Shown: piece after piece, positions 1-64,000 of the stretch
Layout: each line of letters opens with the position of its first letter
How positions within the stretch are numbered: the first letter of the stretch is position 1
Assembly (NCBI GenBank): GCA_023078555.1
Contig: CM041200.1
Span: 2,178,001 to 2,242,000 of the forward strand
Reading direction: 5' to 3'
DNA from: Ulva prolifera
Taxonomy: Eukaryota > Chlorophyta > Ulvophyceae > Ulvales > Ulvaceae
DNA length: 64,000 bases
Position numbers and translations under genes: made by a program
Notes under the pieces: generated by a model
Database searches by the model: none
What the model saw: the letters and a program-made list of their open reading frames with translations, nothing else
Told to the model about the DNA's origin: nothing

Positions 1-2184
1 GATGAGTTTGAGGTGATGGGCCTGGGTGACTGCTTCGAGCACGAATGGAAGATCGCAAATGTGTGGCTCGGCGATGATGATGAAAGGTACGCGAACCTGA
101 TGGGCCGGTTTCAATCTTCGAGTGGATGCGCGTGTGTTTCAGCACCTTGTGAAATCAAACAGCAGAACAAACTCGGCAATTCGTTTATTTCAAATTGTAG
201 ATTCATGAATCATGTGTCTCTGTAGCCTTTTGTTCTGTGTATGGTGACACATGTGCATCGAGCGCTTGAAATTTGGTGTGGCATGTTTGAACGTTATTTT
301 CAGGACGCTGAATCGCCCATACGCACGAGTGGACCGATTGAAGCTGAAGGATAGGCTTATAACCGACTGCTTGGATGCGGGGGTGCAGTTTCATCTTGGC
401 AGGGCGAAGGGCTGCTCTCACGACGATGATGGATCCAAGCTTGCTTGCCTTGACGATCTAGTGATCTCGGCTTCGTTTGTGATTGATGCGACGGGACACG
501 CACGCAAACTGACCAAAATGGACGGGGAACACAATCCTGGATATCAAGCTGCGTACGGCATCATGGCCGGTGTGCATCACGAGCCTCGCGTGCTGAGCAG
601 TGCCGCGGTTCAACGGCACTCCTGTTGCTCGCTTCCACGTGCAGTGTCCACGAATTCTCATAGACACTATAGTTAGCCGGGAATTCAGCAAGAGAATGCC
701 TTCCACTTTATTGCGATCCATTTGCGTTGGCATCCAACAGTACGGTCCTCGGCATCGCTTACACCCTTCTGTGTTCCTTCAGCGTCGCTTCAACCCGTCC
801 AACAGCCCAGACAGGTTCACAAATAGATTTTGTCTTGATCCGTAGTTGTGCTCACCCATCGCTGTCTTTGCCTCTACAGTCAAGCCGGGCTATGTGCTCA
901 CTAAACTGGTCGTGCCTATTTGGTCACACGGGTGGCAGAGAAGTCATAAGAATCACGCTTGTAGCCTGAATGTCTAAGAAGGGCGTCGTGCAACTGCAGA
1001 GGTAGACAGCCATCCATTCAACAATGATGCAATGTTGTTCATGGACTGGAGGGACTCTCATCTGGCACGGTACCCACAGCTTCGAGAGAGCAACGACAAG
1101 CTTCCCACATTCCTTTATGCTATGCCCTTTTCGGACAGGCGCATTTTTTTTGAAGAGACGTCGCTGGTTGCACGGCCAGGAGTGCCATTCGAGGAGCTTA
1201 AAGACAGGCTATATGCAAGGCTGAAACACCTGGGTGTCAAAGTACGTTTCAGAGCCTTTTGATTCCACCACGCTGTGAGCCGTTCATTCATCATGAAAGC
1301 CTCGGCGTATAGGTCAATCTAATAGTTGAAGAGGAGTACTGCCTCATACCAATGGGAGGAGCATTGCCATTGCGCAACCAGCGTGTCCTTGGTGTGGGGG
1401 GCACAGCAGGCCTGGTGCATCCCAGTACTGGATACATGGTGGCCCGCACCATGGGCGCAGTGCCACAGCTGGCTGACCGTGTTGTGGACGAAGTAGAGGC
1501 GCTAAAGCAGCGAGGCAGGCGCTCAGGTGCGCTGCTCCTCGCTGTGTCTTCTTCGCCATCCCAGTGGACCCTGGGTCCAGCGTGCACACTTTGTCATCCT
1601 TTCCCCGTTTCAAGCGCGCGCGTGACATTTAGTGGCCCATTAAACTGCAGTCATTGCAGACCAGGAATTGTTGAGGCCATATGCACATCTTGTGAAGCCT
1701 CATCAGCGTATTGTGAGCAGGCCTCTGACCGGTGAGCAGGACTATGACCGACTTGTTTTGCATATGACTTGCAGGTGAAGACCTTGACATGCGGTCGCAG
1801 CACATCTGGCAAAGTATATGGCCTTCAGACAGGTTGCGCCAACGAGAGTTTATGACTTTCGGCATGGAAGTTCTGCTCAAGCTCGATCTGGCCCGGACAC
1901 GTGAATTTTTTAGCGCATTCTTCGCTCTTTCAGATTTCCACTGGCGTGGGTTTTTGTCATCGCAGCTTGACTTTGTGCAGCTGTTCGTCTTTGGCCTGTC
2001 TCTGTTTGCAAAATCCAGCAATCAGGTCAGGCTGGACCTCATTCAAGCTGGCTTCCCTCTGTTACCCGCACTTTTCTGGAAGATCTACCAGGCAGAAAAA
2101 CAATTGCCGGAGAACAGGCTCGGAGAAGGCGATGTTTCTTCGGGTCCCAGCAAAGCCGGTGCTGACAATGGCCGCAGTGCGTAA
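1..2184 (+). CDS. LCYB: Lycopene beta-cyclase, 3' part (5' end outside window)
   Basis: Plastid carotenoid enzyme that closes beta-ionone rings on lycopene to make beta-carotene. Exons read as 1-86, 304-569, 1000-1241, 1313-1526 and 1775-2184, each junction keeping frame. The spliced protein carries the plant CrtL/LCYB core: RPYARVDR, the IDATG flavoprotein segment, FMDWRDSH, FLYAMPF, FEETSLVARPG, IPMGGALP, and GGTAGLVHPSTGYMVAR, then the C-terminal FGMEVLLKLDL and FGLSLFA. FLYAMPF with EETSLVARPG fits beta-cyclase rather than epsilon-cyclase (FLYAMPM, EETCLA). The N-terminal transit peptide and FAD-binding GxGxxG lie upstream of the window. The Ser/Gly-rich last 20 or so residues are less conserved. 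PH1-like follows on the same strand after about 780 bp. Family call is firm; exon ends are inferred. Confidence 0.93.
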
Positions 2185-2967
2185 CTGTTGAGGTTTTTCT
2201 GGTGTACCTGCTGCAATCCGCAGGATACTTCAATCAGCAGAGAAAGCATATGTGCACAAGTCAAAAGTGCAGGTAAAAACTCAATGCAGGTGTTCCAGTA
2301 ATGTTGTCTCATCTTTTAAGTCCGTTGTGCATGTTGCATCTATAGTTATTGAACAGTTATGCAAATTGTAAGAAAACATCGCATCCACCACAAACCGTGC
2401 ATGACCTTCGTCTGCAGTGCTTTCTCATTTGATCGATGTCGGTGTGACCAAAATTTTGGCAGCTCACTTATTCAACCTCGCCCCCCGGTACAAGCCACAA
2501 CTACTTGACATTGCAGTGCTAGAGTTCATTGCGATGCGGTAATTGAAGCAGTTACTTTCCTCTACGACGGTCGTATCCCTACGCCTCCATGTGGGTCTAA
2601 CATACAAGACACTGCAGTGCACTGGTATCTCTCGTGCGCACTTGCGTCACACGTGCTCGCACAGGGATGACGCGGCTGGTCGACCTGAACCTTTGCAACG
2701 CAGTGGCGGGTTGTCTAGGCGTGCCTTCGGATTGTGCTCCTGCTGATTTTTTGTGCTGTTGGGATACAGGCATGGGACAGGCCGTTCCAGCACCTTGTGT
2801 TTCAAGACATCGCTAGTCCCGCCCCGCCGAGCGCAAACACTCGAAACGAGCAGGCGCGAGTCGAGCGCAATAATTCTCCGTGGACTGGACTGATTCTTGT
2901 GGGGACGATTATAGCCGATAGCGGTATCCGTTTGGCGCGTTACTGTCGAAGTTGTGCCTTTTCGAGC
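2185..2967. other. Intergenic, LCYB to PH1-like gene
   Basis: No coding sequence I can support. A TGTAA, the green-algal type of polyadenylation signal, occurs near 2367 downstream of the LCYB stop, which would suit its 3' end. The remainder should hold the promoter and 5' UTR of the PH gene; no clear TATA element is seen. Confidence 0.4.
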
Positions 2968-3868
2968 ATGAACTTCCTCGGCCCGTCTACAGAGACAGAC
3001 GGTGTTGAATTCTGGAACAGACCGGAAAGGTGTGGGTGGCTTGAGAAGCAAGGTGCGAGTTATGCAGATATGAGAACCTGAACACGCACCGTGAACTGTT
3101 GCCGACATTTCATGCCCACAGTCGCTCAGCAAATTGCTGCATATGGCTGCGTGCACCTGCAGTTTTGGCTTGTATAGTGCATAGATGCATACGTTGGTGT
3201 TGCTGCCGAAGCGTAGGTCATTGAGGTTGAATGTCAACAGTGATGCCACACAGGCACTTGGCTCCCGACATGGAGGCGACGATGGTTTATTTTGAAGGAT
3301 GGAAAACTGTTGTGGTTCAAAGATAATCATATAACTGCGGAGTCACAGCCGAGAGGCGTTATTGAGGTATGTTTTCGTCACCTCTACAACACTGATGCAA
3401 TTCTTCTTCTCAAATTAGGCACCATATCATGAGAAATGGCCTCGTGGGGACCGCTTGCGAACTTCAACTGAATTGTTGTCATGTGTGCGAAGATACGCGG
3501 GTGCATTGCAATCAAAGGAGCTGAGGACTCAACTGCATGTGCTGGCAAAGCGCATGCATTCGAGATTTCAGTTCAGGGTGCTGGCCCACAGTATTTCATC
3601 GCTGATGACAGCAGGGTATGGTTCAACACTGATGTATGCCGCCAATGAATATTTATTGCCTTGCCTGCACAGAGCGGATCGTGCAGGAGAAGGAGGACTG
3701 GATCAATGCGATAGGGCAGGCGATTGTCCGGCAGTCCCGCAGGTAAGCTGTCACCACTACTTATGCAGAAATGCACGAACTCGCATTATCGGTTCTCATA
3801 GCTAAATGTCGTTTCAATGCAGTGCCCTTACAGAAGAACAGACAGATTACGGTGCTGAGGTGCGATAG
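2968..3868 (+). CDS. Small PH-domain protein, plant PH1-like
   Basis: A 144-residue protein that is almost entirely one pleckstrin-homology domain, the type that binds phosphoinositides and attaches to membranes. Five exons: 2968-3052, 3254-3366, 3493-3615, 3675-3742, 3823-3868, all phases compatible. It opens with DGVEFWNRPERCGWLEKQG, continues TWRRRWFILKDGKLLWFKDN and SQPRGVIE, and ends with FEISVQGAGPQYFIADD and EKEDWINAIGQAIV, the conserved C-terminal helix with its Trp. This is the layout and length of Arabidopsis PH1. The intron between exons 3 and 4 is only 59 bp. It faces RAD51D tail to tail, the stops being about 120 bp apart. A second PH protein on the other strand near 12.5 kb has a closely similar PH start. 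Confidence 0.88.
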
Positions 3869-3988
3869 AAGCATAAGCAAAGGCATGTCAATGTCCCAAG
3901 TGCCGCATATACATCTGATATGTAAAGTAGTTGTCTGAAACAGTGAGATGATTCCAATTCTTTGCCGATGGATAAGGGTAGATAGTCG

Positions 3989-5270
3989 TTACACTGAACG
4001 CTCATGGGCGACATGGGGACCCGAATCAGTCACCAAAATATGTGCAGTCGCAGATTTAAGATCCGGCCGTGTAAACGTTGCAGACTGTAGTGAGCTTATG
4101 TAAACGGATTCATCACCCTGCCTCTCGCCTTCTTGCATCAGGAGTCGGTACTGGGCTTCGTGAGTCCACGAGAGACCACCCAGTGGTCTGCCTGAGCCAT
4201 CCACATCGTTGGTTGTGATCACAGAACAACCACGAGTCATCGCGAGACTCTTTAACTTCTTGGCTATTGCTGAGATCAGTGCTTCTCCTGCATGGCAACA
4301 CGGATTGTAGGCCTTTCCTCACCGCACACTACGTTTCAAGGACAATTCGATGTACAACCTTGATGATGGTGTGTACTTCCGGCCCTCAAAGCCCGCAGAG
4401 CAGGGCCAAGGCCATCGATGATGCAGACAGCAGATTTGTCGTCTACACCCTCCATGTCGTGAAGCTGATGAAAAAGCTGCAACGCGTTGCCTGCGCGCGA
4501 CACTTTTATTTTCCGCATCAGATCGACAGGCTGTGCGTCCTGCACGACTAGACATCAGTTTGAAGGGCTATGCCATGCTTACCATCAAGACATCATTTGG
4601 TCACACACCTTCTCTTTGATCCGACACTGCAGAATTTCATGCAGCCTGGTTGCACTAAACCCATCAGTCATGTCCACCCAATGCACGGGCTGTCCCTGAA
4701 GCAGAATCGATGCAGCAATGCTCAGACACATCTGCACAAGTGCACAAGTTCGATTTTGAATCATGGCACAACTGGAGAGAAAAAAAACGCGTTGGCAGCG
4801 TTCCTGTGTTTTCCCAGTGCAGCATGGCCCGGCTAGTTCGACCACCTGCTCATCTCTCAAACCTCCACCTAAAAGTTGATCAATTCTGCAGCAAGCTGGC
4901 GAGTGGAAGTTTATGGACGAATGATGAAAAGATTTCTCAATTCTGCTGTGACATGCGGTGGCGCACGTCGGAACACCGGTAGAATGCACACGGACATGGT
5001 CCGCTGTTCGCTGCAACAGATCCAGTCCGCTCGTGATGATCATGCGAATATAAATGTGCTTCACGATATGCTGCACCAATGCTTACATGGCAACGAGTCC
5101 GGCGGCGGCCTCGGTTGCAGCGGATATACCGCGGAGCTTTGGACGACCGTGTCGTACACTTGACTGGCATCAAGAATCAGACCAGCTGCGGGAGCGAGCC
5201 CACGACCTTCCACGGGGCAAACATGCACTCACCTCCATTGATCGTCTTCAGTAGCGGAGAGCATTCGAGA
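3989..5270 (-). CDS. RAD51D: RAD51 paralog, RAD51D-type recombinase
   Basis: RecA/RAD51-family ATPase of the BCDX2-type complex that assists RAD51 loading in homologous recombination. Exons read on the minus strand: 4895-4804, 4731-4609, 4539-4377, 4287-3989. Visible parts are IDQLLGGGLRDEQVVELAGP, Walker A GPCCTGKTQ, CLSIAASILLQG, HWVDMTDGFSATRL, a Walker B-like VCIIDGLG, then KKLKSLAMTRGCSVITTND and LGGLSW, which match the C-terminal half of RAD51D better than XRCC2 or RAD51. Codons just upstream (to 4977, ending VHST) fit the linker before the core. The helix-hairpin N-terminus and start codon, probably between 5100 and 5270, are not resolved. Between the Walker A exon and CLSIAAS lies a 72-nt in-frame segment starting GA and ending AG. 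FAN1 lies immediately upstream on the same strand. Confidence 0.85.
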
Positions 5271-5320
5271 ACGTGAGCGACGCCAGGATCTGCAATTCGT
5301 GATCTTCACGCAATGAGTGG

Positions 5321-8300
5321 TCATTTCGCACGGGCGCCTGGCGGCAGCACTTTCGCCACAAATGCGTCCATTCCTGCGTCATTCATCAGCTTCAGCCACG
5401 CTCTCTGCTGCTGAGACAGCGAGTCCGTCGGGCCTTTCACTTCCACCATGCGAGCTTCCTTCTGACCTGCAAATGCAATTCATTCTTGAGCAAGAATTCG
5501 CACAGCTGCCCATCTGCATCACAGATTGTGCAGCGACAGGCTGTCAAGGCACAAAGCGGTATTGCACACCCATATCCCATAGGAGCAAATCCGGCATGCC
5601 AGACATCCAAGCGCTGTAATCCTCCGCCAAGCACTCGCAGACGCTTGCCAGGCCCACGCCCCCGACACATACGACCACCTCGCGCAGCATGTCCACCCCA
5701 AAGCGATCCCAATGCACACCTCGAGCCCACTGCCCTGCATGCGCTCACTACATCAGAATCTGTACACGCTTCCACACGTGCACAGTAAGTCATCCGCTTG
5801 CTAGCCCACCTCGGTGCTCCCTCCAAGTCGCTTCCAGCATCTCCAGCGCCTCTCCGTTGCGAAGGCGTGAGAGCGCCTGTCGCAGCATCTCTGCTCGCGC
5901 CGGCGCAAAGGCGTCGGTGCCAAGGTCCAGCGGGGCGCTCTGAAACGGTGAGCGGAAGACGTCCGGCACGGGCGCGAAGAGGACGTCCCACAGAAGCACT
6001 GCAAATAGGGTGCTCCACACGCCGTTTTCACAGTGCACGCCGGCCCACCCGCCGTTCACTCGCAGCGCAAAGTGCTCCAGCGACAGCTCCTCTACGGTCA
6101 CATGTGAGTGGCCGTCATGGCTCATGTACCTGCCAGCGCAGCATTCCAAGTGACACGCGGAGGGGGGGGGGATGTCAAGAGCTGCTGCGCTGTGGTGCAC
6201 CGAAATGACAAAAGCGCTTCACACCTTATCTGCCAAACGATCGAAGCTGCACGTGCGGTCAGATCACAACTCATGCACGGCTGCCTGATGACCAGCAAAC
6301 ACTTGAGAACAGCCGGCGATACCCAGGCCTCACCTCACCTAGAGGCTGGGAGGGTGGGGATGCTGGCTAAGCATGACAGCATGCAGTACAGAGTACAACT
6401 TTGTGATGAGAGACGCTTCTACAGGCCGGCGCGGGTGCACACCTGTTGCGGATGCCGGTGCCAGCACCCACACCGCTGACAATGGGTGCTGCTTCGATGT
6501 ACAGGACAGCCGGCTCCCATGCTGCTGCGGCGGCCCACGGCGGCCGCCGCCACCGCCTTGGGGGCTTGCCGAGGCGCAGCACGCGGCGCTGCAGGTCGAG
6601 GCGTGCGCCACCGCGCACCCATGCGTCGGCCAGAGCGGCCTCGGCGATCTCGAGCGCGCGCACCGCCATGCCGCGATGCTCTGTGTTGATCGCCAGACGC
6701 ACCCACCAGTGCCCCCTGCAGCCGCAATTTATGACTGCATGCATGTGCTAAAGACATTGCCATTTTCTCAGCCCTCCCGAGACAACAGACACAGGCGATC
6801 GCTTGCAGTGCAAGGTCCTCTGCTTTTGATTCGATGACTGATCAAATGTGCCAAAAAGAATGGCATGGGTGGTGGGGGAGGGGGAGTGGAGCCGCGCCTG
6901 CGTGAGGGGCAAGCTGAACCGCCGAGCAAGGCCTGCAACAGCTCACACGCCTCCTGGTACTCCTTCTGTCGCTCCAGGTACGACACATACATCGTGGCTA
7001 GCTCGCAGAAGATCCATGCCGCGTCAAAGCGCGCAAGGAACAGCGGCTCCAGGGTGTCTGCTGCCTCCGATGCGTCCGTGCAAGCTTCAGAACTGGCCTT
7101 GTTCTGGCTTCCCCGAAGAAGCGTCAGACACTCCGACTGGTTGCCCTCAGCGTGTGACTGGCATGAAGACGTGCCCGGCGTGTCGACACCGTCGCTGCCT
7201 CCACAGTCTATGGCCGATTTGTACACAGAAATGGGTGCAGCCGAGCCGGTGGTGAATTCAGCATCGGGCGAGCTGCGCCGCCTCCGTCGGAACCACTCAA
7301 CGCACGCCTTTCTGCCTACAGGGCACAGTGGCTCGGCCAGAGGGCATGGCAGAGGGCCGCCACTGGCCCATGCCATCAACTTGTTACGGCCCGCCAGCAC
7401 TTCTTGGGCCGCACGGCGCATGAGTGGCACCGCAGCCGCAGTGTCCTGGTTGTCCACCAATGTATCCACCTGGCCTGCAATCTGCATGGGCTGCCTCCGT
7501 AACAGGAGCGGCCTGCGAGCGCTTTCAGAATCTGCTCTGAGATGTCAATTGAGCATCGAATGTCCCCATACAAGGCGCCACACGCACGGAGCTGCATGAC
7601 TCAAGGAGGTCTGGACATGGTGTGCCAGCACCTGCCATGCGACAGGGGCTGCGCTGCCGGATCTGTGATTACACAGCAGCCGGCCCACACGCAGCTGGCA
7701 CACATAGCTATGTTCGAGCTGCATGCATGACAGCTTCCCGGCAGCACAGCAAACAGGTGCCATGGCGGAGAGCATGCCCTGGCAGAGCGCACCTCAAGGG
7801 CGGCCTCGTACTCCTGCATGTGCTCGAGGGAGTGGAATGCGGAGCGCGTGCGGTGCACCGCATAGGAGGGGTACTTGGCAAGCCCGCGCTCCGCCAGCAA
7901 GAAGTGGCTGACACTGTGCGATTCATTCAAGAGTGCAAGGCGCGTCACCCGGCGGTACGTACGCGCCATGCTGCGCCCCACCGCGACGCAGTCGCCAGCC
8001 ACGGCGTGCAGGTGCACTGTCAGCGCGGCCCGCGCGTCCTGCAGATGCTCCAGACATGTGGGGAATAGCCGCTCAGGCACCCATGACAAAGGCAGCCTGG
8101 CAGGTTCAAACAAGTGTGGCAGCACGATCACATGAAGCTGCTAGACCGCAAGGCGCAGGCAAAAGGGCGGAGTGTGCAGCTTGGGGGTAGCAGTGCCAGG
8201 GGGCATGCCGTTTGGGCCAGGTCTTTCAGCATGGCAAGCGCGTCGTTCTTACGCCCTCGCACAATGCGGCGGCCAAGATCTTGATTCATGTTGAAGCACT

Positions 8301-10182
8301 CCAGCGCTGTCCACAGCTCGTCTACTTGCATCACAGAGGCCAAGGCCTCCCACGCGACTGTGTCCGTGTCCCCTGCATCACATAGCCCTGCACCGCAGAC
8401 TCGCGGCCATGCTGCAATGCCTCCAGTCGCAGCGCCGGCACGCACCTTGGCCGCTTTCTGACTGCTGGCTGTGAGGCGTGGCATGGGGCGTGGACGCAGG
8501 GGTGGCGGACGTGAGCAGGCCCGCCGCCACCAGCTCGGCCACCGTTGCGTCAACATCAGAGACGTCTTCGTACACGAGGCTGCGCACACGGAACCACGGG
8601 CCCCTGCGCAGCAGCAGGCGAAGCAACAGGCTCTGCGCCGCATGCGTGAGGCGCCGCAGCATTTCGGCATTGCGAGTGTCGAGGGCCGCGAGCGCATGCG
8701 CATCGACATCGCAGGTGCTGTCCAGCATGGCAAGGAAGTTCCGCCGCAGGGACTGGCCGGCCGTCTGCAGAGGATCAAGAGTGGTGTCGTGGTGCACGCA
8801 GTTGGCAGCAGCATGGTGATAGGTGGTGCCCGGACAGTGCAGCATCCGATGAGGTAACGCAGGGTCAAACAGATGTACTAATGAAGTCAGACTGGCAGAT
8901 GGGGCAGACCCAGTTATGCGGCTACAGTGTTGCCTGTGTGCTGTCCATGCCAAGTGTTCTGCAAAAGTGCACACAGAGGACGCTGTGACGCTGCCTGCCG
9001 AGCAGACCAGGGGCATGCATGCACCACAATCAATCGAGGCAGCGCAGGGAGAGGTAGTCTGCACGGTGTTTTTAGACGCGACACGCGGCTGGGGCAGTTG
9101 CCAGGAGATCGGCTTGCGTCACACCTCACTCAACTGCTGCCAAACGTTTGTGGCAGCCTGGCTGACGTCTTCCAGTGATCGCTGCCAAGACGCTGATACA
9201 CCACCAGAAAATTTGATGGTAAGATTTATTGGCTGGGGTGCACGCTTGTGGCGTGGTGCGGCTGCCACTGTGGCGCTGACAGATACAAAGTCTTGAATAG
9301 GCTCGATCGCCTTCACGATTTCCTCAGGCAGTTGGCCAACGGGTTCTGCAGCGACAGTCATGGTCAAGCAGCAATTCATGTAGCTACTGGTCCTGTTGCG
9401 CACGTACTTTCCTCAAGGCAGTGTTTTGCAGCGCACATACCTGATCTGTAGAAGGCAGCGAAGCAACGGTACCCTCGGTCGTCCACATGCTTTGCAAAAG
9501 ACAACTGGGCATCAATAGATAACGGTGCGAAATCATAGAACCTACGGGCGACAATATACGTCTTCACTTGCAATTCATCCCGTTTCTTCCCTTTGGCCTT
9601 CTTCCCTTTGCTGGTGAAGGTCCAAATTGGTGCAGGTCGAGTGCTCATCACCGGCTTGGGCGCATCATGCTGCCAAGCTGGCTCTTCAATTGCGGGTTTC
9701 CGTTCTTCCTGTATTTTAGCGGCCTTTCCTGGCGCCTTTTTCCACGAAAAGAGCGTTGTTTGGCTCTTCGCTACTTGTTGTTCCTTTTTAGCGAGGCATG
9801 ACTCTGCAGGAAACACCTGCTGCGTCAATGTCCCACAGGGAGTAAAGCATCCATCAGTCTGCAGACATGCCATTCTTGCTGCACAGCACGGTGGAGCGGT
9901 TGCTAACTTCGCATCACTGAGCTGCTCCGTGCTGCATGCTCTGTGCCATCCGGGACACGTACCAACATGAGCATTTGCAGTGTCCGCATGTAGCACCTCG
10001 GCACAGACAGGGCATCGGACAAGACCGTCATCTTCTGGCTCCTTGGCGACGTCGATGGCGCGGGATCGCTTTGAAGGGTTACGGCCCGCGGGATCTCGTC
10101 TGTCGCTGGAAGCGCCAGAAGGCTTCTGTGCGACAACAGATCTTCCGAGCAGGCTTTTGAGAGTACCATGCCCTCTCAACAT
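5321..10182 (-). CDS. FAN1: FAN1-type structure-specific nuclease (UBZ4, HIRAN, FAN1 N-domain, TPR-like, VRR-NUC)
   Basis: Fanconi-associated nuclease 1, a 5' flap endonuclease/exonuclease of interstrand-crosslink repair. Exon 1 (10182-9441) has a UBZ4 ubiquitin-binding finger, C57-x2-C60-x11-H72-x3-C76, then a HIRAN-like start (YIVARRFYDFAPL); exon 2 (from 9345) continues with GQLPEEIVKAIEPI and INLTIKF. The FAN1 N-domain (about 8860-8440) includes LLLRRGPWFRVRSL and AELVAAGLL. SAP/TPR-like parts follow (8340-6400): YPSYAVHRTRSAFHS, ERQKEYQEACELLQALL, RGHWWVRLAINTEH. The VRR-NUC domain (6100-5321) has LEHFALR, GVWSTLFAVLLWDVLF, VPDVFRSPFQ, GMPDLLLW (catalytic Asp) and MVEVKGP (catalytic E-x-K). 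All known nuclease residues I can place are present. Many internal splice sites are not fixed. HIRAN in FAN1 is, as I recall, a plant/fungal arrangement absent from human FAN1. Confidence 0.9.
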
Positions 10183-10882
10183 TGCGAAAGATCTTGGTCG
10201 CTGACACGGTCACATACGCGTGTAAACACAATACGACGTTGTCCAGTATTCGGGACGATGGCTGGGGATCCGGGTATGAAAAATACGGGCACCACAGGTG
10301 TCGAACCTAAGACAATAAGCACAGCGCTTTGACGTCCCATCCATACAAGTGGTCAATTGCAGACGCTGCGTTCGAACACGTTTTGTTGCGTTTGAAAACT
10401 GCTCATAGTAGTGGCCACGAGTGCATCCGCTTTCACAGTACTCATGTAGCTCGAGGACATACAGCACGATCACACTGACCAACTCGACAGTTCCATGAAG
10501 GCCTCCCATTGCATCTGGTACACGCGATGCCATGGAGTCGCACTGTCCCTGCCTGTATGCAGAACGTGACTAGTGCATAATCTTTACTGCAGAGTACCGA
10601 GTATTGCGTCCTTGACCAGACACTACAGTCCCAAACGTTGCACTGGCATCTTTAAATGGCCGTATAAATCTGAACGACAACGTCTCCGGATTGGATCACA
10701 AATCACAAAGAAGACACTCAAACGTGACACGTTCTATGTCGGATGTCACACATGAGGATCCCGCGAAAGATCACCGGGCTGCCACTGGTGTCAGTCCGCA
10801 AGTTCTGCAACAATCTCAACATGAGAGACTCTACCTGAAAAGAGGAGCGATATGGAGCATCAGAGGTTATTGGGCAACAAAA
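10183..10882. other. Intergenic, FAN1 upstream region
   Basis: Between the FAN1 start and the stop of the PH/WW gene. No supported gene. A stretch near 10285-10310 resembles a T-arm on the minus strand but lacks a matching acceptor stem and body, so no tRNA is called. Confidence 0.4.
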
Positions 10883-13178
10883 TCACCGACGCTCCCAGGA
10901 TGTCTCCTGTGTCCTTTGGTTGTAATAGTACGGCCGGCCTTCTGGAGTGTACAGCATATCCCACTGTGCCGGCTGTGGCGGAGGTGGCACCGGTGGGGGG
11001 GGCACCGGTGCATGTGCAGCATAAGCATGCGCAGTGCCCCCACCCACCCCATATGCTGGCTGCTGCAATGGCGGCTGATCCATGATGGAAACTACATTAA
11101 GCGTGTCTGGCAGTGCAGGTGCAGCGGGCGCATAGCCATGCTGTGCTTGAGGTGGCCCACGTGAAGGCGCTCCGCCTTGGTATGCTTCTTGAGGTGGCAG
11201 GCCGCCGTTGGGTTGCGATGGGTAGGATCTGTCCGACACGGATATCGTTGACGGCAGTTGAGGCTGGCCAGCACACGAGGCGCGTACACCTGCCACGCCT
11301 CCTATTCCTGCACCTTATCTGTCCTCAACGCGGCATCACAGTGCACACATGAATTCTGTGCGCCACCAGTGGGCTCCTGCTGACGATGTGGATGGCACAT
11401 ATCTAGCGCAAACTGACAGAGGCGCAGTATACATATATGTAGCAGATGTTAAACGGTTGATTAACAAACCACATGTCATAGCCAGCAACAGGCAGAAGGC
11501 AGGAGACATACCTCCAATTGTGGTGCCGGTGCCCCTTCCATAGCTGATGCCAAGCTCATCTCTGTACACATCAGCATTACCAGCAGAGTTCCGCCCGTAG
11601 CCTTGAGGCGCACTCTGCACTGAAGACAGAAACGAGGGCACCTGGGGGGCAGTTGGCGGGGGCACCACACCGGGGTAATTCATCGAGCCTGCAATCGAGC
11701 ACCACATGTGCAAGAGAGGCATGACAATCGGTCACAGAGCCCTCAAATCGATGGTCAGTATGAAATGCACAGATGACAAATTCAGGACAGCGGATTAAAA
11801 CTTGATTCCTGGTACTGGCAAGCTTCAGCATTGTCTATGCAGTGTGAGCAGCTCTGCTGTTTGTCAACCGCACCGATCACATGACATCTAGACACCAAAG
11901 CAAGCGACACCCCACTTGCAAAGGCATCGTCATGAGCATACCTTGCACTGCCAGGCCAGAGCGACGGGACACGTCCGGTTCACGATTAATTGAGTGCGAA
12001 CTCTTGTAACCATTCTCTGCTTGCGCCAGGTATGCACTCTGGCTGGATGCAAAAGGACGGCGCGATGAGGTGTCAGGCGCTGCAGCTGCCTCTTCATCGA
12101 CTCCAGCGATTATGCGCATCAAGCGTGAGACTGTGCCCTCCAAAGCTGACATCCACTCCACCATCTCTGTCTCACTGTCAGCCAAATACACAACAAATCC
12201 TTTTTCACGGCCAAGCTTGATGCTATTGGCACGATTTGTGACACTCTGCCCACTGCTTACTTCCCCTGCCTGCAAAGCCTTTCAACTCCCAACATGCCTG
12301 AGGTTCAGCACCATGCGCATCAATTCAACGGTCGCTGCTCAGCTAGATGAGACATTTATGCTCACCTTGGAAAGATCAACTATCCCACGTGGCTTGGACG
12401 ACGGAGTGACCTTATCATCTAGGAACCGAAAGAGGAAGCCATCTTTCAGAACAAACCAGCGTTTACGCCAGGTTTTGATTACTTCGCCTTGACTATGCAG
12501 CCAACCTTGCTTCTCGGGAGACCTCCAGAACTCAACTTCATCGGCGTTCTTCAACTGCACAAAACTCAATGTTGCACAACAAAGACGCTCGACATCCGCA
12601 CGACCGACACACCGCGATGGAAAAAGTGAGGATGCTCAACCTGCTTATGCCGCCGACCGCCGTTATTAGCTACTGCACGTATCTCATTAGCCACATCCGC
12701 CTGCTGCTGCGCTTCCATGATTTCGACCAGCCTGCGCACACGAGCTGTCTGGACATATCGAGCAACTCCATCAGACGACGGATACAAGTGGTGTAAAGGA
12801 AGCTCGTGGCATGCTTCAATTAAAATCTTGCAAAGGCACGAGCACCATCAAAATGAGAGCTCACTGTAAACAAAACGACGTGAGCGAGTCCAGCAGCGAC
12901 GTCAGCGTTGCGCTTGTAGAGTAGAAGCTGACTGCCTTCTCTTCTAAATCGGCTGGAGTTTTTACAAACATTGTAAGTCGATCGGAGTTGCGAGTCCAGC
13001 GCGTGATCTGTTCCAAAGGTATCTTGCGCTTTGTCAGCCTACCCGCGCGATCAAGAACCTTCAGCCCATCGATGGACAGGTTTAAGCTGACATCGTCGGA
13101 TCCGGAATCATCAACTAGCGTTGTGTTATAAAACGTTTCTGAATGTCCGTGGAAGTTATCCATATTGCAAACCGGCAC
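10883..13178 (-). CDS. Adaptor-like protein with PTB-like, PH and WW domains
   Basis: Not matched to a named family. From the N-terminus (13178-12861) comes a probable PTB/PH-like fold: LNLSIDGLKVLDRAGR, IPLEQITRW, VKTPADLEEKAVSFYS, LTSLLDSLTSF. A charged helix (about 12770-12600, LVEIMEAQQQADVANEIRAV) leads into a full PH domain: VEFWRSPEKQGWLHSQGEVI, TWRKRWFVLKD, SKPRGIVDL (12550-12360), then GREKGFVVYLADSETEMVEW (about 12220-12150). A Ser/Pro-rich linker (11950-11000) ends in a run of prolines and a C-terminal WW domain, QWDMLYTPEGRPYYYNQRTQ then ETSWERR and the stop at 10885-10883. WW domains bind Pro-rich ligands and PH domains bind phosphoinositides, so a membrane-linked scaffold is likely (inference). 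Its own linker is Pro-rich and could fold back on the WW. Exon borders are approximate. Confidence 0.75.
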
Positions 13179-13734
13179 ACTTGAGTTGTGTCAGACGGTA
13201 CGCGATCGACGACTGTTAGTAAAATGTATATCTTTGCTTCGATGTTAGCGGGATCGACACAGCAACATGTTTCTCAGGGCATGCGCAAGCATGATTATTG
13301 GTCCAGGTGAGAGTGTCTACCTGTGTGACTGGCACGGGGCGACACGGCACGTGCACATGTTGCCAGGAAGTTGTCCACAAAACGAATCAAGAGTGGAGGC
13401 CATGTGAACGTTGGAGTTTTATTGCATGCACGCCGGCTATGACGCGATGGCTCTCGTTCGGCTCAGCATTTTCTTTACCCTCGTCCCACACAAACCACGG
13501 TGGATAGACGTACAGATGTGAATCGTTGTTACATTCAGCCTGCACCAACACGTTGGCTGATGCAAGAACAGCGTTGAACAAATCGCGAACTGATCAACAT
13601 GTCGACGATTCCATAAACTAGGCCCCATTTAACACGACATCGTCTTGAGATGGCACTAATGCCGTTTTGCGATTACACACTCGCAATAAACAACTCAAAC
13701 CGGCAAAGACCTATGGACACAATGAAGTATATGG
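13179..13734. other. Intergenic, PH/WW gene start to nucleolin 3' end
   Basis: No supported gene. A TGTAA read on the minus strand near 13675, about 60 bases past the nucleolin stop, is a plausible polyadenylation signal of the green-algal type. The left part should hold the PH/WW promoter. Confidence 0.4.
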
Positions 13735-16700
13735 TCAATCAAAAGTCTTCTTGCTGCCCGATCCTCCCCCAGCATCTATCCGGATCCCACGTCCTCCCCC
13801 CCGGCCTCCTCGACCACCTCCTCGGTCTCCTCGTCCACGACCACCCCCGCGGCCTCCTCCAAATCCGCCTCGACCACCGCCGCCAAAGCCTCCTCCCCCA
13901 CGGCCCCCACCACCTCGACCCCCACCACCAAACCCACGGCCTCCACCACGACCTCCTGCAAGCCACCCTCACTTGAATCATCTGATGAACAGTCAAATGG
14001 AGACCAAGTGGTTGATGCAATGTTGGTTGCTGGGTAATATCCAGAGGGTAATGGCCCCAACGGAGCTCCCCAAGATGATGGAATCAGCATACAGCACATG
14101 GCCCGGGATCGCGCCACCTTATTCACCGAAGCGTTAAAATGGGGATCGACCGGATGCTTGATATATGGCGTTGATGTGGAGCCATACAGCGTGAAAATGC
14201 CTTACGGCAGCTGCCTCCAAACCACCCACACAGCTGGGAGCTACCCAGACCATGCGCGCCATGTGAACTTTACATTCACATTTCATTAAAGGAGATAGAT
14301 TGGTCTCAGAGATCATGCATGACACCAACATAAGAATCACACCTCGGTCTCCTCTGCCACGACCACCTCCTCCACCTCCACGAGGATTCGGATCCACAAA
14401 GAGCGATCCACCGGCACAATCACTTCCAGCCAAGTTCTCTGCCGCTTTTTCCTGCATATAGAGTGGGGATAAAAAAACTGAGTGTCATGTAGGAATATCA
14501 TGCGTGTCTCAAAATACACACTCACATTGTACCAGTGCGCTGCAAAAAACATTGTTCATCCCGCATACACGAGAGTCTCAGAAACCACATATCTACCAGA
14601 GGGTAAATTGGGAAAAGGATATGCCCGCCGTGGTGGTATCATCAGCGACTGTAGATGTCGTGACTACTGAAAAAGCTGACGGATACACGAAAACACAAGA
14701 GAGCAGCATATCTACCAAAGGCAGAGTTGAGCAAAGGACATGCTCCAGTCAGCAACTTCATCAGCAACTGTAACGCACACAATACACACTACAGGACAGC
14801 GCAGCCACACACAGGCCAAGGTCCCAGACGTTGACGTGTCTGTCACATTGAAGAGATGAGCAAAGGATGTGCTCTGTCAGGGACATCATCAGCGACCAAA
14901 TCTGTAGGATACAAGCATCACAGCACCACATCATCAACAGTCTTAGACTCCGCATCTCTGCCACATGGCAGAGCCGAGCAAAGGATGCACTCGGCACGGT
15001 GTGGTCATGAAGAACAATAGCACAACATAAAATAAAAGAGCGTGGTTGATCAGCAATGATTTCGTCGACTATCTCGTCTGCCAAACGGCAGCATTGAGCA
15101 ACGGGTGTTGCAGGTCGGAGGGTTATCATCAGTGATAAGAACATCGGGCAACATTTCCGGACGCCTTAAGGACCCTATCAAGCCTCAGAAGCCATTTATC
15201 TGCCATGGAGCAGATTTGAGCAAAGGATGTGCTCGACTGGAGGGGCATCATCAGTGACCATAGCGAGAGAAAAAGCAAGGAAACGAGCAACCCCTGACAA
15301 ATCGCAAGTCTCAGCCACCCAGAAATCTGCCACAAGACAGAACTGAGCAAAGGATGCGCTCATTGGGAGGGACATCATCAGCGACCACAACGAGAGAGAA
15401 AAGCAAGGAAACAAGCAACCCGTGACAAATCGCAAGTCTCAGCCACCCAGACATCTGCCACAAGGCAGAACTGAGCAAAGGATGCGCTCATTGGGAGGGA
15501 CATCATCAGCGACCATAACGAGAGAGAAAAGCAAGGAAACAAGCAACCCGTGACAAATCGCAAGTCTCAGCCACCCAGAAATCTGCCACAAGACAGAACT
15601 GAGCAAAGGATGCGCTCATTGGGAGGGACATCATCAGCGACCACAACGAGAGAGAAAAGCAAGGAAACAAGCAACCCGTGACAAATCGCAAGTCTCAGCC
15701 ACCCAGACATCTGCCACAAGGCAGAACTGAGCAAAGGATGTGCTCATTGGGAGGGACATCATCAGCGACCACAACGAGAGAGAAAAAGCAAGGAAACGAG
15801 CAACCCCTGACAAATCGCAAGTCTCAGCCACCCAGAAATCTGCCACAAGACAGAACTGAGCAAAGGATGCGCTCATTGGGAGGGACATCATCAGCGACCA
15901 CAACGAGAGAGAAAAGCAAGGAAACAAGCAACCCGTGACAAATCGCAAGTCTCAGCCACCCAGACATCTGCCACAAGGCAGAACTGAGCAAAGGATGCGC
16001 TCATTGGGAGGGACATCATCAGCGACCACAACGAGAGAGAAAAGCAAGGAAACAAGCAACCCGTGACAAATCGCAAGTCTCAGCCACCCAGACATCTGCC
16101 ACAAGGCAGAACTGAGCAAAGGATGTGCTCATTGGGAGGGACATCATCAGCGACCACAACGAGAGAGAAAAAGCAAGGAAACAAGCAACCCCTGACAAAT
16201 CGCAAGTCTCAGCCACCCAGACATCTGCCACAAGGCAGAACTGAGCAAAGGATGTGCTCATTGGGAGGGACATCATCAGCGACTACAACGAGAGAGAAAA
16301 AGCAAGGAAACAAGCAACCCCTGACAAATCGCAAGTCTCAGCCACCCAAACATCTGCCACAAGGCAGAACTGAGCAAAGGATGTGCTCATTGGGAGGGAC
16401 ATCATCAGCGACTACAACGAGAGAGAAAAAGCAAGGAAACAAGCAACCCGTGACAAATCGCAAGTCTCAGCCACCCAGACATCTGCCACAAGGCAGAACT
16501 GAGCAAAGGATGTGCTCATTGGGAGGGACATCATCAGCGACTACAACGAGAGAGAAAAAGCAAGGAAACAAGCAACCCCTGACAAATCGCAAGTCTCAGC
16601 CACCCAAACATCTGCCACAAGGCAGAACTGAGCAAAGGATGTGCTCATTGGGAGGGACATCATCAGCGACTACAACGAGAGAGAAAAAGCAAGGAAACAA

Positions 16701-19700
16701 GCAACCCCTGACAAATCGCAAGTCTCAGCCACCCAGACATCTGCCACAAGGCAGAACTGAGCAAAGGATGTGCTCATTGGGAGGGACATCATCAGCGACT
16801 ACAACGAGAGAGAAAAAGCAAGGAAACAAGCAACCCCTGACAAATCGCAAGTCTCAGCCACCCAGACATCTGCCACAAGGCAGATCTGAGCAAAGGATGT
16901 GCTCATTGGGGGGGGCATCATCAGCGACTGCACCAAAACATGCAAAGTGAAACTCAGCATCACAGATAAGTCTCAGACACCCTAACATCCGTTACGAAGC
17001 AGAAGTGCTTAGAGGATGAGCTCGTTTAAGATACAACATCAGGGACGGCCATCTCCCCAGGGGCCCACACAACACTGAGACATGTTTCACGAAATAGAAT
17101 TTGCCAGAGACACAGTATCTGCGCATGCAACACGGGATGCCCTCAACACAACGACTGCAGCTTCACAGGCTTTCGAAAATCGATCACCTCGACACCTGGG
17201 ACAAGCATGACATCAGATGCACATTGGCTACGTACGGCATACCACATGATGTTGAGATGATCCAGACGCTTTGATGCATTATTTAGCATACGCCTTGGCA
17301 TGCCTTGGTTTCTGTGTAATCTGGAATCATGCGTGTGCAACATCAGGGCATGTTCAACAGATCGAAATCACACCGTAGCACCATTGGCTTCTTCAAACAC
17401 CACAAACCCAAAGCCCTTCAGGCACTGGTTCTCGCGGTCATAGGGGAGCCCCACACGCTCGACAGTGCCATACTCACTGAAAGCGTCTGTAAGAGCCTGC
17501 TTCAGAGAGTCCTCGTCCATGTAAGTGTCAAAGCCCTTGATGAAGCAGGTCTTGCCGTCTCCCGGATCATTGCGATCACCGTTGCTTTCACCTCCCATGG
17601 ATTGGCGTCCAGCAGGCCTTGCTACACAGTAGCGCATCGTGTCAAAAGGCATCTGGCAGTGAGGCTGTACAAAGCAGCGGCAGCAGCGGTGGGCAAGAGA
17701 CGTACATTCAGAGAGGTCTATCCGCACTGCTCGGCCATCAAGGTCCTCACCGTTGTACTCAACGGCTTTCACTGCTGCTTCATGTGTTGCAAATTCGACA
17801 TGCGCAAACCCTTTCCGCTTGCCAGTGTCCGGGAATGTTGCAATTCTGATAGCCACAACCTCACCGATGGCACCAAACCACTCGTACATTGCGTCCTCCG
17901 TCACATTGAAAGACAGATTGCCCACAAAGATTGTTGTTGCTGCACAAAAATAACTACCTGTGAGGTCAACACGGTACTGGCAATCTGGGGTAAAAAAGAT
18001 GTATTGTTCTTCATGTTGAGCGCAAAACAGTTTGATGCTACATTTTATACACATGTGTGCTGGACGCGCAGCTCAGGACGAAAGACTAAAACATTTGCCC
18101 TCATCTTGCATCGGGAAACATGACATCAGGGATGTGTTCATCATCGCTGCCATCATGCCACATCCATTCAACTGCATCAGGTCAGATCAGATGCACAACG
18201 GCTGGCACACACCTCCACCGCCAGCAGCTGCGGGGGCTTTAGGCTGTGGTGCTTCCTCTGCTTCAGCCTCAGCCTTACGCTTTTTGCCTTTCACTTGCGC
18301 CTCAGAAGTGACCTTAGCATCCATTTTATCATCTTCGGAGTCGTCGTCACTGCCCTCTTCATCCGAGCTGTCCTTCTTGGGTTTCTTTGGAGCTTCATCG
18401 GAGTCATCCTCATCGTCGGAATCATCATCCGACTCATCAGCTTGCGCAGCAGGGGAGGGCTTGGCAGCAGCTTTTGCCTTTGTCTTGGGCGCTTCATCAG
18501 AGTCGGAGTCATCATCAGAGTCGTCCTCCTCGTCAGATGAATCTGCATCTGCGGCAGGCTCTGCGGCAGCAACAGGGGGTGCCTTGGCTGCAGGCTTCTT
18601 GACATCCTCAGAGTCATCATCTGAATCATCTTCATCATCTTCATCATCAGAAGACGATGCTGCCGCCTTCGCTGGCGCCTTGGCAGCTGCAGCTGGCTTG
18701 GACACGGGTGTATCCTCATCGCTGGAGTCGTCTTCATCATCGTCATCATCTTCGTCTGAGCTCGATTCAGACTTGGCTGGAGCAGCCTTAGCTGCTGCAG
18801 CCTTCACCTTGGGTTTAGCTACAGCTTTTTCATCCTCAGATGAATCAGAATCATCCTCGTCATCAGAAGAGTCAGCCTTCGTGGGAGCAACTTTGCCATT
18901 TTTCGCAGGTTTCTTTGTCGCAGGTGTGGCCTCGTCACTGTCATCTTCAGAAGACGAGTCAGACTCCTTCTTCTTTGGAGGAGCCTTGCCTGCCTCCTCT
19001 TCAGATGAGCTATCGTCATCAGAGCTGCTTGGCGGCGGCTTCTTGCCCTTCTTCTTACCCTTAGCAGCTATATCTTTCTTCGGCACAGACTTCTTGGCAT
19101 TCTTCGCAGCCTGCAAGTCTAGAGTCGTCTCCGCCAGTGAATGCATCTCATATGATTGGCACTAAGCTGTACACCAGGGATTGGGGCCGCAGTTGATACG
19201 CAAGCAAACGGGACGCGCTGGAAGCATCTCAACAGTTATGCATAGCCCTCGCACACAGACCGATACGCCTGCAAGGCGGCATCCCCGAGTTCCGGCGGCC
19301 TACTTGCCGGTCGTGGTGGGCAGATATCGTGCAGCTCTCCAGCGCGCACGCAAGTGAATGACAATATACAGTGCATGACTATCATACTGATGGGGCAGTT
19401 GCATGATGCTTAAACGTGCATGCGTCTTGCACTGCGGTGTGCGCCATTGTGCTCAGCCGTCACAGCAGGTGACAGGCGCCGGCCACGGGCTGGACAGTAA
19501 ATGCCAAACGATGGACTGCTATTGGAGTACACTTAATTCGGTGCCAACGGGATGTGATTGGTTCAAAAGCGTTAGTGGGCAACGGCGCCAGAACACCACG
19601 GAACACCTGCAGCGGCTACACACGACCATTGACGCCATGGACAAAACGATGTGCTTAGCGATATCCTGTGTTCAACATGCGGTATGAATTCATGATATTC

Positions 19701-19853
19701 TTTGCATCGCACAAACAGCGGCTGTCCCGAGACGGCGGCCACCCGGTTGCGCACCTTCGCTTTAACCACGACCTTCTTTACCAGAGCTTCTTCAGCGACA
19801 GGCTTGGCCTTACCAGCCTTCTTCACTTTCCCAGACTTCTTGTCTGCCGCCAT
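13735..19853 (-). CDS. Nucleolin (acidic tracts, two RRMs, RGG tail)
   Basis: Nucleolar RNA-binding protein for rRNA transcription and pre-rRNA processing, of the two-RRM plant/yeast (NUC-L1, Nsr1, Gar2) type. Six exons fit in phase and give 602 residues: 19853-19755, 19110-18213, 17939-17706, 17621-17374, 14451-14343, 13955-13735. Residues 1-33 are Lys-rich (MAADKKSGKVKKAGK). Residues 34-332 alternate Lys/Ala/Pro with runs of Ser/Asp/Glu, typical CK2-site acidic tracts. RRM1 (from 333) shows TTIFVGNLSF and GFAHVEF; RRM2 shows KTCFIKGFD and GFGFVVFEE, then AAENLAGSDCAGGSLFVD in the next exon. The tail is about 55 residues of RGG/FGG repeats and ends KKTFD. The intron inside RRM2 (17373-14452, 2.9 kb) carries a minisatellite. 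An alternative small exon near 14100-13975 before the RGG exon cannot be excluded. Confidence 0.93.
14590..17040. repeat. Minisatellite of ~126-129 bp units inside a nucleolin intron
   Basis: About 20 head-to-tail units, seen by the recurring GAGCAAAGGATG and GGGACATCATCAGCGAC blocks. Those blocks recur near 15344, 15472, 15600, 15728, 15857, 15985, 16113, 16241, 16370, 16499, 16628, 16757 and 16886. Central units are nearly identical; several left units are 128 bp and those from about 16100 on are 129 bp, differing by one A in the AGAGAAAAAGC tract. Flanking units (14600-15220 and 16980-17040) are diverged and slightly shorter, as expected when unequal exchange homogenises the middle of an array. 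It lies wholly within the intron that splits RRM2 of nucleolin. Not CRISPR: repeats abut with no unique spacers. Confidence 0.95.
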
Positions 19854-20942
19854 GACGAAATCCAAGCAGACCTTGCGACACGAACAGACCTTGCGGGAGC
19901 GGGAGGGCAATGGTTTGCGCGTAGTCAACAAGTGCGTTGATGCAGACTATGCATTATATGCGCTGCGATTTCCTGCGGACTGCTGTGGTTGTGCAGTCGG
20001 CTCCTTCAGTGGTATGCCAGAGCCACCGTACGCGCCGTCGCGACACACATGCATGATCCAGAACGACGTTATAACGCGGGACGTCAAATTGGAAGCAGCA
20101 GGGCCTCAGAGTGCATTATCAGATCTGGGGCCTCGGGCAGCTCCTTCAAGCGCTACAGAAGCATTGTATGATACGACATTTGCAGTTATCGGGCAACCGT
20201 AGTTAGAATTCAGGCATTGGTTCACCGAGGTTTTTCATGTGTCTACGTGGAGCCGGAACCATGCATTCACCCCGTGTCACCTCTTCCACACCTCTACCTG
20301 GACGCCCTGCAGCCATCCCATGCGGGTATTTGTAATCAAACCAATATCATATGTAGATCTACAACCGATCATCAGCCTCAGCATCCTGTAGTAAAGATGT
20401 GGTGGACACAGGTAACAGCTTGAAAGCTCGACGGCATGGGCATACAATCCTGCAGTCATTCTGTATGCCTTCATTCATTAGCTTGCCTGTCCTGCCCGCT
20501 GAAAGCGTCTTGACAGCCGTAGCCTCGTAGCACATTGACTGTGCACCTGTCAAAATGATCTTCCGAGAGTGATGTGCCAGTTCTTACTAACTGTAGCAGT
20601 ACGCAGTGTGTGCACGGAGCTCGTCATCTCCTCTTGTGTGTGTGATGTATTTCCACTGTCGCCCAGGCGCTCTGCTGCCATGCTGAGAATCAGTTTATGC
20701 ACTACTGGAATTGGCAAGCTTGGCGTGTATCAAGGCATGAATTTCCGGGTTCTGTGCAACAGTCCAGCGCTGCAAATTATAGAAAAACGCCAAAGAAACA
20801 ATAGGGGACACATGACACTGCATCAGCGAAAACCCAAAACTCATCACCGGCGCCAAGGAGCAATTAAAAGCATCTACAGCACTACCATGACAATGCATCT
20901 GAGATGTCGGACGGCTTGATCTGCAGCCAACAGGCGGTGCTG
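19854..20942. other. Intergenic, nucleolin upstream region
   Basis: About 1.1 kb between the nucleolin start and the stop of the synergin-like gene. Only short unsupported ORFs. It should contain the nucleolin promoter; no element is identified with confidence. Confidence 0.4.
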
Positions 20943-23900
20943 TCACCGGCTCGGTTGCTTCTCATCCACCAGTGTCAGCCACAAGTTGGCTGCTGCGACT
21001 ATCACTGGTAGGCTTGCCCCAGCTTCCTTAGATCCGTGATCAATCATAGCATCCGGCTCGTTGCTAGAGCCGTGTGTACGCCATGACAGAGCGAGCATGT
21101 CAGTGCGCCAGCCAGCGCACGGCAGCCCAGTCAGGGCGCACACGTCACCGCTGTCTACATCATCCTGCACATCCCCGTCCTCCCCATTCACAGGCACATG
21201 CTCCAGACATGCCGCCAATGGCTTGGACTCAACGCCGTCGTGCAGCCGCTGCAGCACGTCTGGCGGCAGCGGCAGCGGCCCGCGGACACCCCCACAACCT
21301 CCTGCACCGTCTTCCCCAGCCCCTGCTAGTCCGCCCTGCTGCAAGGAGATCTGCAGCATGGGGATCAGCTCACCGAAGTCATGCAGCTCAAAGCATGCAC
21401 TTGCTGTGCCAATGAAGCACCCGCAGCAGTGCAGCTGCGGGAGTTCTCGCATGTCACCTGCTGCCTTGATCATGCGCGAGCGACGATGCGGCACTGCAGC
21501 TAGGTCGACCTCCTCAAATGGCAGCTTGAACGCCTCCAGGATCTGCGTGAGCCGCCGTGACTCTGCGGCCGCCTTGCGGATTGTGAGGATGCTTGACATG
21601 TAAAGCACCAGCCCTTCGTCGCGCATCCCAGCAGCCCGAGCGGCCGTTGCCGCTGATGCATCTGCATCGCCCAGCAGCTCAGCCCCTTCTAGCTCTGCAT
21701 CTGCACTCAGGAGTGCATGTGGCGGCGCCTGCTCTCCGCAGTGGCGCAGCATGTGCCGTGCAAGCCGCTCTAGCATGGAGACTGCCGCCCAGAAGGACCC
21801 TGGAGTTTGTGCAACGATCTCCTGAGCCGTCATGCCCTCATTGAAGCCTACCTGGGCGGCAGATGCCGCGATCCCAAACATGCTGATGCATTTCTCCGCC
21901 AGGTGCTGCCTAACACTCGCCTGCTGCACAGACCGCCTCACAGGCGTGGCCCCAAACGACTCCTCAGCTTCAGTGGCGCTTGCCATGCGCCGCATTGACA
22001 GAGTCAGCAGGCGTGCAAACATCCTTGGGGCGTCTGCAGCATCGGGATCTGTGCCATCCTGCTGCCTGGGCTCCGTCAACCCGGCTTTGGTGGGAGATGC
22101 GGCCAGGGCTGCGGCTGCAGCATCGCTGACGGCCCGCGCCATCGTCTGACCTGGCGCCTCCTCATCATCAGACGGCGGCCTCAGCTCCAGCGGGCCCGGT
22201 GCGCAGGACAATGGACTACTGGGTGCGGTGGCGCCGAGCCCACCATCGGTGTCCTGCCTATCCATCACCGGTAAGCAGTGCACAGGAGACGCCGCCTCGC
22301 CGCTGCTGCCTGCGGCACCGCCTGGCAGGTCCGAAGTCTCGCTGCCAGATGCTAGGGGTGCCTGTGGGGCGACGGAGGCATCATCCGCCACTGAGAACTC
22401 AGACCACTCGCCGGCAATCACAGGCGGGAGTGCATGTGCGTGTGCCGCAACCTCTGTGGTTGTGCGCCCTTGCAGAGGCAGGGCCTCCTCGGCAGCGCCG
22501 CCCACGCCCGCTAAGTCTGCCCAGCTGCAGTCGCGTCCACTGGGTCCCCTCGGCCGCAGCTGCAGGTTGTCCCCATCGTTACCTTGTGATGAGGCGGCAG
22601 AGCCCATCCGAACCCGCAGCGGATGCGGTGGCCCATGAAGCGGCTCTTCACCTGGCAGCAAGCAGGGCACGCGCGCTGCTGCAGAGGCGTCGCCGTTTCC
22701 TGAGCGTTGGGATGGCAGCGACCCTGAGGTGCGCGTCTCACTGTGCAGACCACTGGCGTGCCCGTGCCTACACTCGGCAGCACGATCCGGTGGGTCTGCA
22801 TGCGCATGATATGGCGGCTTGTCGCTGCTGTTTGCGGGCTGGCAGCTGAGGCTCCTCATGGCGAGCTCTTGGTCCGGCGCTGCCAGGCCGGACGTCCCGC
22901 CAGCAGCAGCATCTCCGACGGCAGTGTTGTCCATGGTCAGGTGCGTGCCGCTGTCAATGGTGAACAGGCTTGAGAGACAACATTGTTCCCGTTCCACATC
23001 GCTGGTGTCGACAATGTCGGACGAACGCATGCCACTTGACGGCACATCGGCATCACTTGTCTCTCGAGCGGCCTTGCTGCTCTGTGCTTGGACTGCATCG
23101 GCATCTTTGTCGGGGTCCATGGACGTATGCACAGCCGGGGCCAGTGCTTCTGGTGACATCTGACATATCTGCGCAGTGACGATCGGTGGAGGTACCACAG
23201 GGGCACCGAGCATGACTTCGCCCGCGGTTGCGCAGGCTGCATCATTGAGATCGACTGAAGGGTCTATGTCCACATGGTCTGATGTCTGATGATCAGGTCC
23301 TGTCTGATAAAACGCCAGCAGCAGTGCGTCCTGCGCTGCTTGAGCGCTTGGTGATGTGATGGACAGCTCTACTACTGGTGATCTGGCGGACTGCTCTGCT
23401 TCTTGTGATGTGCCGAAAAGCTCCACTGCTGATGATGTCCTGGACTGCTCGGCTGCTGGTGACGTGTCTGGTTGCTCCACTGCGGCAGACCCCGGCCGCA
23501 CCTGGACCTGCAAGCCACCATCCCCGAGAAAGTCGCCCCAGTCGTCACCCGAAGCATCCACCCCCCGCTCCAGGCCACACACAGATTCTATTGCAGGCTT
23601 AGCAAGCTCTGCATGATCGCCAGCAAAGTCACCCCAGCTTTGGTCGGTCGGGCTTGCTGCAGCCAGCCTGCTGGTGCCTGCAGCATCACCAGCTGTGATG
23701 TCGCTCATGGCAACAGCCCCAAGTGGTAGCCCGCCTATGGCCCCTTCCGCAGGGTCAGGGCAGCCCGAGGTGCCTGGAGCATGTGTTGACGGCACAGTGG
23801 ATGCGTGTAACTCCCACATGTCATCTTCATCACACAGAGCAGTGCAGGCCGGGCCTGAAGGCTCATCCACATCCACCGGGCAGGCTCGCAGACTGGCGCT

Positions 23901-25690
23901 TGGCCGCTCCCCCATCTCGTTCAAGCACATTGTGGCAGAAGCCCCTGCTGTGTCAACTGAAGCATCTAGCGTGGCGAAGGCATCAGTTCCCGCTTCCCGG
24001 AAGGATCTTCTTGCGAAATCCGCAGCCGCCGCCGCCAGATTTCCCTGAAATGGCTCAGATGATGTTGGAGCACAGAACAATTCAGCAGGCAGTGCGCTCG
24101 GCCCGCGCAACAGAGCAGCTGTGTAGCTGGTGTCTGAGCTTCGTGCTGTGTCGGGAGTGCAGTCATCAGGCTCTTGCAATGTGGGCCGGCTGGAAGCTTC
24201 GGCAACGCTGGACGTGCCATCACCAACTGGTGCCACCTGCTCTCCCACCGGCGCAGCAGCAAAATCTTGCCACTCCTCGGACCCATCGTCACTACCACGA
24301 CCATTGGCAGCAATGCCTGTGAAGATTGGCGAACGAGGCCGGTCTGTGCTAGGTTGGACGGCTGCTTCTTGGAGTCGCCTGACGTCAACAGGGCGCTCAC
24401 AGTCTACTCCCGACCCCCACAGTTCATTGGCTTTGTTACAGCCATTGGGTCTGATGCGAGGAGCTCCGCCAACAAGGCTGCTATTAAGAGCATGCACCGC
24501 TAGCTCCGCTTCAGAGCGTGGCTCGAAGATGCTGTCAGCCTGGGCTGCGTTCAGATCTGCCGCACTCTGTGCTGGCCCAGACACCGGGGCCGATGCAAAT
24601 GACGGCTTGCTGAAGAGGTCAGCAGGTAGTGGTCCAGCTGCCAGACTCGAAAACTTTGGGCTGTCATTCCCCGAGGGCTCATGCTGTGCAGGAGGAGCTA
24701 CGGTCACAGCAGGAGCAGCAAATTCGCCCCATGAAAAATCACCGTCAACCAGGCAGGGAAAATGTGAACCGTCTTCCGTCATTGTTCGGCACGGAGCCGG
24801 GAAAGCTGCTACCTTCCCTGCTATTGACACTGTGGTGGCACATGCTGGCCCTGGACTAACTTTAGCGCCTGGCTCATCCTGCTGTGACGCCATGGGCGCA
24901 GCTTCTGTTGGCACAGGCTGCCTGAACAGCCCCCAAACATCATTGGTGGTATCATCTGCATGGTTGTCATTTGCAGATTTTGCACATACAGAAGTGTCTG
25001 CTTGAGATTTGTCATCGATCGTGAGCTCTGCCTGGCATACGGCTTTGTGAGCAGGTGCGTCTTCTGGAAGTGCGCCCTGAATGACGCGGGGACAAATAAG
25101 CGGCTCAAGAGCCTCGCTTGCAGGTGCTGTGACTGTGGAGAATAGATCTTCCGGCAGGGGAGCTCCTCCAACTCCCTGGTGAGCTTCAGAACTGGGTCTT
25201 GCCACTTGCAAAGGGGCCCTGAAAGCTCCCCACCCGTCCTCAGCTTCAAGCTCATTGGCAGGTGCGCTTGCCACTTCCACATCTGCGGCACTACAGAAGT
25301 CTCCCCAAGGATCATCCTGCCCGGGACCGGAAGATCTCTGAACAGGCAGGCATGTGATATCAGCAGTGGTGGAACTACTCATGTTATGTGTGGATAAAGC
25401 ACGTGATGACCTCATGATTGGGGCGAGGCTGTATTCTGTACGTTGGCATGCTTAGTGTGGCTGGGGCAGAATTAGCAGACTTGCACGTACACTCACTTCA
25501 AGTGCCAGTTCGCCTTGCACTGCAGCATCATCTGTCGGGGCGGAGCCTGATTCAGCTGCAACAGTGGGACCAGCGGGCTGACCACCAGGCTCAGCAAAAT
25601 CCCCCCATGCATTCCACATATCCTCAGACCCAGCCTGCTCGGCGGTGCAGTCATCGTCCTCCAGGCTCGCATCCGCTGCATGATTCGTGA
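20943..25690 (-). CDS. Large synergin/aftiphilin-like trafficking protein with embedded SH3BGR-like domain
   Basis: One exon (about 25415-20943, nearly 1490 codons) plus an upstream exon (about 25680-25490) joined by a GTGAGT donor; the true start exon further 5' is not found. The long disordered Ala/Ser/Asp/Glu-rich body carries at least nine W-x-x-F motifs (WGDF several times, WGAF, WGLF, WGEF, WQDF, WSEF), the ligand type bound by gamma-ear domains of AP-1/GGA, as in gamma-synergin and aftiphilin. Near the end, CALTGLPC and VIVAAANLWLTLV resemble the Cys-containing C-terminal signature of plant synergin-like proteins. Between body and tail, 21625-21350 encodes a thioredoxin/SH3BGR-like unit: LYMSSILTIRKAAAESRRLT, LEAFKLPFEEVDLA, ELPQLHCCGCFIGT, FELHDFGELIPML. 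Likely cytosolic, at clathrin/AP-1 sites (inference). The fusion is unusual. Short ORFs on the other strand here are shadows. Confidence 0.75.
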
Positions 25691-25739
25691 AATTGATTGA
25701 CTTGTGGCTGGTTGTGTTGGTGTAGCTATAAGACAGCAC

Positions 25740-26361
25740 ATGCATGCTGCCACCTCCAAACCTTTGACATGTTCGTACATGACCACTGAGCGCATTCAGT
25801 CTTCCAGTAATGAAATCTCAAGTGCATATTTCCAGCTCCTGTTGTCACAACTGCCAGTTTTCGTCACACCTATTCGCATGGATGCAACATTCCACCGTTG
25901 CCTTACCGATGTGGCACAGTAAGTCACAGTCTCAAGCACATTCGTGGGACATGGCTCAGACGCTGATCAACATCGATTAAACTTCAAACTGAATTTACAA
26001 TGACTGCAGCTAATGGCAGAGAGCTATAGAAATGCGAAGGTTTGATATGTGGAGCATCTAAAAGCATTTCAGTACATAGAATTTCCGCGTTCCTCACTCA
26101 AATCTGATACAGGTTGTTCGCAGACTTCCTCGTCAAGACATCATCGCTCATTCTACATCAGCTGACGCATGACAGCCTGTCCTAATTGCTCGTGTCACGG
26201 TGTCTAATGCATGCAAACTGGCATGGTTCGGCTGCACGGCTCATGTCACCGAACCATCTACATCAACGACTATCTGATGTCGCAAACATGCATGCTTGCA
26301 GTCGATCATCAAGGCAGCACGACCTGATTGAGCGCTACAATTCATGACCATGGTACTGCTA
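25740..26361. other. Intergenic, upstream of synergin-like gene
   Basis: Probably holds the unresolved first exon and promoter of the synergin-like gene at its left side and the 3' flank of the next minus-strand gene. No supported ORF, repeat or RNA gene seen. Confidence 0.35.
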
Positions 26362-28298
26362 CTACTGACGAATTTTCATGCCACTGAACATGTCGTCTAT
26401 AGGTTTTGCTGCTGAACACGGTGCAGCATTGTCAGGACCAGCCTGTTGCACAAAAGGCGCAGCACCATGGGTCCCTGCATGGCCATAGTGCTGGCCTTGC
26501 AGATTCGGCTGTGCCACATTGTGGCCGGCATACTGCTGACCTCCGGCAAGCTGGGGTTGCAATACACTAGCATTGTGTTGCAGGGGATTCCATAGTTGTG
26601 AGCTACCCCCTACAGCGGATGCAGGGCCTGTGTTGCCACCCGGCTGCCCAGGCCAGCCCGGCAGGCCAGTTTCCACGGGCTGTGCACCACTCTGTACCGC
26701 ATACCCTTGTGCGCGGGGTGGGATATGGTACCAACCACCACTTGGAATATTTCCCCCATGCTGGTGGCCAGATGAATGGCCCTGGGCTTGTGGCCACTGA
26801 GCGGAATGATACTGTGATGCTGCATTGTGAGTTGGCACCTGGTGCACATACTGCGGTAAGCCACCCTGTTGTGCATACGCATGTGGCATGTGCCCCTGCT
26901 GCATGTGCCCCGGTGGTGTGTGCCCCGGGACAGCAAATACCTGCGTGCCGTACGACTGTGGGCTGTATCCTTGAGGCATGTAGCCCTGAGGCGTGTGGGC
27001 CTGTTGCGCATGACCCTCATGACCGTAGCCCTGCAGGACATAGCCCTGTGGCACATATCCCTGTGGTATGTGACCTTGTGGTTGACGACCGTGGGGCAGC
27101 TGCGACGCGTGGGGCATGCCCAAAGGCGGATGACCAAGGTAAGGGCGCGCATCTGGGGTTCTCCCAGGCAGCGGCTGTTGAGGCTGCGGGTTCCGCCAGT
27201 TCTGGTTTCTGTCTGGGTGCCCTGTATTCTGAGTCGAGACCGGAGGTGCAGTCAGCGAGGTCTGAGGGCCGGCTGTCTGAGGCGAGTGCATCGCCCAAGT
27301 AGGATGCCCAGGCAAGACGGCTGTGGCATTCTGGATGACAGCGCTGGCGGCCACGGCTGCAGGTATGTTGGATGCGACAGGAGGTGAGGTCGCTTGTGGT
27401 GCTGGTGCTGCAGCGGACTGCAACGCGGAGGTATCTGCAGATGCAGAGAGGGTCACTATTGCAGTCCGCTGCAGCACTGCACCACATAAGGTGTAGGCCC
27501 GGCAAGAAAATGCTCGGACATGGCAGTTAATTGCGCATGCGAGTGGCTGGCCTGCATGGCATGCAAATTCCAAAAGCTTTTGCAGAATTCGGTGCTTACA
27601 GCTCTACCAGCTTGACGCAGCGCATTTTAAAACTGAACGGCTTCGGGTTGACGGCGTAAGTGTGTATGTTGCATGATGATCAGCGCCCCACAAGACTTGT
27701 TTCTCGAATGGCGACGAGTTTTGATACACCACTTCATCGCAACTAGATGATCATTTCGCCTTGGTGAGTTCAGGTATGGTGCGTACAATGCCTATGCCGT
27801 GTGTCCAATTGGCTGTGTCTACTTTATCAGGACAGCACACTGCAGCTGATTCGGACCTGACGGTGGTGGGCTTTCACCAGCAATGCGAGGCTTCAGACGC
27901 GGCCGCTCGGTGTCTCTCACCATCCCATCGGCTTTGGTCTCAACCTGCACACCATCAGATGAATCATAACCGCTAGCGAGGACGTTCAGTACCCAAAATC
28001 AATGAAGCCTCTAATTCAGCCTGTCGCGAAATTTGAACAGCTTTAATCGGGGTGCCTGACATCAGACCTGATAACTGGGAGGATCCAGGCTGAGATCGAC
28101 GTATGTAATTCGACCTTCCATCCAGACCCCGGAACGATGCCTGTACCAAATGCCATCGCCTTTCGCCAGAACACTGTTCGGGGGCGGCTGCGATTGGGGC
28201 GCTAGTGGCGGTGCTGCTACTCCAGCTGGTGCTTGCACAGCACCTGATGATGGGGCGAAGAGGGCAGGATCCAATGGGGCAGCCCGCGCATTCGCCAT
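26362..28298 (-). CDS. SH3/Tudor-like barrel with Q/G/H/Y-rich low-complexity tail
   Basis: Unnamed family. Exons 28298-28068, 27944-27857, 27434-26362 fit in phase and give 463 residues. The N-terminus (MANARAAPLDPALFAP) is followed by a compact beta-rich module with KGDGIWYRHRSGVWMEGRI and DLSLDPPSYQV, completed across the intron by ETKADGMVRDTERPRL. This pattern, a G-x-x-V/I-W-Y start and a D-x-S-L-x-P-P-S-Y core, looks like an SH3-like barrel; I cannot name its ligand. The last 350 residues are Pro/Gln/Gly/His/Tyr-rich, with about ten PQGY-like repeats (IPQGYVPQGYVLQGY), a prion-like composition that often drives condensation. The protein ends DDMFSGMKIRQ. A TGCAG precedes the proposed ATG, so a further 5' exon is possible. 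Confidence 0.68.
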
Positions 28299-30011
28299 CT
28301 GCAGTATTGTGGGAACCGTCAGATTGTCGCGCTTGAAACAGCGGCTGTGGCAATGAAGCGCCAAGAGAGCTCTCGCGAGACCCCGCGCAGTGGGTGCTCG
28401 CGGGCATCAGCAGAACAAAAATGGCACAGATCTCAGCAGGTGACAAGGTGAATGCTGGGAACGCCCACATTGTGGTAACGTGCCTTGGGCTTGCCTCAAC
28501 GAACCGGGCACCTCATGAGCAAAGGCAGGGAGATCACAATCAGCAGGCATGTACCACACAGTCATACAGTCGCATGGACCAGGCTTGGAGTTGTGTCGCT
28601 CACGTGCAACAGTGTGGCTGCATGAGTTCTCCAACAACGTCGACCGACACCGCGTGCACCGTTGTTGTTGTGCATGCATTGACAACACGTTCGAGCTCTG
28701 CGCCATGGCGCGCCAACTCGCCGTTTTAGGACGAAATAAGTTGATAATTCCGCAGACATCATGTTGTATGCCAGAACTGAACGGGGCAAGTCAATGTGCT
28801 CTACAGGCGCTACTTATCTCTGAGATGAATGCTCCGACGGCATCTGGTCTCTGCAACAGCAAGACAGAGGCGGCACCAGGTGCAGGCTTTGCCCGCAAGT
28901 GAGACGCTGCAAGCTGACCAGATCACGAGCCTCCGCAGCGCTGCTGGCATACGAGAGGCAGTGGCCATGGTTTCTACGCAGTCATGTGTTCCACGGGCGC
29001 CATGATTCCGGGTGCGCGTCAATTATGCATTGCACCAAGTGTGCTCAAGCCCAGCCCACCTTTGGGGCACGTGCAAATCACTAAGGAGGTTACACGCCTC
29101 AACGTGACTGCAAACCAAGTAGCTGATACATAGCACATGGTTGGGTATTCTCTCCAGGGCAATGGCATGCGGTTATGTGCCCCAGGTCCAAGGAACAGCA
29201 GAAAACGTAGTCTTAATCGTTGACCTGGCCGGTAAATGGTAACAGCGCTTGCGACCTATAAGCAAGTGCTGCGATGTGCGAGTAACACGCATCACCTGTA
29301 CCGAAGCAGTACTAAGGCTGGTTGCAGACTTTGACAATTTAGAACATGTAGAAAGGTAGGGCGAAAAGACATCTCTGTTCCAGTGGTCCCATTCCATGCT
29401 GCTGGACCTCGGTATCGGCATTTACGTCATGACATGGTCTCGAGACAGGAAGGCCGAGGTCGATGTGGTTGTTGCGTGTTGTGAGGGAGACGGCAGGGGA
29501 TGGGGGAGTAGTGCAAATTGGACCGGCAACGTACGGCTACGTCGCCGGAGTGTGGTGCCTTTCTGCGCCCTCCGCCTGCATGACCGCTCCCCTCCGACTC
29601 TTGTCCCCCGGCAGTCCTGTGGCAGCCGGCCTCGAATTGGCATAGCTACACTTGTTAGCTGCAACAGCTCACTCCTGTTCCAGCCTTGCCCCACGTGGTA
29701 CTTGGCACTGGCTCCCTCGCTGTAAACCTACGGGGGCACTGTCGCTTCCGCGCCGAGCAGCACGCGCGCAAGGGCTACGCGGCGTGGAACCAGGCCCGGT
29801 GTAAGATGGGAACCCACTGTTCAGCAACCAGCCACCACTGGCAGCCGCAGCAGCAGATCTGCCCAAAGCACATCCATCGGTGCGCACATCGCCATTGCGG
29901 CGGGCGTTGTGGTGTTGGTGGTGTTGTGTTGCAAAGGAAAAAGCCGGAGGGGCCGGTAGCACCGCCAGGACCAAAAGGGAGAGCACGAACAACGCAATGC
30001 GCATGCAGCAG
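28299..30011. other. Gene-poor stretch, nothing firmly assignable
   Basis: Only short ORFs on both strands without family resemblance or coherent splice models. An Arg/Ala-rich plus-strand run near 29730-29810 could be a coding trace but has no recognisable domain. Ends at a dispersed repeat copy. Confidence 0.35.
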
Positions 30012-30245
30012 GTTGTGGTGTTGTGTGTCGGCCATGGGGTCTGTGCGTGCGTGTGTGGGTTTGGGTTTGTGGGTGTGTGGGTGTGTGCTTGGCGGTCTGC
30101 GGATCTGTGTCTTTTGCTGCGCCGGTGATGGGGGTTTTTTTTTTTTGGGCGTGGTGGGTGTCGCGTGCGTGGGTGTCTGTGTGTTTGCTTCGTCTGTTTG
30201 CTTCTTTCGCGGTGCCGCCCGCCTTGCTGCCTTTGTCCTTGTAAC
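30012..30245 (+). repeat. Dispersed GT-rich repeat, cop 1 of family
   Basis: About 230 bp, shared with 38754-38967 in the same orientation. Shared blocks in order: GGTCTGTGCGTGCGTGTGTG, GTGTGCTTGGCGGTCTGCGG, GTGGGTGTCGCGTGCGTGGG, then GCTTCGTCTG and TTTCTTTCGCGGTGC, ending GCCTTGCTGCCTTTGTCCTT followed by GTAACA. This copy has a run of about 12 T at 30136-30148 that the other copy lacks. The last 47 bp recur inverted at 32183-32232. No tRNA-type A/B boxes, terminal inverted repeats or coding domain are visible, so the class is open (SINE-like or MITE-like). ORFs reported across it on the minus strand are a by-product of its CA-rich strand. Confidence 0.7.
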
Positions 30246-30653
30246 ACATCGCCATGGCCGGCAGGGCACCATTGCAAGATCACCAGTGGTTGCACTTCTC
30301 AGGTGCTCAATGCCGCCACTGACATAGATTTTCACGGTCAGGCTCATTTCGTTGCTGTGGGACATATGCGATGACTTCATATACACTGGGCTGTTGGTGC
30401 CCTGGCACTCCTGTCATCCTCTCTCTCCTGGGGCCATCTTTCAGTGGTATCTGCCACAAAGCTCCTGGACAGCTGGGCTCGCACTGCCATTGGAGGCTGC
30501 TGTGTCCGAGGTCGGTGTGTCCCGCTCGGCGCTCGGCGCCCACTCGTCCAGCCTTTACATGTCATGGCCCATGACTCATGGGATAATCTGCATCACCTCT
30601 CACATACAAGCAGCAGAAGGCGTGGCGGCTGCACGCTGCCACCTTCCTGACAC

Positions 30654-30961
30654 TTAGAGCAGTGCATTGGCACCAAGGTATGCGAATGCACCCCAGGGAG
30701 CCATAACAATGCCACAAACAAAGAAGATCGGGCACCACCACAGCCAGGACCCGAAGGGATACTGCAGTCCACATGTATAGTACTGAATCCATGCTTGAGT
30801 ATGAGTCTGAGTGTCTGAGTATCTAGGCCTGTGCTTGGGTAATGCGTGTACTTAACGGCCAGTACCGCATCGTAATCCCTCCGCAAGTCGAGCGTGGCGC
30901 AACGGTATGACCGCCGGTGATATCCAATGTGCGTACGATGCCATTTGAAGAGCAGATGCAT
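30654..30961 (-). CDS. Small single-pass membrane protein, 68 residues
   Basis: Not recognised. Two exons, 30961-30866 and 30761-30654, joined phase 0 through GCG|GTACTG and an acceptor ending GGACTGCAG. The first encodes a basic, Arg/His/Tyr-rich 32 residues (MHLLFKWHRTHIGYHRRSYR, then LDLRRDYDA). The second encodes YPFGSWLWWCPIFFVCGIVM then APWGAFAYLGANALL and stop, one strongly hydrophobic helix rich in Trp and Phe. Small proteins of this shape are common accessory subunits of organellar respiratory or photosynthetic complexes, but I cannot assign it. Support: clean splice phase and non-random hydrophobic tail with Trp/Gly/Pro pattern; against: short length. Confidence 0.45.
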
Positions 30962-32172
30962 GCATATCGAAAATACATTTTACGCTGATATCTGCCCTGG
31001 AAAATGCGTCCTCATCCGGTCGACTGTGCGCTCGCAAGCAGCGCCCGAACATGTGCCTGTACTGGGGTTCTCTGCAGCATGGCCGGGTTATAATAATTAG
31101 CAGCGGCAGTGTAACGGTATTGCAATGGGCCAGCATGCTCAACCCTGCAGCTGTCCCATCGCCTGCAGCAGCTGCTGGCACTGCACAGAGAACCCCATGC
31201 GCGTCTCCTCTGGTATACATTCAACAGTACGCAATACCAGAGGTGGTGTGTCGTTTGCATTGTGTCTGGGTATACGTACTGAAGCCCTGTGCACGCCTCA
31301 CCCAGACGGGCATCGGCACAATCAACTCAGCAAGTTTAGACACCTGTGTTCCGCTCCTTTGCATGCGTCACTTTATACAGCTGCACGGTATTTTGTTATT
31401 GTTGCTGAGTGTCCACCAGCTGCACATGGATCTGCTTGGAAAGGGAGTCGCTGTAAACGACGCAAGAACAGCACGTCATCACGCGTCCGTGCACGCGTGA
31501 TGGGCAAGAGAGGCCATGGCCAACCACTGAACTTTCTACCTCCGATGGTATGCATCGAGAGAGAGCCACTAGCAGTTGCAGCTGTGTTGAAGTATTCTCT
31601 CGCGAGGTAGCGCTAGCGCTATGTACGTGTGCAGGCCCACGGGCGTGTCAACTTGACAGACGCAGATGTCGATACACGACGTCGATGTTTTTGAAGCTGC
31701 CGTGCCCGGATGCAAGTTTGCTGCGCTCGCTGTAGCCTGGCTCAATTTCATCGTCAATTTCATCGTCATGCGCATGAGGATATGATGCTGCGCGGTCGCG
31801 ATCGAGATTCATCGGTCCACCGGTACAACTAGACTAATCACAACAGTGTACATCGCTGTACGGAGTCAACAAGCCAGTATGGCAAAACAGCTACGTCACT
31901 TCCGATTGGACTCCAGAGCAGTCTTGGCGCGTGGGCACCGCGTAATATATCACTACAAGAACGTTCATCGAGCCTTAGCACGTGCACGCAGGTAGTATAC
32001 AGAACACACAATATTGCTCAAGCCCGGCACAACTTAGTGTCGGAGCGGTTGCGCATATATGAGCTCAACAGTTCTAGACCCGTTGGCATGCTAAGGAGGT
32101 GTTCGAACGTGGCGTTTTGGCTGCCGCGGCCCTTGCCGAATGCATATGCATGATCTGTCCCGGATTCAGTGC
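30962..32172. other. Intergenic, no supported gene
   Basis: Short ORFs on both strands only, none with recognisable domains or consistent splice models. Ends at the inverted repeat fragment. Confidence 0.35.
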
Positions 32173-32242
32173 GCGCCGTGTGTTAAAAGGACAAAGGCAG
32201 CAAGGCGGGCAGAACCGCGAAAGAAACAGTGGGCGCCGTGTG
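32173..32242 (-). repeat. Short inverted fragment of the dispersed repeat, flanked by 10-bp direct repeats
   Basis: On the minus strand 32232-32183 carries the terminal 47 bp of the repeat family (TTTCTTTCGCGGT through TGCCTTTGTCCTT, then TTAACA-like end). It is bounded by perfect GCGCCGTGTG at 32173-32182 and 32233-32242, which looks like a target-site duplication. It marks one end of the element family and suggests insertion of a truncated copy. Confidence 0.6.
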
Positions 32243-32618
32243 TGCCGTGCTGCTTCGCCTGCATCCGTGCCGAAGAACACGCCCAGCTGCAGCCCGCATG
32301 TAGATCACCAGACATCGATGTTTCTGCACAGGGAAGAAAGCACGTGTGGTCGCCGAGATGTGCACATGCGGGAAGCGCACGGCCGCATGAAGTTGACAGA
32401 AGAGTGTAAGTGCTCAAACGAACACAGTTAACGTTGCGTTGCAAAACACAAAAATTTCTCATGAAGCGCACCCCTGCATCAAGCCGTGCTTGACCAAGCC
32501 CAGCAATAGCGCGGGCCATGCAGGAGAAATGGGGAAACTTGGGTTATGACAAGTTCCCATGTCCATCTCTCGAGATGATGTCTGTCTTGGAGCTGATCAC
32601 GGTCACTGACGGCGATGT

Positions 32619-33092
32619 TCATGGGCGTTGGCATACGTACAGCTGTCCCCCATGTTCGGTCTCGGTGAGGGGTTTGCATGCGTGGAACAACCTAAATCTT
32701 GTACACCCCCAGCAATCTGAATGCGTGCATGTGGTTTAAACGCGTGACGATTGAATCAAACACGCTATGTCAGTCTGGTTCAGCCGGAGGAGGTCTTCGT
32801 GAAACAAGTGTCGCCCTCAACAGACTGCACAGTGCAGGTTAGGGCAGTTAGGGCTTAGCTGTACTCTGCGCATGATCGCAGCTCATATACAAGAAGACGA
32901 GATGCCGCGAACGCGCTTTCGTGAAGGCTTACATTCCTGTCCAGGTGATGGAGCATGATCGGTCCATGTGAAGGCCATGTTTTCCCGGCGTACAAAGCGG
33001 TCATCTTGATAATCGGTGCGGCAGACTTCGCAAGAACGGCCTGCGATAGTGAGCAGTTTGTGCTCCCTTCTCGGTGCCAATGCTTTGCCCAT
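32619..33092 (-). CDS. Small Cys-rich, probable zinc-binding protein, 85 residues
   Basis: Not recognised. Two exons, 33092-32933 and 32716-32619, join in phase (GAAT|GTAAGC donor, ATTCAG acceptor). Exon 1 has GRSCEVCRTDY and DDRFVRRENMAFTWTDHAP; exon 2 has CWGCTRF, FHACKPL and LYVCQRP, then the stop. Cysteines fall at 21, 24, 55, 58, 67 and 82 with His 46, 65 and 75: two C-x2-C pairs plus later single ligands, an arrangement that could build one or two treble-clef/RING-like zinc sites. That the two C-x2-C pairs lie in different exons and are only joined by a phase-correct splice supports a real gene. No transit peptide or membrane segment is apparent. It starts 23 bp from the proposed start of the next plus-strand gene, so one of the two 5' ends is probably mis-set. 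Confidence 0.55.
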
Positions 33093-33115
33093 GCTCTTGC
33101 CAGCTTTGACGCACT

Positions 33116-36100
33116 ATGATCCGGCGTTTGAATGCTGCAGGTGCCGTCTTGACATGGCGTATGAAGCATGCAAGGGCACATGAAAGCAAGGTCATTTTTG
33201 TTACTACATACTCTGAGCTTCTGAATGCTTGGGATGCTGGGAGAGAGCAGCGGTCACAGCATTTTGTTCTCACGTCGCACATCGACATTGCGCCAGAAGT
33301 GCAAGAGGCGAGGCCGAACACGTGGTTTGGCACCCATGATGCCACCTCAGAGTCACAGCGGCTATTGTCTGTGCAGGTGTGTTGTTTCTTCACATGTGCT
33401 ACATGGATCTTTGTGCTTCAGCAGCAGGGCACATGTACAAGCCAGAATCCTGCGCTGGTTTCAAGTCGATTTCTGACTGTCGTAAGTTGGTCAAACATTT
33501 TTGCAGGGAAACTGTTCCGAGCCAGCCCCAGCTGAATGGAGAGTCAGTCGGAGTGTCGCGGGTCAGTGCGTAGTTCGGTTCCCCGCAAACAGCAATCACA
33601 TGCCGGACCAGCTCATTCGTATAGACGGCGCAACAGCTTCACAATTCGATGTCTGGATTGTCAATCTTTACATTATCGCAGCACGAATTGTGGATATCCA
33701 GATCCCAAGAGACAACAACGGCACAGCAGGACAAGTCAATCTGTGGACAAGCAACGTTACCTTGCAGGACACACCAACAATCCTTGACGCCCGAAATAGA
33801 GACGGATATTTGATTCCACCGCAGAAAGAACGCCACGACGGTGTGCTGCTGCCTGGTCGGATGGGGATCGGTGGTCCAAAAAACAAACAACGGGCACACC
33901 TACTCCCTGGTGCCACCGCCATGAGGGCGGGAACTTGCAGCCACATTGTGATTGGATCAATGGTTTTTTACCTTTTCGCACCCTCGGGAACTGGGTGTGC
34001 ACACATTGCAATGCACATGCCTCTGTATCGCTAACGACGAAAACACAAGCATGTGTGGGTGCGTGTGCAGGTGCAGTTTTCATCAGCCCTTGCGGGCCTT
34101 GTTTAACCACGCTTTCTTCTACAGTATGTGTGAATTGCCTGATCCAGGGGTGCAGGAGCAGCTGCGAAGATCCTGGATTGCCCAATTGCACAACTGCATA
34201 CCCCAGTGCCGTTGCTGCCATCACTGATGCAGGCACAGGGAACCTTTTGCTGCAAGGCCTCACCATTGAGGGCTGTGATGACCCTGTGGCGCATGTTGTG
34301 CCTCAAAAATGTGCACTGCCAGGAAACTCAAGTTTTTCCTCTGCCCCTGGGCCACTCCACCTGTGTGCCGACAGCTTGCCCGGTGCAACGGCCGAGTTCA
34401 ATCAGTCAATCATCGACACCGCAGACTGCACCTCTCAGTCCCGATTCTTACCTGCGGTGAACCCTGTTTACTTGGATCTGGAACAGCATGTGCGATCCAG
34501 GATTTTGTTTCAAGACAATTGCATGGCTTGCACTGTGTGACAGTGTGCCATCTGCAGCTGTGAGGTTGCTTTGACTATAGTCTCTGCATGTATTGCTGCC
34601 ACCTGTGAATTCCCATTGCGTTGTGCAAGCATCAGTTAATTTTGGCACGCTGGCATGTGCAGTTACGCGAAGGGAATGCGGCAGGAGCCACACCCATTGA
34701 CGTTTCCAAGCCTACTCCAGCTGGAAGTGAACAAGTTTTCGCTCCCATATTGCAGCAGGACATCGCTGCTGCCCCTGCTCCTGTGAGTGCGGGTGTTCCA
34801 CCGCCTGGTGTGCAAAGCCCCGCAGATGGCGAACCAACATGGGTCATCATTGGCATAGTGATTGCCTCCATCGCAATCGCTGTGCTGTCGCTGCTGCTGC
34901 TCCTCCTGCTGCGGCCCTGCAAATTCAGCTGTCAGCGGGTAGTGCAGCCAAGTGCAGAGAGTGCCAGGTCGACATCAAATAAGTCCACACTGACACAGGC
35001 TGTGGACCACAGCGATACCGAATGTGGTGTGGCACCAAGCGCTGCTGCAGAAGACAGAGCTGGTCCGGACTCAGATGCAGACGCGGCTCCCGCCTTGCCT
35101 GCTACATTGGCGGCTCGGAATGCGGTGGACTGTGGGCGGCCAGATGCCTGGTCGGCAGAATGGGAACGAGACCCACACTTGCCAGATGCCATAGAGGCAA
35201 GCGTGCACGAGCTATCCCGGCAGCGAATTGCCAGCGTACTGCAGGTGTCCTTGGAACAGGCTGACATGTACATGCACAATGCACTGGGTCACAAGGTGCC
35301 ACCATTCCGGGATAGCTCCGCAAGTGCCACGTCAGGGCGATCCAGCCGCTCATACGGCGTGCACCATGGCCGACCCATCGACTCTCTGAGTGCTGCATCG
35401 CTCTCTGCAGCATCCGCCGCTGCAGCCTCCTCTGCAGCTGTACCGGCTGCACACCCCCAGTCCGACTTACGCGAGTCGCAGAGGCAGTCTGTACCGAGTG
35501 GCCTGTATGTCCACAGTAATCTGTCGTATGCCACCTCAGCTGCGGACCCTGGGTACGGTCATCCACAGCAACCTGATAGTTTTGGGATGCAACAGCCAGC
35601 CCGAGGCTATGGCTCTGCTGGAGTGGCTTCGCCGCAGTGGGTTCATTCTGCAGGCAGCGAAGCCAGTGGACGGGGGTTCAGCATGCTGCCCGGGTGGCAG
35701 GAAGAGCCACAGGAGCAGACACCCCAGAGGAGGCAGACTGTGCTGCCACAGCCACATGCACGGCCTCAGCGTCGCCGCATGAGTAGCGGCACGCAGTATG
35801 CTTACGCCAGTGCATGGGGCAGTGTCGGGCCAGGAAGCAGTGGTGCCGAGCTGCATCTCGTCAACGCGGTGCCCGGGAGCAGCATGCCGCCCTTCCACCC
35901 GCGGCAGGTAGCAGATCTGCATGATTCGGACCGTGAAACGTTGCGTGCAGCTCAAGTGGACGTGCGGAGGTGGTCTGCTGGGGCAGAACACGCCAGGGAG
36001 CGAGAGCTGGCAGAGAGGAGAGGCCTCTCAAGGGACTGGGGGGCCGGCGGGCATGGAGCAGTGTATGGACATAACCATGTTCAAGCAGGTGGGTGGACGT

Positions 36101-36210
36101 CCCCAGGAAGACAGGCCCCAATGCAACAGGTGGCCATGCAGCAGCGCTGGCACCAAGAACGTCTGGCATTGCAACATGAAATGCTGCACCGCGAAGCACC
36201 CCATTGGTAG
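33116..36210 (+). CDS. Type I membrane protein with beta-helix-like ectodomain and long low-complexity tail
   Basis: Unnamed family. Readable exons: 33116-33376, 33507 to about 33770, about 34072-34530, 34663-36210. The ectodomain has VIFVTTYSELLNAWDAG and HFVLTSHIDIAP, then FDVWIVNLYIIAARIVDIQI and NVTLQD, and a Cys-rich part (PCGPCLTTL, VCVNCLIQGC, LLLQGLTIEGC): short strand-turn repeats like pectin-lyase-fold beta-helices, with N-glycosylation-type sites (NGT, NVT, NCT, NSS). A hydrophobic helix, WVIIGIVIASIAIAVLSLLL, lies at 34848-34922, followed by basic RPCKF. The cytoplasmic tail, about 430 residues, is Ser/Ala/Gln/Pro-rich without a kinase or known domain. No signal peptide is visible at the first ATG, so a 5' exon is probably missing. 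Possible wall- or surface-sensing receptor (inference). Exon ends in the ectodomain are approximate. Confidence 0.62.
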
Positions 36211-36434
36211 CGGTGAGGGCCAGCACTTGCGTCGAACGAGGCTGGCCTGTGTGCCCTTTCAATTCACTGATGATCAAGAAATATACCGCACGTGACAGTC
36301 TGACTCCCACCAACAGCCGCAACTTTTTCCTGCGGCGCATGACGGTGCTGTGTACATGGTGGCTATTGGCCTCCGTCTTTGTTGACTCTTGTCCTCCGTA
36401 TTGAATGTAATAATTCCCAGCAAAGCGAGCAAGG

Positions 36435-37148
36435 TTGCCTGTGTTTCCCTCCCCAATTTCTGCATTGAAACCTCGCACACATGTGCTTTCGCATGACCAG
36501 CTTCACATGCCATGCGTCAATGTACCATCACAAGACAGAGTCTTGCATGGACTGCTTCTCAATGACGGCCATGGACACAATGTATCGGTTGCTGAGGCAG
36601 ACGTTGCATGCAATGACAAGTCCGTGCTGCAGTTCACGCTGGTGGCCCATCCTTCCACACTGTCATCCTGGCGTGACACACACTGCGTTGCTACACGCAA
36701 CGCAAACCGCCCCAAGTTCAGTGGTGAGTTGGAAAAAGGTGATGGTGACACAGTCAGCCTCAAACTGCATGGCGGCACCTTGCAGGACCACGTTGATCCA
36801 GTTCCAGGTGTTTGATGTGCTGCAAGGCAGATGCGTCTCCTGCTCGTATTCTATCAGGCGACCTGCACAGATGTCTTGGGGTACAGCACACCCCCACACA
36901 ATTTCAGCAGCAAGACACACCGCAGCATGATGATCGCCACGGATCCTGCAGGCAAGCCGCCACGCGTGCCCTGCATCTCACCAAGTACGTGGAAGTCGCG
37001 TAGCTACCTCTGCAATGTTGCATTCGGTAGCAGAAGTACTGGCAGACTATCGGTGCAGCTCCTGGTGCAGCAGGTTGACCTGCGGAACACCATGGCCGCC
37101 TGTCCCATGCATGTGCCACCCGGGCATCCTGTCCCTGCTCCATTCTAG
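36435..37148 (+). CDS. Hypothetical protein, coding trace with unresolved exons
   Basis: Two same-strand reading frames follow each other: 36435-36815 (includes VLHGLLLNDGHGHNVSVAEA and FSGELEKGDGDTVSLKLHGG) and 36831-37148 (includes CTDVLGYSTPP, YLCNVAFGSRS, LSVQLLVQQVDLRN). Good donors occur at GTGAGT (about 36723) and GTACGT (about 36984). Composition is protein-like (alternating hydrophobic/polar strands, several Cys), reminiscent of a secreted beta-rich domain, but I cannot name it or fix the splice model. It may be a separate gene or a relative of the membrane protein just upstream. Confidence 0.3.
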
Positions 37149-38324
37149 GCGCCGCTAGAATTGAAGCTAGATCTGCCGGCCCTTGCGCTTCCTACTCGCC
37201 ACCCACCGCAACTTCCGAGAGAACTGGCGGCGCTGCACCCGTCTGCCCGGTGATGGCCCCTGACAGTCGAGGATCCCATCATCTCTTGCGCTCTAGCGCT
37301 GCGTAGGTTCACAGCATTTGCACGGTTCACCTTCATCCAGAATAAATTAGATTGTTTGCAGGGAAGTTTCTTGTCTGGACCTAGATCTGGACTATCTCGG
37401 GAGACATGTGCATGGCCTGGCAAATGTGTAAAAGATTGATATCAAGCGTCTTGCGGAGCTGTTTCTGATATCCGATGAGATTTCAGCTCACAAAGTGTGC
37501 ACTTGTGTGCGTCTCTACTTGTTTCTCGTTCATGCTTGTGGGACACATTCCGCATGATGTGAGCCGCCTTTCTGCCTTTGTCTGCGTCGCACAAGTACGA
37601 AATCTGCGCTCAATCCATCACCCACAGAATACCCACAACGTCGGGAGCCTCGGTGGACCATCACTGGGTGTACAGATCATTTAAAACCGGTGCGGCAGGG
37701 TCATTGTTTTGCAGGCATGAAGTTCTTGGCGATCTGCAAGCGTCCGCCCAAGGGCGCATGGCCAGTGAAGTGGTCTTACCGAAGAGTGAACGGACTCAAA
37801 TGAACACGACGCGCACCGCAGCATTTGATGAAGCAGCTTCTTAGCCGATGCAGTGAACGTACAGGGCCCAGACCGCTCCTCAAAGCCAGCATGCTCATGC
37901 GTACTTTGACTTGACGGATGCCACGCAGCACTCCCAAACCGACGCCAGCACTGCGTTATGTCAGGGCCGTGCCAGGACCGGTATCCCGGGCGCAGGGGAA
38001 GCAGGCATATCAATATTGGCAATGCCATTCGACGGCCAGAGCCATCGAGGCGGACAAAGGAGACCTTCAGGAGGCGGCGCAGCAGGGGGAAACGCGGACG
38101 GCCCGCTGCTAGGCCAGAAGCTCGGGGCTTTTCAGCTGACCGGGATCCCATTAAAAATGGCCAATTTCGGGCAAAGTACGGGGCCGGCGCAGCCGGGCAC
38201 CGGGATTGCCCTGTGAGCACCAGCAGCTCACCGGGAGCATTCTGGTGCGCAACGCTGCGGCTCACCGGGGATCCCAATTGCAGGCAGCCGTGAGAAGCTA
38301 CATGATGCACTGCATGTGAGAAGC
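37149..38324. other. Intergenic or unresolved
   Basis: Contains recurring CACCGGG/GACCGGGATCCC blocks near 38135, 38229 and 38262, too short and diverged to define an element. An ORF of 240 codons on the minus strand (37681-38403) has no domain and lies antisense to the orphan exon that follows. Confidence 0.3.
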
Positions 38325-38461
38325 ACTGGCACGAGTGTTCTGCTGCGTTTGCTGATTTTGGCGACCCGGAGGCACCAGAGTTGGCTCCAGACGATGATGA
38401 CATGGGAATGTCTGTTGAGGAGCTTGAGAAACTTCTAGCGGAGGGTGTGCAGAAGTTGTGA
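38325..38461 (+). CDS. Orphan C-terminal coding exon (acidic helix tail)
   Basis: After a possible acceptor (GTGAGAAG) the frame reads HWHECSAAFADFGDPEAPEL, then APDDDDMGMSVEELEKLLAE and GVQKL before a TGA at 38459. The acidic linker and amphipathic final helix look like a genuine protein C-terminus, but the upstream exons cannot be identified in 37.7-38.3 kb. It could be the remnant of a broken gene. Confidence 0.25.
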
Positions 38462-38753
38462 TGCTGCTGCGAGCGTGCATGGTGCTTGTTGATGATTCTC
38501 TTGCGCCACTTGCGACGGATTCGTTTTTATGAGTAGGCCCCTTTTGCATTCAGCACACCATCGTGATGTCCCCTTTGGTGAAGCAGAGCCACCGGGCGCA
38601 GCCCGGTGGCACATACATCACTTTATCGGAATTCTCTATAGCAAGAAGGGGGATTGTACAGCCCTGGGCGAGATGGCTGACAGATGCCGAGGGGTTCCAT
38701 GCATGTGTGTCAAGATCATCTACACTCGTGGCATCTGGGCGTTGCGGCGTTGG

Positions 38754-38967
38754 GGATTGTGTTGTTGTGTGTGGGCCGGGGGGTCTGTGCGTGCGTGTGT
38801 GGGTGTGTGGGTGTGTGCTTGGCGGTCTGCGGGTCTGTGTCGTTTGCTGCGCGCGTGTTAGGTTTTCTGGGCGTGGTGGGTGTTGCGTGCGTGGGTGTCT
38901 GGGTGTTTGCTTCGTCTGCTTGCTTCTTTCGCGGTGCTGCTCGCCTTGCTGCCTCTGTCCTTGTAAC
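38754..38967 (+). repeat. Dispersed GT-rich repeat, copy 2
   Basis: About 214 bp, same orientation and block order as 30012-30245, including GGTCTGTGCGTGCGTGTGTG, GTGTGCTTGGCGGTCTGCGG, GCTTCGTCTGCTTGCTTCTT and the end GCCTTGCTGCCTCTGTCCTT then GTAACA. It lacks the poly-T of copy 1 (GGTTTTCTGGGCGTGG instead). Divergence between the copies is low apart from that tract, so the family is fairly young. Confidence 0.7.
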
Positions 38968-39696
38968 ATCTGGGCCGCTGGTGTCAGCTCGATATCCAGG
39001 GACCCGTGCACTGCAGTGCTCTACAATCCGGCGGCTTTCCCTCCGATCTAGACGATTTTTCTGAAAATGCCGCCAGGATTTTGAAAAACCAGCGGTTACC
39101 GCCGCTGAAAATAAGCCGGCCAAGCCAACATTCTCTAGAGAAAGCGAGCGCATCCCACTGGAAGCTGTCCCTCAGCGGTGCAGTACCGCAAGAATTTGAA
39201 AAAGTCCAGCGGGAATCCCTCCGGGGAAAAATGGCCCTGGACCCGTGGCAGATGGATGGGGACCATGTGGGATTTTGACAGGGGATGGTAATGGCGGCTT
39301 GCTACGCAGCCGCAGCACACAAGTGTACACCTGATGGTACACATCGGCAAAAACATGCATGCGTGAGGTATGCGCGATGTACGACAGATACCGGCGGGTT
39401 ACCGCGGGAACATGAATCTGAGCAATTATGATATCGCCCATCCGCCACAGCACGCCATCTGCCGCAGCACGCATATGCGACGATGGTCAGGGCAACGGTG
39501 CTGTACGATGTTGCGCGTTGACTCAGCATCCGCACTTGCTCAGATGGTGCCCAGATCTTCAGAATACGTGCTCTGCCAGCTTTGTAGCTGAGTGTGATTG
39601 TGGAATTTCCAGGCGTCCTCCGTGCAACCGTGAATTTTGACATTCATCCTTTTGTATTCATATTCATGCACTTATTTTGAAATCCAGGAGAGACTG
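38968..39696. other. Intergenic, DNA2 upstream region
   Basis: No supported gene. GC-rich part at 39050-39250 with CCAGCGG and CCGGGGAAAAATGG blocks, then AT-richer sequence before the DNA2 start. Presumed promoter of DNA2. Confidence 0.35.
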
Positions 39697-42600
39697 ATGA
39701 GAGATATCGCAGCCTTTTTCCGATCCAAAGTGAGTTCAGCCGCTAACACGAAGGTCCACAACTGCAGCGATGAAACAGTGCGATGCTGTCGTTACTTGAT
39801 GGCGACGTCCTTCCAACCAAACCACGATTCGTTGCCAGAACTGTACAGACACTGGACCTCACCTGTGCTGCAAATTGTCTTCCGCCATGAGTTGTTGTTA
39901 AGTCGTGAATGACCAGGCGTTTCGATGAATCTGTCAGTCCTTATATGCAGGGCCAAGGACGGTCCCATAATGTGGAGGCTGAACCAGTGAATTCGGCTCC
40001 CGGACAGGCCATTCGAGCGGCAGGTGCGTTGGCTTTTCCTCGATTGTGAAGGATACCGTCGACCTTGATACGTTGCAAGAGAGCGGACCTAACACGCCAT
40101 ACTGAATCTACTTATGAAGCCACTGCCCATTGTATGCTCAGCATGAGATGCTGCAGGCAATCGGTCTCGTCCTACGTGTGTCGGTGGTCCACACATGCAA
40201 CAAGCACAGCAAGCTGTTCCGAACGCCGCTTGCGGTCGGTCCAGCAACAGTAAATCGCTTGGAGCAAACACATCGGCACCACTTACCTCAATTGATCAAA
40301 GTTCAGATGTTCTGCGATCTCACAAAGACGATTACCAGCACTGGACACATGTGCGACCCGCAACACAGTTTGAACTTGAAACATGGTTCATTGACCCAAG
40401 GAAGAGCTCCATCTGCGCCAATGACGCAATGCTGGATTGTAGTTTGTGTGCAGCCAAGCTGATGGGGTCACAGCGGATGTGCCGAAGGTGCAATATCGGC
40501 TGGATGAGCCGCTTCCAGGTCGGCAACATGCCAGCGCACCAGCTTCTAATGGTCAGAAACCATCCTGCTATCCTCAGCGTACTCCTCCGATTCCATCGTC
40601 TGGGCCCAAACAGGCTCCAGCTTGCACATCAGTGAATGCTTCAGCCGTAAGTGAGCAAACCGCAGCTCGCCTTTCCAGCAGCCAGACCCTGGACATGCGA
40701 CGCAAGCTACAGAGTACAGTTGACCTTTCAGCCATCGACATGAAAACCCTCTCGGAACCTGCCTCAGCTCTCATACACAACGACTGCAATGTCTATGCCT
40801 CCCTCCGGCGGCAGGCTGAGGTACTGCATAGCACACCTCCAAAACGTGTTAAAAGTGATTGGGGTAGTACCGATGATTGCGCCACGATGTCACTGACGTT
40901 GGCAGGAAGTACACCTTCGACCACATGGAGGACGCCGGCAGTCGGGCTGGATGCTGCGCAGTCTGTTGTCGACTGTGATGGCTCGACAAGCTGTATGCAG
41001 GACATGACGCCAGTCTTGAAAGGTCGAACAGCAGCACAAGCCTCACCCAATCGCATGATCAAACACCACAACCAACACCCTGCGACGTGTGCAGTTTTAA
41101 CCACTCCTGTCAGTCCCATGGCAGCAAGCTCGATCACAGCACGGCACTCAATGGCCCAACAGACGGTGCATGTGGTGGCGACTCACGTCTCTGCACACCG
41201 GCAGGATGCTAAAGCATCTGGCACCTTAGTGGTAGAAGTACAGGCTGCTTCCCAGACATCATCACTGTACTCAGATGGTATTGACGAGATTCTTGCAACA
41301 GTGTCTACCCCTGAATCAGCCAAAAAGAGGTTCAACGATCACAAAGCCCAGACCTCAGGGGCTGCACCTGCTTGCAGCGGCGCAGACGCCCCAAGAGCGA
41401 TTACTCCAGAGACTAAGTCAGAAAAGGTTGTTGTTGAAAGACGCCTAGGGATCCAGGCTTCAGCAGTGGTTCCGGCCGAGCGGCTTGATGTCCAGGAGTC
41501 AGCAGTCGTGAAGCAGCTCTTGCAGTGGGGAAAGGGTGGGCTGGCACCAAGCCTCATGCAGGAGCGTGCTGCACTCCTGCACAGAGTCCTAGAGGTACCC
41601 TCTAATCTCTATGATGTCCACAGGAACAGTGCTGCGGCTGTCCGTGCGTATCAATGAGCGGGCATGTTTGCTCATGTGCATTTGCTCATGTGTGAATTGA
41701 CATGTTATTGTTCAACACTTTGCTGAACAAGTGGTGACTTGCTCGCCTCCAGGTACTACATCCAGAGCAAGGTGAATTGCGGCTGCTGATGCTGCACATG
41801 TCCTCGAAGACCAAGCGCTGGGCTCATCTATTTGGGGCCTGGGCAGATACTGATGTTTCTGTTGGTGATACAGCAAACGTGATTGTGGATCAAGAACAAT
41901 GGGTCCCTGCGGAAGACGGGATATTGCACTGTGTGATAGATAATGGTTGTGGCAGCCTCTTTGTACTGCACCCGGACATGCTCATATCCGGAACAAGCAT
42001 TTCAAGCGCTTTGCGCTGCCCACGACAGGCAATGCTACAGGAGAAGGGTGTCGGCAGCCCATCACGCGCTGCGTGCCTGGGCACGCTCATGCATGAGCTA
42101 GCTCAGAGTGCAATGCTGGCGCTCAATAATGATCTGTTTAAGCAGCAAGATGGCGGCTGCATGAGCGCGAAAGTGTACAGGCCAGCACCGTTCCCACGAC
42201 GTGCGTGCTTCCTTCTTGGTTTTGTATTACCATTTGCATGCACTGTATTGTAGAGTGTAGATGCCTGCTCGACGGATAATCTATGTATTCGTGCAGATGA
42301 TGGCCTGGCAATGTCTGTATGGGGATTCATGATGGACCTGATCCCCAAGTTAGTGGCAGGAAGCGTGATGCAGATCACTGAAGTAGGGCTCACGCAGAGG
42401 GAAGCTGAGCATGAGTTGCGGCAGGCAGCAGGCCAACTTGCGCGGACTTTGGTCTCACACTTCCGCCAGACTGTGGTTCATGCGATGCAACGGTCATCAG
42501 GGCCAAGAGCATCCATAGAAGGTTTGCTAGATATCGAAGAGAGCATATGGGCTCCACGATACGGGCTTAAAGGAGTGATTGACGCGACAATCATATCACG

Positions 42601-45600
42601 CACACTGCAGCATGGTGCAGCTGGGGGGTCAAAAGGCAAGGGGGGCAACTTTGGTGTGGCAGCACTAGAGTTCAAGAGCGGAAAAGTGTATCAGAATCAT
42701 GCAGCTCAGCTGGGGATCTATGGCCTGCTTTTGAACTCACGGTATGGCGCTGATCCGGTCGATGGCCTCCTTTGGTACTCTCGAAATGAGGATATGGACC
42801 CCGTGTGCTTGGGCACAAATGATGTTGCAGGTGTGTCTGCACTGGGTCCACGGTCGCAATTTGAATCCCTGTGAATCAACACATCATAAATCAAAGCATG
42901 ATGAGAGGGACTCTTCTACGGTGGGCAATATGCTATCAGGGCACTGCTGGCACATCTTGACAAGTTCGAATGCTTGTAGGCATGACTTTTGCATGTACCT
43001 TGCATAATATACCTATTGCTTTCGATTCCAGCCACCCTGAACCCCCTGTTCCGTCACTCACGTTCACTCTATGTTTTGCGTGCTACGGCAATGTGATCTG
43101 CCGTATCTGCGCAAAGTTGTTGCACATGGTCCATTGTGTCATCGTCCTTCTGTCATGGATCGTCATGATGTGCAGGCCTCATGATGACACGCAATCGCCT
43201 GGCCGCTCACAAGGCCCGTGGAGCTTGGGCTCTGCCACCTCCCCTGCGAAGTCTGCATACCTGTCGCTCATGCATGGTGCTTCCGCTTTGCGCTGCTGCA
43301 CATCATGCGATGGAGGGCGGCACTGGGGAAACATTTGGTCTTCCGGAGCAATTTGCCAACTTAACAGAGCATCTGACACAGCAAGGTTCAGAATTCTTCC
43401 GACACTGGCTCCAATTGCTGGAGATGGAGCAAACGGAGGATAGAGTCCCACAATCAAACATTTGGGCAATTGACCCACCCCTCCAGGCTGCCGCCCTACC
43501 CAAAGGCGTTAAGCGACCTCGTGCCTCCAGCGTCCACGTTGATGAGGGTGTCGAGGCCGAGAACATATCTCCAAATTCGCAGCAAGCATCACATCAGGGG
43601 GGGGCACCTGACAAAGGTCCTGAACAGACACCGCCATCCAACATGCAGGACAGCGATGCCGCACTCGAACTATCTCAACATGCACAGCAGAAGCATCCAT
43701 TGGTAGGTCGCTGCATCGGATCGCTGATCAAAGTCAAGTACGACGGAGAGTGCAGCAATCTGGCGCTGTACCCGTTTGTTTACACATTTTCGCAGAGTCA
43801 GATGTTCGAGGGCGACGCCCGGGCAACGGCTGCCCATGAGATGCTACATCTGAGCGCGCAGGGGTTTGCACCGGGGGACTGCGGTATCCTGAGCATTCAG
43901 GACCGCCATGTTGCGGTTAATCGTGCACGAGTCCTGTCGGTGACCAGCACAGAGCTGAAGCTTGCATTGCGAAGCCGTCTGCCAGCGGCTCTTGATGCAC
44001 TGACCGTGGAAACAGCATGCGGACAGAGCGCCAACCGCGTCAGCTATGATGCCCTTTTGTGGCGCCTGGACAAAGATGAGCCTGAAACAGCCTTTCAGTG
44101 TGCGGTGTCTGGATTGCTCGAGTTGATGCTGACCCAGAGTGCCCATGCACATCGGATGCGAGGTCTCATTGTGAACCATGATGCACCACATCACTCTGCG
44201 AAGGAAAACTACAGCCAGGAGGCGCCTGTAGAGGAGGACTGCTTTGCGGCGATGGTGGAATCTGAGTGTGCTTCTCCATCCGTTGCATCTGCAATTGCAG
44301 GCTGTACGGATGTCCGCGCGGTGTCCGATGCTTGTGGTGCGAGAGCACTTGTGAATCTACGGGCAGGCAGATATTGCAATGACCTTTTGATGTCTGAATT
44401 GCCATTGGAATACCTGCAGGAGGCAACAAACTCTCGGCCAGGCATGTAGCACAGGCACCCAATGCCATGCAAATCTGCCCTCCACCTGCATCCCACAGAC
44501 CAGGCATGTGCCTGTGTCCTCTGGCAACCAGCATCCAGGCCGCCCGAGGCCAATGTCAGCCCCTGCACTTCCTCAGCATCAGACGCAGAGTGGCTGTGCA
44601 GCGTTGAATATGCATTCACATCCCGCAGGCCTGGCAGTTACAACACAGCATCAGCAGCGTACCACCATGCCAATGGTCCACAGTGGCTCGGGGCACGTTG
44701 GCGTGGCACGTGCTGCCCAAGGACCTCCACAGAATGCACGCAGCTGTTGCCAAGACAGGAGCAGTAGCATGTCTGTGTATCATGAAGCTGGAAGTTTGCC
44801 ATATGCTGTGTACCAAGGAATCGGCCAGAGGAGGCATACTCCTGTGATTGGCGCTCGATTCCAAACTCCGCCAGCAGCTTGCTCGGCGACCCAGCTATGC
44901 AACGTCGAGCCAAGTTGGACGCATGGCAGAGGGTTTGCCGCACGTGGCTCTGTGCCTGTGTTTCAGCAGCCACCGTGGCAGACACTTGGCAGGAGTTCGG
45001 TGGAGCCACGTGGCAGCGGTTGCATGAGCCAGCGATGTTCTTCAGCACCTGTGACGCATGGCAAGTCAGGCGCACCAAGCCTTCATGGGCATTCAAGCAT
45101 GCGCCCAGCCCCAACTCAGCAAATCGGAACAATGGTGGGGCATGCTGTGCCGAGGTCAGGTATGAGTACATCAGTGTGCACACCTTTGCAGGGCTCATAC
45201 ATCTCACCAGCGCAGTTACAGAGTGCACACAACGCCACAGCTCAAATCAAACCAGGCCCGGCATTGACACCAGAGCAGCAGGAAGTCGTGAACAGAGCCC
45301 TTGCATGGGACGATTACGTGCTGGTCATGGGGCTTCCAGGTGCTGGCAAAACGTACACCATCGCAGCTTGCGTTCAGGTGAGCTCTAGCCTGGGGCAGGC
45401 CCTATCAGCGGCCCATGTCTGCTTCAGCTAACCTGTCCAGGTGGAATAAATGCTGTGTACATGTTGTTACGCCTGCAATTTGCACGAATGCTTCACTGAG
45501 CCTGTTCGATACGCATCATTAATTGGCCAGCCATATGCAGGCACTCGTGGCGCAAGGGCGCTCTGTGCTGCTCTCTGCATACACAAATGCAGCTCTAGAC

Positions 45601-47136
45601 AATATGCTGCGGCGGGTGTTGCAAGCAGGGGAGACCCGCTTGCTGCGTATCGGGCGCACAGACACCGTGCACCCTGATGTGGCACCTTACGTCCTGCGCG
45701 TTCCGATCACTGGCACAACAGCAGCAACACTCGAGATTCGGAAACATGTGTGTTCGTAACCGTCTTGCTGGATTAGCAGAGTCTGTTTCCATTGCACCTA
45801 TATCAGATCACAACTTTGACTAATCAGATACGCTACTTTATTTACAGCCTAGATCTGTATTCGTTCCAGAGGAGCAGTCCCATGTGCACTTTCATTGCAG
45901 GTGCGGGACGTGCCCGTGGTGGGAGTAACTTGCTTGAGTGCAGCACGGGCGCCTTTGTTGCGCAGCCGACTGTTCGATGTTTGCATCTTGGACGAGGCAA
46001 CACAGGTGACCTTGCCTGCCTCACTGTCTCCCATCATGCGATCCCGCACTTTTGTGCTCGTAGGTGACCATCTACAGCTGCCACCTTTGGTGCGGTCACG
46101 AGAGGCGCAGGTATGCTTCATGTGTCAGCACTCGATAGGAAGTTGATCAGGACATGTCAGTGACTTGAGATATTTCACCCATAGTGCATCATGGCAGGTA
46201 CTGGTCAAGAGAGTGAGATGCAAATTGTTGCAGGATGGTGGGCTGGGAGTTTCTTTGTTCAAAATGCTGTCAGATCAGCACCCACATGCAGTAGTGACAC
46301 TCAAAGCGCAGCATCGCATGTGTGCACCAATCATGGCCCTGAGCAATGAGCTGACTTACGATTCAAGGCTGCGTGCTGCAACTGATGCTGTTGCTGCTGC
46401 TCGCTTATGTCTGCCGTTGAAGGACAAGGTATGGCACCATGCCAAATGCCAAACAGCTCACCGTTGCGCCCTACCAGCACGTTCGCCTGACACTGATGCA
46501 CGTGTGCAGGTGATGTGGAGCGGACCACAATGGCTACAGCAGGTTATCGCAAGGGATCCAGCTGTGCTGTGGCTTGACACACGCCAATTATCAGCTGCAA
46601 GCGACCACAGCCGTTGCAGTAGCTTCTGCAATCCAGCAGAGGTTTCTGTGACGAAGCAGATAGTACAGTTACTCCTGTCCCTTGGAGCAGATGCGTCGGA
46701 CGTAGGGGTAACATCTCCATACAATCAGCAGGTCAGAATGTTGCAGAATTCTGTCGGACTGCTCAGCAAAGGTGGTAGTGAAGCGCGGCAGGGAGACGAC
46801 GCGCTGTTCAATGACCCGGCAAGGGAGCACAATACAGTGCAGGAGCGGCTTGATGCTGCCAAAAGGGTCGCTGTAATGACCATAGACAAGTTTCAAGGCC
46901 AAGACAAGGCAGCAATGGTGATATCACTCGTCCGCAGCAATGTACAAGGTCACACAGGCACCCTGCTCAGCGACTGCAGGCGCATCAATGTGGCTTTGAC
47001 ACGCGCCAAACACAAATTAGTGATAATTGGCAACAGCGAGACGCTATGCAATGTGAGCATGTTGAAAAAGGCTTTTGGGGCAGTTCAGCGTCTTGGTGGG
47101 ACCATTGACCTGAAAGACAGTGATGTACAGCAATGA
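39697..47136 (+). CDS. DNA2: DNA2 nuclease-helicase
   Basis: RecB-family nuclease fused to an SF1B 5'-3' helicase; acts in Okazaki flap removal, end resection and stalled-fork processing. Exons fitted: 39697-39729, 40210-40518, 40578-41594, 41753-42200, 42297-42830, 43176 to about 44350, about 44499-45376, 45541-45747, 45901-46110, 46234-47136 (with a probable 81-bp intron at 46429-46509). Visible parts: N-terminal MRDIAAFFRSK (PIP-box-like); CSLCAAKL then MCRRCN (C-x2-C twice); LHPDMLISGTSISSALRC; nuclease DIEESIWAPRYGLKGVIDAT and LEFKSGK; Fe-S cysteines CRSCMVLPLC plus the earlier LRC; helicase motif I GLPGAGKT, Ia LSAYTNAALDN, II DEATQ, III GDHLQLPP, V IDKFQGQDK, VI VALTRAKHKL. Catalytic residues appear intact. 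The first two introns and the exon 6/7 junction are the least certain. A Gln/Ser/Pro-rich insert of about 250 residues precedes the helicase. Confidence 0.95.
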
Positions 47137-47262
47137 CTGCAGCCCAGGAAAAACTGTACAAATTGTGACGTGCCAATGCAACGCGACCAGCGTAGCTGTC
47201 CAGTGAAGTGATGCAGATGTAGATGATTCATCGTTGCCGTTCAGGATTATTGTATCATCACG

Positions 47263-48219
47263 CTACATTTCCAGTGTAGTGTGTACCTGTAACACGCTGA
47301 TCATGCTGGGCTTTGTTGCAGCACGCATGAGCTCACTATCCGAGCAATCTGGCGAATTCACATGAGGAGGACTCGATGTTCTGATCAAAGCATCGTCTCT
47401 AAGTATCATTGCTACAGAGTTGTACTTGTCGAGGCTGAAACCACATTTTGTAAAGAATTGTGTGTGGCATGGTGCCGCCAGGGTACCAATATCTGTCACG
47501 TCCCGTTGGAGGAGCTGGTTGCATGCTTTATTCATCAACCTGCACTGTAATTGTCATTGTCAAGACGAGTACCTTGGAGTGATGCTGACACACCATACTG
47601 TGCAGTCGATGCAACCGCACCTTCTACCTAGGCCTTGATTCTGCAACTCTGGAAGAACCATGACGTGGTCAACAGTTGCAACAAACACTTGATCGGACGA
47701 TGCGTGGGCCACGCCAATGAGGACCTTTTGGCGTTTTGCTGCCCTCCTCCGTTGCCATAGCTCGTTGCTGCCTGAATCATCATCCACTTGAATCCTGATG
47801 CGATCTGGAAAGTTTTGTATGATGCCCTCTGGAAGTGCGTCCGCGCGACAGTATGCTGCTATGACAGAGCTACTGTTTTTCAAGGCTTTCGCAATCTCGG
47901 GACTGGCTTGCGAGTACGGGCCTGCAACAGTGTCCTCGCTGTCTGCCCTGGCACTTCCAGACATTAAGCTTACATCGCGATGCGGTGGATCACCTGAGTC
48001 ACATGTCTTGTAGCATTTCTTTCGTAGCCATAATACATGCTGGCTGTCAATTTCTGCCGCAGAGGACCTGCAGCATGCCAGCCTGAGGTACAGCTGCTTC
48101 CACAGACAACACGCATCGAAAGATGGTGAGCAGGTCTCTTCAAACACACACGGAGCACGCACACAATTGTGACCCTGGGGAGTGGAATCGCGTTCGCCTT
48201 CATGGCATGCACACGGCAC
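47263..48219 (-). CDS. GNAT-family N-acetyltransferase, plant plastid-type
   Basis: Acetyl-CoA-dependent N-acetyltransferase. Two exons read: about 48219-47621 and 47539-47263. The core shows KVLIGVAHASSDQVFVATVD, HVMVLPELQNQGLGRR (motif A, the Q-x-x-G-x-G acetyl-CoA pyrophosphate loop), then across the intron NQLLQRDVTDIGTLA and FFTKCGFSLDKYNSVAMILR (motif B with its final GF). VARATSD, V.P..QGQGLG and D.YNSVAM resemble plant plastid GNAT proteins, some of which have both lysine and N-terminal acetylase activity. The segment ahead of the core is poorly conserved and no in-frame ATG opens it cleanly, so a 5' exon (perhaps transit peptide) is missing. It is divergent from the NPSN SNARE. Confidence 0.75.
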
Positions 48220-48842
48220 ATCCTGGCTTTGGCAAAGCGCGGATTACTGGAACAATCAAGACAGCGACTTATCAGTACGCAGTCGGTCATGCAAAATACA
48301 TGCCCAGCATACATGCGGGGGAGAGATCAGAGCGCGCGCGACAAACAGTACAAGCGTCTGTAGACGTGGTGCGTCGTGGAAAAAGGATTGTGATCAGAGA
48401 CAAAGGCAGACATGATGCCATGAAGCAATCTTGTACGTGTGCAAGCACACATGTCACATGTGATGTGTGACATGCCCAGACTCGATGATCGGGGGGCTGC
48501 GACTTGCTAACGCGTTGCAATGCCGAACAATACGATGTGGCTTGAGTGCACATTCACAACCACCACCACGTTCCAAGGACATCGGCTCGCGCCCATGTTT
48601 GTCGAGCTCGATGGAGACGCAATTCCGCTGAAGTGGGCTAGTCGCATGGACTGCGAGGGATTGTGACGGTTTCGATCTTGAAACGCCCTGCGTCAGCGCC
48701 TGCTTACACAGCGTGCTCTCCCAGCGCTCAGGCATCCCACTGCAGAGCTGTGTTGCCGACCTCATCAGCAGAAGGAGGGGCCACATAGCGACTTCGCGCT
48801 TTCGGCCGTGTTGGTGTTCTCTGCTGCTCACATCACATCATC
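48220..48842. other. Divergent intergenic region, GNAT / NPSN
   Basis: About 620 bp between two divergently oriented genes. Probably holds the promoters of both and possibly the missing 5' exon of the acetyltransferase. No element identified with confidence. Confidence 0.35.
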
Positions 48843-50187
48843 ATGGCCGATCAGGAAAGCAACATCAGCTTGCTCTTCAAATCAATCGAGGCAGAATTTG
48901 AGGCCTATGAACGAATCAATGATCCCAAGCGCGCCGAAGCTAAGCTTAGTCTTCTTACATCCATGATCCGGGATAGCAAAGGGTGTGACTCAGACCTGTT
49001 TGCTTTGTGTCCTTACCTGGTTCTTTCCAACCCAGTGAGCTACTGCAATCAGTTGACTGCTCAGTGGCTAGAAGCTTCCGTGTTCGATCAGGCGCATCCC
49101 TCGGATATATTATAGGACATGTCCGCATCACCACCACCTTTTGTAGGCTGATCAAAGAGTTTGAGCGTGAAGCCAGAGTGGATGGTCGTCCCACAGAAGA
49201 AATTGTTGCTGCGAAGCAACGGTACGTGAACCAAGTGAACAGTTATGTTGCACGCAAGAAACAAGCTGCAGCGGAGCTCAAGGCGCAGGCAACACAGTCA
49301 ACGCCACCACAACAGCAACCAGCGACCGCCTCAGCTTATGCCACTCCCCCACTTAGCTCTGATCAGCAGCCTACATCGCAGAAACAAGTACAGGGTATGC
49401 TTCAGTGCTATTAGAACATGCCGACACGATCGCAGATATCCAGTTTTTCAGCAATTGGTTTGCACCAGGTGTACTGCTGGCGTATCTAGCTGAATCAGCG
49501 CTGTTGGTTGTGAAACAAAGGCTCTTATTCTTTGTGAGCACGCTGCAGAGATGACAAATCGCGAAATAGTGATGCATGGCAGGCAGCGGATGGACGAGAC
49601 GGATGCCGAGCTGCAAAGGGGGAAGAGGATTGTGACAGAGACTGAGGACGTTGCTGTTAAGACAGCAGCTCAGCTCAAGAACCAGACAGATCAGATGGGC
49701 CGAGTTGTGGATGATCTCAATGAAATTGAGTTCAGCATGCAGCGAGCTAGCAGGGTAATCCGCGACATCACTAGAGGGCTCGCTACTGACAAGTACGCAA
49801 CAGCAGGAGCCTGATGTATTCCATTGAAACAATGGTGTCCCATGTTCATCACCATATTCGACCAGTATGCGTATAGGTGCATCATGTGCTTGGTGTTTCT
49901 GGTGGCAGCTGGCATTGTTACAGCCATTGCGATGAAAATTTTGGGCGTTGGCGATGATGGTATCGATCTACCTGGACCACAGAATGATGATGTGCGCCTC
50001 GGCTGAATGGCTCATGTCCACCTTTGCTAAAATGCAGACCTTTGGCAATGGTTGAAAATGACATTTTGTGTCTCGACCATTTCTTGTGCTGCAGGATGAT
50101 GAAGTTCAACCTGATGCCAACAGTGGGAACACAAGAAGACTGCTGGGGTCCTTCACCACTGTGGCGTTGCGGCAAGTGTTTCGATAG
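48843..50187 (+). CDS. NPSN-type Qb-SNARE
   Basis: Membrane-anchored Qb-SNARE of the novel plant SNARE family, used in plasma-membrane and cell-plate fusion with Qa/Qc partners. Exons 48843-48982, 49147-49394, 49549-49792, 49877-49991, 50095-50187 fit in phase and give 279 residues. The N-terminal helices (MADQESNISLLFKSIEAEFE, LIKEFEREA, VNQVNSYVARKKQAAAELKA) match the NPSN Habc-like region. A Gln/Pro/Ser/Thr linker leads to the SNARE motif, from MTNREIVMHGRQRMDETDAE through AAQLKNQTDQMGRVVDDLNE to RVIRDITRGLATDK, followed directly by the tail anchor CIMCLVFLVAAGIVTAIAM. Unlike Arabidopsis NPSN11, the lumenal part extends about 45 residues past the anchor, ending LRQVFR. It converges on CCDC40, stops about 210 bp apart. 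Confidence 0.9.
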
Positions 50188-50394
50188 TCTGTCAGGGAGA
50201 TGTGGCGAGTGATGGTAGTAATGTTAGTGTTTTTGACTACATCAACTCACATCCAAAATCAGCTACTGTACCTGTCTCGTTGCTGAATTGTGCTGGAATG
50301 TGTACCATTGTGTACATGACCCAGTTGTGCAGTGAAGTAGCTCCCGATTCGCTAAGATATCGCCACGCGTTTGCCTCTAGTCCTTGGAGATCAA

Positions 50395-53300
50395 TCATAG
50401 CCCTCTAGTTGCTTCTGCGTGTAGCATGATCTGCCTGATGTCAGCTTCCAAGATTGGAGATCTCTGTTGTAGACGTTGAAGTAACTCCAATATTTTTTCA
50501 TGCTCAGATTCTGTTGCACTCTGCGCCTGAGCCATGCTGTCGTCTTCATCAAATTTTCCGCTTGCGAGCATGGACGCAGCGACCGAGAGAATCTGTGTCT
50601 GTAGGGACTTGCTACGTTTGTCCTGTAACAGGTCCTTCACCGTGCTCCTGAGCTGTTGATTACGCTGCCGATGTTCTGTGCACCTGCTGCTGATATCTTG
50701 CATCTGCTCGGCCAGTTCCAAGCGTTTTTGGTCCAGAAGTTCACTCCGTCTGTCCACAGCCATGCATTCCGCATCAGTGTCAGCAATGCTCTGCCTCAAT
50801 TCTTTACTCTTTTGCGCAAGCTGCTTTTCCGTCAGCTTCCCGCTTATCTTTCTAGAATTTGATGCATTGGCTCGCCCCTTGACTGAGATTGTGTCCCTTT
50901 TCTCAACTGCTCTTTCCAATTCCTTCATCAACTGTTCTTTAACTTGTTCAAGATCACCTTTGCGGAGTTCCATTCTATGTATTTCCTTCTTCATTGCGCC
51001 CAGAACGTCCTATACCAGCGACGTAGCCTCAGCTACACACACATAGATCAACTCCTCGATTTCAATTCGAGGACTAGCAGACCTGGCCAACCGAAGGGTC
51101 AAGCAGCTGTTGCATCTCCCGGTCAAGCTGCAGCTTGCGTTCCCATAACATTATCTGGCGTTCTGTATCAAGGACTTGAGAAAGCAGCTCTTTTTTATGG
51201 GCAGTGGACTCTTCGATGGAACACTCAAGCTGCTTTGCTGTGGCCTCTTGATCTTTCAGCTCTGCCATAACGGCGTGTTCAAGGTGGAAGTGCTTGTCTT
51301 CTAGTGAAGCAGCAATTTCTGTGTTCGAAGATATCAACGAATTGAGCCTGGTCATGTCCTTGTTGGCATGATTCATCTGACGCTCGATGGTCGCGATCTG
51401 CGGGTATTGGACTGCCCACTCAAGCGCAAATATATTCAAGAAGCAGACACAGACATGCGTTGTCATGCCAACGGTGAGATACGCATGACAGCATGACTGA
51501 AATACCTCCTTTGTTTCACAGTCCAATGACTTCTGAAGTGCAGCCTTCTTCTGGAAAAGGACACTGAAGTGGGAAGAAAGTCTTGCATGATGTTCAGACA
51601 GCTCACTGTTCTCTTTCTGCCGGGCCACCAGCTCAGTCTGAAGATTGATCCAGTGCCGCTGCAGATCCTTGCTTTCTACGTCTTTGCGCTGCAGCTCCCG
51701 AACAAGATTGTTGATTATGGCCTCCAAAGGACCTGCGAATGGACCGAAACCGTAAAATTGTTCGCTGCAGCCATGAACTCATATTCTGAGTACTTATCTA
51801 CATGTAGCTCCTCATAACGCATCCTGTTGAATGGCAGTCGATTTACAAGCCACGTCAGTACATGCCTGACTACATCAGCAGCAGGAGAATTCCAGTGTCA
51901 CTGCACCAGCCTCAACCGCATCACTGGATAGGACGCAGACCTGTGTCTTCACTCTCCATGTCGCCCAGAATTTTTTCCAAGCGCCGATTGAGTGCATCAA
52001 CACTGCGAGTCTTCTTCTCAATCTCGTCATTGCGACGTTGTATCTCAACCTGGTACTTCTCAACGACATTTGACTTTTCCTTCAATTCTTCGTCGAGCAG
52101 TGCGAGTGTGTCGTTCAGCTGTACATTGTGCGCATCTGTGTTCAGCACGTCCACAGCGAGCTTAGCTACCTCATTTTGTACGGTCACCACTTTGAGCTCC
52201 TTTTCACGTATCTGCGGGCACGTCCGTAGTGAGCCCATTCGCAGAATCCATACAAGCTAGAACAGGCTCAGTCATGCTCTCAATCCTGCAAAGATGTTTG
52301 CTTTGGCCTACATAAGACGCACTGCTTTGCGCTTCTTTTGAATATGTGCAGCAGTTCCAGCACTTCCTTTCTCAGCTGTAGTCTGGTCCCCCAGCACCAT
52401 CACCATCTTCTCTTCTACCAGCATATTCTCATTGTTGGCCCTCATCTGAAGTTTGTCCGTTGCTGCTATTTCAGCACTGATTGATTGTTGTTCCATAGCC
52501 ATGCGCCGCAAATTTTCATCCATATCTGCTTGTGCACGCTCAAGCTTAGCATACATGTTGTGCAGCCTTTCTCCTTTGTCGCGCATGTTTAGCATGCTTT
52601 TCTTGGCAGCAACGATTTCGCCTTCTACCTTCTCCACTGTGCTTGTCAATGTTTCGTGACGAACCTGCATGCCTGATGCTTCAGTGAACAGGAATCCGGA
52701 TGCTGAACTTGCATGTTCCCGGACGTATGGGAAAATAGGTGACTACCCAAGAGACAGCAAAGCTGTGGCCATGAAGTTCGTAATCAGAGCGGCAGGGATG
52801 ATTTAGGGTGATGCAAATTGATGTGCCATTGTGGACTGTTGCTCTGAGGTGGGTTTGCATGCTCGATGCCGCATCTAGTAGCCCGCCTTCCGGCAACATC
52901 TATATTTCCGCGAAAGGGCCTGCAACTTCAGCACAGCCTACACTACGCAACTCTGGCCCAAGTGGTGCCCACATGGCAATGGACATATCTTGTCACGCAC
53001 AGAAGGTAACGTACCTGTTGTTCAATAGTGTCCTTCTTGAACCGCTGCATTTCATTTGTAATGCTGAGGTCCTGTTCTTGCTGGGCATGAATGGCCTGTT
53101 TCATGGCTGCTAGCGCTTTCTCTCGAGATGTAATGCCCAAAAGAGCTGATTTCCACTGCGCCAGCAGCTGTCTCTTCTCGAAGTGCACCAAGTCCATTTC
53201 TTTCTCAGCCTCTACAAGAGTTTCCATGGCAGACCGCATTTCACCCTTCTGGGCATCCACCTGCACAGCACCAACTGTCGGTCACAATGTGATGCACACC

Positions 53301-54009
53301 ATCATGCACCCTATAGATGAAAGCAGCCACCTGTGCAGTAAGCAATGCAGCCTGCTGATGCAGGCCTTTCAAAGTCTCCTGTAGTTTGTCAATTAGTGTG
53401 TCTTGATGTCCTTTATCCTTCTCTAACTGCTGAATTGCTTCTTCTGCCTTGTAAGTAGCCCTCCTTGTCACAGCAATTTCCTGCTTCATCGATGCATGAT
53501 ATGCTTCAATCTGTCGAAGAGTTGATGCCTGCCTGTATGTCTGGCCACTGCGTCCAGCCCTGGACTGCCTCAGTGTAAAACAACCTGTCATGATTTCCTT
53601 ACCTGTCTAGCTCCTCTTGAAATCTCTGGCTTCTCACCCGTTCGCCTTTTACTTCCTCTGCCTCATTGAGATGCTGTGCTTTGAGGTTGCACACACGTTG
53701 AGTTGCCTGCTCCTTAAGCGCAGCCATGGCGGAATGTGTCTCATGTGCTTTTTCCAGCTCCATTTGAAGTTGCGCCAATTGCTGCTGGAAGTTGAACAAG
53801 CTGACACCAAGATCTTCCTTGTCTTTTTTAGCATCACTCAGCTGCTTGTTCTTTTCTCTCAATTCGCCTTCCAAGCGCAACTGAGTGTCGTGTAGCTGCT
53901 TTTTTAGAGCTGCCTGGGCTCGAGCCAGCAAAGGGTTATCGGGATCCAAAGGATTGAAGGTGTTTCCCGGATCAGCCGTAATTGCAGCGTTGGTGCCCTG
54001 CGACGCCAT
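50395..54009 (-). CDS. CCDC40: CCDC40 (FAP172-type) axonemal ruler coiled-coil protein
   Basis: With CCDC39 it forms the 96-nm ruler along motile-cilium doublets that positions radial spokes and inner dynein arms. About eight exons: 54009-53602, near 53580-53325, 53262-53010, 52670-52315, 52213-51940, 51730-51510, 51400-51078, 50994-50395. The start MASQGTNAAITADPG is followed by NPLLARAQAALKKQL, KDKEDLGVSLFNFQQQLAQL and QMELEKAHETHS, the CCDC40 N-terminal block. Later landmarks include KRQLLAQWKSALLGI, the ETERQIMLWE-like TERQIMLWERKLQLDREMQQ and KKEIHRMELRKGDLEQ, and ELERAVEKRDTI. Nearly everything is heptad coiled coil. It shows that the organism, or its recent ancestor, builds motile flagella. 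Human CCDC40 defects cause ciliary dyskinesia. Confidence 0.9.
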
Positions 54010-54445
54010 TTCATGTGCGATGGTGCTGTAATATGTACCAAGCTTCTCCTCCGATGCACGCGGAGACTCCGTCGCAGGGGCAGATCACTCCCGGGTTTGA
54101 CAAAGAAGCTGTAGGAGTGACCGATCATGTATTGTTGCTTGTGAACGCCGTGTCGCGTGCTTTACGCTTCGCGATGTGGTCAGCCCAGCGTGTCCAGGCA
54201 CTGTGACGATGCATGGATGTGTAGGCCCGCATCGACATGGTTCAGGGCGAGGCTGTTTTTGAAGGCCTCACGCGCGATCTGTGTTACATTAGGCACTGGC
54301 ATAAATATGTACTACCTGCAAACGAGTGCTAGGTTGATCCTATAACAGTCCTATAACAAAACTGCATCTGCGGAACAAGGCATGGCATGACATTTCGCGA
54401 CCTCCTGCACATCTACGGTACTGTTCCAATTCGTATACTGGGGTC
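54010..54445. other. Intergenic, SufB 3' end to CCDC40 start
   Basis: About 440 bp. Contains the CCDC40 promoter and SufB 3' flank. No supported gene or repeat. Confidence 0.4.
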
Positions 54446-57213
54446 TTAACCGACAGATCCCTCCAACTTCAAGGACATCAACTCATTGACTTCAGCAGCA
54501 AACTCAAGGGGCAACTCATTGAATACTTGTCGGCAAAACCCTGATATGATGACCCCTACAGCCTCCTCGGGATCAATGCCTCTTTGCTGAAAGTAAAACA
54601 ACTGATCCTCCCCAATTTTGCTTGTCGAGGCTTCGTGTTCGACATTTGCTGACGGCTGCCTCACCTACACGAACGAAATCCAGCATGAAGCAACCTTGAT
54701 GTGAAACAGAGATGAAGTAGATGTGTACGACTGCTCTAAATTGTTGGATGCTTGTGCTGATGCCTACGCTCTTACATACCTGAATATATGGATATGTATT
54801 GGCAGCTGCGTTGTCACCGATCAGCATTGAGTCACACTGACTGAAGTTCCGGGCGCCTTCTGCTGAAGGTTGTACCTACACAAGCAATCATACTTTTCTA
54901 TATGCACCTGGCGGTCATGCCAGCAGACAGATGCCGACGTGGAGGAAAATGTTTACCTGAACTAAACCCCGGTAAGCATTTCGCGACTTCCCTGCGGATA
55001 TGCCTTTAGAGATGATTTTGGATCGAGTGTTCTTTCCAACATGGATCATCTTTGTGCCAGTATCGGCTTGCTGAGCATTGTTGGTCAACGCAACAGAGTA
55101 AAACTCTCCCACTGAATTATCGCCTTTCAACACACATGAAGGATACTTCCATGTAATTGCTGATCCAGTCTCCACCTGGACACAACTACTGTTCACGATA
55201 CATGCATGGGGGAAGTGGGGTGGCACATATGGATAGTAGGCAGACGTGGACCACCGCACACCTGTGTCCAGCTAATTTTAGCATGATCCCCATGGCAAAG
55301 GCCACGCTTTGTCACGAAGTTGTAAATCCCACCTCTTCCGGACTCATCCCCAGCATACCAATTTTGCACTGTGCTGTATTTGATTTCTGCATTCTTGGCC
55401 GCTGAGAGCTCCACAACAGCTGCATGCAGCTGATTATCATCAAAGGCGGGTGCAGTGCAACCCTCCAAATATGACACATAAGCGCCTTCTTCAGCCACAA
55501 TCAGGGTGCGCTCAAACTGGCCTGTGTTCTCCGCATTGATGCGAAAGTAAGTTGACAGTTCCATTGGAGATTTTACACCCTTTGGGATGTACACAAATGA
55601 TCCATCGGAGAAAACCGCGGAATTCAGGGCGGTGTAGTAGTTGTCAGCCACAGGGACCTGCAGAGGAAGAATGAACTTCATTGGAAGGTCCAAGAACGAC
55701 CAGGCACACAGTGCCACTAGTGATGGAAGATAGGCAACATCTCAGATGCGCATCTGGACGCTGAGCCTCCCTGTGTGTAGAACAAGAGATCGGCAGGATT
55801 GTAATCAAACAAGAACTGACCTGTGGACCTGGTAGACTGGCCACACAAAACGCGCACACAGTAACAATTCGCAAACTCATCGTGGCACAATCAACGCATG
55901 ATTGCATATACGATGTCGAATGGTGCCTAATGGTGCCTCAGAATTGAAGAAACCATACATCGGTGGAGGAATCTGCCACATAAAACAGTCGCGCCACAGC
56001 TTACATATGCTCAAAGCGCAGAGCTAAAACTGCATGTCAGGTTTGCGATCTGGTCATAAGCATTGGTCATCACGCGTTGAGCATTGAGCATCGTGCATAA
56101 CCATCTGCTCCACAAGTGCTACGGACTCCGGCAAGTAGTACGGAGTTGCCGTGGCTTGCACTTCTACAAGGCGGTGATCATCAACATCTTTGAAGACATG
56201 ACGCTGAAAGAGGATATGACTGTGGGCACTCAATACGTTGCCTTGAGTAAGCGATGAAGCATGGCAGCTACAAGTTCAAATCTGGTATGGCGAAATGCAT
56301 TACTGAAGGCGAGAGCATTTGAGTTTATCAAAAACATCACATAGATTTAAAGGAAATGTTCATCGTTCCATTTGTGCACAGCTGTCCACAGTAGGACTGA
56401 CATCAAGTTGCGACGTCCGACTGCTGTCGTCAAGGCTACTATGCACTCATAGTGAAGATTGCCAAACAAAGTCAGGATCAGAAAGCCGATGTTTAATGCT
56501 ATCAATGTTTAGTTGCAAGCCTGTGCTCATGCGTGACGGCCGAGACGATCATGCCCAGCAAAGCATGGTGTAGAACGCACCACGCTGCCAAGGTATTTCT
56601 GAATCAGGTCGGGAAATTCTTTGACGGCCTCACTGATTGAGCAGAATACAACGCCAGCCTTAGACAGCTCCTCCCGGAACGTCGTGGCGATGGACACCGA
56701 GTCGAACACGGCATCCACGGCCACGTTCGCCAGGCGCTTCTGTTCGTTGAGAGGAATGCCCAACTTGTCGAAAGTTTTCAAGAGTTCGGGATCAACTTCA
56801 TCGAGGCTTTCCTTCTGCTCTTTCTTCTTGGGCTCCGAATAGTATGAGAGCGATTGGTAGTCGATTGGAGGGTATGAATTGTCCGACCACTCAGGTGGCG
56901 ACATGCTGAGCCATTTTCGGAAAGCCCGAAGCCGAAAGTCGAGCATCCATTCAGGCTCATTCTTTTTGGCGGAAATGGCGCGTACTACATCTTCATTCAG
57001 ACCAGGAGGAAACGTCTCAGACTCTATCATAGTCTGGAACCCGTACTTGTATGGTTTGTTCAGCATTTTCTGGAGATCGCGCTTCTGCGCTTCTACAACA
57101 TCTTCTTCGGCCACTTCAGCAGCAGCTGCACAGGAAATCGAACGCGCTCTTGGCGCACGTTTGTGCAGGGCAGAGTGCCCCGCAAAGGATGTCAAGCGAA
57201 CGGTGGCAGTCAT
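54446..57213 (-). CDS. SUFB: SufB, plastid Fe-S cluster assembly scaffold
   Basis: Subunit of the SufBC2D scaffold that builds Fe-S clusters in plastids, nuclear-encoded here. Exons 57213-56581, 55657-55262, 55175-54957, 54875-54780 and 54664-54446 fit in phase, 520 residues. A Ser/Ala/Arg-rich leader ([20 protein letters not shown], then [11 protein letters not shown]) looks like a chloroplast transit peptide. The mature part shows [127 protein letters not shown] and [20 protein letters not shown], and ends KLEGSVG. Intron 1 is over 900 bp, large for this window. It diverges from PsaF with 374 bp between start codons. Confidence 0.96.
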
Positions 57214-57587
57214 TTGATTTGTTATATCGTCACCACAAAAAGATCTGAGGTCAAATTCTGCTGTCGTGTAGATCAATGTGAGCGCTGTCGCCGTTCCAAA
57301 CCAGCGTCGGCACTGATTGGGCACCATGGCAGACGGAATTCCGTGGAAGGGTGGATTCCTCAGTGTTCTCGAATGCTCTGAGTACTCAGTCTCGCGAAAT
57401 CGAGAGAGCTCATGCACACGGGATTTTTTTTCCAGAATCCATGAGAGCGGATCATCTGTTCGAGGATCTCAGCGACAAATGCCACGAGCGCGAGCCCGGC
57501 ACTGTGCTGGCCCCAGTACGATACATATTGGACGATCCCAGGGACCCTAGCACCAGCTGGTTTATCATTCAATCAACCCTTGGCAAC
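57214..57587. promoter_or_regulatory. Shared divergent upstream region of SufB and PsaF
   Basis: Only 374 bp separate the two start codons, so 5' UTRs and promoters of a plastid Fe-S scaffold and a photosystem I subunit must share this DNA. ORFs can be read into it from both sides but show no conservation. No TATA box or named motif is claimed. Confidence 0.6.
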
Positions 57588-58858
57588 ATGGCATTCTCTG
57601 TATCCGCCCCGAAGGTGCGGTATTTTCCCAGCTCCAGTCGACTTGCGCCGGAGCGCTGTGAAATAATTTTGTTAGTTGTACAGGTTTCCGCTCGCAGCGG
57701 TGCTCGCTGCGTGGCCGTCCGTGCCCAGAAGGCTGAGGTCGCCAAGCAGGCTTCTACGGCTGCAGTGGCCGCTGCCCTTGCCACTGTTATCTCTGTTGGC
57801 GCAGTCGACGCCGCTTATGCTGACGTTGCTGGCCTGACTCCTTGCTCTGAATCGAAGGGCTTCGAGAAACTCAGGAAGACCGAGGTTAAGAAGCTGGAGA
57901 AGCGCAAGAAGCAGGTGAGCGGATTTTACCCATGCAATCACCCTGTCCACTGGCGAGTCGAAGGCATTTGCTGACCATACCCTGTTCGAAAGGACATCCT
58001 GTCGCAAGTTGACTGGGAGCGTATATACTTTATATTCAACTGCCGCGGCCAACACCCTTGCGCAGCGTGGAGGCCGTGTTGCTTTTGTCGACATATGCAA
58101 ATACCTTGCCGATGAAATTGGTGTCGGGCAGTCCAGTTCAGGCGCACTCATGCGGAGATTGGAAAGTGTAGTCGTGTATTTGACTTTTTCGGAGGTTCAA
58201 TCTTGACTGACGCAGATGTGTGTTCTTGCGATCGTTGCGTGTAGCACGCTGACTCCCGCATCTGTTCATTTCTGTCCTTCTAGAAAGTATGCGACCATTA
58301 ACTATGTGTCGTGCGCTTGTCAAATCTGTTAGTGATCGTTCGTAATGGCTGGTAATTTGTGACATGCAGTACGAGGCCGGCTCTGCTCCTTACCTGGCGC
58401 TGGATGCTACCATCGATCGTACCAACAAGCGCTTCGCGAACTATGCGAAGGCCAACCTGCTCTGCGGCACCGATGGTCTCCCCCATCTGATTGCCGACCC
58501 TGGTCTGGCTCTTAAGTACGGCCATGCCGGGGAAGTCTTCGTACGTTGCCCCTCTGTGTGACATGTGTAGCCTTTTCGGACTGGAAACTGAACTTGTTCT
58601 TCATGACGTACGGCGTTGATGCAGATCCCGACTATTGGCTTCCTCTATGTTGCTGGCTACATTGGCCATGTGGGTCGTACGTACTTGAACGCCATCAAGG
58701 GAGAGAAGAAGCCCACCGACAAAGAGATCATCATTGATGTTCCAATGGCTCTGGGCATGGCGTTCAGGGGCTTTGCTTGGCCAGCACAGGTTGTTGGTGA
58801 GCTCCGTGCTGGCACACTGACAGCAGATGACAAGAACATCACAGTCAGCCCCCGATAA
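57588..58858 (+). CDS. PSAF: PsaF, photosystem I subunit III
   Basis: Lumen-exposed photosystem I subunit that docks plastocyanin or cytochrome c6. Exons 57588-57614, 57684-57914, 58370-58540, 58625-58858 give 220 residues. The precursor has a bipartite leader: a Ser/Arg/Ala stroma-targeting part (MAFSVSAPK, then [20 protein letters not shown]) and a hydrophobic thylakoid signal [20 protein letters not shown] ending AYA before mature [14 protein letters not shown]. The Lys-rich helix [18 protein letters not shown] is the green-lineage plastocyanin-binding extension. Then [72 protein letters not shown]. The 69-bp segment 57615-57683 is in frame without a stop but has good splice sites and is read as an intron. 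A TGTAA lies about 75 bases past the stop. Confidence 0.97.
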
Positions 58859-59776
58859 AGTGCGTATGGATTTAGAATTTAGTGTACTCACTTCAAGTGG
58901 TCCGCAGTCGAGTTGATCTGCAGTTGCACTGCCAGTTGTAAACTCGAGGTATAACAGGCCAGGCGCACAGCACTGTATTTGATCGAGCTACCATCAGTTG
59001 CTTTGAAGTGGAAAGTGTTAAGTACCCACATACGTTACCTGAATGTTCAGATTGAATGGTCAGCTTTTCTTCTAATGTTGAGGTCACATGAACAATTATT
59101 TCGATCACAGACGGCAAGTAAGTATTTGTTGCATTTAATCATGCTGAATTGCTGTAAGTTGTGTCGAGCATACGTCGTTGGTAACCATCACCTGCGTTAA
59201 TGATGTATGGATCGTCTGCGCCTGCTCGTGTAGGTGGGGTGTCTGCATGTGTTGGTCTATGCAATGGCAGTGCCAAACGTGTAAGGCTCGTCAACGTTAC
59301 CAGCACCTGGAGGCATGTTCGTGCAAGAATCGGAACTACCGCTTACATGACATGTGATCGGTCCAAATGATCCTTCAGGCGAATCCGTAACATGTAGGCC
59401 ATGCCCAGTGTGCTGTAAACGTTAGTATCGGATCGTTATCGTAACGTGTTGAGAATGGGAACCCTCGCTACAATGGAAGTGCACCTCCACATTGTGATAT
59501 TGCCCGTACGTCTGTCAGTGTGGCAACATTGATTGAGGTAATTATACTTGCGTCCTTTCTGTCGCACGTTTGTTTGATCTGGATACATCGACTGCTGCCA
59601 TACTTGCCGTTGCGGCGTGACAGGTCATCAGGCTGGGCTGGGACACGGTGGCACGCTGTGTCGGTATCTCAACGAGATTGGCCGGCATGTGAGCGGGAGG
59701 CAAACAGTGATAATGGACCAATAAAGAATACCTGAATCACGACCACACAGCTAATTCAAGGCATGCAATCGCAGCT
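58859..59776. other. Intergenic, PsaF to TMEM234-like gene
   Basis: About 0.9 kb, no supported gene, repeat or RNA. Includes the PsaF 3' flank with a TGTAA near 58935. Confidence 0.4.
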
Positions 59777-60154
59777 ATGTGGGACGCTTATGTCGCGATC
59801 GGTGTAGGGATTTTGTGGGGCCTTACCAATGCACTGATGCAACATGGTGTGTCGAAAGCAGTGAAACGGTCACCGCCGGCACGAGTCGCTGCTGTGGTGG
59901 GAGATCATTGGGCGCGACTGATCGTCGCTAAAACCTTTGTTGTGGCACAGTTGTTGAACTGGTGTGCCAGTGCTGTCCTGATCCTTTACCTGAAAGGCGC
60001 TTCGCTACACTGCGTAACACCGCTCGCAAACGCGGTCACAGTGATCGCGAATGCGATATATAGTTCTTGTTTTCTTGGACACAAGTCGCATTTGCGCTGG
60101 CTTGTTCCTGGAATAGTACTGACGAGCGTCGGTGCGGCCTTGATTGCATATTGA
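59777..60154 (+). CDS. TMEM234-like small multispanning membrane protein
   Basis: Single-exon gene, 125 residues with four probable membrane helices, of the TMEM234 family distantly related to the EamA/SMR drug-metabolite transporter fold. Helix 1 VAIGVGILWGLTNALMQHG carries the conserved LWG-TN pattern; helix 2 LLNWCASAVLILYLKGASLH; helix 3 VTPLANAVTVIANAIYSSCF with the conserved PL-AN; helix 4 WLVPGIVLTSVGAALIAY at the very C-terminus. Function in plants is unknown; in zebrafish the protein affects kidney filtration basement membrane. The lack of introns contrasts with every other confident gene in the window. Confidence 0.82.
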   Translation: MWDAYVAIGVGILWGLTNALMQHGVSKAVKRSPPARVAAVVGDHWARLIVAKTFVVAQLLNWCASAVLILYLKGASLHCVTPLANAVTVIANAIYSSCFLGHKSHLRWLVPGIVLTSVGAALIAY

Positions 60155-60180
60155 CCATCAACTAGGTATCCGTCGTGCTC

Positions 60181-60793
60181 ATGGAGAAACTAGTAGTAGC
60201 CATCACAGAAGTCGAAGGTCTAGCAGACGCTTTAGCAATGGCAAGGAAGAAGGTATGCTTTGTACCCAAGTCCGTATTATGCATCAGAGACGTTGCTGGC
60301 CTGCTCAGTTCAAACTCTATCTGAATCTCCGAAGGTAGGCCTGCTCGCATGCTGTTTCATGTTTGCACTTCCAGCATTCGATTTGCAGATTCTAGACCTC
60401 GACATTCAACGCCAGGGTGTGCGTGAAGCCGCCCGTGCAATTCAAAAGCAGCAGAAGGGTGCAACATGCTGCATGCACGTCTGGATTACGTTGCCTGGAG
60501 CAGTGCCAATGCACATGGTCAGGCATGAAGCCTTGCAATGGTTGGATGCAGGTGTGTGTATATACACAGTCCTGACTGTTGCGTACCACTACATTGCTGC
60601 AGTCTTTGATAATTAGCAACGGTCTGTCCTGAAAATTGTATGTGTAGAGTCTGATAGGCTTGAGAAAGCCATGGACATCATGCGCAAGAAACAGAAGACG
60701 CTAGTAAGCTTGATCACGGACAAAAGTGGTATTCCAGATGGATGTAGTCCAGAAATGCTCAGAGCTTTCATCACTCTGAAGGACAGGGAGTAG
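60181..60793 (+). CDS. Small all-helical protein, 95 residues, unrecognised
   Basis: Three exons, 60181-60252, 60389-60458, 60648-60793, fit in phase (0 then 1). Protein: MEKLVVAITEVEGLADALAM then ARKK; ILDLDIQRQGVREAARAIQK then QQKG; ESDRLEKAMDIMRKKQKTLV then SLITDKSG and a tail ending ITLKDRE. Each exon ends or runs in a similar amphipathic helix (ADALAMARKK, REAARAIQKQQK, EKAMDIMRKKQK), suggesting a helical bundle or coiled-coil subunit built from related segments. I do not recognise the family. It begins 27 bp after the TMEM234-like stop on the same strand. Confidence 0.5.
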
Positions 60794-60798
60794 AAAAG

Positions 60799-61010
60799 AT
60801 TGTCCCAACAACCGGCTGACTGCTGCGCTCGAGGCAGCACTGAGTGACAACTACCACTCGACCATGCTGGTGCATGTGCGGCCAGAGGCAACACCGATGG
60901 AGGAGGCGGTGCGGTGCTTTGCAGAGTGTATGCAGGGGCTGCACACCACCCCCGAGAGGCAAGTGATCCCGAAGTGCTCCTGTGGCGGTGCAAGGAGAAT
61001 TTTTAACTGA
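60799..61010 (+). pseudogene. Kinesin motor C-terminal fragment
   Basis: A frame overlapping the end of the 95-residue gene reads CPNNRLTAALEAALSDNYHS then TMLVHVRPEATPMEEAVRCF and AECMQGLHTTPE, ending CSCGGARRIFN and stop. This aligns by eye with the end of a kinesin motor domain (RNSKLTxLLQxxLGGxxxTLMxVxxSP, then the ETxxxLxFA helix). The residues for nucleotide binding and the rest of the motor are not found within the preceding 1 kb. It is either the last exon of a gene whose earlier part is unrecognisable or, more likely, a relic of a host kinesin gene. Confidence 0.4.
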
Positions 61011-62688
61011 CATTTCCACGGAAATATCAGGTGTATGTATTGGAAAGCCTGTGATGAGGACCGGCGACAACCTTGCACAATGTGAAAGTTTCAGATGAAT
61101 GGACGTCACCAAGTTGCCACATGCCTCCTCCGGCGTTTGCTCTTTTTGGAGTGCCGGCAGTTGCTTGTATGTGTATGAATGTATATTGCATGTATGTGGC
61201 CATTTTCCTTGCGTTGGGAATGGGCCGGTACGGCCAGGCTTTGGCCTATGAGTGAATGTTGAGGGCCTTTGTAGATCCGGAACACAGAATAGCAGCTCTG
61301 ATTTTTGAAATTGTAATCAATATGGCTCCTTGTATTGTTATGGCGTATGTGAAAACGTAATGTCCTACAGAATCAGTGGAATTACCCAGGCATTTGAAAT
61401 TGGGCATGCACAAACTGAGGGTTGGTAGGCAGTGAACATGCATGATTTTAGTGCAGTTGCATTCAGTGCTGAGACTGTGTGGTGGATGATTGTGCACATG
61501 TCACTCTACTGCCTGAGCATGCAACGGCATGCATCAAGTCAACTGCCACTCTACGCTAGCAGCATTAAACGCATGCTTGCTCGAGGGAGGATGGTGTTCG
61601 ATACAGTGGGTATGAGCATTGGTGGCAAGATGTGGATGCGACAGCTTCGGACCTCATGCACGCCCTGCCCCTCACATACACAGAAAGTGAGTGTACTGCC
61701 ATTACACTGCGGTAGGCTGGTCTTTGGATTACAACGCAATGGCCTAGCAGATGCGCGACATGCTTGCATGTACAACCAAGTTTCCTGAAGTGATCACGAC
61801 ATGGCGGGGCTTCGATGCCAACAACGCGCAGGTTGCCGTCACAGGCAAAGGTCGATGTACTGTGAACACAATGATCACAAACGGTTGAAAGGGCCTGCCC
61901 GTACTACCTTGGCTAGTGCTGTCGCGCGTAGGAAGAGGTTAAGCTGCAACGATGTAGAGTACTCATGCTTTTTTCGCTCCACACTCCGACACTAGGACAA
62001 AAGTAGTTGTTGCAGACGTAGAGAGCGCTGCAAACGATTCGTAGCCAACCGCAGGTTGCTATCTGTCAATTTTTATGCTCACACACCCCAAACGAGTATC
62101 TTTGTATCCACCAGACTGTCTTTGCACAGCCAGACACGATCCGCCCTCCCGCAGCACAGGACAAGCCGACTGTGGCTGGAACTGCAGCCGGTGAAGTTCA
62201 ATCGTGTTTACAAATTTCTGGTATCGGGATCTGTCAATTTTTTTGTCGCTGTTAGTTATCACCATGCGGCAGTGGTCCGGCCAACGCTGCAGCAACTTCC
62301 AGGGCGCCGCTCCGACCCGCAATCCTATTAGGTACGCTCGTTCGCATTGCTGGGCCAAGGCACTTGCTGAAGCCCTCAGATTCGATGCATGCGCATGTTC
62401 AATTTCGGCTCGCTTTATTTTGCCGCTTTGCGCAACACAATCACAGCGTGTTTCGTTCGGCAACTTTCGTAGCATTGTGAGATATGTGCAATTCGATTCG
62501 GTGTTTTCTTGTTTACGGTCATTTTTTGAAGTGTACATCAGTCGTCTACCGCTGAGATTTTTGGGATCCGGCGGAAGTCCGGTTTTGCAATTGTGAACTG
62601 AGCCGAGATTGGTCGTGCCACCCACTATCATGGGCCGCTTCGTAAATTCCCATCGATCACGTCGGAGTAGAGACAATGTTGGGCGTTG
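61011..62688. other. Gene-poor stretch
   Basis: Contains ORFs of 118 codons (+, 61432-61788) and 226 codons (-, 62059-62739) with no recognisable domain, low conservation signal and no splice partners. Nothing else seen. Confidence 0.35.
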
Positions 62689-63995
62689 ATGTTTGCAACT
62701 GCAAATCACAGGTGTGTCGGAAAACTTGGGCAGTACCATCAGTGTTGCGTTTGCTTAGTGTGCAGGCCCCAAAAACCGTCAGCGCCATTGGACAGGGACA
62801 TCAGTACACAGGATATCGCTATTTCTACAACTAGCGATGATGCATTTCTCCACGCGCTTCCTCCGAGTTCCTTTCCGACTCCAGTGCTCCTGCCTGCCTC
62901 TTGGTTGAACGAAAAAGCAGAATCTCCAGAAGGTGGAAACGACACACAGTCGCAGGTGTTAGCATGGGTATGCTCCTACTGGCTCAGCTGAACGCCTGCA
63001 AACCTGTAATCTTCTCATCGAAGCCCCTGACCAGGTCATTACCACGATTGGGTGGTGCCCTTCCAAGCACATTCAATTCCTGTTTGGCACTAGACGGCAA
63101 AGAACATGGCTTGCAGAGGAGACGGCGCATCTCTGCAGCAGTGGAGATTGCCACGTGTGTTCGCCAAACCTGTCTGTCTTTGGACGCTGCAAGCAGGGAG
63201 ATGTCTGCACGAATCAAGGAGATTGACCGGGTCATTCAGAGGGTGGACCATCTTGCAAAGGCCTGCACATCGTCGAAACAGCCACAAACAAAGACTGGGA
63301 CACCGAGTGACCCTGTAAGATCAGGAGACATCAGCGCTACCTCAACTGTGACTGTTGTTCCTACCCACATTGACACGGGCAGAGATGCTGATGACAAACA
63401 AGCAATGGGGGGCCACAGCACCTCCCCACACAATGCGACGCTGCCGTGCATCATTGCTGATATTCAAGAGAACCGCTCGGCGCATGTTAAGACCACTGTC
63501 ATCGAAAATTCAGCACAGGGCATGGTGGAGGAGGTGCTCCCAGCCGAGGTGGTGGGTGAGCGTCCGATCATGCAACAGATCGGCACAAGCAGCCATTCGC
63601 TTCACCCTGGCATTGATGGCAGCTCGTCTGTCAAAATATCACTTTACAAACAGCAGCGCACGGCCGTTGTGACTGTGCAAGTGGCTGTGCAAGTGCACCC
63701 TTGCCTGCAACTTCCTGATACGCAGGATGATGCTGAGTGCCTACTGCCTTGTGGCCGTGAGCCGCATATGGACGTAGCTGTCGCGTTTGCTGCCTCCGCG
63801 GCTGCTCAGGCGGCCAATGACTGCAGTCGGTATGCGCCTCTTTGCACCTCCCATCGCATGCATAGCTATGACTGTGTAACTGTACATACCAGTCTTACCG
63901 GTGCCCTGAATTGTGAGACGCTCACGCATGCGAGCCGCCTTGACACATGGCCGCATGGACTGTCGTCCGGTGCCAGCATCATGCTGATGTTGTGA
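62689..63995 (+). CDS. Unrecognised protein, 363 residues
   Basis: Three exons, 62689-62711, 62766-62955, 63117-63995, join in phase. N-terminus MFATANHRPQKPSAPLDRDI, then a Ser/Pro/Thr-rich stretch. The only ordered part appears to be a helical block in exon 3: RRRRISAAVEIATCVRQTCL, SLDAASREMSARIKEIDRVI and QRVDHLAKAC, with heptad-like spacing. The rest is Thr/Ser/Val-rich, ending SGASIMLML with the stop at the window edge. A small helical motif within a disordered protein suggests a scaffold or subunit, but no function is inferred. Confidence 0.5.
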
Positions 63996-64000
63996 AGGAT

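Follow-up and report, generated by a model that had tools for sequence, protein, structure and literature searches.

The SH3BGRL proteins are thioredoxin folds that lack an enzymatic site, cap the pointed ends of actin and nucleate weakly, and the C-terminal region of yeast Aip5 has the same fold, as stated in the excerpts of PMC12827327. Aip5 is described in the excerpts of PMC6737964 as a protein of 1233 residues, where a C-terminal GRX-like domain without CXXC/S is the sole recognisable feature. The structure 6M4C is attributed to S. cerevisiae in the excerpts of PMC12827327 and to C. albicans in its PDB title. Reports of Cys-less thioredoxin folds as actin regulators are recent, with yeast Aip5 in 2019 and human SH3BGRL in 2026.

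On the adaptor side, aftiphilin and p200 were discovered via gamma-ear pull-down or gamma-ear-motif screening (excerpts of PMC9988951), and gamma-synergin has an internal EH domain (excerpts of PMC8927860). The excerpted literature on gamma-synergin and aftiphilin mentions no thioredoxin-fold domain. None of the open-licence PMC papers found unites synergin and glutaredoxin, and among the synergin papers found there with clathrin, AP-1 or aftiphilin as a subject, no title points to such a fusion. The undescribed architecture proposed in an earlier note on this DNA is in line with this result. As far as the searches show, the combination of a WxxF arm and a Cys-less glutaredoxin fold has not been described, and it was seen in one genome. 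We lean, with somewhat more confidence than doubt, towards reading the gene as a clathrin-adaptor accessory scaffold with a thioredoxin-fold, non-enzymatic docking domain.

An open frame of 1502 codons and its disordered arm

The window, i.e. the whole stretch of 64,000 nucleotides of Ulva prolifera DNA that was analysed, contains as its longest frame an uninterrupted run of 1502 codons at 20943-25451 on the minus strand (runner-up 533 codons). Its product is termed P0001. Over 20943-25451, no stop occurs in this frame, compared to 44 and 82 in the two remaining sense frames and to 48, 20 and 36 in those of the opposite strand. The gene model was predicted from the DNA letters and has the following parts.

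20943-25337, minus strand: main exon, P0001 residues 39-1502 and the stop codon, a stop-free frame
25338-25496, minus strand: proposed intron of 159 bp, GT-AG, donor GAA/GTGAGT and acceptor TTCAG/AGA, from inspection of the sequence
25497-25745, minus strand: proposed upstream exon, containing a ninth WxxF motif

The proposed intron would connect the main exon in phase with the upstream exon, in which case P0001 residues 1-38 would fall into the intron. The upstream exon may start with the ATG at 25745, the ATG at 25619 or farther upstream.

In every 100-residue block of residues 1-1200, disorder-promoting residues make up a fraction of 0.68-0.75. Residues 1-1165 contain 11 tryptophans and 8 of them lie within WxxF motifs, where 0.25 were expected and none of 10,000 shuffles reached 8. 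The pattern [FYW]G[DEP][FYWLM] occurs 4 times in the same region (0.09 expected, 0 of 10,000 shuffles). A third pattern, LPx[DE]LF, was picked post hoc from the sight of the P0001 sequence and is present in 3 copies (0 of 10,000 shuffles). It is a repeated linear motif of the arm (24075-25157, minus strand). The individual motifs are listed below.

25596-25607, minus strand: ninth WxxF motif, WGDF inside WNAWGDF, in the upstream exon
25296-25307, minus strand: WxxF motif WGDF, residue 49
25221-25232, minus strand: WxxF motif WGAF, residue 74
25140-25157, minus strand: LPEDLF, residue 99
24924-24935, minus strand: WxxF motif WGLF, residue 173
24720-24731, minus strand: WxxF motif WGEF, residue 241
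24612-24629, minus strand: LPADLF
24261-24272, minus strand: WxxF motif WQDF, residue 394
24075-24092, minus strand: LPAELF
23625-23636, minus strand: WxxF motif WGDF, residue 606
23529-23540, minus strand: WxxF motif WGDF, residue 638
22395-22406, minus strand: WxxF motif WSEF, residue 1016

The disordered arm also includes repeats of 27/54 bp inside the frame, at 23349-23466 on the minus strand. The pattern TGGGGNGANTTC was searched genome-wide and occurred 79 times against 102 for the reversed control; with no excess, the count is uninformative on other proteins.

We propose that the arm of about 1,150 residues would hook adaptor ear domains through its WxxF/WGDF motifs, and that its target would most likely be the AP-1 gamma-ear rather than AP-2. 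AP-1 is not established as the partner, since WxxF motifs bind the sandwich subdomain of the AP-2 alpha-ear (excerpts of PMC3794858). P0001 might thus be an endocytic AP-2 accessory scaffold with a NECAP-like use of WxxF, not one of the AP-1/synergin type, in which the Cys-less domain would link to actin at the plasma membrane. We consider this doubtful. It is favoured by one DPW motif at residue 47, whereas the 4 motifs that fit aromatic-G-[DEP]-aromatic have the form of gamma-ear/GGA ligand motifs. The genome contains at least one adaptin-ear match (PF02883, E=3.1e-12), and the only adaptin-ear exon among the matches listed reads like the hinge and ear of gamma-adaptin, which also speaks against the AP-2 reading. 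A genome scan for HEATR5/Laa1 (PF20210) gave no match; it was uninformative, as the 14 of 14 controls were likewise empty.

The name synergin-like, given to the protein in the earlier note, was supported in part. Like gamma-synergin and aftiphilin, P0001 has a long disordered arm with aromatic-Gly-acidic-aromatic motifs. The EH domain of gamma-synergin was not found: in Pfam scans of the 1502 residues of the frame and of the upstream exon, neither this domain nor a synergin or aftiphilin family was listed.

The glutaredoxin fold near the C-terminal end

The same stop-free frame that encodes the WxxF motifs also encodes a glutaredoxin/SH3BGR-style domain, in agreement with the earlier note.

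21336-21626, minus strand: Cys-less glutaredoxin/SH3BGR-fold domain, P0001 residues 1276-1372, from profile matches, alignment and models

The excised segment was matched by the NCBIfam models TIGR00365 (Grx4) at E=5.4e-6 and GRX_bact at 2e-4, with scores that are both far under the model cut-offs (117.1 for TIGR00365). The Grx4 match comprises residues 10-99 of the 116 submitted, corresponding to P0001 residues 1277-1366 and to window positions 21354-21623. Pfam SH3BGR (PF04908) matched with E=0.0016 and 19.0 bits against a cut-off of 21 bits, at positions 4-55 of 99 only, with 52 profile positions opposite 52 segment positions, which is half the profile. Pfam Glutaredoxin matched with E=0.0039, under the Pfam cut-off. 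When the whole frame was scanned with Pfam up to E=10, SH3BGR (0.054, 14.1 bits) and Glutaredoxin (0.12) were the sole families listed, in a scan where the HMMER filters conceal most weak matches.

A profile made of two sequences, the P0001 domain and a relative from the same genome, gave a PDB match to human glutaredoxin-3 (E=5.2e-7). All 50 PDB chains listed up to E=10 with this profile are by name glutaredoxin, thioredoxin-like, thioltransferase, thioredoxin(-glutathione)-reductase or SH3BGRL proteins. With a profile of 35 glutaredoxins the domain scored 35.3 bits, compared to a maximum of 6.2 for 5,000 shuffles and of 5.2 for the other 760 window frames of at least 50 codons, in a chance control biased in favour of the domain because the 35 glutaredoxins were collected by similarity to it. 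The NCBIfam result is free of this retrieval bias. A profile search using the 36-row alignment was discounted as circular, since 35 of the 36 rows are glutaredoxins. The thioredoxin/glutaredoxin fold read earlier at 21350-21625 is thus confirmed by the Grx4 match and the shuffle control.

Whole-genome scans covered 88.9 Mb in 44 contigs of one genome. With PF00462 the P0001 segment was the 17th of 24 matches and under the cut-off, and a relative on contig C1 (L002) was the 10th and above it. With SH3BGR (PF04908) the P0001 segment came first of 3 with 18.6 bits and the contig C1 relative second; none of the 3 exceeded the cut-off.

For the structure, an AlphaFold model was computed with the 35 glutaredoxin homologues and reached a pLDDT of 76. 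Foldseek matched this model to glutaredoxins, SH3BGRL3, SH3BGRL2 and Aip5, with the glutaredoxin structures ranking above SH3BGRL and Aip5; the glutaredoxin likeness is partly built in, as glutaredoxin homologues were the input. A second list of structural matches re-examines Foldseek's own matches and is not independent. A model made from the single sequence had a poor pLDDT of 43, and its Foldseek list contained no thioredoxin fold, so that the expected structural hit was obtained with the homologue-based model and not with the single sequence. Disorder across the segment, the outcome that would have spoken against a fold, is contradicted by the matches to NCBIfam, the PDB profile and the 35-glutaredoxin profile.

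Judged by these profiles, residues 1276-1372 are a glutaredoxin-superfamily domain by fold, and the beta-alpha-beta-alpha-beta-beta-alpha order of the glutaredoxin/thioredoxin fold is recognisable from the sequence. The domain is SH3BGR-like by the same kind of evidence, yet outside SH3BGR by the Pfam cut-off. Membership in SH3BGR proper is unsupported, because PF04908 gave 19 instead of 21 bits and the Grx4 model scored higher. The earlier wording, SH3BGR-like, is fair in view of the missing CxxC/CxxS, the equal-length PF04908 match and the structural matches to SH3BGRL proteins, and it does not extend to the family itself.

The domain shares with SH3BGR/SH3BGRL (TPEC; PF04908) the Cys-less thioredoxin fold, the structural matches to SH3BGRL3 and SH3BGRL2 and a LEAxKxxFEEVD stretch: LEAFKLPFEEVDL of P0001 aligns with LEANKIEFEEVDI of SH3BGRL2, at E=1 when that half was searched alone. 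Unlike the listed SH3BGRL chains of the PDB, which have 93-121 residues, it is one part of a protein of about 1,500 residues. Yeast Aip5 (YFR016c; 6m4c, 6abr, 6abs) is likewise a very long protein with a Cys-less glutaredoxin-like domain near the C-terminus (excerpts of PMC6737964). In Aip5 the domain stands at the very C-terminus, whereas in P0001 it is followed by 130 residues; the WxxF adaptor motifs of the P0001 arm are a further difference, and the identity over the fold is 18-25%.

Loss of the active site and possible functions

The P0001 domain was aligned with the 35 glutaredoxins, giving the following sites.

21570-21572, minus strand: lost catalytic Cys, Ala1294 at the Cys of the Grx4 CGFS, from the 36-row alignment and column census
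21417-21440, minus strand: kept cis-Pro motif (Pro1338 of LPQL) followed by HCCGC (Cys1342, Cys1343 and Cys1345), from the alignment

Among 30 columns with a conservation of 90% or more across the 35 glutaredoxins, 14 are retained in P0001, including the cis-Pro motif. P, Q and L of PQL are invariant in 36 of 36 rows, which supports the cis-Pro LPQ noted before. The losses comprise three residues of CGFS (Cys, Gly and Phe), two of MKG (Lys and Gly), the second Gly of GG and an Asp. Those in CGFS, of the Lys, of the second Gly in GG and of the Asp set P0001 apart from the monothiol glutaredoxins (Grx4/GrxS14; TIGR00365). The Lys is replaced by Ser, the second Gly of GG by Thr and the Asp by Ser, and we take the Lys, GG and Asp columns to be the glutathione site. 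The MAFFT alignment places one inserted residue beside the Ala1294 site. The domain contains no CxxC or CxxS.

The Cys with which helix 1 begins in an active glutaredoxin is absent, as are most residues of the glutathione site. On this sequence an enzymatic role is unlikely, and the reading as a redox enzyme was rejected. A redox role, one of the two options suggested earlier, is not supported by this comparison. It might be that the HCCGC cysteines after the cis-Pro replace CxxC and, with the arm placed on coats, sense redox or bind a metal. Cys1342, Cys1343 and Cys1345 are indeed closely spaced just after the kept cis-Pro motif and stand where the glutaredoxin consensus has V, N and E. We nevertheless regard such a module as improbable, given the lost classical Cys and glutathione-site positions and a contig C1 relative that has no Cys cluster of the HCCGC type.

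This relative is 34% identical over P0001 residues 1281-1366, ungapped with 29 of 84 positions identical, has one TGA inside and is likewise without the catalytic Cys. It was one of three matches of P0001 to the whole genome, together with P0001 itself and a 49-residue match on contig C6. In the region 10963000-10972500 of contig C1 (L032) it lies at 2663-3037 (Pfam Glutaredoxin, E=5e-6). About 240 bases past it on the same strand, KDM8-like ARM repeats (PF24472, E=1.8e-11) are encoded in the frame 3281-4057, and beyond this frame Cupin_8 matches follow (best E=5.6e-13). From the sequence, this arrangement is possibly another fusion of a dead glutaredoxin domain with a KDM8-like/Cupin_8 region.

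A glutaredoxin domain captured by recombination could also have decayed into a folded spacer that serves no particular purpose. The lost active-site residues would fit such a passenger, in an analysis that covered one genome. Its likelihood appears low to us, because 14 of the 30 conserved columns were kept, the cis-Pro motif among them, the frame is intact across 1502 codons and the genome encodes another Cys-less domain of this type.

We return to the scaffold with a docking domain. The glutaredoxin/SH3BGR-kind domain near the C-terminal end, its active site lost, would dock proteins. The partner thought most likely is actin, at the pointed end of filaments or at nascent nuclei, by which coat sites would be tied to actin; we hold this step to be tentative and rather unlikely. 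The docking and actin readings come from the analogy with the SH3BGRL proteins and yeast Aip5. Against the analogy, the Grx4 model scores above SH3BGR, and glutaredoxin structures outrank SH3BGRL and Aip5. Taken further, P0001 could represent a new green-algal class, in which an AP-1-binding arm is joined to a pointed-end actin module and coat assembly nucleates or anchors short filaments of fixed polarity at the TGN/endosome, a proposal that we put forward as quite speculative.

Such a fold in a green-algal adaptor-type scaffold would suggest an old, mobile eukaryotic module, and P0001 offers a direct test of coat-actin joining in its lineage. If the actin step fails, an undescribed combination would remain, together with a caution against the annotation as 'glutaredoxin'.

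Flanking segments and other features of the window

Two segments flank the domain in P0001.

21714-21944, minus strand: segment preceding the domain, residues 1170-1246, which looks helical by eye
20946-21149, minus strand: C-terminal tail, residues 1435-1502, CALTGLPC ... AANLWLTLV

For residues 1170-1246, no Pfam family near its cut-off and no convincing PDB match was found. BRO1, with E=0.14 and 11.4 bits where the cut-off is 35.1, was dropped, and the 17 PDB matches, 16 of them stathmins (best E=0.2), were attributed to plain helix or composition. The contig C6 match (7967459-7967605, L030) corresponds to residues 1197-1245 with 43% identity, 23.5 bits and E=3.7e-4. It was set aside as probably due to chance, because of the low score and an opposite strand that presumably encodes an RNA polymerase subunit. 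A Pfam scan of the C-terminal 119 residues gave no family; each of their 7 PDB matches is a designed protein of the 'Cake' kind (best E=0.0038), again ascribed to composition or plain helix. To our eyes the C-terminal tail, the synergin-type signature of the earlier note, may resemble plant synergin-like C termini. A search of viral contigs for relatives of the C-terminal 485 residues gave pattern matches in 5 stretches, none of them confirmed.

Elsewhere in the window, a tandem array at 15210-16928 consists of 13.4 copies of a 129-bp unit with 96% matches. Part of it is spanned by an open plus-strand frame of 320 codons, and the array is probably satellite-like non-coding DNA. At 17368-19161 on the minus strand, RNA-recognition motifs were found (RRM_1, E=1.6e-29), adjoined on the same strand by a long acidic frame rich in Ser, Asp, Glu and Lys; together they presumably represent a nucleolin-type protein. 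A PH domain (E=7.1e-11) is encoded at 12342-12635 on the minus strand, apparently in a separate gene.
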